DNA from: Pseudolabrys taiwanensis
GTDB lineage: Bacteria; Pseudomonadota; Alphaproteobacteria; Rhizobiales; Xanthobacteraceae
NCBI RefSeq assembly: GCF_003367395.1
Contig: NZ_CP031417.1
Span: forward strand, 4,985,501 to 5,049,500
Direction: 5' to 3'
Length of the DNA stretch: 64,000 nt
Shown: one piece after another, positions 1 through 64,000 of the stretch
Position numbering within the stretch: position 1 is the first letter of the stretch
Layout of the letters: each line of letters begins with the position of its first letter
Notes under the pieces: model-generated
Told to the model about the DNA's origin: nothing
The model's input: the letters and a program-made list of their open reading frames with translations, nothing else
Database searches by the model: none
Program-made: the position numbers and the translations under genes

Positions 1-2
1 GG

Positions 3-866
3 CGGAGTGCCGCCTATGCGTCGAACTCCGAAATCTTTCTGATGTGGATGGTGGGCACCTCGACGGTGCTGCTCACGGTCGCCATCATCTTCCTGCGCAA
101 TCAGATACGGCCGATCCTGCGGCTTGCCGACGCCGCCGAAAGTTTCGGCAAAGGCCGCGACGTGCCGAATTTCCGCCCGCGCGGCGCGCGCGAGGTGCGG
201 CGCGCGGCACAGGCTTTCATCGAGATGAAGACGCGTGTCGAGCGCATGATGGAGCAACGTACGGCGATGCTCGCCGGCGTGTCCCATGACCTGCGCACCA
301 TCCTGACCCGCTTCAAGCTCGAACTGGCGCTGATCGACAGTCCCGAGACCGAGCCGATGAAGCGCGACGTCGACGAAATGGCGCGCATGCTGGAGGCGTA
401 TCTCGCCTTCGCGCGCGGCGATCTCGGCGAGAGCGCGGCGCCGACCGACATGGCGGAGTTCTTGGAAGAGCTGAAGCTCGACGCCGAGCGCCACGGCCAC
501 CGGACCACCGTGGTGTTTCACGGCACGCCGATCGTCACCGTGCGGCCGGCCGCGTTCAAGCGTTGTCTCGGCAATCTCGTGTCGAACGCCGCGCGTTACG
601 CGCGGTCGATTTCCATCACCGGCCATCGCGATCACCGCTATCTGACGGTGACGGTGGACGACGACGGGCCGGGCATCCCGGTGGATCAGCGCGAGGAAGT
701 GTTCAAGCCGTTCCTGCGGCTGGACGATGCGCGCAATCAGGATGAGGGCGGCACCGGGCTCGGCTTGGCGATCGCGCGCGATATCGCACGCTCGCACGGC
801 GGCGATATCTCGCTCGGCGACAGTCCGTTGGGCGGACTGCGCGCGACGGTCAGGGTGCCTGTGTAG
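3..866 (+). CDS. EnvZ-type sensor histidine kinase (5' end outside window)
   Basis: Inner-membrane histidine kinase of the OmpR/EnvZ type, cut by the left window edge: the frame is open from base 3 with no start needed, so the 287 residues seen are the C-terminal part of a protein usually about 450 long. In order: a transmembrane segment (WMVGTSTVLLTVAIIFL), a HAMP linker (NQIRPILRLADAAESFG), the phosphorylation helix with SHDLRT, an N box (NLVSNAARYA), and ATP-lid boxes DDGPGIP and GTGLGLAIA. The residue after HDLRT is Ile where the family normally has Pro. The partner response regulator would lie upstream, outside the window. The kinase class is certain; assignment to EnvZ rests on the HAMP/H-box style. 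Confidence 0.9.
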   Translation, partial: RSAAYASNSEIFLMWMVGTSTVLLTVAIIFLRNQIRPILRLADAAESFGKGRDVPNFRPRGAREVRRAAQAFIEMKTRVERMMEQRTAMLAGVSHDLRTILTRFKLELALIDSPETEPMKRDVDEMARMLEAYLAFARGDLGESAAPTDMAEFLEELKLDAERHGHRTTVVFHGTPIVTVRPAAFKRCLGNLVSNAARYARSISITGHRDHRYLTVTVDDDGPGIPVDQREEVFKPFLRLDDARNQDEGGTGLGLAIARDIARSHGGDISLGDSPLGGLRATVRVPV

Positions 867-907
867 AAATTTTTCGACGGGCTATGCCCGGCTATGACAT
901 CAACGGT

Positions 908-1609
908 TTACGCCGCGTCGACTTCGGGCTCTTCGTCCTCGTAGCGATAACGCCGGCGGCGCCGTGGGCCGCGCAGCGCGCACGGGATGGCGCAGAGATC
1001 GCCGATGAAGCCGTCCCAGCGTTCGGCCGCCGCGAGCCCGCGATCGAGCGCGGCCATGGTGCGGTCGTGGCCTTCCGATTCATCGTCGACCCACACGCTC
1101 AGCACGCGCGCGAACATCAATGCCCCGCCTTGCGCGCGCAGGGCGCCGCGCGGGCCGGCCGCGCTGATGCCGGCGGCTTCCAGCATCCATCTTTGCGAGC
1201 GCACGGCCATGGCGTTGAGAGCGAGCGCGAGAGAGGGATGGCGTCGCGCCGAATACATCACCGAGCGCATGGCTTCCTTGTAGGGCGCGAGGACCTCGAG
1301 GCGGCGCATCAGCACGTCGAACAGCCGCTCGCGCGGCGGTTCTTCGCTCATGTCGTCTTCGCTGCCGGACAGGACCTTGTTGTCGATATCCTTGATGTGG
1401 CCGGCGTAGATCGCCAGCACCGAGCCGAACGCGGCGCGCAGCTGCGAGAGCTTCAGGCCGGCGCGGCCGGCGACCTCCGCCAGTCCGATCTCCTCCAGAG
1501 GACGCTCGGCGAGCAGCGCCATCAAGGCATCCATGGCCTTGTCGCGGTCGGAGGTGCCGCGCGGCGGCGGTGGCGATGCAGGCGCTTTTCTGGACGGTCG
1601 GCGGGCCAT
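908..1609 (-). CDS. TetR-family regulator, COQ9-like C-terminal half
   Basis: A 233-residue protein with a basic N-terminus, a TetR-type helix-turn-helix (LAEVAGRAGLKLSQLRAAFG) near residues 45-75, and an all-helical C-terminal half resembling the COQ9/TetR fold (RERLFDVLMRRLEVLAPYKEA, MLEAAGI). It ends in an unusual Arg/Glu/Asp-rich tail (RRRRRYRYEDEEPEVD). I chose the ATG at 1609 because a GGGAG ribosome binding site lies just upstream; an upstream in-frame start at 1666 is unsupported. It is convergent with the sensor kinase and follows proC on the same strand. Target genes are unknown. A lipid/ubiquinone-linked role by analogy with COQ9 is only an inference. Confidence 0.8.
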   Translation of the reverse strand: MARRPSRKAPASPPPPRGTSDRDKAMDALMALLAERPLEEIGLAEVAGRAGLKLSQLRAAFGSVLAIYAGHIKDIDNKVLSGSEDDMSEEPPRERLFDVLMRRLEVLAPYKEAMRSVMYSARRHPSLALALNAMAVRSQRWMLEAAGISAAGPRGALRAQGGALMFARVLSVWVDDESEGHDRTMAALDRGLAAAERWDGFIGDLCAIPCALRGPRRRRRYRYEDEEPEVDAA

Positions 1610-1675
1610 GGCGCTCTCCCTTTTTGTTCGCTTCCCAGAAATGTAGGAACGCGAAAGGGGCGCCACCAGGGCAGA

Positions 1676-2527
1676 TCAGCCGGCCAATTCGCGCCCACGC
1701 CGGGTTGCAGCGGCGATGGCTTTCGTCAGCAAGGCGTCGAAGCCGCCCGGTCCCATGAGGACTTCGAGCGCGGCGGCCGTCGTGCCGCCCGGCGAGGTCA
1801 CATTCTGTCGCAGCGTGGCCGCATCGAGCGGCGAGCGGTGCAGCAATTCGCCCGACCCGGCCACGGTTTCGCGCGCGAGCTTCGCCGCGAGCGTGGCCGG
1901 CAGGCCGGCGGCGACGCCCGCCTGCGCCATCGCTTCGGCAAGCAGGAAGACATAAGCGGGTCCGGAGCCCGACACGGCGGTGACGGCATCCATCAAGCGC
2001 TCGTCGTCGACCCATTCCACGGTGCCGATGGCGGCGAGGAGATCCGAGGCGAGCTTGCGCTGCGCGCGCGACACATTCTTGTTGGCGACCGCCACGGTGA
2101 TGCCGCGGCCGATCGCGGCCGGCGTGTTCGGCATGGCGCGGACGATGGCGGTGCCCTTCGGCAGCTTGTCCTCGAGGAAGGCCAAGGTGCGGCCGGCCAT
2201 GATCGAGACGATGAGCGTGCCTTTGCCGACGTGAAGGCCGAGCGGCGGCACGGCGTCCGGCGCGATCTGCGGCTTCACCGCGATGACGATGGCACCGGCC
2301 GCGGCGGCCTTCGCCTTGGGACCGGTTTTCGGATTAACGGTCACGCCGCGCTTGCCGAGCGCCTTGATGGCCTTGCCCGGCTGCGGCTCGATGATCGCCG
2401 TCTTCTTCGGCGCGAGGCCGCGCGCCAGCCAGCCGTCGAGCATGGCCTGGCCCATCTTGCCGGCGCCGACAAGCAGCAGCGGACCTTTGAATTTGGCGAG
2501 CGGTTTGGTGTTGGGTTTGCGAGCCAT
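1676..2527 (-). CDS. proC: Pyrroline-5-carboxylate reductase
   Basis: Cytoplasmic NAD(P)H-dependent enzyme of the last step of proline synthesis. The 283-residue length is normal. The N-terminal Rossmann motif LLVGAGKMGQAML is at about residues 17-29, the KPQ segment of the cofactor site follows, and the C-terminal dimerisation part carries SGSGPAYVFLLAEAM and the family-typical TSPGGTTAAALE. It lies between ybjN and the TetR-like gene on the same strand, a ybjN-proC neighbourhood common in Rhizobiales. Confidence 0.95.
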   Translation of the reverse strand: MARKPNTKPLAKFKGPLLLVGAGKMGQAMLDGWLARGLAPKKTAIIEPQPGKAIKALGKRGVTVNPKTGPKAKAAAAGAIVIAVKPQIAPDAVPPLGLHVGKGTLIVSIMAGRTLAFLEDKLPKGTAIVRAMPNTPAAIGRGITVAVANKNVSRAQRKLASDLLAAIGTVEWVDDERLMDAVTAVSGSGPAYVFLLAEAMAQAGVAAGLPATLAAKLARETVAGSGELLHRSPLDAATLRQNVTSPGGTTAAALEVLMGPGGFDALLTKAIAAATRRGRELAG

Positions 2528-2613
2528 CTATCTCTCCGCCGTCATCGCCCACGAAGCGGGCAATCCGGTAAGCGCCGGCGCTACGATCGATAATCGGCGC
2601 CCCGATGTACTGG

Positions 2614-2635
2614 ATGCCCCGCTTTCGCGGGGCAT
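2614..2635. repeat. Short palindrome between proC and ybjN
   Basis: A perfect 9-bp stem (ATGCCCCGC / GCGGGGCAT) with a TTTC loop. It belongs to the dispersed family of short 'GATGCCC...GGGCATGAC' palindromes seen elsewhere in this window. No T-run follows, so it is a repeat element rather than an obvious terminator. Confidence 0.7.
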
Positions 2636-2664
2636 GACAAGAGGGAGTATGACAGTGTGAGGCG

Positions 2665-3165
2665 CTACGCCTCGCCGGAGGTCTCGAACATCGCGGCGTC
2701 GAGCGCTTCCTTCGCGCTCTTGCCGGCCCACACCACGAACTGGAAGGCGCTGAAATAGCGCTCGCAGGTATCGACCGCCGTGCCGAGCAGGGATTCGCAC
2801 TGACGGCCCGAGGCCTCCACGCCGCCGGCGAGCACCAACGCGTGCCGGAACATCACGATGCCTTCCTTGATCCAAAGATCGTAGTGCCCGACCCACAGCC
2901 GCTCGTTGATCATCGAGATCAACGCCTGCACTTCGGCGCGGCGGCGCTCCGGTACCTTGAGGTCGAAAGCGCAGGCGAGGTGCAGCGCCTCGATGTCGCA
3001 CATCCAGGTGTAGGACAGCTGATAATCTGTCCACTTGCCGGTAACGAGAATGGTGATCTCGTCGTCACCCAACCGTTCGAACGACCAATCATTGCCGCTC
3101 GCCAAGCGCTCGACCACGTCGAGCGGGTTGATCGGGGAATCGTCCGTGTAGCTCGTGAGGGACAT
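2665..3165 (-). CDS. YbjN-domain protein
   Basis: A 166-residue soluble protein of the YbjN family (type III secretion chaperone-like fold). Recognised from the run of short strands and helices (DWSFERLGDDEITILVTG, then the helix around MINERLWVGHYDLW) and from its place directly upstream of proC. The start at 3165 has a GGAG ribosome binding site; the frame runs upstream to 3213 but nothing supports an earlier start. Family members are linked to stress and surface phenotypes in E. coli, but the biochemical function is unknown. Confidence 0.8.
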   Translation of the reverse strand: MSLTSYTDDSPINPLDVVERLASGNDWSFERLGDDEITILVTGKWTDYQLSYTWMCDIEALHLACAFDLKVPERRRAEVQALISMINERLWVGHYDLWIKEGIVMFRHALVLAGGVEASGRQCESLLGTAVDTCERYFSAFQFVVWAGKSAKEALDAAMFETSGEA

Positions 3166-3503
3166 AACGTCTCCACATTGCCGAATGGAGCGAGGGGAAA
3201 CGCACGCCACCACACGCGCGCGGTTAAGATTCGACTCCGAACGGAGTCCAAAACCGCGTTGAAACTGAGGTTACGAGCTGCCCTTGACGGCGAGAGCGAA
3301 TCACGAGGCTATTTGACTATAACCCGCTCGATTCCGCTCGCCAAAGGCAACGTCGAGGGGGAGTGAGCCGTGATTTGCGGAATCCGCGCAACCCGGCAGG
3401 GGCTGAATCTCCACAGACTATCGGGGCATGTGGAGAACTGCCCGTGGATAACCCTCTCGTCATTCGGCTCGCGCCTTCGAGGCGTCCCCGAATGACAACG
3501 GTC
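3166..3503. other. Intergenic region between ybjN and prs
   Basis: 338 bases with no gene I can support. It holds two short inverted repeats: GACTCC/GGAGTC near 3230-3248, and GTCATTCGG (3459-3467) pairing with CCGAATGAC (3487-3495) just downstream of the prs stop codon. The second could act in 3'-end formation of prs but lacks a T-run. Confidence 0.5.
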
Positions 3504-4454
3504 TCAGTCGAACAGGCTCGACACCGACTCTTCGGACGCCGTGCGCTCGATCGCTTCGCCGATCAGCGACGCGATCGACAGAATGCGAATGTTCGGCGTC
3601 GCCAGAACGGCGCTGGTCGGCTGAATGGAGTCGGTGATCACCAGCTCCTTCAGGCGCGACTTGCCGATGCGCTCGACCGCGCCGCCCGACAGCACGCCGT
3701 GGCTGATATAGGCGTACACCGCCTTGGCACCCTGCTTGAGCAGCGCATCGGCCGCGTTCACCAGCGTGCCGCCTGAATCGACGATGTCGTCGACCAGCAC
3801 GCAGGTGTGTCCGGCGACTTCGCCGATCACGTTCATCACTTCGGATTCGCCGGGCCGCTCGCGGCGCTTGTCGACGATGGCGAGCGGTGCGTTGATGCGC
3901 TTGGCTAGGCCGCGCGCGCGCGCAACGCCGCCGACGTCGGGCGATACGACCATGACGTTCTCGAGCTCGCGCTCCTTGATGTCGCGCACCATCAGCGGCG
4001 AGGCATAGAGGTTGTCGGTCGGAATATCGAAGAAGCCCTGGATCTGCCCGGCGTGCAGGTCGAGCGTCATCACGCGGTCGGCGCCGGCGCGGGTGATCAG
4101 ATTGGCGACGAGCTTGGCCGAGATCGGCGCGCGCGGGCCCGGCTTACGATCTTGGCGGGCATAGCCGAAATAGGGGATCACCGCCGTGATGCGGCGCGCC
4201 GACGCGCGGCGCAGCGCGTCCATGATGATCAGCAATTCCATCAGGTGGTCGTTGGCGGGAAACGACGTCGACTGGATCACGAAGACGTCGGCGCCGCGGA
4301 CGTTCTCCTGGATCTCGACGAAGATTTCCATGTCGGCGAAACGCCGGACCACTGCTTTGGTCAGTTGCTGACCGAGATGCGCCGCGATCCCTTGTGCGAG
4401 CGCAGGATTCGAGTTGCCGGCGACGAGCTTGATCGCCCCGTTCTTGCCCGTCAT
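3504..4454 (-). CDS. prs: Ribose-phosphate pyrophosphokinase
   Basis: Makes PRPP from ribose-5-phosphate and ATP for nucleotide, histidine and tryptophan synthesis; cytoplasmic hexamer. The 316-residue length is normal. The regulatory/ATP region includes [20 protein letters not shown], the flexible catalytic loop is [11 protein letters not shown], the metal-binding histidine segment is [11 protein letters not shown], and the PRPP-binding loop is [13 protein letters not shown] near residues 215-227. The lipoprotein gene lies 123 bp upstream on the same strand, a common arrangement in Rhizobiales. Confidence 0.97.
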
Positions 4455-4577
4455 CCGGAAAACCCCACTGCTTTTGCGAAATGCGGCGTGGTCATAACAA
4501 GGTGAAAGGCATGCGGCAATACGCCCCGAAATCGCTGTCCCACGCGAGTTTTCGACAGGATAAATGCAGCCTTAGCC

Positions 4578-5255
4578 CTAGCGGCTGAGGGCCGACAGCG
4601 ACAGCGTCTCGGTGTCCGACAGCGAGGCGCTCGGCGTGCCGGTGCCGCCCTGGGCCGGATCGACCTTGGCTTGCGGGATGCGGAAAATACCGGAGGCCTC
4701 CGGTGAGGAATCGTTGACGCTGACCAGCGTCCCTTCTGGCGGGTCGGCCGGGGCCGCGGCCGGCGCCGTGCCGGGGGCTACTTCCGGCGAGGTGAGGAAG
4801 CTGGCGAGCTGATCCATGCTCGTTTGCGCGATTCGCTTCAGCATTGCGCTGTCGGCGACGGTCCAGGCGTCGCGCGGATGGCTCTTGGCGGTCTCTTCGC
4901 CGGTGATACGCAGGGCGCGGTTCTCGTCCTTGTCGAAGACGTCCCAGACCCAGGAGATCGTCGTGCGATCCTTCGCCACGTTGGCCGCGAGATAGCCGCG
5001 CACACGGTAGACCGACTGCTGCTCGCGCGAAATGACCGCGAGTTGGCGCGATTGCGCCTCGGCGCTCAGGTTCTGCACCAATGTGGCGAATTGCGTCTGC
5101 GGTGGACCGTCGATGGATTCGAAGGCGACAGTGGCGCCGCGCGGCATGGCTGTCATGGGCTGTGCGCCGTTCTCGTTGCAACCGGAGAGTGCCGCCGCGC
5201 AGACGACGGTCAGCAATGCGTGGCTTATGGCTCGACCGCCTAAGCTCCACTTCAT
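4578..5255 (-). CDS. Predicted lipoprotein of unknown function
   Basis: A 225-residue lipoprotein. The signal peptide ends in the lipobox LSGC at residues 22-25, followed by Asn. The mature part has a mixed alpha/beta domain (VRGYLAANVAKDRTTISWVWD) and a Pro/Ala-rich C-terminal tail (SPEVAPGTAPAAAPADPPEG). I recognise no functional motif. It sits between prs and pgeF on the same strand, an arrangement seen in related genomes. Export through the neighbouring Lgt is implied only by the lipobox. Confidence 0.8.
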   Translation of the reverse strand: MKWSLGGRAISHALLTVVCAAALSGCNENGAQPMTAMPRGATVAFESIDGPPQTQFATLVQNLSAEAQSRQLAVISREQQSVYRVRGYLAANVAKDRTTISWVWDVFDKDENRALRITGEETAKSHPRDAWTVADSAMLKRIAQTSMDQLASFLTSPEVAPGTAPAAAPADPPEGTLVSVNDSSPEASGIFRIPQAKVDPAQGGTGTPSASLSDTETLSLSALSR

Positions 5256-5368
5256 CCAGCACCCCCGCAGCCTGCTTAGCCGACGCCCCCGCGTATGATT
5301 AAAATACTGTTAAGGTCGGCCGCCGTCCAGCCGCCGAGCATGCGACGATGTGCCGGGGTGCAGAGGGG

Positions 5369-6136
5369 CTATTCGCCGAGGGCGATGGCGTTGATGTGCC
5401 GCCCGTAATCGGGCTCGCCGCGCTGTGTGGTGCGCCGGTAACTGTAGAACCGGTCCGGCTCGGCGTAAGTGCACAGGCCGAGATCTGTGAAATTACCGAC
5501 GCCAGCGCGTGCCATGCGGTCGGCGATATAGCTCTTGAGGTCGAACATCGCGTGGCCCGGCCGCTCCGAGTCGGTGAAGAAGCGCGCGTTGTCGACATCG
5601 GCGGCGAGGAAGCGCTCGACGAATTCCGGACCCACTTCGTAATTCGGCCGGCTGATGGTCGGTCCGAGCGCGGCAACGATGCGTGACCGATCGGCGCCGA
5701 GCTTCTCCATTTCCGCCAGCGTCGCTTCGATTACCCCGGTGAATGCGCCGCGCCAGCCCGCATGCGCCGCGCCGATCACGCCGGCATCGGCGTCGGCGAA
5801 CAGCAGCGGGCCGCAGTCGGCGGTGGACACGCCGATGGCGAGGCCCGGCTTGCGCGTGACGACCGCGTCTGCGCGTGGCCGCGTTTCGGCCGTCCACGGC
5901 GCGTCGGCCACGGCGACCTCGGCCGAATGGATTTGGTAGGGCGTGATCAGATGGTTCGGCGCGACGCCGAGCGCCGCCGCCATCCGGGCGCGGTTTTCGG
6001 CTACCCTCTCGGGCGCATCGTTCGAGCCGACGCCGCCGTTCAGCGAGGCATAGATGCCTTCCGAAATTCCGCCGTCGCGCGTGAAGAAGGCGTGGCGGAT
6101 GCGGGGGAGCTGGGTGAGGGTCGGTGCTTGGATCAT
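5369..6136 (-). CDS. pgeF: Purine nucleosidase-type protein PgeF (YfiH/laccase domain)
   Basis: Member of the YfiH/DUF152 family, once called polyphenol oxidase and now known for purine nucleoside phosphorylase or deaminase activity and for peptidoglycan editing in E. coli. The 255-residue length fits. Metal-site residues are visible in TPYQIHSAEV, STADCGPLL and GAAHAGWRG. A GTG at 6172, directly after the midA stop, could extend it by 12 residues through coupled initiation; I chose the ATG at 6136 for family length. Last gene of an apparent lgt-midA-pgeF operon. Confidence 0.92.
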   Translation of the reverse strand: MIQAPTLTQLPRIRHAFFTRDGGISEGIYASLNGGVGSNDAPERVAENRARMAAALGVAPNHLITPYQIHSAEVAVADAPWTAETRPRADAVVTRKPGLAIGVSTADCGPLLFADADAGVIGAAHAGWRGAFTGVIEATLAEMEKLGADRSRIVAALGPTISRPNYEVGPEFVERFLAADVDNARFFTDSERPGHAMFDLKSYIADRMARAGVGNFTDLGLCTYAEPDRFYSYRRTTQRGEPDYGRHINAIALGE

Positions 6137-6172
6137 GGCCGCAATATAAGAGTCGCGGTGGGCTTCGGCCAC

Positions 6173-7270
6173 TCAGTCGAAGGCGGGCGGCACGCCGAGG
6201 GCCCTCGGCGCAAAGGCAACAGCCTTGAACAGGCCGCCCATCTGGCTGCGGCCGTAGCCTGTCAGCCGCTCCAGCGCCGAATCGATCTGCGCGGCGGCCC
6301 CCGGCTGCGCCCGCTCGCGCAATCGCGCCGCGCGTGTCTCGATGCCGAGGCGGCGCAACAGCTCGCCCTGGTCGATGGGCCCATAACCGGCAGGCCCCAT
6401 CGCCTCGACCGCGCGCTTGAGGGCCTGGAAGTCGACATGCGCGGTGAGATCGATCTCGCCCGGCGACGTCAGAGGATCGGCATATGCGTGCCGGCCGACC
6501 GCCTGCAGCGTGTCGCCGACGTCGCTTTCGGCATGGCCGTAGTCGATCACCAGGGCAGCGCCGCCGTTCTTGGCCACACGGCGTCCGAGACTCATGGCCG
6601 CGCGCTCATCGCGCCATTCGAAAATGGCATCGGCCGGCGCGTCGCGCACGGACTTCGGCAGGATCGTCTCGAACTTTGGCAGTGGATCGGCGGCGTGACA
6701 GAAGGCCAGCTTGCCCTCCGCATCAATATCGATGCAGCGCTCGTGCCAGCCGCGCGCCGTCTTGATGGCCTGGCACACCGGCAACGCATCGAAGAATTCG
6801 TTGGCGACGATGATGCCCGGCCCGGGCGGCACATCCTCGAGCGTGTCGTGCCAGAAGATCGGCGTCGCGGGGCCTTGCAGCGTGCGCTCCTGCTGCACGC
6901 GCAGGATCGGATTGATTTCGACGAGATGCACCACGGCGGCTTCGCGCAGACCCGGCATGACGTTGAGCGCGCGCAGCGCATCTTTCATCAAGGTGCCGCG
7001 GCCGGGCCCGAGCTCGATCAGCCGGACGTTCTCCGGCGAGCCCATCTTCTTCCAGGTCGCCGCCATCCATAGTCCGATCAGCTCGCCGAACATCTGGCTG
7101 ATTTCCGGCGCGGTGACGAAATCGCCGCGGGCGCCGAGCGGATCGCGCGTGGTGTAATAGCCGTACTGAGGATGGCTGAGGCAGAGCGCCATGTACTCGT
7201 TGACCGGCATCGGACCGGCCGCCTTGATGCGGCGGCGAATTTCGATCTCGAGCGGCGTTGGGTCGGTCAT
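6173..7270 (-). CDS. MidA/NDUFAF7-family protein methyltransferase
   Basis: S-adenosylmethionine-dependent methyltransferase of the MidA/NDUFAF7 (DUF185) family. The eukaryotic relative methylates an arginine of the NDUFS2 subunit during complex I assembly; the bacterial target is inferred. 365 residues. Family signatures: MPVNEYMALCLSHPQYGYY near the N-terminus, TAPEISQMFGELIG, and the SAM-binding ELGPGRGTLMKD near residues 95-106. Its ATG overlaps the lgt stop codon, so the two are translationally coupled. Confidence 0.92.
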   Translation of the reverse strand: MTDPTPLEIEIRRRIKAAGPMPVNEYMALCLSHPQYGYYTTRDPLGARGDFVTAPEISQMFGELIGLWMAATWKKMGSPENVRLIELGPGRGTLMKDALRALNVMPGLREAAVVHLVEINPILRVQQERTLQGPATPIFWHDTLEDVPPGPGIIVANEFFDALPVCQAIKTARGWHERCIDIDAEGKLAFCHAADPLPKFETILPKSVRDAPADAIFEWRDERAAMSLGRRVAKNGGAALVIDYGHAESDVGDTLQAVGRHAYADPLTSPGEIDLTAHVDFQALKRAVEAMGPAGYGPIDQGELLRRLGIETRAARLRERAQPGAAAQIDSALERLTGYGRSQMGGLFKAVAFAPRALGVPPAFD

Positions 7271-8091
7271 CAGGGGCTCCGCGCCGGATGCTTCATTGCG
7301 TAAGCAATAAAGGCAAGTCCGGCGATGAACAGCGGAATCGACAACAACTGGCCCATGGTGGCGCCGCCCCAGAGAAAGCCGAGCTGCGCATCCGGTTCGC
7401 GGAAGAACTCGCAGGTCGAGCGGGCGATCGCATAAAGCGTGGCGAAAGCGCCGACGATCAGGCCGGGGCGCTTGAGCGCGCCCATGCGGATCATCACCGC
7501 GAGGGCGATGAACAGGACGAGACCCTCGAGCGTCGCCTCATAGAGCTGGCTCGGGTGGCGCGGGATCGGTCCGCCGGTCGGAAACACCATGGCCCACGGC
7601 ACGTCGGCGGGGCGGCCCCACAATTCGCCGTTGATGAAGTTGGCGATGCGGCCAAGGAATAGCCCGATCGGCCCGACCGCGCAGGTCAGGTCACCGAGCG
7701 ACAGAATCGACAAGCCGCGCTTGCGGGCGAACAGCACCACCGCCAGCACGCAGCCGGTGAAGCCGCCGTGGAAGGACATACCGCCCTGCCAGAGCTGAAA
7801 GATCTCCAGCGGGTGGGCGGCGAAAAACGGCAGATTGTAGAAGAGCACGTAGCCGATGCGGCCACCGAGAATAATGCCGAACGTGACCCACAGCACGAAG
7901 TCGTCGAACACGACGACCGTAAAGGGCGCCTTGCCGCCCCACAGCCGCTCCGAGCGGATGAGCACGCGGGCATAGGCCCAGCCGATCAGAATGCCGAAGA
8001 TGTAGGCGAGCGCGTACCAGCGGATCGCGAGCGGGCCGATGTGGATCAGCACCGGGTCGAAGGTCGGGTAGGGAATTACGAGCAAGGGCAT
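7270..8091 (-). CDS. lgt: Prolipoprotein diacylglyceryl transferase
   Basis: Inner-membrane enzyme that moves diacylglycerol from phosphatidylglycerol to the lipobox cysteine of prolipoproteins. 273 residues with about seven hydrophobic segments. Diagnostic motifs: HGGFTGC, the Lgt signature [14 protein letters not shown], and [10 protein letters not shown] chose the ATG at 8091 because the protein then starts at the family's usual position; the frame extends to 8169. First gene of the lgt-midA-pgeF set. Lipoproteins such as the one at 4578-5255 are expected substrates. Confidence 0.96.
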
Positions 8092-8230
8092 GCTGGAGTC
8101 CGGATACACGGCCAGGTGCGCGCCCCCGCGCGCCGCCGTAAGAGAGTCGCCATAGGCGACTGGTAGCATGCCCCGCCTTGCAGCGGGATGACCGGTTTGG
8201 CGTTCTCCTCAAACGTCGAGGCTGTTCGGG

Positions 8231-11200
8231 CTAGGCGCCGGGCGGCCGCCGTCCTGCTTCGGCCGTCACGTTGCGCGCTTGCTGATCGCGCAGGCATTGC
8301 CGCAGTTTGCGGTCGAGAGCCTCGCGCGTATACGGCTTGCTCAGCAGGTCGACGCCTTCATCGAGCCGTCCGCCGTGCACGATCGCATTCTCGGAATAGC
8401 CCGAGGTGTACAGCACCGCGATACCCGGCAGGCGCTCCCGCGCCTTGCGGGCGAGTTCGGGGCTGCGCATGGTCCCCGGCATGACAACGTCGGTGAAGAG
8501 CAAATCGATCGGGGCGCCGCTTTCGACGATGGCCAGGGCGCTGACCGCGTCCTTTGCCCTCAGCACCCGGTAGCCGAGCTCGGACAGCATGTCGACGACG
8601 GTCGTCCGCAGGTCTTCGTCGTCCTCGACGACCAGGATCGTTTCGCTGCCGCCGGAGAGGGGGCCGGTGTCGGTATCGACCGGGATGTCCTCCTTCTCCT
8701 TTGCGCGCGGCAGATAGAGGCGCACGGTCGTGCCCTGGCTTGGCTCGCTGTAGATTTTGATGTGACCGCCGGACTGCTTGACGAAGCCGTAGACCATGCT
8801 GAGGCCAAGGCCGGTGCCCTGGCCCTCGCGCTTGGTGGTGAAGAACGGCTCGAACACGCGGTCGATGACGTCGGGCGCAATGCCCTCGCCGGTATCGGTC
8901 ACCGCCAGCATCACATATTGCCCCGGCACCACGTCGGGGTGGCGGGCGGCATAACCGTCGTCGAGCTGGGCGTTCACGATCTCGATGGTGAGCTTGCCCT
9001 GACCGTTCATGGCATCGCGCGCATTGATTGCGAGATTCAGCAAGGCGTTTTCGACCTGCATTGAATCGACGAAGGTATTCCAGAGGCCGCCGGCGACGAT
9101 GGTCTCGATTTCGATGCCTTCGCCGAGCGCGCGGCGCAGCATGTCGTCGACGCCGCGGATCAACCGTCCAAGATTGACGACCTTCGGCGCGAGCGGCTGG
9201 CGGCGGCCGAAGGCGAGGAGCTGGGACGCAAGCTTCGATCCGCGCATGACGCCGTCGAGCGCCATCTGCAGCCGCTGCACGGCGCGCAGATTGCCGGCAA
9301 CGTCTTTGCGCAGGAGCTGGAGGTTGCCGCCGATGATTTGCAGCACGTTGTTGAAATCGTGCGCGACGCCGCCGGTCAGCTTGCCGACGGCTTCCATTTT
9401 CTGCGCCTGGTGCAACTGCGCCGCCGTTTCAGCGTGCTCGGCGAGCGCGGCTGCGACGCGTTTCTCCAGATCGTCGTTCGCCTGCTGCAGGACGGCCTCG
9501 GCCTCCTTGCGGTCCGTGATGTCCACGATGGAGCCGATGTAGCCGACGAAGCCGCCGTCCCCGTCGAACCGCGGCGCTGCGGCGGTGAGGACCCAGCGAT
9601 AGACGCCGTCGCTTCGCCGCAGACGCAATTCGCGGTGGAAGAGCGTGTGGTCCTTGTGCACGACGCGATAGTTTTCCTCCAGCGCGCCGCGATCTTCGGG
9701 GTGGACGGCATCGAACGCGCCGAAGCCCAGCGCCTGCTCCGCCGTGAAACCGGTGAACTCGTACCAGACGCGGTTGAAATAATTGCAGGCGCCGTCGGCA
9801 TCGCTGACCCACATCATGATCGGCGCATGATCGGCCATGTTGCGAAAGCGTTCTTCGCTTTCGCGCAGTCCGCGTGTGGTCTCCTGCCGTAGCCGCGCGA
9901 GTTTGAGATTCGAATTGATGCGCGCGATCAATTCGCGCGCCGAAAACGGTTTCGTCAGATAGTCGTCGGCTCCGGCCTCCAGGCCTTCGACGCGCGCTTC
10001 CTCGCCGGCGCGCGCGGACAACAGGATGACCGGAATATCGCGCCATTGCGGGTTGGAGCGGATCTCACGCAACAGACCGAAGCCGTCCATGCTCGGCATC
10101 ATGACGTCGCTGAGAACGAGATCCGGCTTTTGCCGCTTGATGACGTCGAGGGCTGCGGCGCCATCGGCCACCGCCTCGACATCCCAGCGTTTGCCAAGCA
10201 GCCGGAAGATGTAATCCCGCATGTCGCTATTGTCGTCGGCGACGACGATACGCCGGACGCCGTCGTCGCGTAGCGCGAGCAGCAGGTCGTCTTCTTCGCC
10301 GTCGCTGCCGATTTGCTCGAGGCCGTCGCCGCTGTTCGGCAGCCAGCGCAACGCTTCCTCGACATAGGCTTCGGCGCGCAACGACGTGAGCGCCCGCGTT
10401 TTCGGCGCCGCGACGCGGTCGCCGGGAAGATGCGCGCTGCCGAACGGAATGGACACGTGGAAGGCCGTGCCGACGTCGACCGTGCTTTCCACATTGATGG
10501 CGCCGCCATGCAGTTTCACCAATTCCTGCACGAGTGCCAGACCGATGCCCGAACCTTCGAAGGAACGACCCCTTTGGCCTTCGACGCGATGGAAGCGCTC
10601 GAACAATTTCGGCAACTCGTGTGAGGGGATGCCGACGCCGCTATCGCGGACGGTGAGAATGACGGCATCGTCCGCGGTGCGCAGCGATACGGCGATCTCG
10701 CCATGAAAGGTGAATTTGAACGCGTTCGAGACGAGATTCAGGACGATCTTTTCCCACATGTCGCGGTCGACGAAGACCGGCTGCGGCAGGGGCTCGCAAT
10801 CGATGTTCAGCGTCAGTCCGGCCCTCTCCGTCGCCGAGCGGAAATTCGATGCGAGCGCCGAAGTGAGCCGCGCCAGGTCGGTGGGCTCGTAACTCGCTTC
10901 GACGCGCCCAGCCTCGATGCGCGAGAAATCAAGCAGCGAGTTCACCAGTTTGAGCAGACGCAGGCTGTTGCGATGCGCGAGTTCGATGCGCTCCTTCTGC
11001 ACATCGCTCAAGGCATGTCCGCTGTCGTCGTTGAGGGCGTCCTCGATCGGGGCCAGCATCAGCGTCAACGGCGTGCGGAATTCGTGGCTGACGTTCGAGA
11101 AGAACGTGGTCTTGGCCCGGTCCAGTTCGGCGAGTGCTTCGGAACGGCGCCGCTCCTCCTCGTAAGCTTGAGCATTGGCAACGGCGGCGCTGATCTGGCC

Positions 11201-12265
11201 CGCGGCCAAGCTCAGAAAGCTCCGATAGTTCTCGTCGAAAAGCCGAAACGGATTGAGGCCGACGACCAACGCACCGAGCCGGCCTGTGTCGCCCGTCGGC
11301 AGCAGCGGGATGACCGCCGCCTGCGCGGGCGACTGCGGCCACGGCCCCTTAGGCAATTGGCCGAGGTTAAGCACCGACAGATCCCTGACGATCTGAACGT
11401 CGTGCGTCCGGATAGCCTCGTTGATCGGCCACAGCGCCGCGCCGCTGGTCGAGAATTCTCGCGGCGCGGCCGGATGGCCCAGCTCTATCCCGCTCGTGCC
11501 GACGAGGGAGAGAACCGGGCTGTCGGGCTCGGCCAGATAGATCATGGCGAAGGGAAGGTCGCGCGTGTTGGTCGACAGCGCCCGCGCGCTGGCAGTGCAG
11601 GCGTCGCGCCAATTGCGCGCGGTGCTTGCTTCGGCGGCGAGGTGGCGCAGAAGGGCGAGCTGGCGCTCGCCGATGACGCGCTGGGTGTCGTCGCTGTTGG
11701 CGCAGATGATGCCGCCGACGCCGCCGGCCTCGTTCGGCACCGGGCTGTACGAGAACGTGTAATAGGTTTCTTCGGGATAGCCGTGGCGCTCCATCATCAG
11801 GAGCTGCGACTCGACATAGGTGCCCTGGTCGCCGCCGAGAGCGGTCGCCAGCATCGGACCGATATCGGCCCAGATCTCGCTCCAGACTTCCTTGGTCGGC
11901 CGGCCCAGCGCCCAGGGATGTTTGCCGCCGATGATCGATTTGTAGGGATCGTTGTAGAAAAAGATCAGATCGGGTCCCCAGCCGACCCAGATCGGCTGGC
12001 GCGATGTCAGCATGATGCGGATGGAGATCTTCAGGCTTTGCGGCCAGTTCTCCGGCGGCCCGAGCGGCGTCGACGCCCAATCGAAATCGCGCATGCGCGC
12101 GCCGAGTTCACCGCCGCCGGCGAGGAAGTCGAACTTCCCGTCCGGCCCGCCGCCGTCCGCCCGCGACGGCGCGGCATGGCCGTCGAAAGCTGCCGGAGCC
12201 GAGTCGCTGATATCTCTCACCCCAACCCCCATCCAATACGCCAAGCGGTTAAACTCGGCTTGCAT
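8231..12265 (-). CDS. Double hybrid histidine kinase (PAS-GAF-HK-REC-PAS-HK-REC)
   Basis: A 1344-residue cytoplasmic signalling protein with no obvious transmembrane segment. In order: an N-terminal PAS-like region (about 55-190), a GAF-like region (about 235-360), a first HisKA with SNVSHEFRTPLT (His near 392), its ATPase domain (NLVSNAFKF, DSGVGIP, GSGIGLAL), a receiver with SDVMMP (Asp near 720), a PAS domain (about 800-920), a second kinase of the VAHDFNN type (His near 970) with NLAINARDAM, DTGEGIAPD and GTGLGLSM, and a final receiver with TDVVMP. The start at 12265 has GGAGG about 9 bases upstream. Two complete kinase-receiver sets in one chain suggest an internal phosphorelay. It lies between ubiK and lgt; the signal and output are unknown. 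Confidence 0.93.
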   Translation of the reverse strand: MQAEFNRLAYWMGVGVRDISDSAPAAFDGHAAPSRADGGGPDGKFDFLAGGGELGARMRDFDWASTPLGPPENWPQSLKISIRIMLTSRQPIWVGWGPDLIFFYNDPYKSIIGGKHPWALGRPTKEVWSEIWADIGPMLATALGGDQGTYVESQLLMMERHGYPEETYYTFSYSPVPNEAGGVGGIICANSDDTQRVIGERQLALLRHLAAEASTARNWRDACTASARALSTNTRDLPFAMIYLAEPDSPVLSLVGTSGIELGHPAAPREFSTSGAALWPINEAIRTHDVQIVRDLSVLNLGQLPKGPWPQSPAQAAVIPLLPTGDTGRLGALVVGLNPFRLFDENYRSFLSLAAGQISAAVANAQAYEEERRRSEALAELDRAKTTFFSNVSHEFRTPLTLMLAPIEDALNDDSGHALSDVQKERIELAHRNSLRLLKLVNSLLDFSRIEAGRVEASYEPTDLARLTSALASNFRSATERAGLTLNIDCEPLPQPVFVDRDMWEKIVLNLVSNAFKFTFHGEIAVSLRTADDAVILTVRDSGVGIPSHELPKLFERFHRVEGQRGRSFEGSGIGLALVQELVKLHGGAINVESTVDVGTAFHVSIPFGSAHLPGDRVAAPKTRALTSLRAEAYVEEALRWLPNSGDGLEQIGSDGEEDDLLLALRDDGVRRIVVADDNSDMRDYIFRLLGKRWDVEAVADGAAALDVIKRQKPDLVLSDVMMPSMDGFGLLREIRSNPQWRDIPVILLSARAGEEARVEGLEAGADDYLTKPFSARELIARINSNLKLARLRQETTRGLRESEERFRNMADHAPIMMWVSDADGACNYFNRVWYEFTGFTAEQALGFGAFDAVHPEDRGALEENYRVVHKDHTLFHRELRLRRSDGVYRWVLTAAAPRFDGDGGFVGYIGSIVDITDRKEAEAVLQQANDDLEKRVAAALAEHAETAAQLHQAQKMEAVGKLTGGVAHDFNNVLQIIGGNLQLLRKDVAGNLRAVQRLQMALDGVMRGSKLASQLLAFGRRQPLAPKVVNLGRLIRGVDDMLRRALGEGIEIETIVAGGLWNTFVDSMQVENALLNLAINARDAMNGQGKLTIEIVNAQLDDGYAARHPDVVPGQYVMLAVTDTGEGIAPDVIDRVFEPFFTTKREGQGTGLGLSMVYGFVKQSGGHIKIYSEPSQGTTVRLYLPRAKEKEDIPVDTDTGPLSGGSETILVVEDDEDLRTTVVDMLSELGYRVLRAKDAVSALAIVESGAPIDLLFTDVVMPGTMRSPELARKARERLPGIAVLYTSGYSENAIVHGGRLDEGVDLLSKPYTREALDRKLRQCLRDQQARNVTAEAGRRPPGA

Positions 12266-12351
12266 CAGAGGGTTCCCTCCCGCGCTCGGCACCCCTTGCG
12301 ATCACGCGCGGGGCTCGCCATTGTCCTGCCAGCAATTGTGCGGAGGGGTTC

Positions 12352-12657
12352 ATGACGCAGACCAATAATCGCCTGTTCGACGAGATGGCGCGCCTGATGA
12401 ACGACGCCGCCGGTGTCGCGCAGGGCGTGCGGCGCGAGTTCGATACCCTCTTTCGGGCCCAGGCCGAGCGCATTCTGCGCGAGCTTGATGTGGTTCAGCG
12501 CGAGGAGTTCGAGGCGGTCAAGGAAATGGCGCGCCTCGCCCGCGAGGAGAACGAAGCGCTGAAGGCCCGCATCGAGGCCCTTGAGGCCAAGGGCGGTAAA
12601 AAGGCCAAGGTCGAGACGGCGGCCGAGCCGCCGAGCACCCCGCCGCTCGGGAAGTAA
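12352..12657 (+). CDS. ubiK: UbiK-family accessory factor (BMFP/YqiC)
   Basis: A 101-residue, mostly helical coiled-coil protein. N-terminal segment NRLFDEMARLMNDAAGVAQG and C-terminal leucine/glutamate-rich coil ending in AREENEALKARIEALEA match the UbiK/YqiC family, a membrane-fusogenic trimer needed for efficient aerobic ubiquinone synthesis in gammaproteobacteria. A charged Lys/Glu/Pro tail follows. It is divergent from the hybrid kinase, sharing an intergenic region of about 86 bp. Confidence 0.88.
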   Translation: MTQTNNRLFDEMARLMNDAAGVAQGVRREFDTLFRAQAERILRELDVVQREEFEAVKEMARLAREENEALKARIEALEAKGGKKAKVETAAEPPSTPPLGK

Positions 12658-13011
12658 TCTTCCTTACCCTCCCCCGCGAAGCGGTGGGGAGGATCGGTTC
12701 GCCAGCGCTTGCGATGACGGACTGGGGTGGGGGGCTGCGGCGTAAGAGCCCCCAACCCCGACCCCTCCCCAACGTCGAAGTCGGGTCTACCCGACTTCGA
12801 CCGCATTTAGCGCCGAACTCGGGCAGGCCCGACTTCGGTTGCGCAAGGGCTCGCGGGGGAGGGGAGCAGAAGCCCCGCTTTCCTTGCCCTTTCGGGCCCC
12901 CGCCGCTATAACCCCGGCCGAAACGCGGCCCCCGGCACCCCTGGAGGCTTGCCGCGTTCGCGGGCGGCCGAAAAAGCCGCCTTTTTCCATTGGCTTAACG
13001 AGGATACCGAA
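12658..13011. other. Intergenic region rich in inverted repeats upstream of rplY
   Basis: 354 bases without a supported gene. It begins with a palindromic stretch (CCCTCCCCCGC...GGGGAGG, about 12666-12690) related to the elements found inside uvrB and the GT87 gene, then a C/G-rich block, then the 28-bp perfect palindrome at 12774-12801. The L25 ribosome binding site (GAGGA) ends the region. Confidence 0.5.
12774..12801. repeat. Perfect 28-bp palindrome
   Basis: Two 13-bp arms (GTCGAAGTCGGGT and its exact complement ACCCGACTTCGAC) separated by only CT. A partial third copy of the arm (CCCGACTTCGG) follows near 12829-12839. No T-run follows. It looks like a dispersed palindromic repeat unit. 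Confidence 0.75.
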
Positions 13012-13725
13012 ATGGCGAACGTCCAAGAGATGAAGGCGACGTTGCGCCCGAAAGCTGGCAAGGGGGCCAGCCGGGCAGCACGTTACTCCGGCAAAGTGCC
13101 GGGCGTGGTTTATGGCGACAACAAGCCCCCGATGATGGTGCTCATCGAGCACGACGAACTGCGCAAGCGCATTTATGCGGGGCGCTTCCTGACCACCCTG
13201 TTCCATCTCGAGGTGGACGGTACCAAGCATCGCGTGATCCCGCGCGACTTCCAGCTCGACGCGATCAAGGATCTCCCGATGCACGTGGACTTCCTCCGCG
13301 TCGCCGAAGGCGCCTCGATCCGCGTTAACATCCCGGTGCACGTGCGCAACGGCGAAACCTCGCCGGGCGTGAAGCGCGGTGGTGCGGTCAACATCGTGAC
13401 GCACACGGTGGAAGTGATGTGCCCGGCCGACGCGATTCCGGGTGCGATCGAGGTCGACATCGGCGATCTCGAGATCAGCCATTCGAAGCATCTGTCCGAC
13501 GTGCAGCTGCCGCCGAGCGTGAAGGTGATCGCGCACGGCGACATCACGCTGGTCACGATCGTGCCGCCGTCGGGTTACGCCGAAGAGCAGAAGGCTGCCG
13601 CCGACGCGGCCGCTGCCGCTGCTGCGGCTCCTGCCGCCGGTGCTGCGCCGGCCGGTGGTGCTGCTCCCGCCGCGGGTGGCGCTCCGGCTGCGGCTCCGGC
13701 CGCGGGTGGCGCTGGCAAGAAGTGA
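13012..13725 (+). CDS. rplY: 50S ribosomal protein L25 (Ctc-type, long form)
   Basis: 5S rRNA-binding ribosomal protein of the long Ctc class, 237 residues. The N-terminal L25 beta-barrel includes AKLS-like segment KPGKGASR-type (here KAGKGASRAARYSGKVPGVVYG) and HVDFLRV; the C-terminal domain includes VEVMCPADAIPGAIEVD. It ends in a long Ala/Pro/Gly tail that is typical of alphaproteobacterial copies. The ATG at 13012 follows a GAGGA site. First of the rplY-pth-ychF cluster. Confidence 0.96.
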   Translation: MANVQEMKATLRPKAGKGASRAARYSGKVPGVVYGDNKPPMMVLIEHDELRKRIYAGRFLTTLFHLEVDGTKHRVIPRDFQLDAIKDLPMHVDFLRVAEGASIRVNIPVHVRNGETSPGVKRGGAVNIVTHTVEVMCPADAIPGAIEVDIGDLEISHSKHLSDVQLPPSVKVIAHGDITLVTIVPPSGYAEEQKAAADAAAAAAAAPAAGAAPAGGAAPAAGGAPAAAPAAGGAGKK

Positions 13726-13764
13726 GGCGTTGGGCCGGGGATTGCGTGAGAGGGCGGCGACGCC

Positions 13765-14376
13765 ATGCTGCTGTTCGTCGGTCTCGGCAATCCTGGCCCG
13801 CGCTACGCCGGCAATCGGCATAACATCGGTTTCATGGCGGTCGAGGCGATTGCCCGCCGCCATGACATCGGCCCGTTCCGCCGCAAATTTCAGGGCCTTG
13901 CCGTCGAGGGCAGCATCGCGCGCCAGCGCGTAATGCTGCTGTTGCCCGGCACCTATATGAACGAGTCCGGACGCGCGGTGCAGGAAGCCGCGCGCTTCCA
14001 CAAGATCGGCGTCGGCGACATCGTTGTTTTTCATGACGAGGTCGATTTGCCGCCGTCCAAGCTGCGCGTGAAAGTGGGCGGCGGCGTCGCCGGTCACAAC
14101 GGTCTGCGCTCGATCACGGCCCATGTCGGCAACGACTACAAGCGCGTGCGTATCGGCGTCGGCAAGCCTCAACAAAAGGAGCTCGTGCCGCAGCACGTGC
14201 TCAGCGACTTCGCCAAGAGCGAGAAGCCCTGGGTGGAGGCGCTGTGCGACATCATCGCCGACAACGCCGATCTCATTGCCGACGGCAAGGACTCGACGTT
14301 CCAGAACAAAGTGCACCTCGCCATGGTCGCGAAAGGCTTCGGCGAGGAGAAGGAGCCGGCCGGCTCCGATCGATGA
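13765..14376 (+). CDS. pth: Peptidyl-tRNA hydrolase
   Basis: Cleaves peptidyl-tRNA released by stalled ribosomes; cytoplasmic, 203 residues, normal size. Motifs: [21 protein letters not shown] with the active-site His of RHNIGF, the [10 protein letters not shown] segment, [14 protein letters not shown] with the catalytic Asp, and [12 protein letters not shown]. It lies 39 bp after L25 and 30 bp before ychF, the usual alphaproteobacterial order. Confidence 0.97.
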
Positions 14377-14406
14377 ATTAAGCAACGAGACGACGCGGAA
14401 GTTCTC

Positions 14407-15513
14407 ATGGGATTCAAATGCGGCATTGTCGGCCTGCCGAATGTCGGCAAGTCGACGCTCTTCAACGCGCTGACGCAGACGGCGGCGGCGCAAGCGGCCA
14501 ACTATCCCTTCTGCACCATCGAGCCGAATGTCGGCGAGATCGCGGTGCCGGATCCGCGCATGGAAAAGCTGGCGTCCATCGCCAAGTCCGAGCAGATCAT
14601 CCCGACACGCATCACCTTCGTCGACATCGCCGGTCTCGTGCGCGGCGCGTCGAAGGGCGAAGGGCTCGGCAACAAGTTCCTCGCCAATATTCGCGAGGTC
14701 GACGCCATCGTGCACGTCGTGCGCTGCTTCGAGGATTCCGACGTCACGCACGTCGAGGGCAAGGTCGATCCTATCGCCGACATCGAGACCATCGAGACCG
14801 AGCTGATGCTCGCCGATCTCGAAAGCCTCGAAAAGCGCGTCGACAATCTCGAGAAGAAGGCCAAGGGCTCCGGCGAAGATGCGAAAGTCGCCAAGGAGAT
14901 GCTCGACCTCGTCAAGCGCTCGCTGGTGCTGCTGCGCGACGGCAAGCCGGCGCGTATGGTCGAACGCAAGCCCGAAGAAGAAAAGCTTTTCCACTCGCTC
15001 GGCCTTTTGACCTCCGCGCCGGTGCTTTACGCGTGCAACGTCGACGAAGGCGCGGCGGCCACCGGCAACGAATTCTCCAAGCGCGTCGAAGCGCGGGCGA
15101 AGGAAGAGGGCGCCGTGAGCGTCGTCATCTCGGCCAAGATCGAATCCGAAATCGCCACGCTGCCGGCGGAAGAACGCGCCGAATATCTGGAGGCGGTCGG
15201 CCTCAAGGAGACCGGTCTCGATCGTCTTATCCGCGCCGGCTACGCGCTCCTGCACTTGGTGACCTACTTCACCGTCGGCCCGAAAGAGACGCGCGCCTGG
15301 ACCATCACCAAAGGCACCAAGGCGCCGCAGGCCGCCGGCGTCATCCATACCGACTTCGAGAAAGGGTTCATCCGCGCCGAGACCATCAGCTGCGACGACT
15401 ATGTCGCGCTCAATGGCGAAGCCGGGGCCCGCGACGCGGGCAAGATGCGCCTCGAGGGCAAGGACTATGTCGTGGCCGACGGCGACGTGATGCATTTCCG
15501 CTTCGCGAACTGA
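14407..15513 (+). CDS. ychF: Redox-regulated ATPase YchF (Obg family)
   Basis: Ribosome-associated P-loop NTPase of the Obg family that prefers ATP. 368 residues. P-loop GLPNVGKST at 9-17, [19 protein letters not shown] (switch II), and NVDE in place of the GTP-specific NKxD, as expected for an ATP-using YchF. A coiled-coil insertion ([16 protein letters not shown]) and the C-terminal TGS-type domain (TFTV-like [12 protein letters not shown], ending [10 protein letters not shown]) are present. Third gene of the rplY-pth-ychF cluster. Confidence 0.97.
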
Positions 15514-15566
15514 GCCGACGAAAAAGAGGCTTTACGCGGCCGCCCGCTTTGCGAAATGATAGCGGC

Positions 15567-16034
15567 ATGCCGGAGCCCAAACTGTATTTCGAAGACTTCG
15601 AGCCGGGTGCCGTCGCCGTTTACGGCCCCCGGCTGGTGACCCGCGAAGAGATCATCGCCTTCGCTGCCGAGTTCGATCCGCAGCCGATGCATCTCGACGA
15701 AGTCGCGGCGAGCGCGACCCTCCTTGGCGGACTTGCCGCTTCGGGCTGGCACGCCTGTGCGCTGACCATGCGCATGATCTGTGACGGTTTCGTGCTGGAC
15801 GCGGCGTCGATGGGGTCTCCCGGAGTCGACGAGGTGCGCTGGCTCAAGCCGCTGCGGCCAGGCACGCAGGTGCGTCTGCGCGCGACCATTGTCGACAAGC
15901 GTGCCTCCAACAGCCGGCCCGACCGCGGCTTCGTGAACTATCTGTTCGAGATGATCGACGAGACCGACACGGTGCTGACCACAATCACCACGCCGCTGAT
16001 GGTCTTGCGGCGTGTGCCGGGGACAGCGGCATGA
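15567..16034 (+). CDS. MaoC-like hot-dog hydratase, first of a pair
   Basis: A 155-residue MaoC/R-hydratase fold protein. The hydratase signature region AEFDPQPMHLDE contains the catalytic-type Asp and His, and GGLAASGWHACALTMRM forms the central hot-dog helix. Its stop overlaps the ATG of the second MaoC gene (ATGA), so the two are coupled and probably form a heterodimer or two-domain enzyme. A role in enoyl-CoA hydration is family knowledge; the substrate is unknown. Confidence 0.88.
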   Translation: MPEPKLYFEDFEPGAVAVYGPRLVTREEIIAFAAEFDPQPMHLDEVAASATLLGGLAASGWHACALTMRMICDGFVLDAASMGSPGVDEVRWLKPLRPGTQVRLRATIVDKRASNSRPDRGFVNYLFEMIDETDTVLTTITTPLMVLRRVPGTAA

Positions 16035-16513
16035 AGTTCTTCGAGGACGTGCTGGTCGGTGACGTTGACGAACTCGGCCGCTACACCTTCACGCCCGACG
16101 ATATCAAGTCGTTCGCGCATCGTTTCGATCCGCAGCGCTTTCATATCGATGAGGAAGAGGCGGCGCGCTCGCATTTTGGCGCGCTTTGCGCGTCCGGCTG
16201 GCATACGGCGTCGATGTGGATGCGCCTCGCGGCCGATCAGCGCCGCCGCGAGGCGGAAGCGGCGATCATCCGTGGTGAGCCGGTGGCGCAATGGGGTCCC
16301 GCGGCTGGCTTCCGCGAACTGAAATGGCTGAAGCCCGTGTACGCCGGCGACACCATCGCGTATCGCGCCGAGGTGATCGAGACGCGGATATCGCAGAGCC
16401 GGCCGGAGTCCGGTCTCGTCGTGTCGTTCGCGAGCGGCGACAATCAGAAAGGCGAACGCGTGATCTCGTTCGTCAGCACGGTGTTCGTGCAACGACGGCC
16501 GGACATGCCCTGA
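16031..16513 (+). CDS. MaoC-like hot-dog hydratase, second of a pair
   Basis: A 160-residue paralogue of the preceding gene. It has HRFDPQRFHIDEEEA (catalytic-type Asp/His) and GALCASGWHTASMWMRL, followed by LKPVYAGDTIAYRAEVIETR, a segment parallel to LKPLRPGTQVRLRATIVDKR in the first protein. The ATG overlaps the upstream stop. Tandem MaoC pairs usually act together on CoA thioesters. Confidence 0.88.
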   Translation: MKFFEDVLVGDVDELGRYTFTPDDIKSFAHRFDPQRFHIDEEEAARSHFGALCASGWHTASMWMRLAADQRRREAEAAIIRGEPVAQWGPAAGFRELKWLKPVYAGDTIAYRAEVIETRISQSRPESGLVVSFASGDNQKGERVISFVSTVFVQRRPDMP

Positions 16514-16517
16514 GCGC

Positions 16518-16910
16518 TCAGTGGGCGGGCGCCCTTGCTTTGACTTGATGCACGACCGCCGACGGTAATACGTCGAGATAAGGTCCGAGCAGGAAGGCTT
16601 CGCCCGAGCCGGCACCGTAGATGCGATCATGGGCATCGATCATCGCGCGGACCGTCGGGCCGCAACCGGCAATCGAATCGACGATCAAGTCGTTGACCTC
16701 GTCGGCCCGTAAGTCGGCGCGATAACGTGGGTCGCCCACGAACTTCTGAACGATGCAATCGGTCGCGCGCTGCACGGCGGGCAACAGCGCGGCTTCGCGT
16801 TGTGGGGCGGAAAGCTGCTGCCACGCACCGTGGTCGATCTTCAGGGAAACTTGGGAGTCGAGAGACGCATGCAACACAAGCGACAATCCGAAAATCGATT
16901 TCAGAATCAT
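16518..16910 (-). CDS. Small exported protein of unknown function
   Basis: A 130-residue protein with an N-terminal hydrophobic segment (ILKSIFGLSLVLHASL) that looks like a signal peptide, then a helical domain with two cysteines (ATDCIVQKF, IAGCGPTV). No family recognised. I chose the ATG at 16910 because it places the hydrophobic stretch at the N-terminus. Convergent with the MaoC pair, 4 bp after its stop. Confidence 0.65.
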   Translation of the reverse strand: MILKSIFGLSLVLHASLDSQVSLKIDHGAWQQLSAPQREAALLPAVQRATDCIVQKFVGDPRYRADLRADEVNDLIVDSIAGCGPTVRAMIDAHDRIYGAGSGEAFLLGPYLDVLPSAVVHQVKARAPAH

Positions 16911-17106
16911 CGTTGAGCCTTGGGCGAATCGGTTGCCTGCATCAGGCGTACCGCAACTGACGCGGCGCCGCACGTAAAACTTCGCGTTGCGATGGGTGGT
17001 CGGGTCGTTATGTCGAGGCGGCGAATGCGCCGGCTCACGCTAAACGATTCAAACGACTCGCATTTTCAGCATGGAACCCGATATCGGCCGCTGTCGTTGA
17101 ACGACC

Positions 17107-17331
17107 ATGACCACATCGGATTCAACCAAAGGCGGGCCTGACGCCATCCTGAGCACCGGTGCGGATGCGCCCATGAGCGAGGATCAGGAGCGGACTCTGC
17201 GCGAACTGTCGAAAGATGCGCGGGAGCCGGAAGCGTTCAGCCGCGCGCTGACACAGACGGAAGCGGCGCGCCGCATCACTGTCCTTAGAGCCAAACTTAA
17301 GCTGATGAGCGAGCCGCCGCACACTGCGTGA
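17107..17331 (+). CDS. DUF3072-like small protein
   Basis: A 74-residue soluble protein. The core PMSEDQERTLRELSKDA followed by LTQTEAARRITVLRAKL matches the DUF3072 pattern, in which a short helix pair ends in a SAP-like 'T-xx-EA-xx-RI' motif. Function unknown. No convincing ribosome binding site precedes the ATG. Confidence 0.65.
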   Translation: MTTSDSTKGGPDAILSTGADAPMSEDQERTLRELSKDAREPEAFSRALTQTEAARRITVLRAKLKLMSEPPHTA

Positions 17332-17417
17332 GGAACTCCGGTTCAATCCATGAGGAACGATCAGACAAGGCACCGCGTTGCAGGTCGTTCGCAGGGAAAC
17401 AGGCAGGAGAGGAACTC

Positions 17418-17810
17418 ATGACACAGTTTCGCCAAAAGGCGATCTTGGCCGCGGCTGCGACCGCGCTCGCCGCAAGTGTGACAACAGCTTATGCGCAGAC
17501 CACCGTCATCACGCGTGAACCCGTGGAGCGACGGACGGTGGTTACCGAGGAGCCGCTGACGCTGACGCCGGTCCAGCGTCATACGGTGTATCGCACCATC
17601 GTGCGCGAGCGTGCCGCGCCGGCGCCGGCCCCGACAGTCGAGTATAGCGTCGGTACGCGGGTGCCTGCCAACGTCGAACTCTATAGCGTGCCGGAATCGG
17701 TAGCGGTCGAAGTGCCCGCGATCCGCCGTTACAAATACATGACCGTGAATAATCGGGTTGTGCTCGTCGACCCGACCACCAGCGAAGTGGTGGAAGAACT
17801 GGCCGACTGA
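17418..17810 (+). CDS. DUF1236-type exported protein
   Basis: A 130-residue periplasmic protein. The signal peptide ends near ASVTTAYAQ (residues 20-28). Then come basic/acidic repeats, and a C-terminal DUF1236-like domain (VPANVELYSVPESV, YKYMTVNNRVVLVDPTTSEVVEEL) of the kind abundant in Bradyrhizobium and relatives. The start follows GAGAGGAA. A strong terminator follows at 17831. Function unknown. Confidence 0.8.
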   Translation: MTQFRQKAILAAAATALAASVTTAYAQTTVITREPVERRTVVTEEPLTLTPVQRHTVYRTIVRERAAPAPAPTVEYSVGTRVPANVELYSVPESVAVEVPAIRRYKYMTVNNRVVLVDPTTSEVVEELAD

Positions 17811-17830
17811 TCCGCGCGCGTATCGTCCAT

Positions 17831-17870
17831 GAAAGCCGGTCCGGCACCCCGCCGGGCCGGCTTTCTTATG
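17831..17870 (+). terminator. Rho-independent terminator after the DUF1236 gene
   Basis: Stem GAAAGCCGG (17831-17839) pairs with CCGGCTTTC (17857-17865), followed by a short TT-containing tail. It lies 20 bp after the stop codon. Confidence 0.75.
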
Positions 17871-17971
17871 TGCTCTAAAAAGCAGCATTGTCGCGCTGTT
17901 TGCGCGCTACACGTCATGCGTGTGGTGGATTTTCCGGCCTCGGCGCATAGTGTCTGCTGAGGAGTAGCGTT

Positions 17972-18241
17972 ATGGCGATCATTAATTATCGGGCGCCGTC
18001 TGAACTCTTTCCCAGCCGCAGCCGCAAATCTCGCCGCCCGATGGGCTACAAGCGTTTTCCGACCGCCGCCGAAGCGATCCGTTTCGCCATGGAGGAATTG
18101 CCGGCGGAATTGCTGCTCGGTGCCTATCTCGAGGTGGAAGAGCGCCGGTTCGACGGCAACGGCATCCGCGAGCTTTACGAGAGCGAAGATTATCCCTTGC
18201 CGCGCAAGGCGGCTAAGCCGGCCAAGGCCGCGGCCAACTAA
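17972..18241 (+). CDS. Conserved small protein of unknown function
   Basis: An 89-residue soluble protein with a good AGGAG ribosome binding site. It has a basic N-terminal part ([15 protein letters not shown]), a helix ([17 protein letters not shown]) and a Lys/Ala-rich tail ([12 protein letters not shown]). No domain recognised. The central '[14 protein letters not shown]' helix recurs in small Rhizobiales proteins, in my recollection. Confidence 0.7.
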
Positions 18242-18353
18242 TCTGACATTTCCGTGAAAATGAATCGTCCGCGATGCGGCGGTGGGAACACCGCGCCCGT
18301 CCTCGCGTTATTTGGCCGCTTGAAGGGCAAGCTCATGGAATGGAAGCCGGCAC

Positions 18354-18518
18354 ATGGCCGATAGAACTGCTTTGGGAATGATCGGTCTGATGCTGGGCAT
18401 GGCGACCATCATGGTAGCGTCGGTCGGCGCGTGGGTGATCAGCGATCACTTGAGTGGCCGCCTGCAGCTCGAAGACAGCATGCCCATCAGCACCGTTGCC
18501 GCGTCATCGGTTCGCTGA
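18354..18518 (+). CDS. 54-residue single-span membrane protein
   Basis: A short open frame starting MADRTALGMIGLMLG with one clear transmembrane helix (residues 6-29) followed by a short hydrophilic tail (SGRLQLEDSMP) and a stop at 18516-18518. GGAAGCC lies 5 to 10 bases before the ATG. It fills an otherwise gene-free 366-bp gap. No function is assigned. Confidence 0.55.
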   Translation: MADRTALGMIGLMLGMATIMVASVGAWVISDHLSGRLQLEDSMPISTVAASSVR

Positions 18519-18550
18519 GCGGCGGCCGTTGTCTCGATCGCGTTGCCGGC

Positions 18551-18588
18551 AAAAAAAAGCCACCGCCGACAACGGCCGGCGATGGCTT
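18551..18588 (-). terminator. Terminator of the 158-residue protein gene
   Basis: On the minus strand, an imperfect 12-bp stem (AAGCCATCGCCG / CGGCGGTGGCTT) is followed by eight Ts (18558 down to 18551). It lies 20 bp beyond the stop of the gene at 18608-19084. Confidence 0.8.
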
Positions 18589-18607
18589 CCCTCACCCCAT
18601 TAAACGC

Positions 18608-19084
18608 TTATTCGGCCGGCCGGGCTGGACGGGGTTGCTTGTTCGGCGCGGCCTTCCATTGCGTGAGGCTGTCGCCGATGACCTTCATCGCTGTCATCGC
18701 CGCATGGCTCAAGCTCGCATAGCCGGCGATTTCACGGTTCACCCGCTCGCCTTCGGCCCGCAGCATTTCGCGCACGCTCTGCAGTTCGGTGATCACGCGG
18801 TCGATCTCGTCCATCGACGCGCCGGAGACGCGGCGGATGAGTGCGTTCAAGTTCTCTGCCACCGGCTGATCCTGTTGTGCGTCTCCTTCCTCGCGCGGAC
18901 GGCGCAGGAATGCGATGTCGCGGCGGACAAACTCGCGGATCTCACCTTCGAAAGCATTCGCCGCGGCCTGATCGACGTCGCCGAGCTTTTCGGGTGGGCG
19001 TCTATCCGGAGGAGCGTATTTCTCGGGCCCGGACTTTTCGGCGCCCGCCTTTTCCCCCTCGCCAAGCCGATTGATGGCCGTCAT
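18608..19084 (-). CDS. Helical protein of unknown function
   Basis: A 158-residue soluble, charged, largely helical protein. The N-terminal part is disordered (KSGPEKYAPPDRRPPEKLG); helices around FEGEIREFVRRDIAFLRR and IDRVITELQSVREMLRAEGERV could form a coiled coil. The ATG at 19084 has TAGGAG upstream. No named family recognised. A terminator follows at 18551. Confidence 0.65.
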   Translation of the reverse strand: MTAINRLGEGEKAGAEKSGPEKYAPPDRRPPEKLGDVDQAAANAFEGEIREFVRRDIAFLRRPREEGDAQQDQPVAENLNALIRRVSGASMDEIDRVITELQSVREMLRAEGERVNREIAGYASLSHAAMTAMKVIGDSLTQWKAAPNKQPRPARPAE

Positions 19085-19234
19085 TCTCTCACTCCTACAG
19101 AAGGCGCAATCACTGCGCGTTGACCGGTCGTCGCATGTGGATTGCCGCATGCGACTTGGGCAGCGATGGGGCAGGGGAATGGCGCGAGCGGGGCGCGGTG
19201 GATGATTTAAGCCGTTAAGAGACGGCTAACCCTC

Positions 19235-20104
19235 TCACCAATTCAGCTTGAAGCCGGCGCTGATGCTCTTGTTCACCGTGGCTTGGCCGACATCGCTGAC
19301 GCTGGTCGTCACCGACAGCGGGCCGAGCAGCTTCTGCGACGCGCTGAACGTGTTGTGCGTGACCGGATCGTCGGACGTCGAGGCAAGCGCGGCCGCGAGC
19401 GTCGTTCCCGTCGGCACCACGTTGAACTTCACCGCCTGCTCGTTGCCGAACACCTGCGATCGGCCGCTGCCGCTGTCTTGCGGCAGCGCCATCATCGGCA
19501 GTCCGGCCGGGGCCGAGGGGCCTTGTGTGCCGTAGGTGTCGGTGACCGAAAGGCTGTTCTGCACGGTGACGGATAATGCGCTCCCGACCGGCATCGAATG
19601 CTTCACGGTTCCGGCGAGCCGGCCCTGGTCGTTGTTCGGATCGACACGCGCGTCGATGGTCGCGGCATCGGTCACGTCGATGGAAGCCCAGGCCGCGCCG
19701 CCGCCGGTCCGGCGGCTGTAGGCGTCGAGCGGGGCTTGCGGCTGATAGCTAACGGGATTGCTGCCGGAGAGATTGAGGTCGGCGCCGACTTTGGCGCCCC
19801 ATTCCGGCGACAGGGTCTGGCGCACGACGACCGTCCCGGAACCATCGGGCTCCGCGCTGGCGCGGCTGATATCGAAGGTTTTGTCGCGCTTCAGCGTCGG
19901 CACCTTGAGCGACTTGCCGGACGCGTCGCCAAGCGTCGCAGGATCGTATTGCAGCGCGCGGCCAAGCAACGCGCTCTCGTCAGCACCGAGTGGGGCGGAT
20001 TGTTCTGCGGCGTCGAACTGGACACTCTGCTCTTGCGCCGCGACGGGCGCGGCACCGAGCGCGAGCACAACTGTCGCCAACCGAGCGCAGGAGCGCAGGC
20101 CCAT
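19235..20104 (-). CDS. Exported beta-rich protein, possibly outer-membrane barrel
   Basis: A 289-residue protein with a signal peptide (RSCARLATVVLALGAAPVAAQ). The mature part alternates polar and hydrophobic residues in short strands and ends in an aromatic residue (SAGFKLNW), as outer-membrane beta-barrels often do. Two ATGs (20113 and 20104) are possible; I prefer 20104 for its GGGGA spacing and signal-peptide shape. I recognise no named family. Confidence 0.7.
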   Translation of the reverse strand: MGLRSCARLATVVLALGAAPVAAQEQSVQFDAAEQSAPLGADESALLGRALQYDPATLGDASGKSLKVPTLKRDKTFDISRASAEPDGSGTVVVRQTLSPEWGAKVGADLNLSGSNPVSYQPQAPLDAYSRRTGGGAAWASIDVTDAATIDARVDPNNDQGRLAGTVKHSMPVGSALSVTVQNSLSVTDTYGTQGPSAPAGLPMMALPQDSGSGRSQVFGNEQAVKFNVVPTGTTLAAALASTSDDPVTHNTFSASQKLLGPLSVTTSVSDVGQATVNKSISAGFKLNW

Positions 20105-20252
20105 GTTCCCCATTTCCCTTACCAGTTGCCCGAATAAGTCAGCCTTGCCACGGAACTGGGGCAAACGTGTGAAAACGCGTGCGCAAATTTGCGCCAGGGG
20201 AGCCTAGGCTTTGGTCGTGATCAATAAGGCGGCGTGCGCGGGGGACGCCGGT

Positions 20253-20411
20253 CTATCGGCTGCGCTCGGCGAGGACGCGATTGACCGCATAGCCATCGTC
20301 GGCATCCGCCGGCGCCGGATAGGCCGAGGCGGCGAGCAGCGCCATCATCAAGGCGCCAGGAACGATAAGGCCCACGAAAATCGCGAGAGCGACTAAGAAA
20401 CGTTTGAGCAC
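20253..20411 (-). CDS. 52-residue single-span membrane protein
   Basis: The GTG start at 20411 has a strong GGGGAGGAG site 5 bases upstream. The product has one transmembrane helix (FLVALAIFVGLIVPGALMMALL) and a short polar tail (DADDGYAVNRVLAERSR). An upstream in-frame ATG at 20432 would place the ribosome binding site inside the gene, so it is less likely. Function unknown. Confidence 0.6.
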   Translation of the reverse strand: MLKRFLVALAIFVGLIVPGALMMALLAASAYPAPADADDGYAVNRVLAERSR

Positions 20412-20578
20412 GACACTCTCCTCCCCAACCATCTCGCATGGGTCGGCCGAAGAGGCTTGAAGGTTCATGCTGTGGGGCGGGGTTTCTTGCCCCCAAATGC
20501 GGCGCCGCGGTGGCGGGGACTGCAACCAGTTCCCGCGACTGTGTATTAGTACAGCGACCATTTCCGAAGGAGGAAACC

Positions 20579-20950
20579 ATGCCCGCGTTGTCTGCGTTGC
20601 GGCCGGCCCTTATCGCCGGCGCGCTGATGTTGGCCGGCACCCAAGTCGCGCCGGCTGCCGACGAGGTCCCCCGGTTCAACATTGGGCCGAGCTGCAAGGC
20701 GGCCGCGACGGCCGCTGTCACCGCCAGCCGCGACGAGAAGGCGTGCACGGCCGATGAGAACACGGCCCTCGACAAACTGAAGCAGGACTGGAGTCACTAC
20801 AACGTAAACCAGCGCGGCCACTGCGTGCGTCTGTCGTCGCTCGGTGGCTCGCCCAGCTATGTCGAACTCTTGACCTGTCTCGAACTGGCCAAAGCCGCGG
20901 CCGAGTTGCCCGACGAGAGCCTCAACCGCGGTGGTATGATCGAGCGATAG
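20579..20950 (+). CDS. Exported four-cysteine protein of unknown function
   Basis: A 123-residue protein with a near-perfect AAGGAGG ribosome binding site. The signal peptide ends around LAGTQVAPAADE. The mature domain has four cysteines (GPSCKAA, KACTADE, GHCVRLS, LTCLELA), probably two disulfides, and a helix ALDKLKQDWSHY. Conserved-looking but unnamed. Confidence 0.75.
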   Translation: MPALSALRPALIAGALMLAGTQVAPAADEVPRFNIGPSCKAAATAAVTASRDEKACTADENTALDKLKQDWSHYNVNQRGHCVRLSSLGGSPSYVELLTCLELAKAAAELPDESLNRGGMIER

Positions 20951-20951
20951 G

Positions 20952-21089
20952 TCAGGACTTCTTAGGTGCCGCCGTCATGGACGGCGTGCTTTGCTGGCTG
21001 AGTTTGTAGGCGGACATGTGCTTGGGCTTGTCCTTGTCCGCCTTCGGCTTCTTCTTTTCCTTTGCCGGACGCGTCTGGCCTTTCGCCAT
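20952..21089 (-). CDS. 45-residue lysine-rich basic protein
   Basis: A very basic small protein (KGQTRPAKEKKKPKADKDKPK) with a GGAGG site before the ATG at 21089. Similar short 'MGKGQ/MAKGQ...EKKKPK' proteins are frequent in Rhizobiales. The role is unknown. It is convergent with the four-cysteine protein gene, 1 bp apart. Confidence 0.65.
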   Translation of the reverse strand: MAKGQTRPAKEKKKPKADKDKPKHMSAYKLSQQSTPSMTAAPKKS

Positions 21090-21193
21090 GATGACCTCCA
21101 TGAGGAATCGAATGAGGAGGCAATGGTGAGCCAGTCGCACCCGTCCGGCAAGAGGCCGATATAAATTCGGCGTAAACTCCGCGTCTTCCGCGC

Positions 21194-21469
21194 TTATGAT
21201 TTGGGCGCTGGTGCGCCTTTCATCTTGTCGTCGATGCATTTGTCGACGACGTCGGCGCGCTTATCGAGGTTCATGCTGCCGGCGCCTTTCTCCGTGCTCA
21301 TCCAGCAGAGTTCTGCAGCGCGCGCATGCGTCATCGGCGGTTCGGCCTGAGCCGTGGCGGCCGGCGTGGCGCCGGGGGCGGTGGTCTCGCAGCCGGCGAG
21401 CAGCGCAGTGCCGAGGACGAGTGCAAGCGCGGTGAAGCCATGGCGGATGAAAAGGCGGGACGGCGTCAT
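21194..21469 (-). CDS. Small predicted lipoprotein
   Basis: A 91-residue lipoprotein with lipobox LLAGC (Cys at residue 27). The mature domain has a two-cysteine helical segment (ARAAELCWMSTEKG and DVVDKCIDDKMKG). Function unknown. Confidence 0.75.
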   Translation of the reverse strand: MTPSRLFIRHGFTALALVLGTALLAGCETTAPGATPAATAQAEPPMTHARAAELCWMSTEKGAGSMNLDKRADVVDKCIDDKMKGAPAPKS

Positions 21470-21705
21470 CGTTGTAATTTCCGGTCAGTCGTTATGACGA
21501 GGTTGCTCGAAGGTGGCGCGGCGGATTTATGGCATGGCCGCCGCTTGGGTGCGAATGCGAAATGCGGGTGTGATGCGCTTCCACAGCGCGTTCCTTCAAG
21601 GCGAATCTGTGACCCGCCGCTCACAAACCCGTGCGCAGGGGCGAACCACCGTGCAGGCCGCGCGTTGGCCGGATGCGGGATGGCGCAAAACATGCGGAGC
21701 ACAGG

Positions 21706-22128
21706 ATGCGCGGTACATCGGGCTTTTCCCACCGGATTTTCATCGGGGCGGCTGCGGCGGCGTTGGTACTGAGTGGCATGGCACGTGCCGACGCAGCTCC
21801 GGTGGCGGACCACGATACAGCCGTCGGCGTCGGCATGATCTGCAATACTTCCCAGCAGGCCGAGCGTTTCGTGGCGTTGCGCGCGCAAGGTTCGGCGCCC
21901 GACAAGGCGATGGCGGCAGTCAACGACGAGGCCAAGGATCCGCACGCCTGCGGTCTCGCCGCGATCGCATTCATGCGGGACGCGACACTCGATTCCAAGC
22001 CCGTCGCGGACAAGCTGGTGCAGGTCGTGCGCATCAATGTGGTGGCTGGTTTCAACGGCAGCGGCTGGCAGCCGGTGTCCGGACTTGTGCAGTACGCGGT
22101 GATGGAGGGCGAGGGCGAGACGATCTGA
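21706..22128 (+). CDS. Small exported protein of unknown function
   Basis: A 140-residue protein. The N-terminal hydrophobic segment (RIFIGAAAAALVLSGMARADA) is a signal peptide. The mature domain starts VGVGMICNTSQQAERFVALR and has a second cysteine at DPHACGLAAIAF, so one disulfide is likely. The ATG at 21706 has GGAG 8 bases upstream. No named family recognised. Confidence 0.75.
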   Translation: MRGTSGFSHRIFIGAAAAALVLSGMARADAAPVADHDTAVGVGMICNTSQQAERFVALRAQGSAPDKAMAAVNDEAKDPHACGLAAIAFMRDATLDSKPVADKLVQVVRINVVAGFNGSGWQPVSGLVQYAVMEGEGETI

Positions 22129-22553
22129 CCGGAGGGTGCCGGAAGCAGAGATCCGGACCTTGTCCACGAGTCACCGTCCGCCCCGCCGAGGCGAGGGACC
22201 CATGGTGCCGTTTTCCGTTGGTGGCACCCACGCACGGTGCCATGGGTCCCGGCGCAGCGAAGCCGACAGCTGCGTCTTCAGCACTTCTTAACGCGAGATC
22301 CCATCCCCCCATTAACCCGCAATTGAGCGCGTCCGCAGCCGGCCAGACCGGGCGGAACCCTTTAACGCGGCGTTAGCCCGGGCTCGTCAAACTGTCGCAG
22401 ACCAACGATGTTCGCCTTCCCGGGCGACGCATTGCTGGTGTCGATGGTCGCGGGTTGGGTCAACCGACTTCCAATAACTTCCAGGACGAATGCCTCGGCG
22501 CATGCACGCACCGAGTCGATAACGTGTGACATAGAGATCGGTCGGACCGGCAG
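22129..22553. other. Intergenic region upstream of the giant repeat gene, with a long hairpin
   Basis: 425 bases with no supported gene. A 16-pair hairpin (two wobbles) forms between 22195-22210 (GGGACCCATGGTGCCG) and 22235-22250 (CGGTGCCATGGGTCCC). The rest is the presumed promoter and leader of the giant repeat gene; I could not pick out a convincing promoter. The ribosome binding site of that gene is weak (AGAG about 14 bases before the ATG). Confidence 0.5.
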
Positions 22554-25500
22554 ATGGCATTCTCCATTTCTTTGCTCAGCCCGCGGCAGATCTCCGGGCT
22601 CACCACGACCGTCATCGCCGGTCTCACAACCACCCAGATTTCCGAACTGACGACGACGCAGGCCGCCGCGTTGACCGCGACCCAGGTCAACGCGATGGAG
22701 TCGACCGACCTCCAGTATTTGGCGAGCACGCAGGTCGCCGCGCTGTCGGCTTCGGTCATCAGCCATCTGCTTACGCTCCAGCTTCAGACTTTCCTCGACA
22801 CCCAGATCGCCGCGCTGACCGCGACGCAGGTCAGCGCGCTGACCGCGACCGAAATCGGCGCGCTCTCGTCGACCGAGCTTCAGGGCCTGACGACCACGCA
22901 ATTCAATGCGCTCAGCGGCCGGCAGCTCGGCGCGCTGACGACCACGGCGCTCGGCAATTTCTCGACCACGCAGATCGCCTCGCTCTCGACCGCGCAGTTG
23001 CAGGGCCTCACGGCGGCACAGCTCAACGCCGTATCCACCGACGTGCTCGGTGCCGTCGACCTGACCAAGCTGTCGAGCGTCCAGCTTCGAAGCCTGAGCA
23101 CGACGACGATCGGCAACCTGTCGGAAACGCAGGTCTCGACCTTGACGTCGACGCAGGTCGGTCTTCTCAGCGCGGCGCAGATCGGCGCGCTGTCCACGAC
23201 CGAAATCCAGGCGTTCACGACCACCCAGTTCGACGCGCTGACCAGCCGCCAGCTTGCCGGCCTGACGTCGACGGCCCTGACCGATTTCTCGACCACGCAG
23301 CTCGGCGCTTTCTCGACCACGCAGGTGCAAGGCCTGACCGCCGCGCAGCTCAGCGCCGTCTCGAGCGACGTTCTCGATGCGATCGACGTGACCAAGCTGT
23401 CGAGCATCCAACTGCGGGGTCTGTCGACGACCGCCGTCGGCAACCTGACGGACACCCAGGTCGGGGCATTGAGCGGCAGCCAGATCGCGTCGCTGACCGC
23501 CGTGCAGCTCGGCGTGTTGTCTTCGACCGAGCTCCAGTCCTTCTCGACCACGCAATTCAGCGCGCTGACCACGACGCAGCTTCGCGGCCTCTCCACCACG
23601 TCCGTCGGCAATTTCTCGACGACGCAGATCGCGGCGCTGTCGACGACGCAATTCCAGGGTCTGACCACGGCCCAGATCAACGCGCTGTCGAACGCCGCCT
23701 TGGATGTCCTCGACATCACCAAGGCGACCACGGCGCAGATCGCCGGCCTGACGACGACGACGTTCGGCCAATTGAGCGACACGCAGATCGCCGCGCTCAG
23801 CGCCGCGCAGGTCGGTGCACTGACGGCGGCCGAAATCGGCGCGCTGTCGTCCACGGAGATTCAGGGCTTCACCACGACGCAGGCGAGCGCGCTGACCTCG
23901 CGGCAACTCGGCGGCCTGACGAGCACGGCGCTCGGCAACTTCTCGACGACCCAGATCGCCGCGCTGACGACAACGCAGGTCCGCGGCCTGACGGCGGCGC
24001 AGCTCAACGCCGTCTCGACCGATATTCTCGGCGCCATCGATCCGACCATGCTGACCACCGGTCAGTTCGTCGGGCTTTCCACGACCACGATCGGCAATCT
24101 GACGACGACGCAGGTCGGCGCACTGGCCGGGACGCAGGTCGCGGCGCTGAGCACGGCGCAGCTCGGCGCGCTGACCTCGACCGAGATCCAGGCGTTCACA
24201 ACCGCCCAGTTCGGGGCGCTGAGCAGCCGGCAACTCGGCGGGCTGACCACGACCGCGCTCGGTAATTTCTCGAGCACCCAGATCGGCGCGCTCACCATCA
24301 CCCAGTTCCAGGGTCTGACGACGACGCAGATCAATTCGTTGTCGACCGACGCGCTGGACGCCGTGGATCTCACCAAGGCCGCGACGCCGCAGATTAGGGG
24401 CCTCACGACCACGACCATCGGCAACCTGACGGAAACGCAGGTGTCGTCGCTGACCGCGGTGCAGGTCGGCGTGCTCACCGCCGCGCAGCTCGGGGCGCTG
24501 TCGTCGACCGAGATCCAGGGCTTTTCGACTGCCCAGTTCAACGCGCTGACCGCCGCGCAATTGCGCGGTCTCACGACCTCGGCGGTCGGTAACTTCTCGA
24601 GCACGCAGATCGGCGCGCTCTCCACGACGCAGTTGCAGGGCCTGACGACGCAGCAGCTCAATGCGCTGTCCAGCGACCTGCTCGACGCCGTCGACGTGAG
24701 CAAGGCGACCGTGACGCAGGTTGCCGGCCTGTCGACGACATCGATCAGCACGCTGACCGACGCGCAGGTCGCGGCGCTGAACGCGAGTCAGGTCGGCGTG
24801 CTGACCGCGACGCAGCTCGGGGCGCTGTCCTCGACCGAGATCCAAGCGTTCACGACGACGCAGTTCAATGCGCTGAAGGGCAGCCAGATCGGCGGCCTCA
24901 GCACCACCGCGCTGAGCAATTTCTCGACCACGCAGATCGGTAGCCTCGCGACGACACAGGTGCAGGGGCTGACCGTGGCGCAGCTCAATGCGGTGTCGAG
25001 CGACATTCTCGATGCGCTCGACCTGAGCCGGCTGTCGGCGGGGCAGCTGACCGGCCTCAACACCACGGCGATCGGCAATCTGGCCGAAACGCAGGTCGCC
25101 GGTTTGGCCTCGACGCAGGTCGCCATCCTGACTGCCTCGCAGCTCGGCGCGCTGTCGTCGACCGAGATCCAGGCGTTCACGACGACGCAGGCCAATGCGC
25201 TGACCTCGGCGCAGATCCGCGGCCTGACCACCACTGCGATCGGCAACTTCTCGAGCACGCAGATCGGCGCGCTGTCGACCGGCCAGTTGCAGGCGATCAC
25301 CACGACCCAGCTCAACTCGCTCTCGGCCGATCTGCTGGATGCGGTCGATGTCACCCGCACGACGACGACGCAGGTCGCCGGTCTGTCGACCACTGCGATC
25401 GGCCTCCTGACCGAAGCGCAGGTCGCGGCGTTCAGCTCGACGCAAGTCGGCCTCTTGAGCGCGGCGCAACTCGGCGCGCTGACCTCGACCGAAATTCAAG

Positions 25501-27707
25501 CCTTCACCACCACGCAGGCGAACGCGCTCAAGGCGAGCCAGATCAGCGGCCTCTCGACCACCGCGATCAACAACTTCTCGAGCACACAGGTCGGCGCTTT
25601 CGCCACCACGCAGTTGCAGGCGCTGACATCGACGCAGCTCAACGCGCTGTCGACCGATCTGCTCGATGCCATCGATCTCACCAAGGTCACCACCGGCCAG
25701 GTCGCCGGCCTGTCGACGACCGCGGTCGGCGATTTGAGCGAGGCGCAGGTCTCGTCGTTGAGTTCGACGCAGGTCGGCGTTCTGTCCGCCGCGCAACTCG
25801 GCGCGCTGACCTCGACCGAGATCCAGGCCTTCACCACGACGCAGTTCGACGCGCTGAAAGCGAGCCAGCTCGGCGGCCTGACGACCACGGCGCTCGGCAA
25901 CTTCTCGAGCGACCAGATCGGCGCACTGTCGACCACGCAGTTGCAGGGCCTGACGACGACGCAGCTCAACGCGCTGTCGTCCGACTTGCTCGACGCCATC
26001 GACGTGACCAAGGCGACGGCCGGCCAGATCGCCGGCCTGTCGACGACAGCGGTCGGCCTGCTGAGCGAAACGCAGGTCGGCTCGCTGCTGACCTCGCAGA
26101 TCTCGCGCCTGTCGGCGGCGCAGATCGGCGCGCTGACCTCGACCGAGATTCAGGCCTTCACCACGACGCAGGTGGGCGCCTTCACCGCGGCGCAGCTCGG
26201 CGGCCTGACGACCACGGCGCTCGCCAATTTCTCGAGCGACCAGATCTACGCCCTCAGCACCACGCAGGTGCAGGGCCTGACGACGACGCAGCTCAATGCG
26301 ATCGACACCGAGCAGTTCCAGTCGATCGATGCCGCCAAGCTCTCCTGGAATCAGGTGCGCGGCCTGAGCACGACGGCCATCGGCGAACTGGACGAAGAGC
26401 AGATCGGCGATCTGACCAGCTCGCAGATCGCGCTGTTGTCGACGACGCAGATCGGCGCCATGGCGTCGACGCAGGTGCAGGCCTTCTCGACGACGCAGGT
26501 GAACGCGCTGACGGCGCGCCAGCTCGGCGGCCTGACGACCTCCGCCATCGGCCTGTTCTCGAGCGATCAGATCGCCGCGCTGACCACGGCGCAGGTGCAG
26601 GGTCTGACCGCCGACCAGCTCAACTCGTTGACGACCGACGTGCTCGACTCCGTCGACGTCACCAAGGTGACGACGACGCAGGTCGCCGGCCTGACCACGA
26701 CCGCCTTCGGCGCTTTGAGCGAGGAGCAGATCGCCGCGCTGACCACGAGCCAGATCGCGAGCCTGTCGGCCGACCAGATCGGCGTCCTGTCCGAGACCGA
26801 GGTCGGCATCCTCAGCCCCGACCAGATCGGCGCGCTGACCGCGACGCAGCTCGGCGACCTGACGGCCGGCGCGCTCGACCTGTTCTCGAGCGACCAGCTC
26901 GCGTCGCTGTCGACGACGCAGCTGCAGGGCCTGACCACCGATCAGCTCAACGGCCTGTCGACGGTCAAGCTCGACGCGCTCGACCTCAGCAAGGCCTCGA
27001 CCACGCAGATCGCCGGCCTGACGACGACGGCGATCGGCGCGCTCGCCGAAGCACAGGTCGCGGCGCTCACCACGGATCAAGTGGCGAACCTCACCGCCGA
27101 CCAGATCGGCGCGCTGACGACGACCGAGATCGGCAATCTCACCGCCGATCAGTTCGGCGCGCTCACCGGCACGCAGTTCGGCGGCATGACGGACACGGCG
27201 CTCGGCATGTTCTCGAGCGACCAGCTCGGCGCGCTCAGCACGTCGCAGCTGCAGGGCCTGACCACCGATCAGCTCAACGGCCTGTCCACCGACATGCTCA
27301 ACGCGCTCGACGTGAGCAAGGCGTCGACGACGCAGACCTCGGGCCTCACGACCACGGTCATTTCGCAACTGACCGAAGGCCAGATCGGTTCGCTCACCGC
27401 CGATCAGGTCGCGAACCTGTCGGCCGGTCAGGTCGGCGTGTTCACGACGACCGAGATCGGCAACCTGACCGCCGATCAGGCCGGCGCGCTGACCTCGACG
27501 CAGATCGCGGGCCTGACGACGACGCAATTCTCGTCGCTGTCGGCTTCCGCCGGCATCCCGTCGCTGAGCGTCGCGGCGATCGCCGGCATCAGCGTCGACG
27601 ACATCAACGCGCTGACCACCGAGCAGGGCAACGCCTTCACCCAGCCGCAGATCGACGCCATGAGCAACGATCAGTTCTTCGCGCTGCTCAACGTGGTAAC
27701 TGCGTAG
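22554..27707 (+). CDS. Giant LTTTQ octad-repeat protein, 1717 residues
   Basis: One uninterrupted gene whose product is almost wholly 8-residue repeats of the form (A/G)-L-(T/S)-(T/S/A)-(T/S)-Q-(I/V/L)-x, about 200 copies. Thirteen octads plus one 5-residue unit (as in AVDLT or AIDVT) form a 109-residue supermodule. The same module landmark begins at 23028, 23355, 23682, 24009 and so on to 27279: 14 marks exactly 327 bp apart with no indel. Each octad carries an S/T-x-x-Q/E helix-capping box, so short helices stacked in a solenoid are likely; that fold is inference. No signal peptide or transmembrane helix is evident, I saw no cysteine, and there is one tryptophan (KLSWNQVRGL). The C-terminus is non-repetitive (SVAAIAGISVDDINALT ... 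FFALLNVVTA). Function unknown; a secreted adhesin or filament is possible but no secretion genes adjoin. Confidence 0.9.
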   Translation: MAFSISLLSPRQISGLTTTVIAGLTTTQISELTTTQAAALTATQVNAMESTDLQYLASTQVAALSASVISHLLTLQLQTFLDTQIAALTATQVSALTATEIGALSSTELQGLTTTQFNALSGRQLGALTTTALGNFSTTQIASLSTAQLQGLTAAQLNAVSTDVLGAVDLTKLSSVQLRSLSTTTIGNLSETQVSTLTSTQVGLLSAAQIGALSTTEIQAFTTTQFDALTSRQLAGLTSTALTDFSTTQLGAFSTTQVQGLTAAQLSAVSSDVLDAIDVTKLSSIQLRGLSTTAVGNLTDTQVGALSGSQIASLTAVQLGVLSSTELQSFSTTQFSALTTTQLRGLSTTSVGNFSTTQIAALSTTQFQGLTTAQINALSNAALDVLDITKATTAQIAGLTTTTFGQLSDTQIAALSAAQVGALTAAEIGALSSTEIQGFTTTQASALTSRQLGGLTSTALGNFSTTQIAALTTTQVRGLTAAQLNAVSTDILGAIDPTMLTTGQFVGLSTTTIGNLTTTQVGALAGTQVAALSTAQLGALTSTEIQAFTTAQFGALSSRQLGGLTTTALGNFSSTQIGALTITQFQGLTTTQINSLSTDALDAVDLTKAATPQIRGLTTTTIGNLTETQVSSLTAVQVGVLTAAQLGALSSTEIQGFSTAQFNALTAAQLRGLTTSAVGNFSSTQIGALSTTQLQGLTTQQLNALSSDLLDAVDVSKATVTQVAGLSTTSISTLTDAQVAALNASQVGVLTATQLGALSSTEIQAFTTTQFNALKGSQIGGLSTTALSNFSTTQIGSLATTQVQGLTVAQLNAVSSDILDALDLSRLSAGQLTGLNTTAIGNLAETQVAGLASTQVAILTASQLGALSSTEIQAFTTTQANALTSAQIRGLTTTAIGNFSSTQIGALSTGQLQAITTTQLNSLSADLLDAVDVTRTTTTQVAGLSTTAIGLLTEAQVAAFSSTQVGLLSAAQLGALTSTEIQAFTTTQANALKASQISGLSTTAINNFSSTQVGAFATTQLQALTSTQLNALSTDLLDAIDLTKVTTGQVAGLSTTAVGDLSEAQVSSLSSTQVGVLSAAQLGALTSTEIQAFTTTQFDALKASQLGGLTTTALGNFSSDQIGALSTTQLQGLTTTQLNALSSDLLDAIDVTKATAGQIAGLSTTAVGLLSETQVGSLLTSQISRLSAAQIGALTSTEIQAFTTTQVGAFTAAQLGGLTTTALANFSSDQIYALSTTQVQGLTTTQLNAIDTEQFQSIDAAKLSWNQVRGLSTTAIGELDEEQIGDLTSSQIALLSTTQIGAMASTQVQAFSTTQVNALTARQLGGLTTSAIGLFSSDQIAALTTAQVQGLTADQLNSLTTDVLDSVDVTKVTTTQVAGLTTTAFGALSEEQIAALTTSQIASLSADQIGVLSETEVGILSPDQIGALTATQLGDLTAGALDLFSSDQLASLSTTQLQGLTTDQLNGLSTVKLDALDLSKASTTQIAGLTTTAIGALAEAQVAALTTDQVANLTADQIGALTTTEIGNLTADQFGALTGTQFGGMTDTALGMFSSDQLGALSTSQLQGLTTDQLNGLSTDMLNALDVSKASTTQTSGLTTTVISQLTEGQIGSLTADQVANLSAGQVGVFTTTEIGNLTADQAGALTSTQIAGLTTTQFSSLSASAGIPSLSVAAIAGISVDDINALTTEQGNAFTQPQIDAMSNDQFFALLNVVTA
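23028..27605 (+). repeat. Tandem 327-bp (109-residue) supermodules
   Basis: Fourteen in-frame tandem copies inside the giant repeat gene. The landmark codons (Ala/Ser/Gly then Leu/Val, Ser/Thr, ... Asp, ending ...Leu-Asp-Ala-x-Asp) start at 23028, 23355, 23682, 24009, 24336, 24663, 24990, 25317, 25644, 25971, 26298, 26625, 26952 and 27279. Copies are diverged at DNA level but keep identical length. The last copy decays into the C-terminal domain. Confidence 0.9.
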
Positions 27708-27818
27708 TCGCGGCGGCGCAGGCCGGGGTGACCGGCGCCCTTCGCCTGACCAAGACCTATTGACCCGCGCGGGCCGCCTTGGCCCCATAGCCGCGGGTGG
27801 GGTCTTGGGGGGCGGGCG

Positions 27819-28937
27819 ATGACGATCCTTCAACGGACATTGCGGACCGTTGTGCTGTGCGGCGCCGCCGGTTTGGCGACGGCCGGCGCGGCGGCAGCGG
27901 CGGTCGAAACCGAGAAGCCGGTTGCCGGCCAGCAGGTGCGTTTCGCCCAGGGCACCTGGTCCGGCGTGCCGCAGCTGCGCGACGGCAAAGTGAGCCAGTG
28001 CGTGCTCGTCTCGCTGCGCCCGCGCAACGACACGAGCGGCACGGTCGAGACGCGGCTGAGCCTCGCGATCGGCCGCGGCGCAGGCTTCGCCTTTGGCCTT
28101 GGCGACAAGGCCTTGCCCGGCGAGCGCGTGATGGACGACGAGGCCGAGATCGTTCTCGACGAGGGCGCATCGATACCGGCCGTCGGCTTCGACGTGGTGC
28201 CGGCCGCCTTCGCCTTCCATCCCGGCGACGCCGCGGCGGTGCTCGCCGGCCTCGCGACGGCCAAGACAGTGCGGCTGCGTTCGGCCGGCGCCGGCATCGA
28301 CACCGGCGCGATCGCGCTTGACCTGCCGCCCGCGGCGCTCGCCTGGCTGATCGCTTGCGGCAACACGTTCGCCATCGCCATCGACCGGCCGACCGATCCG
28401 AAAGCGCCCGAACTGCCGGCGCCGCGGCCGCGTTCGCCCGAAATCGCCTCCGGCCGGCCGACGGCCGCCGGTCCCGCCGGCATCGAGGACAAACAGAAGA
28501 TCAGCGGCTGGGACGCTTCCGAACTGCGCGGGCCCGACGGCAAGGTCGTCATCTGCGTCATCCGCCGCCATTACGTCACTGGCGCGGGGAAGGACGCGCG
28601 GCAATTCGGCACCTTCCTGATGGCGAGCCGCACCAAGGGCCTGATCATGATGCTGAAGGACTCGGGCCTCAAGCAGCGCGGCGGCGAGACGATCGACGCC
28701 ACCTTGTCGTTCGGCGGCAAACCGTTCACCGGCTTCACCGCGCAGATGCTCAGCGCCGACGAGATCGGCATCTTCCCGCAACACGGCCTCGCGCTCGCGC
28801 GCGCGCTCGACGATGCCGAACGCTTCAGTTTCAAATCGAAGATCGGCGGCATGGAGTTTCCGGTGCAGGGCGCGGTGTCGTGGCTGCGCGCCTGCGCGCG
28901 CCGGCACGGCTTCGGCTTCGAGGCGCCGTCGCCGTAA
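27819..28937 (+). CDS. Exported two-lobed protein of unknown function
   Basis: A 372-residue protein with a signal peptide (TVVLCGAAGLATAGAAAAA). It appears to hold two similar lobes joined by a Pro-rich linker (KAPELPAPRPRSPE). Each lobe has an early cysteine (residues about 56 and 245) and a late one about 112-123 residues further on, in parallel endings AALAWLIACGNTFAI and GAVSWLRACARRHGF. The pattern recalls the invasion-associated IalB-like fold, but I cannot confirm this. It starts 111 bp after the giant repeat gene on the same strand, so the two may be co-expressed. Confidence 0.75.
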   Translation: MTILQRTLRTVVLCGAAGLATAGAAAAAVETEKPVAGQQVRFAQGTWSGVPQLRDGKVSQCVLVSLRPRNDTSGTVETRLSLAIGRGAGFAFGLGDKALPGERVMDDEAEIVLDEGASIPAVGFDVVPAAFAFHPGDAAAVLAGLATAKTVRLRSAGAGIDTGAIALDLPPAALAWLIACGNTFAIAIDRPTDPKAPELPAPRPRSPEIASGRPTAAGPAGIEDKQKISGWDASELRGPDGKVVICVIRRHYVTGAGKDARQFGTFLMASRTKGLIMMLKDSGLKQRGGETIDATLSFGGKPFTGFTAQMLSADEIGIFPQHGLALARALDDAERFSFKSKIGGMEFPVQGAVSWLRACARRHGFGFEAPSP

Positions 28938-29726
28938 GCGCGGCGGCGGTGTGAGCTGGATGCGATTGTCAAACAGCGCGGCGTTTTTCCCGCAGGCCGC
29001 GTCTCGACGGATGAGGCCGATGTGTCCGCCTTATCCTTCGAGACGCCACGCTGCGCGTGGCTCCTCCGGATGAGGCTTCGCAGCGCGCATAGCTTCGCCG
29101 TCCCTGTTGTTTGTCCGGGCCCGGGGTGGCCCGCCTTCCTGAAGTCCCCGCACCCAGGGGGTCCGGGGGAGTCGACCCCCGCATAAAGCAGGGGAGACGG
29201 CGCGCCGGGCGGCGCGACGGTCTTCGTCCTGTGCCGCGCTCCGTTCATCACGAAGCGCGGGCGCCCTCCGGCGCGCCGTGGCGGCGTCTTCCAACGGCGG
29301 GCCGCGCTTTCAACGGAGGCTTCATCAAGGCCGAAGCACTCGGTGTCAGCGAGCTCCTCGCAGCGGGTCGTAGTGCCCGCGGGCGGGGACCGCCGCCGCT
29401 CGGGTGCGAGGAGGCGCGTTTTTCCTCCTCGGGCGCGAGCGCCGCATCCCACCCCGTCCTCGTAACGCCTCGCGACGACGCCCCTTGGTGGGTGGGATGG
29501 AGAGGATTATGATCTTAAATGCGGAAAGGTCAATAGTCCTAATTACGAATTTGATACTAGATAGCGGGATTTTCCACCGCTTTTCTCATAAGCCATTGTA
29601 AAGGCAACATAAATTAGAAATATAACGGAAAAAGTCAGGCCGTGATCGGCCTATTCTTGCAATTAGGCGGTATCGGCGTTATTCGTGTTTCCAGGGGTGC
29701 GAATCGTCGCGCGCTTTGGTGAACCT
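28938..29726. other. Gene-poor region with repeat elements and an AT-rich end
   Basis: About 790 bases without a gene I can support. 29034-29074 holds a palindromic element (TTCGAGACGCCACGC...GCGTGGCTCC...GATGAGG). 29110-29510 is a very GC-rich block with short inverted repeats (for example GGGGGAGTCGACCCCC); translations of it look like artefacts. From about 29510 the sequence turns markedly AT-richer up to the start of the DNA-binding protein gene, marking the left edge of the accessory island. Confidence 0.5.
29034..29074. repeat. Palindromic repeat, TTCGAGAC/GGATGAGG family
   Basis: Contains stem GCCACGC (29045-29051) / GCGTGGC (29055-29061) flanked by CCTTCGAGAC and CTCCTCCGGATGAGG. Relatives lie at 31089-31162 and 42814-42852. 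Confidence 0.6.
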
Positions 29727-30479
29727 ATGTCGGGCCGTAAGACCGTATCGGATATGACGCTCGAAGAGGTGCGCGCTGAGCGCATTCGGGTGACCCGAGA
29801 ATATCTCGACCTTCTTGAAGAGAAGGAAAGAGAACTTGTGAGCGCGCCCGCCCCGACGCTCCCGGCGACCGAAATTACCCCTGATGATGTGCGGCTGGTT
29901 AAATGGCCGCTCCCCGACGCCATGCCTGTCGTCTTGGCTCTGAGCGACGAACCACAGACCGCCAAGGAGATCGTGGCTACTCTGAAGCGCGCCGGCCGGG
30001 AATTTGAGAGTGACAATCCGGTGCGCGCTGTCCGCGCCGCTCTCAAAAAGGCGATGGCTACAAACCACGATGTCTACACGGCTGGATGGGCCAAATATTA
30101 CCTCAGGTCGAAATCGACTCGTAAAACAAGGCAAATCGAAAAGGCGTTTGCGAAAACTAATGGTACTGGCGGCCGCTCAACCAAAGAGCACGGACAGCGT
30201 ACTGCGGAAGGTATTGCGAAGCGCCGTAGCCAGGGACTCGAAAAGTGGGGACGCGATAAAAAAGCTACTCCCGAAGTAGTCGAGCGCGCCAAAGAAATGA
30301 TGCGAGGCGGCATGACTTTGAGAGAGACTTGCCGCGCCTTAGGCATCGCAATTCCGACGCTTTATCAGTATGGCGTCAGGCAGCGAGAACTGAAGAAAGA
30401 AGGGCAGTTACGTCAGAAGGAATTAGCTCTGGGCGACAAGACGGACGGAGACAACGTCGTCCGATTTGCCAAGGGCTAA
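29727..30479 (+). CDS. Predicted DNA-binding protein with two HTH segments
   Basis: A 250-residue basic protein. An N-terminal helix (TREYLDLLEEKERELV) could be a coiled coil. Residues about 65-125 (PVVLALSDEPQTAKEIVATL ... AGWAKYYLRS) resemble a winged helix of the HARE-HTH kind. After a basic, Gly/Ser-rich linker, ERAKEMMRGGMTLRETCRAL plus GIAIPTLYQYG is a resolvase/Hin-type helix-turn-helix. Base composition is clearly less GC-rich than the flanks, suggesting transfer. The ATG at 29727 lacks a strong ribosome binding site; an upstream GTG at 29685 is possible. Function unknown; regulator or part of a mobile element. Confidence 0.7.
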   Translation: MSGRKTVSDMTLEEVRAERIRVTREYLDLLEEKERELVSAPAPTLPATEITPDDVRLVKWPLPDAMPVVLALSDEPQTAKEIVATLKRAGREFESDNPVRAVRAALKKAMATNHDVYTAGWAKYYLRSKSTRKTRQIEKAFAKTNGTGGRSTKEHGQRTAEGIAKRRSQGLEKWGRDKKATPEVVERAKEMMRGGMTLRETCRALGIAIPTLYQYGVRQRELKKEGQLRQKELALGDKTDGDNVVRFAKG

Positions 30480-30685
30480 AAAGAAAGCGCCCGCCGATTT
30501 TTCGGAGAGCGTTTCTCAATATCCCGATTGCATTGGGGCCGTGCATGCCCGTTGCAGTCGGCAGCCGGAATAGTCCGGCACGGCTTCTCTTCGCGGAGGG
30601 GTCACAACTGCCCGGCGGTCGACACGGCGACCGTCGGGAACTGGAGGTGCAACATGCAACCCATAATAGGGTGACATGAAGAACC
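30480..30685. other. Non-coding stretch inside the accessory island
   Basis: About 200 bases with no gene seen. Short inverted repeats such as GGCGGTCGAC...GGCGACCGTC occur near 30612-30636. Confidence 0.4.
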
Positions 30686-30991
30686 GTGGCACGTCGTCGT
30701 CTCACCGGCGGCGTGTCACGGCCTCTATATACTAAGTACTTGAAAAGATTACAAGAGTCGCGTGTTTGGGACACGTTTCCGTCGCAAAATCAAAGACTTC
30801 TGATTTGTGATCCGGGCTTTGAAGCGAACCCAAAACCGGAGAAAACTAAGAACGACTTGCGGACATATCGAAAGGGCTCTCCGAGACCGCTGAAAGAGAT
30901 TCCAACGCAGTTTGGTGATGAACGTCGCGTCGTTAAGAAGCTACCTAAACGCGCCGCCTCTTCCGCCAGAGCAGAACCGTTTCACGCGTAA
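30686..30991 (+). CDS. Doubtful small basic protein
   Basis: A 101-residue open frame from a GTG, with a strongly basic product (KYLKRLQESRVW, RRVVKKLPKRAASSAR). No ribosome binding site, no recognised domain, and the region is AT-richer than the flanks. It may be a real island gene or a chance frame. Listed because nothing else explains this stretch. Confidence 0.25.
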   Translation: MARRRLTGGVSRPLYTKYLKRLQESRVWDTFPSQNQRLLICDPGFEANPKPEKTKNDLRTYRKGSPRPLKEIPTQFGDERRVVKKLPKRAASSARAEPFHA

Positions 30992-31173
30992 GAAAAATCA
31001 GGCTCAGTGAGATTGTCGATACGTGAGGCGCTTTATCTTCACCGCTCTTTACGGTGAGCGCCGCGCGTTGCCCGGGGGCCGCCCCATCTTTCGAGACGCA
31101 TCGCCATAGTGCTTTGAGGACGCGCGTAAACGCGCTGATGGCGATGCTCCTCAGGATGAGGCGGGGAGGGGCT
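30992..31173. repeat. Palindromic element downstream of higA-like gene
   Basis: Holds a hairpin CACCG-CTCTTTA-CGGTG (about 31040-31056) and a larger inverted repeat, GCATCGCCAT pairing with ATGGCGATGC, enclosing an inner GCGCGT/ACGCGC pair, within 31089-31162. The outer TTCGAGACGC and CTCCTCAGGATGAGG match the family at 29034 and 42814. Confidence 0.55.
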
Positions 31174-31470
31174 TTAGGCCGTGTCGGTCACGCGCGTGAT
31201 CTTGGCGAGCTCTTTGCCGATCGCGCGTTCGGCCGTCTCAACGTCGAAACGGTTTTGCAGATTGAGCCAAAGCTGCGTCGAGGTGCCGAGGGCCTTGCTC
31301 AGACGCAGCGCGGTGTCGGCGGTGATGCCCGTCGTCTCGGCGGCGATGCGCGCGACGCGCGTGCGCGGCACGCCCATCGCCTTCGCCAATGCGCCCGGAG
31401 AGAGCCCGAGCGGACGCAAGAACTCCTCGCGCAGGATTTCGCCGGGGTTGAAGGAGGTTGAAATCTCAAT
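31174..31470 (-). pseudogene. HigA-type antitoxin, 5'-damaged or with non-standard start
   Basis: Encodes the HigA/VapI-type Xre antitoxin domain: FNPGEILREEFLRPLGL, HTH AKAMGVPRTRVARI, then GITADTALRLSKALGTS and QLWLNLQNRFDVETAE. The conserved domain begins by about 31456, but there is no ATG or GTG between the in-frame stop at 31507-31509 and the domain. The only usual alternative start, TTG at 31419, would drop the NPGEILREEF part. The HigB toxin gene expected just upstream is absent and replaced by the unrelated 240-residue gene. I read it as a decayed antitoxin, or less likely one using a rare start such as ATT at 31470 or TTG. Confidence 0.6.
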
Positions 31471-31506
31471 TGTGGCGTCGTGCCATTGCTGGTTTTGTCG
31501 ATGTGC

Positions 31507-32229
31507 TCAAAGCTTCCAGTTCCACATCGTGAGTTTTTGAAGTGCCTCTTCTAAACTGCGTAAGTGGTGGTCTTTGTCTTCTATGCCGATACCGATGATG
31601 GTCGGCATGTGGCTGACTGCCAGCGCGCGATCGCTTACGGCTCGCTGACGGGCGGCGATCACATGCCTCCCAATCATCAGCTCGATCCCATTTTTGTGGC
31701 GCTCTCGGCCGGTGGCAATCACTCTCCGCACTATTGCGAGCACCTCATTCCCGAAATCGATAGCTTCTTGCCGGGTGGGAATGCGTCCTTGATGGATTAC
31801 TTGGTTTCTAAACTCCACGTTCTGGCGGGTGAGCATCGGCGGAGACTCATATGTCTCTTGGAAGAATAACAATGCATAGGCACCGAGTTGTCGCTCCGAA
31901 TGTTTAGAGAGGGATTTCCAAAACTCCTCCACTTCGGAAGCGACGTGACCTGTAGCTAGCAGTGCTGCCCACACAAAGAACTCAAAAGTTCGCTCCAGAC
32001 TAGAAGCGAATGAACTCACAGCCTCGCGGAAATATCCGTCAAGAATGGCGCAAGCCCCTATGTCGAATAGAAGTTCAAATTTCTGCTGTTGGAGTATAGT
32101 GTAAGATCGATGTCCTTTCGGGCATTGAACGTCATAAAGTCCGCTATCTTCGATCTGAGCTGTGGCGATAAAGCGCGCGCTCGATACGTCGATTCTCATG
32201 CATTCAGCGCAGACAAGCGGCATTCGCAT
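31507..32229 (-). CDS. Zinc-ribbon protein with HEPN-like helical domain
   Basis: A 240-residue protein. The N-terminus has a zinc-ribbon-like set, LVCAECMRI and YDVQCPKGH. The rest is helical and includes FASSLERTFEFFVWAALL and, near residue 145, FRNQVIHQGRIP, which has the R-N-x3-H (R-x4-H) pattern of HEPN nucleases and HEPN-like proteins. Composition is much less GC-rich than the neighbours. Its stop lies upstream of and in frame with the HigA remnant. A defence or RNA-targeting role is inference from the HEPN-like motif and island context only. Confidence 0.6.
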   Translation of the reverse strand: MRMPLVCAECMRIDVSSARFIATAQIEDSGLYDVQCPKGHRSYTILQQQKFELLFDIGACAILDGYFREAVSSFASSLERTFEFFVWAALLATGHVASEVEEFWKSLSKHSERQLGAYALLFFQETYESPPMLTRQNVEFRNQVIHQGRIPTRQEAIDFGNEVLAIVRRVIATGRERHKNGIELMIGRHVIAARQRAVSDRALAVSHMPTIIGIGIEDKDHHLRSLEEALQKLTMWNWKL

Positions 32230-32235
32230 GCACCG

Positions 32236-35079
<2,844 letters not shown>

Positions 35080-35247
35080 GGCCGGAATATGGGGCGAGTC
35101 CTTGGCCAAAGAAAGAAGCGCCGGGGATTTCATCCGCCCCAGAGAGCGCCACGGGCGACGCCGATTGACCGTGTGGCGGTCGGATGTTTGTCTTGGCTGC
35201 GGCGCCGTCTGTCGCAGTCATCGATTCCGCGCCAGGAGGTTGCCTTC

Positions 35248-36240
35248 GTGACATCGCGCCTGTTTTCGCGTCGCAGCCTGACGCTGTCGGCGATGGCTGC
35301 CGCTGCCGCCACCGCCGCTCTGCCGCGCGGCGCGCGCGCCGCCTTCCCGAACCGGCCGCTGCGCATTCTCGTCGGCTTCGCCGCCGGCGGCACCGTCGAC
35401 TCGGTGGCGCGCGTGCTCGCGAACGGCATGAGCCCGATCCTCGGCCAGCAGGTGATCATCGAGAACAAGCCGGGCGGCAGCGGCAGCATCGCCGCCAATG
35501 CGGCGATCGGCGCCGAGCCGGACGGGCACACGCTGTTGTTCGGCATCTTCTCGCTGGCGGTCGCGCCCGCGCTGACCAAGCTGAGCTACGACACGACGCG
35601 CGATCTCACGGCGGTGTCGCAGGTCGCGAGCGTACCGCTGTTCATGCTCACCGCCGCCAACGCGCCGTACCGCAGCGTCGCCGATCTCGTTGCCGCCGCC
35701 AAAGCCGCGCCCGACACGATCACCTATGCGTCGGGTGGCGTCGGCTCTTCGGCGCATATGGCGGCCGAACTGTTCACGCGGCGCGCCGGCATCCGCCTCA
35801 TTCACGTGCCGTTCCGAGGCAGCGCGCCTGCGCTGCAGGCGCTGATCGCCGGGCAGGTGCAGATGCTCTGGGATACGCCGACGCCGGCCATGCGCGATTT
35901 CATCACGCAGGGCAAATTGCGGGCGCTCGCCGTGATGACGCAAGCGCGCCTGCCGGCTTACGCGGATATCCCGGCGATCGGCGAGGTCGGCCTCGGCAAC
36001 GATCTCGAGGTGCAGGCGTGGCAGGGCGTGCTGGTGCGCGCCGGCACGCCGCCGCCGATCGTTGCGACGCTCAACCGCGCCGTTGTCGACGCGATGTCGC
36101 AGCCGGAGACGCGTCAGCGCGTCGCCGCGGTCGGCGTCGAACCGATGGCGACCAGCGCGGCGGCCTTCGACTCCTTCTTCAAGTCGGAGGTCGCGCGCTG
36201 GACCGCGGTGGCGCGGCAAGCAGGCATCAGCACGCAATAA
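35248..36240 (+). CDS. TTT-family (Bug) solute-binding protein, Tat-type signal
   Basis: Periplasmic substrate-binding protein of the tripartite tricarboxylate transporter family. 330 residues. GTG start at 35248 with AGGAGG 8 bases upstream. The N-terminus has a twin-arginine pattern (SRRSLTLSA). Bug hallmarks: FPNRPLRILVGFAAGGTVDSVAR, VIIENKPGGSGSIAA, HVPFRGSAPALQALIAGQVQ and a C-terminal helix pair. No membrane subunits lie nearby, so it is an orphan receptor as is common for this family. Substrate unknown, probably a carboxylate. Confidence 0.93.
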   Translation: MTSRLFSRRSLTLSAMAAAAATAALPRGARAAFPNRPLRILVGFAAGGTVDSVARVLANGMSPILGQQVIIENKPGGSGSIAANAAIGAEPDGHTLLFGIFSLAVAPALTKLSYDTTRDLTAVSQVASVPLFMLTAANAPYRSVADLVAAAKAAPDTITYASGGVGSSAHMAAELFTRRAGIRLIHVPFRGSAPALQALIAGQVQMLWDTPTPAMRDFITQGKLRALAVMTQARLPAYADIPAIGEVGLGNDLEVQAWQGVLVRAGTPPPIVATLNRAVVDAMSQPETRQRVAAVGVEPMATSAAAFDSFFKSEVARWTAVARQAGISTQ

Positions 36241-36246
36241 GCGCGC

Positions 36247-36642
36247 TCAGGTCTTCGCCGCCGGGAACGGCTCCACATAGGCGTTGCCGTCGCGTCCGAC
36301 ATAGACGGCTTTGCGGCCGCCGAAGAAGACCTCGTAGCTCGCGCAGCCGGCCGCCATGATCCGGCGCAGGAATTCGGCGTAGCCGATTTCCCGGCGCTGG
36401 ATCGCCTTCACGGTCTCGGCGACGCCACCGGCATCGAAGGTCGCGGCGATCGCCGGCGCATCGGCAAGCGGCACGCGCTCGTCGAAGGATTCACTGCCGC
36501 CGTCGTAATAGGTGTTACGCAGCGCCATGAGATCGGTGCGATAGCTGACGACGCCCGCGCCGGCGAGCTTCTGCACCACCAGCGGGAAGGGCGTGTCGGC
36601 AAAGCTCGCGGTCATGCATTCGGCGATCGTGGCGGTGTTCAT
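36247..36642 (-). CDS. DUF1398 (YbcV-like) protein
   Basis: A 131-residue soluble protein matching the DUF1398 family: FPLVVQKLAGAGVVSYRTDL, the DGG segment TYYDGGSESF, RREIGYAEFLRRIMAAG and YEVFFGGRKAVYVGRDG. Function unknown. GAGGAG precedes the ATG at 36642. It directly follows the MarR-type gene on the same strand, so it is probably under its control. Confidence 0.85.
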   Translation of the reverse strand: MNTATIAECMTASFADTPFPLVVQKLAGAGVVSYRTDLMALRNTYYDGGSESFDERVPLADAPAIAATFDAGGVAETVKAIQRREIGYAEFLRRIMAAGCASYEVFFGGRKAVYVGRDGNAYVEPFPAAKT

Positions 36643-36653
36643 GGGGTTGCTCC

Positions 36654-37103
36654 TCACACGGTGGGGTTACTGTCGTCCAAAGCCTGAATCAGCCGCCGCA
36701 GACCGCGATGCAGGGCGCCGACATGCGTGCCGGCGAGCTGGCGCGCGATCTGCGCATGACTCTGGCTGGCGGCCTTGTTGATTTTGGCCAGCGCCTCCTG
36801 GCCGCGGGCATTGAGCACGAGGAAGGGCGAACTGCGGTGATCGGGATTGGTCTCGAAGCTGGCCCAGTTCTCCTTCACCAGCAGATCTGCGATGCGCTGC
36901 ACGTTCTGGCGCGACACGCCAAGGCGTCGCGCGATCTGCGGCACGGTACGCGGATCGACGGAGGCCGCGCTCATGACCTGCCAACGCGCCTGGGTCTGGC
37001 CGACGGTCGCGGCGATCGCCTCGCCACCGTCGCGAAAACGACCGGCCAGCTCGTAGATGTCCGCCACGATCAGCGGCAAGAGGGATTTGGCGTCGGCATT
37101 CAT
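36654..37103 (-). CDS. MarR-family transcriptional regulator
   Basis: A 149-residue winged-helix regulator: ARWQVMSAASVDPRTVPQIA, recognition helix GVSRQNVQRIADLLVKENW, wing FETNPDHRSSPFLVLN, and a C-terminal dimerisation helix. It precedes the DUF1398 gene by 11 bp. A palindromic operator in its promoter (37114-37137) suggests autoregulation of both genes. Confidence 0.92.
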   Translation of the reverse strand: MNADAKSLLPLIVADIYELAGRFRDGGEAIAATVGQTQARWQVMSAASVDPRTVPQIARRLGVSRQNVQRIADLLVKENWASFETNPDHRSSPFLVLNARGQEALAKINKAASQSHAQIARQLAGTHVGALHRGLRRLIQALDDSNPTV

Positions 37104-37113
37104 GGTATTAGGA

Positions 37114-37137
37114 TGTCAGAATGACAAGTAATTGTCA
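37114..37137 (-). promoter_or_regulatory. Overlapping operator palindromes before marR-type gene
   Basis: TGTCA (37114-37118) and TGACA (37122-37126) form one inverted repeat, and the TGACA with TGTCA (37133-37137) forms a second. On the minus strand the outer copy is part of a TTGACA hexamer, a good -35 candidate. The site lies 10-34 bp upstream of the start codon. Confidence 0.6.
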
Positions 37138-37235
37138 ATATCGACGGCGGCCGGCGCGGGGGTGAGAACCCCGTGAAAAGGCGCGTGCGTGGAGCGTTGT
37201 CGTTTCTTGCCGCGGATGGACCGTGCTCGGGCCCC

Positions 37236-38387
37236 TTACGCCGCCTTCTTCCACAATTGCCGCGACGCCATCGCCGCGCCTTCGGCGAGCGAGGCCATTT
37301 TCATCCAGACGATCTTGGTGTCGACCTGCACGCGGCCGGCAAAGGTGCCGAAGCCGCAGTCGACGCCGGCGATGACGTTCTCGCGGCCGACCACGCTGGC
37401 GAAGTTCAGGATGCGGTCGCAGACCACTTCCGGATGCTCGATGGTGTTGACGGTGGAGTCGATCACGCCCGGGATGATGGTCTTGCCGGCGGGCAGCTTG
37501 ACGTCGCGCCAGATCTTCCATTCGTGCTCGTGCCGCGCATTGGCGGCGGGGAAGGAGACGGCGGCCGGACGGCCGGTGAGCACGATGTCGACGATGTCCT
37601 TCAACGGCACGTCGGTGTGGCGCGGCGCCATGGTCGAGCCCCAGCACACATGCATGCGCATGCGTTCCGGCGGCAGATCGCGCACCGCTTCGTTCAGCGC
37701 GGCGACGTTGGTGGCGATGATCTTGCGGTACTCGGCGAGCGGCAGATCGAGATAGACCATGTGCCGCAGCATCGCGAGGTCCGGGCAATCGAGCTGCAGG
37801 ATGAAGCCGGCGTCGACGATCGCCTTGTATTCCTGCCGCATCACGCCGGCGAGCGCGAAGATGTAGTCCTCGTCGTTCTTGTAGAAGTTGTTCTTGAGAT
37901 AGCGCGCGATCTGGCCGGGCGAGGGCGAGGTCATGAAGATGTCGGCGGCCTTGACGCCTTCCATCGCGCGCTTGGCGAGATCGATGTCGGCCTGGGCGGC
38001 GGCGAAATCCTTCCAGCCGACGGGACCCGAACAGGCGGGACGGTGCTGGAAGGGCGAGGCGAACTGCTTGAGGATTTCGGCCAGCTCGGGAAACTCCGGC
38101 TCGCCGGTGCCCATCGGCGGCGCGCTCTCGCCTTCGAAGCCGGTCAGGCGGTCGAGCACATGCACCGTATAATCGGTGCGGCCCTGCTCGCCGTCATTGA
38201 CGATGTCGATGCCGCATTCGATCTGTTTGGCGATGACGAGCTTCACCGCCTTGTCGACCGCCGCGGCGAGGGCGGCCTTGTGTTGCCCCGGCTCGCGCTG
38301 CTCGGCGATCAGCAGGTCGACCACCTCCTTGGTGCGTGGCAGGCTGCCGGTGTGCGTGGTGAGAATGCGGTCGACGCTGCGTTGCAT
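37236..38387 (-). CDS. MetE C-terminal-like (cobalamin-independent methionine synthase family) protein
   Basis: A 383-residue TIM-barrel protein of the UROD/MetE-C superfamily: HTGSLPRTKEVVDLL at the N-terminus, GIDIVNDGEQGR, FILQLDCPDLAM, MHVCWGS with the metal-site Cys/His region, and GVDCGFGTFAG near the end. It lacks the N-terminal half of true MetE, so it is probably a methyl- or alkyl-transferase acting on a small thiol or a related substrate rather than methionine synthase. Stands alone between repeats and the DUF1398/marR pair. Confidence 0.88.
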   Translation of the reverse strand: MQRSVDRILTTHTGSLPRTKEVVDLLIAEQREPGQHKAALAAAVDKAVKLVIAKQIECGIDIVNDGEQGRTDYTVHVLDRLTGFEGESAPPMGTGEPEFPELAEILKQFASPFQHRPACSGPVGWKDFAAAQADIDLAKRAMEGVKAADIFMTSPSPGQIARYLKNNFYKNDEDYIFALAGVMRQEYKAIVDAGFILQLDCPDLAMLRHMVYLDLPLAEYRKIIATNVAALNEAVRDLPPERMRMHVCWGSTMAPRHTDVPLKDIVDIVLTGRPAAVSFPAANARHEHEWKIWRDVKLPAGKTIIPGVIDSTVNTIEHPEVVCDRILNFASVVGRENVIAGVDCGFGTFAGRVQVDTKIVWMKMASLAEGAAMASRQLWKKAA

Positions 38388-38434
38388 GGCTTCAGCCTTT
38401 CATAACCTGCTATTCCGGTATGGGCCTCTCCGCT

Positions 38435-38580
38435 GTCATGCGCGGGCTTGACCCGCGCATCCATGATGCAGTTCCGTGCATGACCTTCTTACATTTTGGT
38501 TTGCCCGTTGCGGCTCATCATGGATTGCCGGGTCATAAGGCGTTCACGTCCGTCTTCGGCGGCCTATGCCCGGCAATGAC
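38435..38580. repeat. Inverted pair of palindromic elements ('empty' pair)
   Basis: Left unit 38435-38468 (GTCATGCGCGGGCTTGACCC...CATGATG) and right unit 38516-38580 (CATCATGGATTGCCGGG ... CCCGGCAATGAC) face each other with 47 bp between. The right unit has the same extended form as 40571-40636, including the inner GGCGTTCACGTCCGTCTTC segment. No gene lies between. Confidence 0.8.
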
Positions 38581-38585
38581 CGAGA

Positions 38586-38885
38586 CTAGAATCCCTTGAA
38601 CACTTCCGTCACGTGCTCGACTTCCGGCGGCGTGGCGAAATACGGACCGACCAGTTTGCGCCATTCCTGGAAGTCGTCGGAACCCCGGAAGTCGACCGTG
38701 TGATTCTCCAGCGTCGCCCACTGCACGAAGAGACGATAGCGCTGCGGATTTTCGTGCGAGCGCTGCAGGGCCATGCCGGTGCAGCCTTTGGCGCGCTTGA
38801 ACAAAGGCGCGGCCTTCTGCACGCCGCTTTCGAACTCGGCTTCCGTGCCGGGCTTCACATCGATCTGCGCAATTTCAAGGATCAT
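38586..38885 (-). CDS. ABM-domain (antibiotic biosynthesis monooxygenase-like) protein
   Basis: A 99-residue ferredoxin-like dimeric alpha/beta barrel protein: ILEIAQIDVKPGTEAEFESG, CTGMALQRSHENPQRYRLFV, and WATLENHTVDFRGSDDFQEW. Members are small cofactor-free oxygenases, haem-degrading enzymes or structural relatives; the substrate is unknown. Start at 38885; an in-frame GTG at 38900 is possible. Confidence 0.85.
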   Translation of the reverse strand: MILEIAQIDVKPGTEAEFESGVQKAAPLFKRAKGCTGMALQRSHENPQRYRLFVQWATLENHTVDFRGSDDFQEWRKLVGPYFATPPEVEHVTEVFKGF

Positions 38886-38960
38886 GGACGGGACTTTCAC
38901 GAGTGGAAATAAGCAACCGCGCCATTATGAGCCGCGCACGCGCGCATGGAAAGGTCGAAG

Positions 38961-39962
38961 TCAGAACGCGCGCAGCCGCCGCAATGCCCAATAGCAAGCC
39001 AGACCGGCGAGCAGCGCGATGGTGGCTGCCACCCAGGTGCCGGCGTCGGTGTTTTGGAACGGCAGGTCCTTGGTGTTCATGCCGAAGAAGCCGGTGACCA
39101 AAGTCGGCGGCAGGATGCACGCGGTGAGCACCGACAGCACGAACAGCCGCTGGTTGGTCACCGCCATCATCTTGGAGTCGAGCTCGTCGAGCAGCAGCCG
39201 CGCGCGCTCGTGCAGCGTGGTCATCTCGTGATCGATGGCTTCGAGCTTCTGGCCGAGGCGCCGGATGGCGCGGCCGACCTGCGCGTTGTCGGCGGCGACG
39301 CGCGCTTCCAGCCGCGCGAACATGCCGCGCAACTGCGCCAGTTGCCGGTGCACGCGCACCGCCTGCAAGCGCACGCGGCCGATGCCGGCGCGGTCGCCGA
39401 TCGGCTCGTCGCGCATGAGATGATCTTCGGCATCGTCGAGCTCGTTGCCGAGCTTCTCGCCCATGCGGCCGACGGCATCGGCGAAATGGTCGACCACGGC
39501 GTCGAGCAGCGATAGCGCGGTGGGAAAGCGCTTGCCGGCGTCGACGGCGCGGCGGATGGCGTCGAGCGAATGCGCCGGCCGGTTGCGGGCGGTGAGCAGA
39601 ACCTTGTCGGTCAGCACGAAGCGCAACCGGACGAGATCCTCGCCGGGCTCGGCGAACTCCTGGTGCAGATCGGGCAGCACGCCCATCACTTCCTGGCCGA
39701 CGATGTCGAGCTGCAGATGCCGGTCCTGGCCGGTGAGCAGTTCGCGGGCGATGTCCGACACCGGCGCGCTCTGCGCGATCCAGGCGCGGCAGCGCGTATC
39801 GGCGAGCCCGAGATGCACCCAGGTCCAGCCGGGCCCTTGGTCGGTCAAGGCCTGGTCGACCTGCTCGTTGGCAATCGCCGCGGCCGTGCCGTCCGGACCG
39901 AAGCGATAGATCCAGACGATCCCGGTCGCCGGATGGGCATCGGCAAGGTCGGCGGTACGCAT
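38961..39962 (-). CDS. CorA-family divalent cation transporter (ZntB-like)
   Basis: A 333-residue inner-membrane channel/transporter. Large cytoplasmic N-terminal domain, long helix (ARLLLDELDSKMMAVTNQRL), then two C-terminal transmembrane helices with the family GMN motif in TGFFGMNTKDLPF. The start FGPDGTAAAI and overall size resemble ZntB (zinc) more than CorA (magnesium/cobalt); I cannot settle the ion from sequence. Confidence 0.9.
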   Translation of the reverse strand: MRTADLADAHPATGIVWIYRFGPDGTAAAIANEQVDQALTDQGPGWTWVHLGLADTRCRAWIAQSAPVSDIARELLTGQDRHLQLDIVGQEVMGVLPDLHQEFAEPGEDLVRLRFVLTDKVLLTARNRPAHSLDAIRRAVDAGKRFPTALSLLDAVVDHFADAVGRMGEKLGNELDDAEDHLMRDEPIGDRAGIGRVRLQAVRVHRQLAQLRGMFARLEARVAADNAQVGRAIRRLGQKLEAIDHEMTTLHERARLLLDELDSKMMAVTNQRLFVLSVLTACILPPTLVTGFFGMNTKDLPFQNTDAGTWVAATIALLAGLACYWALRRLRAF

Positions 39963-40163
39963 GCTTTCGTCCTCTTATTCGCTGCGCGGCAGTTTGACGC
40001 TGTGCCGCAGTGTTCTCCAGCCGATGACAGGACGATGACAACGGCGTGGACGACTGAGCCTGCCGGTATCCGGACGCGACGAAGGGGTGGTTATTTGTTG
40101 AAAGGTCCGTGCCGGCGAGAGGCGTGAGCACCTGCCGAGAACGTAGGGCTACCGGTTGCGGCA
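39963..40163. other. Intergenic stretch left of the GIY-YIG cassette
   Basis: About 200 bases with no gene seen between the zntB-like start and the first palindromic repeat. It holds the presumed promoter of the zntB-like gene. Confidence 0.4.
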
Positions 40164-40265
40164 CGTCATCATGGATGCCCGGGTCAAGCCCGGGCATGAC
40201 GGAGAGTGTGGGGCGGCTGCCTTTCAACACGGTCATTGCCGGGCTTGACCCGGCAATCCATGATG
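40164..40265. repeat. Left repeat pair of the GIY-YIG cassette
   Basis: Outer unit 40166-40203 (TCATCATGGATGCCCGGGTC ... CATGACGGA) and inner unit 40232-40265 (GTCATTGCCGGGCTTGACCC ... CATGATG). The outer unit is the reverse complement of 40661-40698 with one mismatch in 38 bp. The inner unit begins like the reverse complement of the unit at 40571. Confidence 0.85.
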
Positions 40266-40275
40266 CCGTCCCGCG

Positions 40276-40566
40276 ATGGCAGCCTATTGGGTCTATTTGC
40301 TCACCAACAATCCGCGCAGCACGCTTTATGTGGGCGTGACGAACGATCTTGTTCGCCGCATCTACGAACATCGCGAAGGTCTGGTGAAAGGCTTCACGCA
40401 AAGTTACGGGCTCAAGATGCTCGTGCATTTCGAGCAATACGATGCGCCGTACGACGCCATTCAGCGCGAGAAGAACATCAAGCACTGGCCACGGCTGTGG
40501 AAGCTGCAATTGATCGAGGCGTCGAACCCACAGTGGCGTGATCTCTACAACGACATCACGCGCTGA
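40276..40566 (+). CDS. GIY-YIG family nuclease inside palindromic repeats
   Basis: A 96-residue single-domain GIY-YIG nuclease (UPF0213/YhbQ-like). Motifs: WVYLLTNNP with TLYVGVTNDLVRRIYEHREG (the GIY...YVG core and catalytic Arg), then KMLVHFEQYDAPYDAIQREK with the catalytic Glu, and IKHWPRLWKLQLIE. The gene starts 10 bp after the left inner palindrome and stops 4 bp before the right one, so it fills the space between nested inverted repeats. Its biological role is unknown. Confidence 0.92.
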   Translation: MAAYWVYLLTNNPRSTLYVGVTNDLVRRIYEHREGLVKGFTQSYGLKMLVHFEQYDAPYDAIQREKNIKHWPRLWKLQLIEASNPQWRDLYNDITR

Positions 40567-40570
40567 GCTT

Positions 40571-40698
40571 CATCATGGATTGCCGGGGCATCAGGGCGTT
40601 CACGCCCGTCTTCGACGGGCTATGCCCGGCAATGACCGTAGGGAGGGGCGCCCCACATTCTCCGTCATGCCCGGGCTTGACCCGGGCATCCATGACGA
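40571..40698. repeat. Right repeat pair of the GIY-YIG cassette
   Basis: Inner unit 40571-40636 (CATCATGGATTGCCGGG ... CCCGGCAATGAC, with an inner GGCGTTCACGCCCGTCTTC segment) and outer unit 40661-40698 (TCCGTCATGCCCGGGCTTGA ... CCATGACGA). Both are inverted relative to the left pair at 40166-40265. Confidence 0.85.
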
Positions 40699-40740
40699 GC
40701 TGCCGCAAGTGAGAGCCGCCGGTGTTTGTCCGGCTGTGCC

Positions 40741-42588
40741 TTACTCCGCCGCCTGTTGATCGTCGAGGTCGATGAAGCCGCCGGACTGGTGACGCCACAA
40801 CGCCGCATAATGGCCGTTGGCGCGCAGCAGTTCCTCGTGCGTGCCCTGTTCGACGATGCGGCCGTGATCGAGGATCACCAAGCGGTCCATCTGCGCGATG
40901 GTCGACAGCCGGTGCGCGATGGCGATCACCGTCTTGCCGGCCATCAAGGTGCCAAGGCTCGATTGGATCGCCGCTTCGACCTCGCTGTCGAGCGCGGAGG
41001 TCGCTTCGTCGAGCACCAGGAGCGGCGCGTCCTTCAGGATCACGCGCGCGATGGCGACGCGCTGACGCTGGCCGCCCGAAAGCTTGACGCCGCGTTCGCC
41101 GACATGGGCGTCGTAGCCCTTGCGGCCGATCTGATCCTCGAGATCGAGAATGAAATCGTGCGCGTGCGCGAGCTCCGCGGCACGGACGATCTCGGCCTCG
41201 GTCGCTTCCGGCTTGCCGTAGCGGATGTTGGCGCGGATCGAGCGATGCAGGAGCGACGTGTCCTGCGTCACCACCGAGATCTGCGCGCGCAGGCTCTCCT
41301 GCGTCACCTTGGCGATGTCCTGGCCGTCGATCAGGATGCGGCCGCCCTCGACCTCGAAGAACCGCAGCAGCAGGTTGACCAAGGTCGACTTGCCGGCGCC
41401 GGAGCGGCCGACGAGGCCGATCTTCTCCCCCGGCTTGACGGTGAGGTTGAAGTTCTCGATCAGCCCGCTCTCGCGGCCATAGCCGAACGAGACGTCGTCG
41501 AAGCGGACTTCGCCCTGCGAGACCGCGAGCGCCGGTGCTTCCGGCGCGTCGACCAACGTGTGCGGGCGGGCGATGGTCATCATGCCTTCCTGCACCACGC
41601 CGATGTTCTCGAAGATCGAGGTGATCTGCCACGCGACCCAGCCGGACGCCGCGACGATCTGCGTCGTCATCGGCAGCGCCATGGCGACCGTGCCGACGCT
41701 CACCTGGCCGTGCCGCCACAACACGATGGCGAAGGCGCCGGTCGCGGTGATCAGAGCTGCGTTGAGCAGGATCAGCGTCAGCGCGAACAAGGTGTTCAGG
41801 CGCAGCGACTCGTGGAAGCGGCCGGTGTGCTGGTCGATCGCCTCGCGCACATAGGCGTCCTCGTCCTTGGCGCGCGCGAACAGCTTCACCGTGACGATGT
41901 TGGTGTAGGTGTCGACGATGCGGCCGGTCAGCATCGAGCGCGTTTCCGACATCACCTTCGACTTGTCGCGCATGCGCGGCACGAAGATGCGCAGCATCAC
42001 GATGTAGGCCGCGAACCAGACGAGGATCGGCAGCGCCAGCCACGGATCGGCGGAGGCGAGCAGGACCAGCGAGCTCGCGCCGTAGACGATGATGAACCAG
42101 ACGGCCGTGAGCAGCGCGACCAGGCTTTCGCGGATCGCCGGGCCGGTCTGCATCACGCGCGTCGCGATGCGGCCGGCGAAGTCGTTCTGGAAGAAGGCCC
42201 AGGACTGGCGCACGACGTGCCAGTGGTTCTGCCAGCGGATGCGGTTCGACACGTTCGCCGCGATCGCCTGGTTCATCAGCAGTTGCTGCGTCATGTAGGC
42301 GGCCGGACGCGCGACCAGGAGCACCGCGGCCATGGCGGCGAGCATCGGCCAGGCGACGGTGAAAAGCTCTTCCGGCTTGGTGTTGGTGACCAGCGTCACC
42401 ACCCGGCCGATGAAGACCGGCACGGTGACGTCGAGCACCGCCACCACGAAGCCGGCGGCGAACAAGCCGATGAACAGGCCTTTGGCCTGGCGGGCGAAGT
42501 GCCAATAGAACGCGACGAGGCCGGGCGGCGGCTCGGTGGCGCCGGTCGTGGCGGTGGGCTTCAGCGTGCGTTCAAACAGGCGAAACAT
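40741..42588 (-). CDS. ABC exporter, fused permease-ATPase (MsbA/multidrug type)
   Basis: A 615-residue half-transporter that would act as a dimer in the inner membrane. N-terminal six-helix permease (for example FIGLFAAGFVVAVLDVTVPVFIG), then the ATPase: Walker A VGRSGAGKST, Q loop VVTQDTSLLHRS, signature VKLSGGQRQRVAIA, Walker B LLVLDEATSALDSE, H loop IAHRLSTI. ATG at 42588 gives the usual MFRLFER-type start. Substrate unknown (lipid, peptide or drug). Confidence 0.94.
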   Translation of the reverse strand: MFRLFERTLKPTATTGATEPPPGLVAFYWHFARQAKGLFIGLFAAGFVVAVLDVTVPVFIGRVVTLVTNTKPEELFTVAWPMLAAMAAVLLVARPAAYMTQQLLMNQAIAANVSNRIRWQNHWHVVRQSWAFFQNDFAGRIATRVMQTGPAIRESLVALLTAVWFIIVYGASSLVLLASADPWLALPILVWFAAYIVMLRIFVPRMRDKSKVMSETRSMLTGRIVDTYTNIVTVKLFARAKDEDAYVREAIDQHTGRFHESLRLNTLFALTLILLNAALITATGAFAIVLWRHGQVSVGTVAMALPMTTQIVAASGWVAWQITSIFENIGVVQEGMMTIARPHTLVDAPEAPALAVSQGEVRFDDVSFGYGRESGLIENFNLTVKPGEKIGLVGRSGAGKSTLVNLLLRFFEVEGGRILIDGQDIAKVTQESLRAQISVVTQDTSLLHRSIRANIRYGKPEATEAEIVRAAELAHAHDFILDLEDQIGRKGYDAHVGERGVKLSGGQRQRVAIARVILKDAPLLVLDEATSALDSEVEAAIQSSLGTLMAGKTVIAIAHRLSTIAQMDRLVILDHGRIVEQGTHEELLRANGHYAALWRHQSGGFIDLDDQQAAE

Positions 42589-42877
42589 GACACGTAATCT
42601 GGCATTTCCAACGCGAGCGCGCGCGGCGCCTCGGGGGCGTCGCGCGCGGCCGCTCATTCAGGGGTCGATTCCCTCAAGAAATAGACCCCTATCGTGTCGA
42701 CAGCATGGCGCTTGGCAGCAAAACTGTCTCTGCCTTTGTCCCGTCACCTTGAGGTGGCCGCGCATGTCTATGCGCGGCCCTCGAAAGGCGACGGCCCCGG
42801 ACTCCTCGGCCGTTCATCCTTCGAGGCTCGCTTCGCCCGCACCTCAGGATGACGGGACAAGGAATGCGTCAGGCTCC
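42589..42877. other. Intergenic region between GST gene and ABC exporter
   Basis: 289 bases; no gene seen. It contains the palindromic element at 42814-42852 (TCATCCTTCGAGGCTCGC ... CACCTCAGGATGA), related to those at 29034 and 31089, just downstream of the GST stop codon. Confidence 0.5.
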
Positions 42878-43576
42878 TCACGCCACCGCGTATTTGCCGC
42901 GGCCGAAGTAGCGGTCTTTCTGGTCGTCGGTGGCGGTGTCGCGCGCGGACGTGATGGTGGCGACCTTGGCGAGCGCGCGCTTGACGCCGTCGCGGGCTTC
43001 CAGCTTCTCGACCCAGGCCTTCACATGCGGGCGCTTGGCGGCGTCCAGGCCGAGGAAGGCCGCGTTGCGCAGCCACGGGAACGCGGCCATGTCGGCGATG
43101 GTGTATTCGTCGCCGGCGATGAAGGGACGGCCGGTGAGGCGCTGCTCGTAGACGTCGAAGATCTTGTTGACCATGGTGCGGTAGCGGCTGGCGCCGTATT
43201 CCTGGCCGGGGCCGGCGAATTTCGAGAAGTGCACGAGCTGGCCGCACATCGGCCCGAGATTGGCCATCTGCACCATCAGCCACTGCGTCATGTCGAAATA
43301 GGCGGTCTTATCCTTGGGCACGAACTTGCCGGTCTTGTCGGCGAGGTAGAGCAGGATCGCGCCGGATTCGATCACGGTGTAGGGCTTGCCGCCCGGGCCT
43401 TCGGAATCGACGATCGCCGGGACTTTCTGCAACGGATTGATCTTGGTGAATTCCGGGGTGAACTGCTCGTTCGCCCACACGTCCACGGTCTTCAAGTTGT
43501 ACGGCAGTTCGCACTCCTCGAGCATGATAAATATCTTCTGCACGTTCGGGCTGGTCAGCGCATAAAAGTCGATCAT
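42878..43576 (-). CDS. Glutathione S-transferase (YfcG/YghU-like)
   Basis: A 232-residue GST. The N-terminal thioredoxin-like domain has TSPNVQKIFIMLEECELPY, KVPAIVD and ESGAILLYLADKTGKF (the glutathione-binding cis-Pro and Glu-Ser pair); the C-terminal helical domain includes FIAGDEYTIADMAAFPW. The Asn after TSP matches the disulfide-reducing Nu-class style (YfcG, YghU). Glutathione-dependent reduction or detoxification is family knowledge. Confidence 0.93.
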   Translation of the reverse strand: MIDFYALTSPNVQKIFIMLEECELPYNLKTVDVWANEQFTPEFTKINPLQKVPAIVDSEGPGGKPYTVIESGAILLYLADKTGKFVPKDKTAYFDMTQWLMVQMANLGPMCGQLVHFSKFAGPGQEYGASRYRTMVNKIFDVYEQRLTGRPFIAGDEYTIADMAAFPWLRNAAFLGLDAAKRPHVKAWVEKLEARDGVKRALAKVATITSARDTATDDQKDRYFGRGKYAVA

Positions 43577-43658
43577 GGGATTTTCTCATTCGGAAAAGGC
43601 CGCGGGAGCGCGGGCCGGTCTGTATAGACGAAGATGGGTAAGGTTGTCTCACGCGCCG

Positions 43659-43859
43659 CTATTGCTGTTGCTGTTGTTGCGCCTCGGCGGCTTTGCGTAA
43701 GCAGGCGGGGCAGAGGCAGTCCTCGCCGCCGATCGCCGGCAGCGGCAGCTTGACGCTTTCGTCGTTGCACCAGCAGCCGCCGCCCAGACGGCATTCGAAT
43801 GTCGCGCCGCAGCGCGCGCAGGCGAGTTGCCGGGGTGGAAGGCGTGACGCGTCGGTCAT
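43659..43859 (-). CDS. Cysteine-rich CWC-type protein
   Basis: A 66-residue protein with eight cysteines arranged as LACARCGATFECRLGGGCWC and DCLCPACLRKA, matching the small cysteine-rich CWC family (zinc- or metal-binding). It ends in a run of six glutamines. ATG at 43859; divergent from the SemiSWEET gene. Confidence 0.8.
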   Translation of the reverse strand: MTDASRLPPRQLACARCGATFECRLGGGCWCNDESVKLPLPAIGGEDCLCPACLRKAAEAQQQQQQ

Positions 43860-43904
43860 CGGCGGAAGGCTCCTGTTGTCACATTCCATTCTCGAATCGT
43901 GCCT

Positions 43905-44180
43905 ATGGCAATGGCCATGCTGTCTCCTGCCACGATCGAACTTGTCGGCGCAGCCGGCGCCACGCTCACGACATTGTGTTGGTTGCCGCAGGCGGTAAAG
44001 GTGATCCGCGACAAGGATACGCGCGCGCTGTCGCTGCCGGCCAATCTCGCCTTCACGCTCGGCGTCGCGCTGTGGCTCGTCTACGGCATCGCGCTCAACA
44101 ACTGGCCGCTGATCGGCTCGGAGAGCGTTACCTTGGCGCTGATGCTCACCATCGTGGCGACGAAGCTGCGGTACGGGTGA
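43905..44180 (+). CDS. SemiSWEET sugar transporter
   Basis: A 91-residue, three-helix membrane protein of the SWEET/PQ-loop superfamily. The PQ motif is in GATLTTLCWLPQAVKVIRDK, followed by DTRALSLPANLAFTLGVALW and a third helix. Works as a dimer moving sugars across the inner membrane. The exact start among clustered ATGs (43905, 43911, 43917) or GTG (43899) is unclear. Confidence 0.9.
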   Translation: MAMAMLSPATIELVGAAGATLTTLCWLPQAVKVIRDKDTRALSLPANLAFTLGVALWLVYGIALNNWPLIGSESVTLALMLTIVATKLRYG

Positions 44181-44420
44181 GGGGGGCTTGCGCCGATGTC
44201 GCCCGCATGCGCGGAGCGAAACGCGGGGCAGTCCGCAGATTTTGCGGCGTCATCGTCGGGTGGCGCTTTGCGCCGACCCGTTGATTCATCCGGGCTACTC
44301 ACTCTTCACCGGCCCGCGCCACAAACTCCGTTCATTCCCGCGCAAGCGGGAATCCAGCGCTGGGTCCCCGCTTCCGCGGGGACGAGCGGGATGTGAGTCG
44401 ATTCAGCTAAACTAAATACG
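44181..44420. other. Intergenic region with two tetraloop hairpins
   Basis: 240 bases, no gene. Two perfect 8-bp-stem hairpins lie at 44334-44353 (ATTCCCGC-GCAA-GCGGGAAT) and 44364-44383 (GTCCCCGC-TTCC-GCGGGGAC). They form one dispersed repeat between convergent genes. Confidence 0.65.
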
Positions 44421-45227
44421 CTACTGCCCGCCGCCGATGCCGACGAAGCCGCCGATCTTCCAGGCATTGCCTTCCTTCATGTAGCAGAGCTGGTCGTTGC
44501 CGATCGGGGCGATGCTGTCGGTCGAGACATAACCGATCTTGCCGTCCGGCGTGACGATGCGCAGGAAGGCGGTCGAGGCCGGCTTCTCCTCCGGCATCAC
44601 GCGTACGAAGGCCTGCCCGAGCTTGCCGGTCACCGGCGCATCGGCCGCGGCCTTCGCATGCACCTCGATGTTGGGCGAGACCGGATAGCCCCATTCGGCG
44701 ATGTCGGTCTGCGTCGCCTTGAGCAGCGCATCGAAGGCGACGCCGTCGAACTGCGGATCGGCCGGCGCGCAGACGACGCCCTTGCGCGGACCCGTCGGTC
44801 CGGCGGTCGGATCGTCGGCATAGCTCGCCAGCATGTCCCATCCCGCGCTGTCTTTGTTCGAAAGACCGAGCGCGGCGGCCAGATTGTCGATGCCGGACTT
44901 CTTGCTGTCGGCGCGGTCGCCGCTTTCGCCTTCCCAGAAGAAGCCCTTCGCCACCACCAGCGGCGCCAGCGCGGCGCGATCCTTTTTCTGCGCGGCGTCG
45001 GCGAGCTGCTTGCGCAAGGCGTCGAACGCCGGATCCTTCATCTCGGCCGGCGGCGTGAACGCCACTGCCTTGTAGGGCTTGGCCGGCGCGATTTGCGGCG
45101 CCTGCTGCTGCGGCGGCTGCGCTTGTTGTTGCGGCGCCTGGCCACGCGGCGCGGGCTGCGCCAAGGCGCCACTGGCACCGATCAACAGCAGGACGGCGGC
45201 CAAGCCCGCCGGGCGTGAAATGTGCAT
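44421..45227 (-). CDS. Exported protein with SH3-like C-terminal domain
   Basis: A 268-residue protein with a signal peptide (AAVLLLIGASGALAQ), then a Gln/Pro-rich linker (QAPQQQAQPPQQQAPQ), a helical middle (DPAFDALRKQLADAAQKKDR, KGFFWEGESGD) and a C-terminal beta domain (VRVMPEEKPASTAFLRIVTP, GKIGYVSTDSIAPIG) that reads like a bacterial SH3. Function unknown; periplasmic wall-associated role is inference. Confidence 0.75.
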   Translation of the reverse strand: MHISRPAGLAAVLLLIGASGALAQPAPRGQAPQQQAQPPQQQAPQIAPAKPYKAVAFTPPAEMKDPAFDALRKQLADAAQKKDRAALAPLVVAKGFFWEGESGDRADSKKSGIDNLAAALGLSNKDSAGWDMLASYADDPTAGPTGPRKGVVCAPADPQFDGVAFDALLKATQTDIAEWGYPVSPNIEVHAKAAADAPVTGKLGQAFVRVMPEEKPASTAFLRIVTPDGKIGYVSTDSIAPIGNDQLCYMKEGNAWKIGGFVGIGGGQ

Positions 45228-45624
45228 CGCGTCGCTCCCTCTTCCAAGCGGACGGGGCTTTGCGCAGGGCCCGATGCCGCGCCGCCATCATACCGCGCCG
45301 GCGGGCGGGGTGGCGGCCGTATCACACAATTTTGCAGGCCGCCGTTGCCCGGCGCGTCGCGGCTGCGCGCAAAAAACGAGCGGTCCCGTGCGGATCGCCG
45401 GCGGGACCGCCAAGAAGGGGCTACGCGGAACTGTTGAACGCAGTACCCGTTCTTGTTACCGCGCCGGTTTGACAGGCCGGTGACGGGATTCGCGCTGTGG
45501 ACAGGCTTCGATACGAAGAATTTATGCGGTCTCCGCGCGGCCGTTCTCCGTCGACAGGCGTTACGTCGCGTGCATACCATTCGACCGCCGCCGCCGATCG
45601 GCGCGTTGCCGGCCCGGAGACCGC
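45228..45624. other. Long leader/intergenic region before the anion transporter gene
   Basis: 397 bases with no supported protein gene. It contains a minus-strand terminator-like hairpin without an obvious gene (45371-45410) and the left arm of a hairpin that pairs with the start region of the transporter gene (45524-45626). Confidence 0.5.
45371..45410 (-). terminator. Orphan terminator-like hairpin
   Basis: On the minus strand, GCGGTCCCG (45410-45402) pairs with CGGGACCGC (45388-45380), and after TCG comes a run of six Ts (45376-45371). No minus-strand protein gene lies upstream within 200 bp, so it could end a small RNA or be a chance hairpin. Confidence 0.5.
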
Positions 45625-45626
45625 AT
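45524..45626 (+). promoter_or_regulatory. Leader hairpin covering RBS and start codon of the transporter gene
   Basis: ATGCGGTCTCCG (45524-45535) is the exact reverse complement of CGGAGACCGCAT (45615-45626). The right arm contains the GGAG ribosome binding site and the first two bases of the ATG at 45625. After a 3-base bulge the stem continues as GGCCG (45539-45543) with CGGCC (45610-45614). The structure should hide the start site in the mRNA and may control translation. Confidence 0.6.
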
Positions 45627-46845
45627 GCCCGATCTCATGACCGCGCTTGCGGTGCTGATCTTCCTGGCGACCTATACGGTCGTCGCGCTCGGCAAGATCC
45701 CGCTCTATCGCATCGACCGCGCCGGTGCCGCGCTGCTCGGCGGCAGCCTGATGGTGGCCGTCGGCGTGTTGTCGCTGGACGATGCCTACCGCGCCATCGA
45801 CCTCAACACGATCACGTTGCTGCTTGGCATGATGATCGTCGTCGCCAATCTGCGCGTGTCTGGCTTCTTCCGGCTGGTCAATGGCTGGATCGTCACCCAT
45901 GTCCGCCATCCGCTCGGTCTCTTGACGGCGGTGGTGCTGGCATCCGGCCTGTTGTCGGCGTTCCTGGTGAACGACACAATCTGCCTCGTGCTGACGCCGC
46001 TGGTGCTCGACGTCGTCGCCCGGCTCAAGCGCAATCCGCTGCCTTATCTGCTGGCGATCGCCATGTCGTCCAACATCGGCAGCGTCGCGACCATCACCGG
46101 CAATCCGCAGAACATCATCATCGGCAGTCTGTCGGGCATCCCCTACAGCACCTTCACCGCCACGCTGGCGCTGGTTGCCGCTTTCGGCCTCGTCGTCACC
46201 TGGCTCCTGATCGCCGCCGTCTATCGCCGCGAATTCTTCAACGGCGCGTCGCTGCCGCAGGAGACGGTGGAGGCGCAGGTGCATAAGCCGCTCATGATCA
46301 AATGCGTGCTGGTCGTCGCGGTCATGATCGCGCTGTTCTTCCTCGGCCAGCCGGTCGCCAAGGTTGCGATCGTCGGCGGCGCCTTCCTCCTGCTGACGCG
46401 CCGCGTCAGTCCGCACAAGATCTATCAGGAGATCGACTGGCCGCTGCTCGTGATGTTCGTCGGGCTGTTCGTGGTCGTCGCCGGCCTCGAGAAGACGGCG
46501 ATCGCGCCGAACCTGCCGGCCTTGCTCGGCAGTCTGCATCTCGACAACGTCGTGTGGCTCGGCACCGCGACGGCGGTGCTCTCCAACATCGTCAGCAACG
46601 TACCGGCGGTCCTGGTGCTCAAGCCCTTCATCGTCGAATTGCAGGATCCGCAGCGCGCCTGGCTGATCGTCGCGATGACCTCGACGCTCGCCGGCAACTT
46701 CACTTTGGTCGGTTCGGTCGCCAACCTCATCGTCGCGCAGCGGGCCAAGGCGCGCGGCGTCGAGCTCGACTTCTGGTCCTACTTCGTGATCGGCGCGCCG
46801 CTGACGATCATCACCATCGCCGCCGGTCTGTTCTGGCTGATGTGA
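45625..46845 (+). CDS. ArsB/NhaD- or DASS-type anion transporter
   Basis: A 406-residue inner-membrane protein of the ion transporter superfamily, with about 11 hydrophobic helices. Two SNT-like re-entrant segments: NIGSVATITGNPQNIIIG in the first half and STLAGNFTLVGSVANLIV in the second. The start region FLATYTVVALGKIPLYRIDR is typical of this group. Substrate may be a carboxylate, arsenite or sodium/proton; sequence alone does not decide. Translation may be controlled by the leader hairpin. The MFS gene follows after 10 bp. Confidence 0.88.
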   Translation: MPDLMTALAVLIFLATYTVVALGKIPLYRIDRAGAALLGGSLMVAVGVLSLDDAYRAIDLNTITLLLGMMIVVANLRVSGFFRLVNGWIVTHVRHPLGLLTAVVLASGLLSAFLVNDTICLVLTPLVLDVVARLKRNPLPYLLAIAMSSNIGSVATITGNPQNIIIGSLSGIPYSTFTATLALVAAFGLVVTWLLIAAVYRREFFNGASLPQETVEAQVHKPLMIKCVLVVAVMIALFFLGQPVAKVAIVGGAFLLLTRRVSPHKIYQEIDWPLLVMFVGLFVVVAGLEKTAIAPNLPALLGSLHLDNVVWLGTATAVLSNIVSNVPAVLVLKPFIVELQDPQRAWLIVAMTSTLAGNFTLVGSVANLIVAQRAKARGVELDFWSYFVIGAPLTIITIAAGLFWLM

Positions 46846-46855
46846 GCCCGCCCAC

Positions 46856-48055
46856 ATGAACAGCTCGCTCGCCGCCCTCAGCGCCGTCAACTTCTTCGTG
46901 GCGGATGTTGCCGATGGCTGGGGGCCGTTCCTCGGCGTCTATCTGCAGCAGCAGCGTTGGACGCCGGGCCAGATCGGGCTGGCGATGACCATTGGCGGCT
47001 TCGCCGGCATGCTGGCGACGGCGCCGCTCGGCGCGCTGGTCGATCATATTCGCGCCAAGCGCCTGCTGGTGGTCGTCGGCGCGTTGGCGATTGTGTTCGC
47101 GTCGTTCGCGGTGTTCACCACGACGGGCTTCGTCGCGGTCACGTCGACGCAGATCGTCACCGGGATCGCGGCGGCGGCGATCGGGCCGGCGCTCTCGGCG
47201 ATCACGCTCGGTCTTGTCGGCCAGGCGGGCTTCGCCCGCCAGAATGGCCGCAATCAGGCGTACAATCACGCCGGCAACGTGGTGTCCGCTGCTCTGGCCG
47301 GCGCTTTCGGTTATTGGCTCGGTTTCGGCGCCGTGTTCGCGGTGATGGCTGCGATGGCCGTGACGTCGGTGATCGCGCTCGCCTGGATCGACCCGCGCCA
47401 CATCGACTACCGCGCCGCGCGCGGGCTGGCGCAGGAGACGGAAAGCGCCGCCTCGGCGTGGTCGGTGCTCGTCACCTGCAAGCCGCTGCTCGTGCTCGCC
47501 GCGACGCTGCTGCTGTTTCATCTCGGCAACGCGGCGATGCTGCCCTTGCTCGGCCAGTCGCTGGTGGCGCAGGGCGCGGGCGACGGCAGCGCCTTCACCG
47601 GGGCCACCATCGTGATCGCGCAATTGACGATGGTGCCGATGGCCTTGCTCGCGGCGCGGCTCGCCGACACGCGCGGCTACTGGCTGGTGTTCTGGCTCGC
47701 GCTGCTCGCTTTGCCTATTCGCGGCTTGATCGCGGCTTACGCCACGGGCCCGTCCGGGCTCGTGCCGGTGCAGATCCTGGACGGCGTCGGTGCCGGCCTG
47801 CTGAGCGTCGCGGTGCCGGGGCTGGTCGCGCGCATTCTCGAAGGGACCGGCCATATCAATGCCGGGCTCGGCGCGGTGATGACCATGCAGGGTATCGGCG
47901 CCAGCCTGAGCACAGCGGTGGCCGGCTCCGTGGCGGACGCTTTCGGCTATTCGACCGCCTTCCTTGCCTTGGGCGCGATCGCTTTGCTGGCGCTCGCGCT
48001 GTGGATGGCGACGCGCCGGATCACCGTCGCGGCCGACCGCATACGCCCGAGTTGA
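46856..48055 (+). CDS. MFS transporter
   Basis: A 399-residue, 12-helix major-facilitator protein. It has the N-terminal VNFFVADVADGWGPFLGVYL, the loop 2-3 region APLGALVDHIRAKRLLVVVG (motif A-like), and HLGNAAMLPLLGQ at the start of the second half, as in a subgroup of bacterial MFS proteins often placed near oxidoreductase genes. Likely co-transcribed with the upstream anion transporter. Substrate unknown. Confidence 0.9.
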   Translation: MNSSLAALSAVNFFVADVADGWGPFLGVYLQQQRWTPGQIGLAMTIGGFAGMLATAPLGALVDHIRAKRLLVVVGALAIVFASFAVFTTTGFVAVTSTQIVTGIAAAAIGPALSAITLGLVGQAGFARQNGRNQAYNHAGNVVSAALAGAFGYWLGFGAVFAVMAAMAVTSVIALAWIDPRHIDYRAARGLAQETESAASAWSVLVTCKPLLVLAATLLLFHLGNAAMLPLLGQSLVAQGAGDGSAFTGATIVIAQLTMVPMALLAARLADTRGYWLVFWLALLALPIRGLIAAYATGPSGLVPVQILDGVGAGLLSVAVPGLVARILEGTGHINAGLGAVMTMQGIGASLSTAVAGSVADAFGYSTAFLALGAIALLALALWMATRRITVAADRIRPS

Positions 48056-48061
48056 AGCGGA

Positions 48062-49192
48062 TCAGCGCTGCGCCGGCACCATGCGCAAGATGCGGCCGGC
48101 GCTGTTGTCGGTGAGCAAGTAGAGCGCGCCGTCCGGCCCCTGGCGCACGTCGCGGATGCGCTCGGCGAGATCCTGCAACATGCGCTCTTCCTTCGCCGGC
48201 TTGCCGTCCTTCATCGCGAGCCGCGACACCAGTGCGAATTTCAGCGCGCCGTTGAACAGGCTGCCCTTCCACGCCGGAAACAGATCGCCGGTGTAGAAGG
48301 CCATGCCCGACGGCGCGATCGACGGCGTCCAATGCCAGATCGGATCGGTGACACCGTCCATGTGCGCCTTGCCGGTGCCGACCGGCGTGCCGTCGTAGTT
48401 GCGGCCGAAGCTGACCTGCGGCCAGCCGTAATTGGCGCCTTTGACCATGATGTTGATCTCGTCGCCGCCCATCGGCCCGTGTTCCTGCTCCCACACTTGG
48501 CCGTTGGCGGGATTGAAGGCGAGGCCTTGCGCGTTGCGCAGGCCATAGGCCCAGATCTCCGGCAGCGCGTTCGGCTTGCCAACGAAGGGATTGTCGGCGG
48601 GCGCTTTGCCGTCCGGTGTGATGCGCACGATCTTGCCGATGTGATTGTCGAGCGTCTGCGCGTCTTCCTTAGGCGCGAAGTGGTCGCCCAAAGTGACGAA
48701 CAGATTGCCGTCGGGTGCCTGCGCCATGCGGCAGCCGATATTGAGGCCGGTCGACGGTGGCCCTTTCTGATGGAAGATCGGTGTGACGTCGGCGAGACGG
48801 GGCGTCGCGCTCTGCTCGAGCCGGGCCCGCGCGACGGCGATACGGCCGCCGCCCGATACGGCTTCGGCGTAGCAGAAGAAGATCGTGCCAGATTGCGCGA
48901 AATCGCGCGCCAGGATCACGTCCATCAGCCCCGCCTGCGAACGGGCGAACACTTTCGGCACGCCTTCCAGCGCCGGCGACAAAGCGCCGTCGCGCGCGAC
49001 GATACGCAGGCGGCCGGGCCGCTCGGTCACCAGCATGCGGCCATCGGGCAGGAAGGCGAGGGACCAGGGATGGTCGAGGCCGCGCGCCACGGTCTCGACG
49101 CGCACCTGGCCGGCGGACGTGTCGAACGTCGGATCGGCCGCCTGCGCGGCGGTCGACAGCAGGGCGAGTATCAAAGCCGCGGCAAGTCGCAT
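48062..49192 (-). CDS. PQQ-type soluble sugar (aldose/sorbosone) dehydrogenase
   Basis: A 376-residue exported six-bladed beta-propeller of the YliI/Asd family (soluble glucose dehydrogenase fold). Signal peptide ALILALLSTAAQAAD. Family marks: VARGLDHPWSLAFLPDGRML, TERPGRLRI, GGRIAVARARL, GCRMAQAPDGNLFVTLGDH and WEQEHGPMGGDEIN. In this family PQQ and calcium are cofactors; sugars are oxidised in the periplasm. ATG at 49192 has GGGGAG upstream. Convergent with the MFS gene. Confidence 0.92.
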   Translation of the reverse strand: MRLAAALILALLSTAAQAADPTFDTSAGQVRVETVARGLDHPWSLAFLPDGRMLVTERPGRLRIVARDGALSPALEGVPKVFARSQAGLMDVILARDFAQSGTIFFCYAEAVSGGGRIAVARARLEQSATPRLADVTPIFHQKGPPSTGLNIGCRMAQAPDGNLFVTLGDHFAPKEDAQTLDNHIGKIVRITPDGKAPADNPFVGKPNALPEIWAYGLRNAQGLAFNPANGQVWEQEHGPMGGDEINIMVKGANYGWPQVSFGRNYDGTPVGTGKAHMDGVTDPIWHWTPSIAPSGMAFYTGDLFPAWKGSLFNGALKFALVSRLAMKDGKPAKEERMLQDLAERIRDVRQGPDGALYLLTDNSAGRILRMVPAQR

Positions 49193-49248
49193 GGATGGGC
49201 TCCCCAGCGTCAACGATAGCACGCCGGGAGCGTTCCTTTGACGGCGGC

Positions 49249-49539
49249 TCAGGGCTTGCGGGAGCGGTGACCCGGCAGCGTGAGCGCGCTCAGGCCGCCC
49301 ATCAGCACGAAAGCCAATCCGAGCACCAGGGCGATGGCGAACAGGCTGCCTTCGTTATCGATGATGGTGCCGGCGTCGGCGCGGGCGATGCCGACCGATA
49401 CCACGGTGACGGCGATCACCGTGCAGATGGTCAGCACGATGGTGGTGACGAGTGCGGCGAGCGTGGCCGTGTAACGCTCGCGGCCGAGAACACGGTCGGT
49501 GGGAGGTGAGAAGCCGGGCTTTTCAATGTGCTTTGACAT
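49249..49539 (-). CDS. Small two-span membrane protein
   Basis: A 96-residue protein with two hydrophobic helices (TLAALVTTIVLTICTVIAVTV and SLFAIALVLGLAFVLMGGLSAL). The N- and C-termini are short and charged. The start at 49539 gives MSKHIEKPG; its ribosome binding site is weak. Function unknown. It lies 56 bp upstream of the sugar dehydrogenase gene on the same strand. Confidence 0.65.
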   Translation of the reverse strand: MSKHIEKPGFSPPTDRVLGRERYTATLAALVTTIVLTICTVIAVTVVSVGIARADAGTIIDNEGSLFAIALVLGLAFVLMGGLSALTLPGHRSRKP

Positions 49540-49690
49540 GGTGGAGCCGGAAAAGTGCGCTTGCTTACAAGAACGCAAAAATCCGGGCATGGTTTCGTCG
49601 CGATTAAGGCGGCCAAAAAGATTAACGGCGGCGTTTTCGTGACTTTGGTTAACGAGAGGTAAAAGGCGGGGGCGCCGCCCTCTCTCTACG

Positions 49691-50326
49691 CTACTGCGCG
49701 GCCACGATCAGCGGCTCCTGCTGCTCGTCCATCGGTATGTAACCGGGCTCGGCCTCGACTCGCGCCAGCCAGTCGCGGATGGCGGGAAAGCGCGAAAGGT
49801 CGAAGTCGCAGGACTCGGCGACGTGCGTGTAAGCGTAGAGCGCGATGTCGGCGATGGTGAAATGGCCGGCGACGAAATAGCGATTCGTCGTGAGATGATT
49901 TTCCATCACGCCGAGCGCGCGATGGCCGTTCTCCATCCAATCCTCCAACGCGTGTTGCTGCAACTCGCGCCCGCCCTTGATCAGGCACAGCCAGAAATAG
50001 GCGGCGCCGATATTGGGCTCGAGGCTGTGCTGTTCGAAGAACATCCACTGCAACGCCTGCGCGCGCTCGATGCGGTCCTCCGGCGCGAGCCGCGTGCCGC
50101 CGGCGACGTACCAGAGAATCGCATTTGATTCGGCGAGATGGCGGCCGGGCGCGACCTCGAGGAGCGGCACCTGTCCGCTCGGATTCATCGTCAGGAATTC
50201 CGGCGTGCGGCTTTCGCCCTGCAGGATGTCGACCTCGACTTGCTTATACGGAATGCCGAGTCGGGCCAGCGCAAGGCGGACCTTGTAACTGTTGCCGGAG
50301 CGCTGCATCGAGTAGAGCGTGTACAT
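49691..50326 (-). CDS. Glutathione S-transferase
   Basis: A 211-residue GST. N-terminal domain: LYSMQRSGNSYKVRLALARL (active-site Ser region), QVPLLEV with the cis-Pro, and LAESNAILWYVA. C-terminal helical domain includes RYFVAGHFTIADIALYAY with the N-capping Ser/Thr-Asp box. Acts as a cytoplasmic dimer on glutathione conjugation or reduction; substrate unknown. Distinct subgroup from the GST at 42878. Confidence 0.93.
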   Translation of the reverse strand: MYTLYSMQRSGNSYKVRLALARLGIPYKQVEVDILQGESRTPEFLTMNPSGQVPLLEVAPGRHLAESNAILWYVAGGTRLAPEDRIERAQALQWMFFEQHSLEPNIGAAYFWLCLIKGGRELQQHALEDWMENGHRALGVMENHLTTNRYFVAGHFTIADIALYAYTHVAESCDFDLSRFPAIRDWLARVEAEPGYIPMDEQQEPLIVAAQ

Positions 50327-50550
50327 GCCATTCTTCCGTCGCGCATGATCTCATGCTGAGGTCATATGATCCTAGCCGATATCGTGTGGTCTCGCCCCCG
50401 AAGCAAGTGCGCGGATAGGGCCCGTAAAGTCCGGCAATAGCAAGGCCACGGAACGCATCCGCATAAGCAGAGCATAAAAACGTCTTCACACATGCGTGTG
50501 TGTAACGCGTAGCCTTTCGCAATGCCGCTATGATCGAAATTATTCCAAGT

Positions 50551-51369
50551 CTATTCCGCGGCGACACGGTGCGCGCGCGCGTATTCGCGCAACGCGTCGT
50601 CTTCCGCGGGTACGATCGGTGTGAAGTCGCGATGGGCGATGAACGCCGGACGGGTGAACTTCGTGATGTGGTTGGAGACCGCGCAGAGCGTGAGATAGAC
50701 GATCTTGCGCGGGTAGGGGGTAATATTGGGCGGCGACGCGTGCACGAGATTGCCGTGGAACATGAGCACCGAGCCCGGCTTGCCCGTCGGCGCGACGATG
50801 CCGACGCCGCTGCCATCGGCGGCGGCGGATGCGAGTTTCGTCACGGTGTCCTTGTCGAGCGTCCATAGCGGATAGGATGTCGTCGATTTGTCATGACCGG
50901 CATCGAAGACGCCTTGCTTATGGCTCTTCGGAATGAGCAGCAGCGGTCCGTTGATCGGCATGACTTCGTCGAGGAACACGGCGATGTTCATCGCGCGCGG
51001 CGCGGGCATGCCGTCGTCGCGCTGCCACGTGCCGTAGTCCTGATGCCACTGCCACACGTCGCCTTCGAACGCGGCCTTGGCGTTCAGCTTGAACTGATGG
51101 ACATACACGTCCTCGCCGAACAATTGCCGCAGCGGTTCGATCAGACGCGGATGGCGGGCGAGCAGTTCGAACACCGGACTGAACGTATGCGCGGCGAAGG
51201 CCGTGCGCGGCGCGCCGGTTTTCTCGCGCCAGACTTCGGGGCGATCGAGCTTGAGGATGTTGTCGGCTTCAGCGCGCAGAAGCGCGATCTCGTCTTCGCT
51301 GAAGCAGTTCGGAAAGAAGATGTAGCCTTGCTCGTCGAATGTGGCGAGTTGTTCGGCGGAAAGCTTCAT
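50551..51369 (-). CDS. Phytanoyl-CoA dioxygenase (PhyH) family oxygenase
   Basis: A 272-residue Fe(II)/2-oxoglutarate dioxygenase of the PhyH/EctD group. Metal ligands: WQWHQDYGTW (His-x-Asp) near residues 122-131 and the distal His in FHGNLVHASPPN; the 2-oxoglutarate Arg region follows (YPRKIVYLTLCAV). ATG at 51369 has GGGAGG upstream; GTG at 51378 is less likely. Substrate unknown; ectoine hydroxylase and other small-molecule hydroxylases share this layout. Confidence 0.92.
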   Translation of the reverse strand: MKLSAEQLATFDEQGYIFFPNCFSEDEIALLRAEADNILKLDRPEVWREKTGAPRTAFAAHTFSPVFELLARHPRLIEPLRQLFGEDVYVHQFKLNAKAAFEGDVWQWHQDYGTWQRDDGMPAPRAMNIAVFLDEVMPINGPLLLIPKSHKQGVFDAGHDKSTTSYPLWTLDKDTVTKLASAAADGSGVGIVAPTGKPGSVLMFHGNLVHASPPNITPYPRKIVYLTLCAVSNHITKFTRPAFIAHRDFTPIVPAEDDALREYARAHRVAAE

Positions 51370-51426
51370 AGCGCGCACCTCCCTGCTGAAGTGGCGGCCG
51401 GTGGTCCGGCTCTTTGACTCCTTATT

Positions 51427-52791
51427 CTAAGGCTCGACGCGCAAAACGCCACTGGCTCGCGCGACGGATGTCTCGTTCATGGCGCGGCGCAGCAAAAGCA
51501 GGAAGCAGAGCAGCATCAAAGGAACAGCGAGCGGGATCAGCGTCGCCTGCGCCAGCGGGCGCGCGATGATCGGCGCGAGCCACAGCGCGGCGAGCACGGT
51601 TTTCTCATAGGGTGCGAAGCCGCGCGTCAGACCGTCGCCCGCGAGATAGGCGATGGCCGGCGCGAGCACCATCAAGTCGTAGTCGAGCGAGTAGGGCGTC
51701 GCGAGGATCGTGGCGATGGCGAGCGCGGCGGCTTTCAACGCGAAGCTGGCGCGGCTGCGCCACAGCCAGACGATCGCGACGGCGGCCGCCAGCGTGACGA
51801 GCCCCTGCGCGGCGTAGGCGAGATCGATACCGCCGCCCCACATGCGCGCCCAGGAGAACACACTCTGGATCTTCTGCCAGCCGGTATCGCCCTGTTCCAA
51901 CACCACGGTGCGGGTGAAGTGCATGGAGGCCAAGAAGGCGGTCCAGACCTCGGTGCCGAAGGCGAGCGTGACGGCGAGCGCCAGCGCGATCACGGTGGCC
52001 GCCGCGGCGAACACGGTGCGCCAATAGCCGCCGGCGATCAGCGCCAGCGGGATCAGCACGCCGAACTGCGGCTTGTAGGCGATGAGGCCGAACAGGATGC
52101 CGGCGAGGAGCGGCCGCGTGTTCAGCGTCACGAGCGCGCCGCCCATCAGCGCGGCGGTGAGAAAGCCGTTGTGGCCGTGGCCGAGGTTCACGAACACGGC
52201 CGGGTAGGCGAGCGCGAGAAGCAGCCAAAGGCTTTTTATCCCTCCCCTGAAAGGGGAGCGTGGCGCGCGCACCGCGCCGGGTGGGGTGGCTTCGGCGGGC
52301 CCTGAATCGCCCCCACCCGGCCAGCTTCGCTGGCCACCCTCCCCCGCAAGCGGGGGAGGGATAAGAGCACCCAGGATTGCCCGTATCGCCAGCACATACA
52401 GCACCAGCGTCACGCCCTGCCATATCAGCAACGCCAGGCCGTAGGGCATCAGCGCCAGCAGCGCCGCGAGGCCGAGGAAGAAGGGCGGGTAGTGCCAGCC
52501 ATAAAACGGCGTGTTTTGGCCGAAGATCGCCTGTTCGCGGGCGTATTGCCGCTGCGGGTCGAACGGCACGGCAGGCTGGCCTTCCAGCACATAGGTGCCG
52601 GCGGCATAGACGTTGGAGAAATCGGTGCCGAGAGGCCGGCCGAAGCGGTCGTTCGGGCCGTTGCCGGTGGTGACGAGAAAGACGGCGGCGATCAAACAGA
52701 AGGCGAGCAGCATCCCCGCCACCAGCCGCATGCGTTCGGTGGTGACCCAGGCGCCCGAGCGCAGACCTGCGAGAAAAGCGCCTTTTTGCAT
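51427..52791 (-). CDS. GT87-type (DUF2029) membrane glycosyltransferase with an in-frame palindrome insert
   Basis: A 454-residue polytopic membrane protein of the glycosyltransferase 87 / DUF2029 family (polyprenol-phosphate-sugar dependent). Family marks: GTDFSNVYAAGTYVLEGQP, YGWHYPPFFLGLAALLALMP and LALAYPAVFVNLGHGHNGF. Between ILGAL and KSLWLLLALAYP the protein carries about 44 residues (PPPLAGEGGQRSWPGGGDSG ... RSPFRGG) encoded by a palindromic repeat element; the rest of the family lacks such a segment to my knowledge. The sugar and acceptor are unknown. Confidence 0.85.
   Translation of the reverse strand: MQKGAFLAGLRSGAWVTTERMRLVAGMLLAFCLIAAVFLVTTGNGPNDRFGRPLGTDFSNVYAAGTYVLEGQPAVPFDPQRQYAREQAIFGQNTPFYGWHYPPFFLGLAALLALMPYGLALLIWQGVTLVLYVLAIRAILGALIPPPLAGEGGQRSWPGGGDSGPAEATPPGAVRAPRSPFRGGIKSLWLLLALAYPAVFVNLGHGHNGFLTAALMGGALVTLNTRPLLAGILFGLIAYKPQFGVLIPLALIAGGYWRTVFAAAATVIALALAVTLAFGTEVWTAFLASMHFTRTVVLEQGDTGWQKIQSVFSWARMWGGGIDLAYAAQGLVTLAAAVAIVWLWRSRASFALKAAALAIATILATPYSLDYDLMVLAPAIAYLAGDGLTRGFAPYEKTVLAALWLAPIIARPLAQATLIPLAVPLMLLCFLLLLRRAMNETSVARASGVLRVEP
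52237..52363. repeat. Palindromic element inside the GT87 coding sequence
   Basis: 127 bp bounded by exact inverted termini TATCCCTCCCC and GGGGAGGGATA. Inside are stems GGCCAGC-TTC-GCTGGCC and CCCTCCCCCGC-AA-GCGGGGGAGGG. The right 42 bp match the element in uvrB. The reading frame stays open through it. Confidence 0.8.
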
Positions 52792-52833
52792 GCCCGGATC
52801 TCTACGCGCCGACGCTTAAGAGAGCGTTTGCGG

Positions 52834-52862
52834 TTGGCAAACTTTGCCAAAATCCCTACATT
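52834..52862 (+). promoter_or_regulatory. parDE promoter with operator palindrome
   Basis: TTGGCA (52834-52839), 17-bp spacer and TACATT (52857-52862) form a sigma-70-type promoter. A perfect 17-bp palindrome, TTGGCAAACTTTGCCAA (52834-52850), covers the -35 and most of the spacer, placed as expected for ParD-type autorepression. The parD start is 20 bp downstream of the -10. Confidence 0.7.
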
Positions 52863-52881
52863 GTGGTGCAGGAGTCCGACC

Positions 52882-53121
52882 ATGGCGACAATGAACGTCT
52901 CGCTGCCTGAACCGATGAAGGACTGGGTCGAAGACCGCGTCAAAAGCGGCCGCTACGCCAACGCCAGCGATTACGTCCGCGATCTGATCCGGCGCGACCA
53001 GGAACGGCGCGAGGCGCTCGTCGAGGCGTTGATCGAGGGCGAAAAGAGCGGCACCAGCCGCCGCAGTGTCCGCGAGATCGCCGCGGATACACGCGCAAAG
53101 CTCAGCCGTGGCGAGATTTGA
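52882..53121 (+). CDS. parD: ParD-type antitoxin (CopG/ribbon-helix-helix)
   Basis: A 79-residue antitoxin. N-terminal ribbon-helix-helix NVSLPEPMKDWVEDRVKSGR followed by YANASDYVRDLIRRDQER, the ParD signature; the charged C-terminal helix (EALIEGEKSGTSRRS) would wrap the toxin. AGGAG precedes the ATG. It overlaps the toxin gene by 14 bp. Confidence 0.93.
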   Translation: MATMNVSLPEPMKDWVEDRVKSGRYANASDYVRDLIRRDQERREALVEALIEGEKSGTSRRSVREIAADTRAKLSRGEI

Positions 53122-53398
53122 GCTATCCGAGGCCGCGGATCGGGACCTGACCGACATCTATCGCTATTCGTACCGTCAATTCGGCGCAGATCGGGCCGAC
53201 ACTTATCTGTTCGGGCTGGAAGAATGCTTCTCCCGATTGGCCCAATTCCCCGAACTGGGCCGTCCGATCGAGCATCTGCGACCCGGCTATTTCCGTTTCG
53301 AGCACGCGCGCCACACCGTTTTCTACGTGAGGTCCGGAGCGGGTATTCGCGTCGTCCGGGTGTTGCACGAGCGGATGGACCCGGAGCGCCACCTGTAG
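53108..53398 (+). CDS. parE: ParE-type toxin
   Basis: A 96-residue RelE/ParE-superfamily toxin. ELSEAADRDLTDIYRYSYRQ, LAQFPELGRPIEHLRPGYFR and the C-terminal strand FYVRSGAGIRVVRVLHERMD match ParE. ParE toxins poison DNA gyrase. The GTG start at 53108 overlaps the end of parD, so expression is coupled; the pair shares the palindrome-controlled promoter upstream. Confidence 0.92.
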   Translation: MARFELSEAADRDLTDIYRYSYRQFGADRADTYLFGLEECFSRLAQFPELGRPIEHLRPGYFRFEHARHTVFYVRSGAGIRVVRVLHERMDPERHL

Positions 53399-53472
53399 CC
53401 GGCGGCTTCCCTCAACCGGATTGATGAATCGATCAAGGATTGCGGCTTGCCCCCGTCCCGGCGGGCCTTTAG

Positions 53473-54711
<1,239 letters not shown>

Positions 54712-54736
54712 CACCGACGCCGTTCCGGTTCGACAG

Positions 54737-54767
54737 GCCGCGACCTTCCGAGGTCGCGGCCTTTTTC
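54737..54767 (+). terminator. Rho-independent terminator after aminotransferase
   Basis: GGCCGCGACCT (54737-54747), loop TCCG, AGGTCGCGGCC (54752-54762), then TTTTT. A perfect 11-bp stem 25 bp after the stop codon. Confidence 0.92.
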
Positions 54768-54862
54768 GTGCCGTGCTGGCGGGCGCGTATATTTGCCGCG
54801 CGCCGGAACTTTGCCTTGAGACTTCCGTTGCCGAGCATGGAAGCCATGCGAGGGAAAAGTTC

Positions 54863-55258
54863 ATGAGCAGCACGACGGAACAGGCCAGCCGCGGTGACGC
54901 CTGGAGCGCAGCGCAAACGGGTGGCGCGCGGGTCGCGGAAAACGCGGCGAATTTCAGCGACGATCTGGCGGGTGACGTGCGCAAGCTGCGCGACGACATC
55001 GGCGCGATCCAGAAGACGTTGGCGCAATTCATCTCGACGACGGCCGGCGAGGCGGCGCGCACGGCGCAGAACGTCGGCGCCTCCGTGACGTCGCAGGTCA
55101 GCGATATCGCGAGCGAGGCGGCCTCGGTCGCGACCCAGCAGGCCAAGACCTTCGCCTCGGAGCTCGAAGGCATGGCGCGGCGCAACCCGCTTGGCACCAT
55201 CGGCGGCGCGGTGCTGGTCGGCGTGGTGATCGGTCTCCTGTCGCGAGGCCGCAGTTAA
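54863..55258 (+). CDS. DUF883/YqjD-like membrane-anchored protein
   Basis: A 131-residue helical protein: amphipathic coiled-coil (DLAGDVRKLRDDIGAIQKTL, then ATQQAKTFASELEGMARRN) and a C-terminal Gly-rich anchor (GTIGGAVLVGVVIGLLSRG), the layout of ElaB/YqjD/DUF883 proteins, some of which bind ribosomes at the inner membrane. Its stop overlaps the start of the holin-family gene (TAATG), so both are coupled. Confidence 0.8.
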   Translation: MSSTTEQASRGDAWSAAQTGGARVAENAANFSDDLAGDVRKLRDDIGAIQKTLAQFISTTAGEAARTAQNVGASVTSQVSDIASEAASVATQQAKTFASELEGMARRNPLGTIGGAVLVGVVIGLLSRGRS

Positions 55259-55758
55259 TGCGGCCGGGGCTGGGGGGACTCGCAAGCGTCGGGCTCGGCA
55301 ACCTGCTCGCCCAGTTGCGCACGCACGTCGACGATCTGAAGGAGCGCACGACCGCCGACGTCAAAGAGAAGGCGCTTGACCTCGCGCTGATTGCCGGCCT
55401 GGCGCTCGTGGCCGGCATTTTCGCCCTGCTGACGGTGCTGGCAGCGCTCGCCGCGCTCTATGTGTATTTACAGCCTCAGTATGGGAGTCTGAACGCGCTC
55501 GCCGCCGTCGGTGGCTGCACTTTCGTCCTGGCGGCGGTCTTTCTATTGGTCGCCGTGCAAAGAAGCCGGCGTGAGAAGCCGCGAAAGGCGCCGCCCGGTC
55601 CCGGTTTGGCGCAGAGCGCGGCGGACCTGAAATCGCGCACCGTGAATGCGACCTTGGAGTCCACCGTGAATACGATGCGTACCGGTTCGCGGGAGGCCGT
55701 GTTCGGCACCGTCGCGCTGGCGGTCGTCCTCGGCATCGTCATGGGCCGGCGCGGCTAG
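55258..55758 (+). CDS. Phage-holin-family (PF07332-type) membrane protein
   Basis: A 166-residue protein with an N-terminal helix (LLAQLRTHVDDLKERTTADV), two adjacent transmembrane helices (IAGLALVAGIFALLTVLAALA, and the one after PQYGSLNALAAVGG), and a C-terminal Gly-containing helix (AVFGTVALAVVLGIVMG). It matches the 'phage holin family' chromosomal proteins that usually sit with DUF883 genes and are not phage-linked. Function unknown. Confidence 0.8.
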   Translation: MRPGLGGLASVGLGNLLAQLRTHVDDLKERTTADVKEKALDLALIAGLALVAGIFALLTVLAALAALYVYLQPQYGSLNALAAVGGCTFVLAAVFLLVAVQRSRREKPRKAPPGPGLAQSAADLKSRTVNATLESTVNTMRTGSREAVFGTVALAVVLGIVMGRRG

Positions 55759-55818
55759 GCGCTTCCGATGCGCGCGAAACTTGCGTGAAGCTGACGCCGC
55801 TGCGCTAACCTTGCGCGC

Positions 55819-56820
55819 ATGATTCGCCGCGCGCTCGCCCTTCTGGTCATCACCGCCAGCCTTGCCTTTTCCGCCCACGCGCAAGAGCGCGTGAGGGTCG
55901 GCGCCATGCGCCAGACCGCCAACGGCGCGCTGTTTCTCGCCGACGCCCAGGGCTACTTCAAGGAGGAGGGCCTGGAGGTCGACATGATCGCCTACGCCTC
56001 CGAGAGCGACGTCGCCGAAGCGGTTGCGGCCAATGGCGTCGATCTCGGCCTTGCCGCCTTTACGCCGGCGGCGTTCAATTTCGTCGGACGCGGCTACATG
56101 AAGGCCATCGCCGCGCAGGTGCGCGAGAAGCGCGACTACGAAGGCAATGTGCTGGTCGCCTCGACGGTCGCCTTCGCCAACGGGGTGCGTTCATTCGATG
56201 CGCTCGCCAACCGCACGGTGGCGATCGACAAGCTCGGCACGCTGTATCACTACCAGGTCGGGCAGATCACGCGGGTCAAGCACTTCGAGCCGAAGAGCAT
56301 CACGCTCAAGACGCTGCAGAACTTCGACGCCATCGCGCGTGCGATCGGCACCCAGCAAGTCGACGCCGCGCTGCTGCCGCCGCAATATGCCCGCGAGCTG
56401 TTGACCGCCAGCCAGGCACGCTTCGTCGGCTGGTATTCCGAGATCGACGAACATCAGCTCGGTGCGGTGTTCGCCTCGGCCAAGGCAATCGAAGGCAAGC
56501 GCGCGGCGATCGAGAAGTTCGTGCGCGCCTACAAGCGCGGCATTACCGACTATGGCGTGCTGCTGAGGCTCGATCGCGGCAAGCGCGTGTCGACGGAGAA
56601 GTCGCGCAAGATCGCGACGCTCATCGCGCGTTACGTCTATCCGGGCAAGCCGCTCGGCACGTCCGCCGCCACGGTGGAGGCGAGCGCCTATTATATGGAC
56701 CCGCAAGGCAAGCTCGATCCGGTCGAAGTGGCGCGCCAAGTCGAATGGTACAAGGCGCAAGGTCTGATCGATCAGAGCGTTGACATGCAAGGCGTGGTCG
56801 ATTCCAGCTTCCTCAAGTGA
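55819..56820 (+). CDS. NMT1/SsuA-type ABC transporter binding protein
   Basis: A 333-residue periplasmic solute-binding protein. Signal peptide (ALALLVITASLAFSAHAQ), then GALFLADAQGYFKEEGLEVD (the NMT1/THI5-type start), VAANGVDLGLAAFTP and EKRDYEGNVLVAS. These bind sulfonates, nitrate-type anions, pyrimidine or thiamine precursors. No permease or ATPase genes adjoin, so the ligand cannot be inferred from context. Confidence 0.9.
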   Translation: MIRRALALLVITASLAFSAHAQERVRVGAMRQTANGALFLADAQGYFKEEGLEVDMIAYASESDVAEAVAANGVDLGLAAFTPAAFNFVGRGYMKAIAAQVREKRDYEGNVLVASTVAFANGVRSFDALANRTVAIDKLGTLYHYQVGQITRVKHFEPKSITLKTLQNFDAIARAIGTQQVDAALLPPQYARELLTASQARFVGWYSEIDEHQLGAVFASAKAIEGKRAAIEKFVRAYKRGITDYGVLLRLDRGKRVSTEKSRKIATLIARYVYPGKPLGTSAATVEASAYYMDPQGKLDPVEVARQVEWYKAQGLIDQSVDMQGVVDSSFLK

Positions 56821-56974
56821 TTGGCAGTCGCAGCGCGCCGGTGCCGCAATGACGGCGATTGTGCGGCGCGATGCAAATATTCAGCCTCTTGCCAGCTTCG
56901 CTCTCTCCTGAGACGATGACGTGCAGGGCCGGGTTGTTGGTCCGACCCTCCCGGCCGGTAAGGGAGGCTTGCAC

Positions 56975-59059
56975 ATGGGACAAAACGGTTCCAACGGCTC
57001 AAGTCCCGCGCCTGGCGCCAATCCTATAAGTAAACTGGGTCCACGCTGCATCGCGCTGGTGGGCCCATTTCAAAGCGGCAAAACCACACTTCTGGAAGCC
57101 ATCTTGGCGCGCAGCGGCGCCATTCAGCGTCAGGGTACCGTGGACGCGGGCAGCAGCGTCGGCGACGCCAGCGCGCAAGCGCGTCATCACAAGATGAGCG
57201 TGGAAGCGACCTTCGCGACCACCTCGTTCATGGGCGACAGTTACACCTTTATCGATTGCCCCGGTTCCGTCGAGTTCATCCACGACATGCGCAGCGTGCT
57301 GCCGGCCATCGACGCGGCGGTGGTGGTGTGCGAGGCCGACGAGAAGAAGGTGCCGCAGCTGCAGTTGATCCTGCGCGAGCTCGAAGATCAGAACATTCCG
57401 CGCTTTCTGTTTCTCAACAAGATCGACAAGGCCGACAAGCGCGTCCGCGAGACGATCAAGCTGTTGCAGCCGGCCTCGCGCGTGCCGCTGCTGTTGCGCC
57501 AGATACCGATCTGGAAGGGCGATCTGATCGCCGGCTTCGTCGATCTCGCGCTCGAGCGGGCCTTTGTCTACAAGGAATATGCGCCGTCGCAGATCGTCGA
57601 TCTCGCCGGTGAAGATCTCTCGCGCGAGAGAGAAGCGCGCTTCACCATGCTGGAGACGCTCGCCGATCACGACGACGAGCTGATGGAGCAACTGCTCGAG
57701 GACATCCAGCCGCCGCGCGACAAGGTGTTCGACGATCTCGCCAGGGATTTGCGCGATCGCATCGTCTGCCCGGTGCTGCTCGGCTGCGCGACGCGCGCCA
57801 ACGGCGTGCTGCGGCTGTTGAAGGCGCTGCGGCACGAGGCGCCCGGCGTCGCGGAGACCGCGGTGCGCCTTGGCGTCCAAGCGAACGGCGATGCCGTCGC
57901 CTTGGTGCTCAAGACCTTCCACACGACGCATGGCGGCAAGATGTCGGTCGCGCGCGTGCTGGCGGGCCAGGCCGGCGACGGCACCACCTTCACGACCTCG
58001 GCCGGCGCGGCGGATCGCGTGTCGGGCGTGTTCAAGCTGATGGGCTCGTCGTTCGAAAAGCGCGGGCCGGCCAGCGCGGGCGAAACCGTCGCCTTCGGCA
58101 AGCTCGATCATGCTAAGACCGGCGACACCTTGTCGAGCGGCAAGCAGCCGCATGCGCCGCTCGCCGACGTGAAGCCGTTGCCGCCGGTGCTCGCCATCGC
58201 GGTGCAGGCGAAGGAGCGCAAGGACGACGTCAAGCTCGGCGCGGCCTTCGCCAAGCTCAGTGAGGAAGATCCGTCGCTGACGGTGGTGCACAATGCCGAG
58301 AACCACGAGGTGATCATCTGGGGCCAGGGCGAGATGCATCTGCGCGTCGCCACCGAGCGGCTCGCCGACCGTTTCGCCGTACCGGTCGTAACGCATCCGC
58401 CGACGGTCGGTTACCGCGAGACGATCCGCAAGCCGATCACGATCCGCGGCCGGCACAAGAAGCAATCCGGCGGCCATGGCCAGTTCGGCGACGTGGTGGT
58501 GGAGATCAAGCCGCTGACGCGCGGCACCGGCTTCGCCTTCGAGGAGCAGATCACCGGCGGCGTGGTGCCGCGCAATTACATTCCGGCGGTGGAGGAGGGC
58601 GTCACCGACGCGCTCCAGCACGGTCCGCTCGGTTTTCCCGTCGTCGACGTATCGGTGACGTTGATCGACGGCTCCTACCATACGGTCGACTCGTCCGACA
58701 TGGCGTTCCGCACCGCCGGCCGCATCGCGCTCGTCGACGGCTTGCCGCAATGCCAGCCGGTGCTGCTCGAGCCGATCCACTTGGTCGAGATCGTCTGTCC
58801 GACCGATGCCACCGCCAAGATGAACGCCATCCTGTCCGGGCGGCGCGGGCAGATCCTCGGTTTCGACACGCGCGAGGGCTGGGACGGTTGGGATTGCGTG
58901 CGCGCGCTGATGCCGGAGTCGGAGATCGGCGATCTCATCATCGAAGTGCGCTCGGGCACCGCCGGCGTCGGCTCGTTCACCTTCAAGTTCGACCATATGG
59001 CCGAGCTCACCGGCCGCGCGGCCGACCAGATCGTGGCGGCGCGGCGCGCGGCGGAGTAA
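56975..59059 (+). CDS. EF-G-like GTPase paralogue
   Basis: A 694-residue elongation-factor-G-like protein. G1 GPFQSGKTT at residues 30-38, G3 DCPGS at 94-98, G4 NKID at 148-151, then domain II (VFKTFHTTHGGKMSVARVLAGQ-like), and EF-G domains III-V with HPPTVGYRETI, KKQSGGHGQFGDVV and LEPIHLVEIVCP. The G3 box lacks the catalytic-type His of canonical DTPGH (here Ser), and the G2 region is SSVGDASAQAR rather than RGITI. AAGGGAGG precedes the ATG. A second, divergent EF-G; translocation activity is uncertain. Confidence 0.92.
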   Translation: MGQNGSNGSSPAPGANPISKLGPRCIALVGPFQSGKTTLLEAILARSGAIQRQGTVDAGSSVGDASAQARHHKMSVEATFATTSFMGDSYTFIDCPGSVEFIHDMRSVLPAIDAAVVVCEADEKKVPQLQLILRELEDQNIPRFLFLNKIDKADKRVRETIKLLQPASRVPLLLRQIPIWKGDLIAGFVDLALERAFVYKEYAPSQIVDLAGEDLSREREARFTMLETLADHDDELMEQLLEDIQPPRDKVFDDLARDLRDRIVCPVLLGCATRANGVLRLLKALRHEAPGVAETAVRLGVQANGDAVALVLKTFHTTHGGKMSVARVLAGQAGDGTTFTTSAGAADRVSGVFKLMGSSFEKRGPASAGETVAFGKLDHAKTGDTLSSGKQPHAPLADVKPLPPVLAIAVQAKERKDDVKLGAAFAKLSEEDPSLTVVHNAENHEVIIWGQGEMHLRVATERLADRFAVPVVTHPPTVGYRETIRKPITIRGRHKKQSGGHGQFGDVVVEIKPLTRGTGFAFEEQITGGVVPRNYIPAVEEGVTDALQHGPLGFPVVDVSVTLIDGSYHTVDSSDMAFRTAGRIALVDGLPQCQPVLLEPIHLVEIVCPTDATAKMNAILSGRRGQILGFDTREGWDGWDCVRALMPESEIGDLIIEVRSGTAGVGSFTFKFDHMAELTGRAADQIVAARRAAE

Positions 59060-59145
59060 CGCAGGCGCCCGCGCGGGTAGCGGCGTGGGGCTTGCCTTGC
59101 GCGTGCGTTGGTGGAACCAATGCCGCTTGTCACGGACAGGGGGCG

Positions 59146-59577
59146 ATGGTGAACAAGCGGTTAAACGGTGCGCGTGCGGCCTTCGTGCTGGCGCTGGGAA
59201 TGTTCGTCGATCCGGCGGCGTCGGGCCAGGAAGGCGCCGATATGCGCATGGAGGATGCCGGCTTCAAGATGCGCGTGGCCGACACGGCGGAGAAGTTGAA
59301 GCACGCGCGCATGATCCCGCCGCGCAAGTTCATCGCCCGCACCAAGGATGGCAAGCGCTACTACGTCTATTCCGATCCCGATTTCTGCAAATGCGTGTTC
59401 GTCGGCGATCAGGACGCGATGAAGACCTATCGCGACATGGTCTCGCCGCCGAAGGATCTGGCGCCGACGGTCATCGCGCCGTCCACCCTCACGCCGACGA
59501 TGCTGATGGAAGAGGATATGGACTCCGACGTGTCGAGCCAGGTCGGCGACGGCAACATCCTCAACTGGCAGTACTAG
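59146..59577 (+). CDS. Small exported protein of unknown function
   Basis: A 143-residue protein with an N-terminal signal-like hydrophobic stretch (AAFVLALGMFVDPAASG). The middle has DGKRYYVYSDPDFCKCVFVG with a paired Cys-x-Cys, and the tail is acidic (MEEDMDSDVSSQ). AGGGGG precedes the ATG. I recognise no family. Confidence 0.7.
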   Translation: MVNKRLNGARAAFVLALGMFVDPAASGQEGADMRMEDAGFKMRVADTAEKLKHARMIPPRKFIARTKDGKRYYVYSDPDFCKCVFVGDQDAMKTYRDMVSPPKDLAPTVIAPSTLTPTMLMEEDMDSDVSSQVGDGNILNWQY

Positions 59578-59795
59578 AGCGTCTCTCGTTGAGCTGGAAT
59601 CGAGTGTTTCAACCTGACCATAAACCGCTCTGGTCCGCCGCATGGACCCGCTGCGCGCGGTCCCGCGAAGGCGGCTGTCATTGCGCACGACAGGCCACGC
59701 GCCATGATACCTGCCATGATGCGCGTCATGACATGCGCGGCCCCGGTCGGCCGTCGCGGGCGACGCTTAACGCGCCGGCCGGGCTCTGATCTGGC
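59578..59795. other. Intergenic region
   Basis: About 220 bases, no gene. It contains short overlapping CATGAT/ATCATG-type repeats near 59700-59735. Confidence 0.4.
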
Positions 59796-60011
59796 CTAGA
59801 GCCGCGCGCCCGCGAACGAGCGGCGCAACAGCGACCACAGGCTGCCGCCGGTCGCCATGCCCAGCAGATAGACGATGACCGCCATCACGGCCATCGGCAG
59901 GCGCAGGCTGACGCCCAGGAACGACATCGTCACGGATTGGAAGTTCTGGATCGCGAATATCAAAGTCGCGCCGGCGAACAGAACAACGATCGCTATATGA
60001 AACCACCGCAT
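59796..60011 (-). CDS. LapA-domain (DUF1049) membrane protein
   Basis: A 71-residue protein with two transmembrane helices (FHIAIVVLFAGATLIF and PMAVMAVIVYLLGMATGGSL) joined by a loop starting AIQNFQSVTMSFLGV, the LapA/DUF1049 pattern. LapA proteins assist LPS transport assembly in E. coli; here only the domain is established. GAGGGG precedes the ATG. Confidence 0.8.
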   Translation of the reverse strand: MRWFHIAIVVLFAGATLIFAIQNFQSVTMSFLGVSLRLPMAVMAVIVYLLGMATGGSLWSLLRRSFAGARL

Positions 60012-60175
60012 GGCTTGCCCCTCGAAGCACAAAGACGGGGCAAGTCTAGCTGATGCGGGGGCGATAGCACAGAAGCGCGGGGCCAAGCGCGGATCGCCAT
60101 GCGATTCCGGCCATAGCCCCGCGCCAGGCGCGCCAAAGGCGCGCCACGTCGGTTATGCGCGCGCGAAGCGCGCTG

Positions 60176-60427
60176 TTACAGCGTGCAGCGTCCGCTGCGC
60201 GCCAGATGATCCTTCGCGCGCAGCGCCGCGCCGAAGCTCGGCAGGTGCCGCGTCATAACGCGATAGTCCCACGGAATTGGCTTTCCGCCCCAGCCGAAGT
60301 CGTAAATCTGGCAGACGCCAGTGAGGCTCCATTTGATCACTCGAAAATCCGATGCCGCGTTGGCGGAGCCCATGAGGAACAGGCTCGTAATACCGGCGGC
60401 GGCGCAAAGCATGAGGCTATGGCGCAT
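60176..60427 (-). CDS. Small exported protein of unknown function
   Basis: An 83-residue protein. Signal peptide SLMLCAAAGITSLFLMGSANA, then DFRVIKWSLTGVCQIYDFGWG and a C-terminal Cys (SGRCTL), so one disulfide is likely. GGGAG precedes the ATG at 60427. Conserved-looking, unnamed. Confidence 0.7.
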   Translation of the reverse strand: MRHSLMLCAAAGITSLFLMGSANAASDFRVIKWSLTGVCQIYDFGWGGKPIPWDYRVMTRHLPSFGAALRAKDHLARSGRCTL

Positions 60428-60546
60428 GGGGGCGTCTCCCGCAATATGACGATAAATGGCCCCCGCCGGGATGGCGGGTGCGCGAAAGCGCAGACGTAAC
60501 GCGCGGGCCCGTGCTGGTGTTCCAGCACAGGATGCCGTCGCGTCCG

Positions 60547-61275
60547 TCACATGGTGCGGGCTGAGCGTCCGAGCAGACGATCGATCAGTTGGCGGCGCAG
60601 CCAGGGACGCGGCCGGCTGGCGGGCTCGTTGCTGGTGGTCGTCGCCAGCGGCGCGATCGCCGGCTTTTCCGGCCGCGCCGCCGGCAATGGCGCTTCGGCG
60701 CGAACCTCGCCGAGCGTCGGCCTCTCGATCACCGCCGGTGCAGGCGCTTCGGCATGCAATGTCGGCTCGATGCCGACGGGCACACGTGCCGGCCGTTTCG
60801 GAGCGGCGGCCACGCGCGGCCGCGCCGGCTTGCGACGCACGACCGTTCGCGACCGCTTCTTCTCGGCTGCGGCACGCAGCACGACGGGGCCGACATGCTC
60901 CAGGAACACGCGCTCATGCGCACGGCTCAGGCGCTCGATCGCGTCCGGCAACGGCAGCCATTCGACCGCGCGCACGTCGCGCGTCAGCTTGCGCACCGGC
61001 CGGTCGAGCGCCTGCATGCGCCAGAACTGCACGACCTTCGGCAGGCCGCGGGATTCGTAAGACAGCGCGCCGACGAATTCGTGCACCGACACTTCGTGCC
61101 CGGTTTCCTCGAGCACTTCGCGCCGCGCCGCCGCCAACGCCGTTTCGTTGCGGCTGAGCTTGCCCTTCGGCAGCACCCAGGCGCGGTTCTTGCGCAACTG
61201 GACGATGCCGATGCACGGCTGCGGATCGTTCCGAACGACAATGCCGCCGGCGGCAACGATATGGGGAAGGTCCAT
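60547..61275 (-). CDS. Nudix hydrolase with long C-terminal tail
   Basis: A 242-residue protein. Residues about 5-130 form a Nudix domain with a perfect box: GKLSRNETALAAARREVLEE followed by TG. The C-terminal 110 residues are Arg/Pro/Ala-rich and probably disordered (RRKPARPRVAAAPKRPARVP). Hydrolyses a nucleoside diphosphate derivative or dinucleoside polyphosphate; the exact substrate is unknown. The tail is unusual for the family. Confidence 0.9.
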   Translation of the reverse strand: MDLPHIVAAGGIVVRNDPQPCIGIVQLRKNRAWVLPKGKLSRNETALAAARREVLEETGHEVSVHEFVGALSYESRGLPKVVQFWRMQALDRPVRKLTRDVRAVEWLPLPDAIERLSRAHERVFLEHVGPVVLRAAAEKKRSRTVVRRKPARPRVAAAPKRPARVPVGIEPTLHAEAPAPAVIERPTLGEVRAEAPLPAARPEKPAIAPLATTTSNEPASRPRPWLRRQLIDRLLGRSARTM

Positions 61276-61475
61276 GGACGCGGGCTCCTTGGCGAGGCCG
61301 ACGGCGAATCATTCGTGACACAAGAGGATAGCGGCCCGGGACGTTGCGCGGAATCCGCAAGGGCCGAGATATAAAGCGCGCGGACAGCAATGCAATACGA
61401 CAAATGACGCGAATGCTCCGCCGGTGCAGAGCGGGGACCGTCATCTCGTTGTGATAATCGCGCGAACGTGCGCAA

Positions 61476-61811
61476 TCACGGGCCGAACATGCCCTTCGAT
61501 GCCGTGATGTGCAGGACCTGCACGCTGTTCGGCAATTCGATGAGGAACTCTTCGTCGCGCGCGAGATGATGGATGCGCCGCGGATCCTTGCCGGCGAAGC
61601 GCGACATCGCCTCGACGTTCTCCCAATATGAAATGGTGATGAACTCGCTGTCGTTCTCGCGATCTTCACGCAACTGTTGCACGGCGAGCGCCTTCTCCTC
61701 GAGCGGCTTGATGCCGTGCGCGTAGAGATAGGCCGCGTATTCGTCGGCGCGCTCGCGGCGTACGCGGCCGCGCCAGATGCGGGCGATGGTCGGTGTCGGT
61801 TTCTCGGTCAC
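61476..61811 (-). CDS. ABM-fold (antibiotic biosynthesis monooxygenase-like) protein
   Basis: A 111-residue ferredoxin-like dimeric alpha/beta barrel protein: IARIWRGRVRRERADEYAAY, then EFITISYWENVEAMSRFAG and a C-terminal strand VQVLHITASKG. GTG start at 61811 has AGGGAGAA upstream. Similar fold to the 38586 gene but a different branch. Substrate unknown. Confidence 0.8.
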   Translation of the reverse strand: MTEKPTPTIARIWRGRVRRERADEYAAYLYAHGIKPLEEKALAVQQLREDRENDSEFITISYWENVEAMSRFAGKDPRRIHHLARDEEFLIELPNSVQVLHITASKGMFGP

Positions 61812-61926
61812 CGGATTCTCCCTGGCTTGCCAACAATGCCGTCGTTGGTTTCGAACGCCAGCCCCGTTGCACATTGCCGCGGACGGATTAGGCTTGCGCC
61901 GCGTTCAGGCGAAGAGGAGACGAGGC

Positions 61927-62421
61927 ATGGCCTTCACGGTTTCGAGCAACAGCTTCAAAGACGGCGACTATCTTAAGATGACACATGTCGTCTCGGCTGA
62001 CGCCGGCTTCGGCTGCGCTGGCGACAACGTGTCGCCCCATCTCGCCTGGTCGGGCGCGCCGGCCGGGACCAAGAGCTTCGCCGTCACCTGCTACGACCCG
62101 GATGCGCCGACCGGCTCCGGCTTCTGGCACTGGCTGGTGGTGAACATCCCGCCGGACGTGACCGAACTGGCGCTCGGCGCCGGCAGCAAAGGCGGCGCCT
62201 TGCCCAAGGGCGCGTTGCAGACGCGTACCGATTACGGCTTCGCCGGCTATGGCGGTCCGTGCCCGCCGGAGGGCGACCATCCGCACCGCTATCTGTTCAC
62301 CGTCTACGCGGTGAACGAGGTGCTCGGCGTCAAGGAAGACACGCCGGCGGCGCAGATCGGCTTCAATCTCAATTTCAAGACGTTGGCCAAAGCTAGCATC
62401 ATGGGGCTGTACAAGCGTTGA
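61927..62421 (+). CDS. YbhB/YbcL-type PEBP family protein
   Basis: A 164-residue protein of the phosphatidylethanolamine-binding/Raf kinase inhibitor-like family: NVSPHLAWSGAPAGTKSFAV, TCYDPDAPTGSGFWHWLVVN (ligand-pocket Asp/His), DYGFAGYGGPCPPEGDHPHR and YLFTVYAVNEVLGV. Cytoplasmic or exported members bind phospholipid or affect signalling; the role in bacteria is poorly known. AGGAG precedes the ATG. Confidence 0.93.
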   Translation: MAFTVSSNSFKDGDYLKMTHVVSADAGFGCAGDNVSPHLAWSGAPAGTKSFAVTCYDPDAPTGSGFWHWLVVNIPPDVTELALGAGSKGGALPKGALQTRTDYGFAGYGGPCPPEGDHPHRYLFTVYAVNEVLGVKEDTPAAQIGFNLNFKTLAKASIMGLYKR

Positions 62422-62445
62422 TCTGCGCGGATGCGGCGGGCGGCG

Positions 62446-63063
62446 TTATTTGGCCGCCCGCAAGGCGCCGTAGAATATGTAGTTTGCCTTCGGGCCTTGG
62501 GTCGTCAGCGTCCAGTGCGTGAAGTCTTCCGCATTGGCGCAGTTGTGGCCGCGGCCATGCAGGATCAGCGTCAGGGTCTGCCCATCGCGGGTACCGTTCG
62601 CGAAGATGCCGTTGCCGGCTGCAGGCGCCGTCAGCTTCCATTCTTTGTAGAGCAACGGGCCGACGCCGCCTGCCGGTGCGGGGTCACGCGGATCGACCTC
62701 GAAAAGCGAAATCGTTTGTGGCCGCGCCAGCGTCAGCGTGCCGGTGCGGCCGGCAGTGTCGAGGAAGGTGAGGGCGAGGCGGCCGTCCTGCCACGCCGCG
62801 GCGAGACGATAGCGCGTGTCCGGCTTGTCGATCCCGGTCACCGTCGCGCCGTCGTCGTCACTCAGATAGAGATCGGCCGCCTCTTCGAAGCGCAACCGCA
62901 CGATCTCATCGAAGCGACCGGCATCGAGGGGTACATCGCCGATCCGGCGCTGCGCGGTGTTGGTGCAGCAGGAGCACGCGAGGCTTTCGGACGGCGGCAC
63001 CAACGCGAAGGCAAACAGCAGCAGACCGGCGACGCGTGCCTTCACACCATGTCGATCGCTCAT
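62446..63063 (-). CDS. Exported protein with CSCC motif, unknown function
   Basis: A 205-residue protein with a signal peptide (VAGLLLFAFALVPPSESLA) followed at once by CSCCTNTAQRRIG. A beta-rich domain (FEEAADLYLSDDDGATVTG, RTGTLTLARPQTISLFEV, LLYKEWKLTAPAA) ends with GRGHNCANAEDFTHWTL. No named family recognised. The start at 63063 was preferred over ones at 63117-63123 for signal-peptide shape. Confidence 0.65.
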   Translation of the reverse strand: MSDRHGVKARVAGLLLFAFALVPPSESLACSCCTNTAQRRIGDVPLDAGRFDEIVRLRFEEAADLYLSDDDGATVTGIDKPDTRYRLAAAWQDGRLALTFLDTAGRTGTLTLARPQTISLFEVDPRDPAPAGGVGPLLYKEWKLTAPAAGNGIFANGTRDGQTLTLILHGRGHNCANAEDFTHWTLTTQGPKANYIFYGALRAAK

Positions 63064-63180
63064 GCGTGTCACGCTCCGCTCCGGGGTGTCGCGCCGGACG
63101 AAGGCCGGCGCGGCTCGCATCATCTTTCCCCGGCCGGCTATGGTCGCGCAAGTCGTGTATTGCGCAGCGGCAAGACGCCG

Positions 63181-63453
63181 TCAGCGCACGCCGATGCGGT
63201 TCACCGGTCCGCCGAGATTGACGCCGCGCGGCGCTGGCCGCAGGACCACGCCAGGCGCGGCGACACAGCCTTTCGGGTAGCCGATATACTTGCAATACAC
63301 GACCGGCATCGGCTGCAGCACGACGCCGGGCTTGGCCACGCAGCCTTTCGGGTAGCCTACGTATTTGCAGTACACCGCCGCCTCGGCCGGCGGCGTGCTC
63401 GACAGCACCATCGCGCCGGCGATGAGACCGAACACTGCGATTGTCTTCTTCAT
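63181..63453 (-). CDS. Exported protein with two YCKYxGYPKGC repeats
   Basis: A 90-residue protein. Signal peptide (TIAVFGLIAGAMVLSSTPPAEA), then two near-identical 22-residue units that start VYCKYVGYPKGCVA (27-48) and VYCKYIGYPKGCVA (52-73), each with two cysteines. Very common in Bradyrhizobium-type genomes. Function unknown. GAGGGG precedes the ATG at 63453. Confidence 0.8.
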   Translation of the reverse strand: MKKTIAVFGLIAGAMVLSSTPPAEAAVYCKYVGYPKGCVAKPGVVLQPMPVVYCKYIGYPKGCVAAPGVVLRPAPRGVNLGGPVNRIGVR

Positions 63454-63477
63454 GATTGTCGCCCCTCTGATGATCAC

Positions 63478-63734
63478 GCGCCATTTGGCGTGCGCGGATG
63501 TTAGCCATCGCGCGAGGAGCTGCTAGTGTCCGGCGCGGCGCGAAACCGGAAAATATTTGGCCGCATTTTTCTTCGCGTCAGGCTCGATGGCGTCGGCCGA
63601 AATTCGTCTCTGTGATGGACGTCATTCGATAATTCGATGACCGCCCGGGCTTCCATTCCGGTCCCGTCGTCGCCACATTCGCCGCTCACCGCGCGCGCAC
63701 GTCGTGGCGCGCCGCCAATCCCGATGGAGATCTC
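63478..63734. other. Intergenic region
   Basis: 257 bases, no gene seen. It should hold the divergent promoters of the small repeat protein and the DUF1993 gene. Confidence 0.35.
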
Positions 63735-64000
63735 ATGTCACTTTCGATGTATCAGGCTTCCATTCCGCCGCTGGTGCGCGGGCTGACCATTTTGTCCGCC
63801 GTGCTCAAGAAGGGCGAAGCGCATGCGCCGACGCTGGTCGATGCGCGGCTTGCGCCGGACATGCTGACCTTGGTCGGGCAGGTGCAGCGTGCGAGCGATA
63901 CGTCGAAGGGGTGCGGCGCCCGCCTCGCCGGCGTCGACGCGCCGAGCATGGACGACACCGAGAAGACGTTCGACGACCTCTATGCGCGCATCGCCAAGAC
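63735..64000 (+). CDS. DUF1993-family protein (3' end outside window)
   Basis: The first 88 codons of a gene cut by the window end. SLSMYQASIPPLVRGLTILSA and RLAPDMLTLVGQVQRASD match the start of DUF1993 proteins (DinB-like four-helix fold, normally about 170 residues). GGAG precedes the ATG. No stop before the edge. Confidence 0.85.
   Translation, partial: MSLSMYQASIPPLVRGLTILSAVLKKGEAHAPTLVDARLAPDMLTLVGQVQRASDTSKGCGARLAGVDAPSMDDTEKTFDDLYARIAK

Follow-up and report, generated by a model that had tools for sequence, protein, structure and literature searches.

Tandem octads of the pattern [LF][ST]xxQ[ILV]x[AG] are represented in Pfam by PF20080 (ALTTAQ repeat), a 38-residue model for which we found no described function, and no paper naming the family was found in the open-access PMC literature. 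For large Ser/Thr-rich proteins that are glycosylated in the cytoplasm before export, one described system is that of HMW1C, which works with two-partner secretion. HMW1C and FlmG are both soluble enzymes that combine TPR and glycosyltransferase parts, and the gene of each lies next to that of a large exported substrate rich in Ser and Thr; the pairs of ALTTAQ and GT41 genes described here share this arrangement, with a TPR-GT41 protein of putative activity and substrate as the ALTTAQ neighbour. According to excerpts of its report (PMC7591256), FlmG glycosylates flagellins in the cytoplasm before export and represents a new GT class. On the structural side, the abstract-level text of a 2025 preprint (PMC12822642) presents a "tightly wound alpha-helical screw" as new, which, from name, length and description, appears to be PDB entry 9zem (HeliScrew4); no HeliScrew paper was found in the open-access PMC literature.

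The window, which is the whole stretch of 64,000 nucleotides from Pseudolabrys taiwanensis analysed here, contains an ALTTAQ-repeat gene with a single stop codon (Table 1). The sequence-only reading of this DNA had described about 200 copies of an eight-residue unit, interrupted once per module by a five-residue unit, in modules spaced by exactly 327 bp without indels. Segmentation of the protein yielded 204 octads, 14 five-residue units (pentads) and one single-residue insertion, and the recomputed spacing bore out the earlier count: pentad 1 begins at residue 168, 13 of 13 spacings are 109 residues, and there are zero indels across 4251 bp. The amino-acid self-identity is maximal at lag 109 (0.594), followed by lags 218, 327 and 436, with a value of 0.316 at lag 8. 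The repeat finder TRF, a check proposed earlier, likewise recovers a period of 327 (22822-26711, score 2436). Ser and Thr account for 29% of the residues. Within the octads, positions 1 and 6 are invariantly hydrophobic, position 2 is Ser/Thr at a frequency of 0.90 and position 5 is Gln/Glu at 0.77, while Ser/Thr occupies positions 3 and 4 at 0.66 and 0.59, respectively (0.83 and 0.81 in a paralogue described below).

Table 1. Positions of the repeat gene and its parts in the window
Feature	Position	Strand	Description
ALTTAQ-repeat gene	22554..27707	+	1717 aa, 204 octads; other domains: none found
N-terminal stretch	22554..23054	+	7-residue lead, then 20 octads; pentad-free, ends at first pentad
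13 modules, 109 aa (327 bp) apiece	23055..27305	+	1 pentad + 13 octads each
Pentad 1 of 14	23055..23069	+	x-D-x-[TSA]-[KRM] type; predicted 3-residue helical turn
Pentad 14 (last)	27306-27320	+	pentads spaced 327 bp
Octads between last pentad and single-residue insertion	27321..27560	+	
C-terminal cap	27561..27704	+	inserted Ser (residue 1670), ~5 octads, final predicted helix 12 residues

PF20080 matches the whole window protein with 739.6 bits (gathering cut-off 26.4, E 7.1e-229), which corrects the earlier statement that no named family was recognised. That reading had also considered a match to a described family of established function; the named family was found, and an established function for it was not. 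PF20080 covers the same octad over the whole protein, whereas the 109-residue module, the putatively phase-restoring pentad and the pitch of 3.42 octads are additions of this analysis. No NCBIfam model matches the protein. Leucine-rich repeat identity was rejected, as LRR_EndoS was the sole match of this kind and lies below its cut-off (E 0.17, 12.6 versus 27.9 bits). The Pfam models DUF4351 and CAAP1 exceed their cut-offs (60.3 and 59.1 versus 25 bits); they may be cross-matches with short helical octads of the ALTTAQ type.

PF20080 occurs in 3 of 40 relative genomes (own genome counted) and in 6 of 241 genomes of a class sample. Among named genomes, the 80 highest-ranking of 193 confirmed stretches comprise 73 distinct ALTTAQ loci. 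Most are from Alphaproteobacteria, while a few carry titles of Betaproteobacteria, Pseudomonas, Verrucomicrobiota and others; as these loci come from the top of the ranking, all counts over them are skewed towards close relatives. ALTTAQ sequences also occur in 57 plasmid records, ten of which (one without annotation) were examined for neighbouring genes. A tblastn search of phages gave no match to the ALTTAQ protein. In BFVD, two predicted proteins of uncultured Caudovirales (A0A6J5P167 and A0A6J7X2V1) show local matches to the structural model, with an identity of 20-24% and low TM-scores. Family members are currently labelled in records as ice nucleation protein or heme utilization protein, labels that are probably misleading.

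The 109-residue module, for which a search of related genomes had been suggested, recurs in a paralogue and in relatives of the same type. The paralogue, a second ALTTAQ gene in the own genome, encodes 2697 residues (L011:3729-11822); the protein contains 23 pentads, and each of its 22 spacings measures 109. Relatives of the 109 type measure 953, 1280, 1608 and 1717 residues, and the differences correspond to whole modules, give or take one or two residues. The spacing is 109 throughout in the window gene, L011, L027, L029, L030, L031, L033, L034 and L035. L026 and L054 each have one 101/117 pair, the sum of which is 218, where the segmentation chose another unit as the pentad, and L028 is broken past the fourth pentad. 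In the nine proteins whose N-terminus is complete (window, paralogue and seven relatives), pentad 1 lies at residue 167 or 168. The inserted single residue sits 46-47 residues from the end in nine segmented proteins with a readable 109-type C-terminus, and the C-terminal cap is the best-conserved part among these relatives.

Downstream of the paralogue, a gene for a 686-residue TPR-GT41 protein (PF13844, E 4.5e-84) is followed by an FkbM-type methyltransferase gene and, ~3 kb further, by tRNA-Trp. A phage-type integrase (PF00589/PF13102) adjoins the same locus (L011:1246-14977 and 18166-18241; own genome C1:604500-624400), which is possibly an island. Among the 73 loci, GT41 occurs at 48, within 2 kb at 44; it lies downstream on the same strand at 39 and divergently upstream at 6, with a median gap of 186 bp. 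In ten of the 25 GT41-negative loci, the DNA available downstream is shorter than 2 kb. Nine of the ten plasmid stretches likewise carry GT41. No other neighbour family comes close to this frequency at the 73 loci, the next being generic ABC ATPases at 17 loci and epimerases at 11, once the shadows that the GT41 gene casts on the reverse strand and as fragments are set aside. The association also holds in the class sample, which was not chosen by neighbours: GT41 is present in five of six ALTTAQ genomes, compared to 80 of the 235 others (p 0.022 in a Fisher test, own genome included). The two genes lie within ~6 kb of each other in G000, G189, G214 and G270, the listed matches of G075 are on separate contigs, and G164 is the ALTTAQ genome in which no GT41 was found.

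Genes of two export routes accompany minorities of the relatives. Type I secretion genes (ABC and HlyD) were found at 8 of 73 loci, with ABC in four of the ten plasmid stretches; the flagellar hook gene FlgE was found at 4 of 73 loci and in one plasmid stretch. On plasmid A of Cereibacter sphaeroides 2.4.1, the repeat gene is divergent from an O-linked acetylglucosamine transferase gene, and the whole set further includes a peptidase-domain ABC transporter, HlyD, a methyltransferase and sulfotransferases. The ALTTAQ gene of Rhodovastum atsumiense lies beside FlhB, FliR, FlhA, FliQ, FliE, FlgC, FlgG and FliI; in Pseudorhizobium flavum, its neighbours are FlgE and two flagellins. In the Rhodovastum plasmid stretch (L105:1729-8839), the flagellar export genes adjoin ALTTAQ and GT41 and no flagellin is annotated; this set might be a dedicated exporter. 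A type I secretion substrate would carry a conserved, uncleaved signal at its C-terminus; the C-terminus is strongly conserved and, in 48 of 64 members of the family, fits a single loose pattern, which may or may not reflect such a signal. No paper linking GT41 with type I secretion was found in the open-access PMC literature.

Our preferred reading, to which we assign a probability of about 60%, is a screw-shaped rod rich in Ser and Thr that receives O-linked sugars in the cytoplasm and is then exported; glycosylation and export are inferred from these neighbours of relatives. The Ser/Thr residues at octad positions 3 and 4 would sit at exposed helix starts and are plausible sugar sites; that at position 2 would cap the helix and is therefore probably not free. 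In relatives and for the second copy, the neighbouring TPR-GT41, an enzyme of the O-GlcNAc-transferase type, most likely glycosylates positions 3 and 4 in the cytoplasm. The rod would then leave by type I secretion or flagellar export, depending on lineage, and serve at the cell surface as a rod or sheath that is stiff and coated with sugars. For this likely extracellular product, the roles of adhesin, sheath and matrix element are alike conceivable.

A whole-module rod might instead size a cytoplasmic structure as a scaffold or ruler, with the GT41 of relatives acting in regulation and not for export. No signal peptide is visible in the window protein sequence, and no secretion genes lie near its gene or in the stretch of the paralogue, which has GT41 adjacent but no ABC/HlyD. 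In addition, the type-I-like ABC matches of the own genome are only ~32% identical to the transporter of the family. Nevertheless, dedicated type I secretion or flagellar genes adjoin the repeat gene in other lineages, and sugar-modifying genes (epimerase, UDP-galactopyranose mutase and sulfotransferase) accompany those relatives, which makes a purely intracellular role unlikely.

Against the reading of a glycosylated and exported rod stands that no GT41, secretion or flagellar gene lies within ~10 kb on either side of the window gene; its closest relatives (L027, L028 and L030) have no such neighbours either. On this reading, the window copy, which does not adjoin GT41 as the paralogue does, would be served in trans by the enzyme of the paralogue. 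Such modification in trans is possible: the own genome has three GT41 genes, and G033, G041, G042 and G043, which carry a window-type or related copy, have a full-length GT41 (52-71% identity) that is flanked by ALTTAQ octads. Full-length GT41 is absent from G009 and G040, which carry a window-type copy, so that another enzyme, or none, must be assumed there.

The window copy could also be a functionless leftover, with the GT41-linked gene of 2697 residues as the working copy. Its modules are less constrained than those of the paralogue (pN 0.256 versus 0.093); besides, the window copy has no conserved neighbours. However, its open reading frame is intact, the register is exact, the C-terminus is highly conserved, and L027 in another genome has the same length (1717 aa) and phasing, so we consider a leftover rather improbable. 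The divergence of the window modules stated earlier is real, with a mean nucleotide identity of 0.698 (range 0.624-0.789, 78 pairs of 13 modules). Their synonymous divergence (pS 0.422) approaches the 0.523 obtained with codons redrawn from the gene's own usage; the modules are thus near saturation and therefore old, in agreement with the earlier exclusion of recent slippage. In the paralogue, a pN of only 0.09 accompanies a similarly diverged pS of 0.406, and module length and sequence are kept there by selection rather than by recent copying.

Structure prediction by AF2 agreed with the long alpha-solenoid that the sequence-only reading had held plausible. Three consecutive modules were predicted with a pLDDT of 96.4 and a pTM of 0.86, from an alignment of 37 three-module segments that all came from the window and the named-genome loci. 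For 39 octads, the model has 38 helices that are at least four residues long, and every pentad forms a helical turn of three residues. The C-terminal 300 residues were predicted with a pLDDT of 95.8 and end in a helix of 12 residues. The predicted helices start directly after octad position 2, which fits the helix-capping box proposed earlier for each octad: every L-[S/T]-x-x-Q-h-x-[A/G] unit would form a single short helix, with Ser/Thr at position 2 and Gln/Glu at position 5 as its caps. The abstract of a study on beta-solenoids (PMC11795689) describes AF2 as overconfident on perfect repeats; as this may apply to repeats in general, independent support for the fold matters.

Such support comes from 9zem, the best PDB sequence match, with E-values of 1.8e-13 for the protein and 2.1e-17 for the profile, the latter aligning without gaps over 101 residues. 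HeliScrew4 shares the octad pattern and its register with the window protein, but has 120 residues and no pentads, compared to 1717 residues with pentads. The next PDB matches of the profile are LRR proteins at E 1.5e-7 and weaker, so that short repetitive matches are not very specific. Structural similarity search with Foldseek against the PDB gave no TM-score above 0.38 among the 50 matches listed per model, nor did the viral fold search among its 50; 9zem is not among the Foldseek matches listed, and the library may not include it. The best of the listed PDB matches were mesothelin, armadillo and importin-alpha, alpha-solenoids that are likewise superhelices of short helices but remain at TM-scores of 0.38 or below. 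Based on the model, the window protein is probably one continuous alpha-helical screw.

The winding of the octads was analysed in 62 family members outside the 109 type by comparing every lag. The excess of octad identity is highest at lags of 17, 24, 34, 48, 10, 31, 7 and 14 octads. In the pooled spectrum, the maximum lies at 3.425 octads per turn and has a height of 0.0141, compared to 0.0005 for the largest of 20 octad-shuffled controls. Individual peaks fall between 3.3 and 3.55 octads in 42 of the 62 proteins; the other 20 lie at 2.0 (eight), 2.19-2.44 (five), 3.29 (one), 5.75 (one) and 8.47-8.70 (five), and the peaks near 2.4 and 8.5 are at the expected harmonic positions of 3.42. For 56 of the 62 proteins, the best lag deviates by no more than 0.1 turn from an integer number of turns, which is true of only 0.197 of all lags. 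The corresponding randomisation (0/2000) assumes independent lags, although sums and multiples of a period recur, and the shuffled-octad control and a held-out fit therefore carry more weight.

The held-out fit, on 51 non-Rhizobiaceae proteins without the 109 type, gave 3.429 octads per turn. At this pitch, two modules that were not in the fit come close to whole turns, the 17-octad module common among Rhizobiaceae with 4.96 and the 109 residues with 3.97. Thirteen octads alone make 3.79 turns, and 14 full steps, with the pentad counted as a whole one, make 4.08, the pitch being taken from sequence. The pentad thus looks like a phase corrector that plausibly restores the phase of the screw. 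As a truncated helical step, it would lift the module from 3.79 to 3.97 turns and present the same face in each module, which would explain both the unvarying module length and the change of copy number by whole modules only. With ~3.42 octads (~27 residues) per turn, the whole protein would wind ~60 times. The geometric reason suspected earlier for the constant module length is supported by this phase analysis, and the earlier interpretation as a whole is partly supported. The fold prediction, periods, capping pattern and phase rule, like the gene neighbourhoods, are computed.

These regularities bear on a further possibility, namely that the protein is a mucin-like, disordered and glycosylated polymer with no screw, and the AF2 model an artefact of repetition. 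The Ser/Thr content and the documented overconfidence on beta-solenoid repeats would suit such a chain, but a strict amphipathic octad with helix caps, invariant hydrophobic positions and exact phase, a crystallised relative (9zem) and a pitch common to unrelated modules make it quite improbable. Recent slippage or an assembly artefact, to which long tandem repeats are prone, is hardly credible given the near-saturated divergence of the modules and the same architecture at a second locus and in independent genomes, and given that the own genome is a single contig.

Taken as one proposal, that ALTTAQ modules are sized by a winding rule, making up whole turns of ~3.42 octads each and including a pentad where octads by themselves would miss, and that a dedicated GT41 glycosylates the rods before type I or flagellar export, the account is tentative, with somewhat less than even odds. 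The phase rule would provide a directly testable tie of repeat arithmetic to superhelix geometry, as heptads do for coiled coils. If HeliScrew4 is the screw of the preprint, nature already employs that fold at giant scale, and what its designers present as outside known structure space would be a common natural building material. The neighbourhoods would offer candidate substrates and a test system for the many bacterial enzymes resembling O-GlcNAc transferases.

Several further features of the window were recorded. A 2181-residue open frame (22362-28907, minus strand) is antisense to the entire repeat gene and most likely results from its repetitive, GC-rich codons. Similar shadows occur in L011. 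The gene at 27819-28937, 111 bp downstream of the repeat gene, encodes a 372-residue protein with a signal-peptide-like start and no Pfam or NCBIfam match; it was rejected as a partner, with no relative in 39 other genomes and none at the 73 loci. Further downstream, positions 29001-32000 have a GC content of 0.56-0.58, compared to ~0.65 in the surroundings, and possibly represent an inserted stretch, in which a resolvase-like HTH gene (29685-30479, E 6e-5) scores slightly below the Pfam cut-off. Near the end of the window, a 75-bp tandem repeat is present in two copies (63236-63389).
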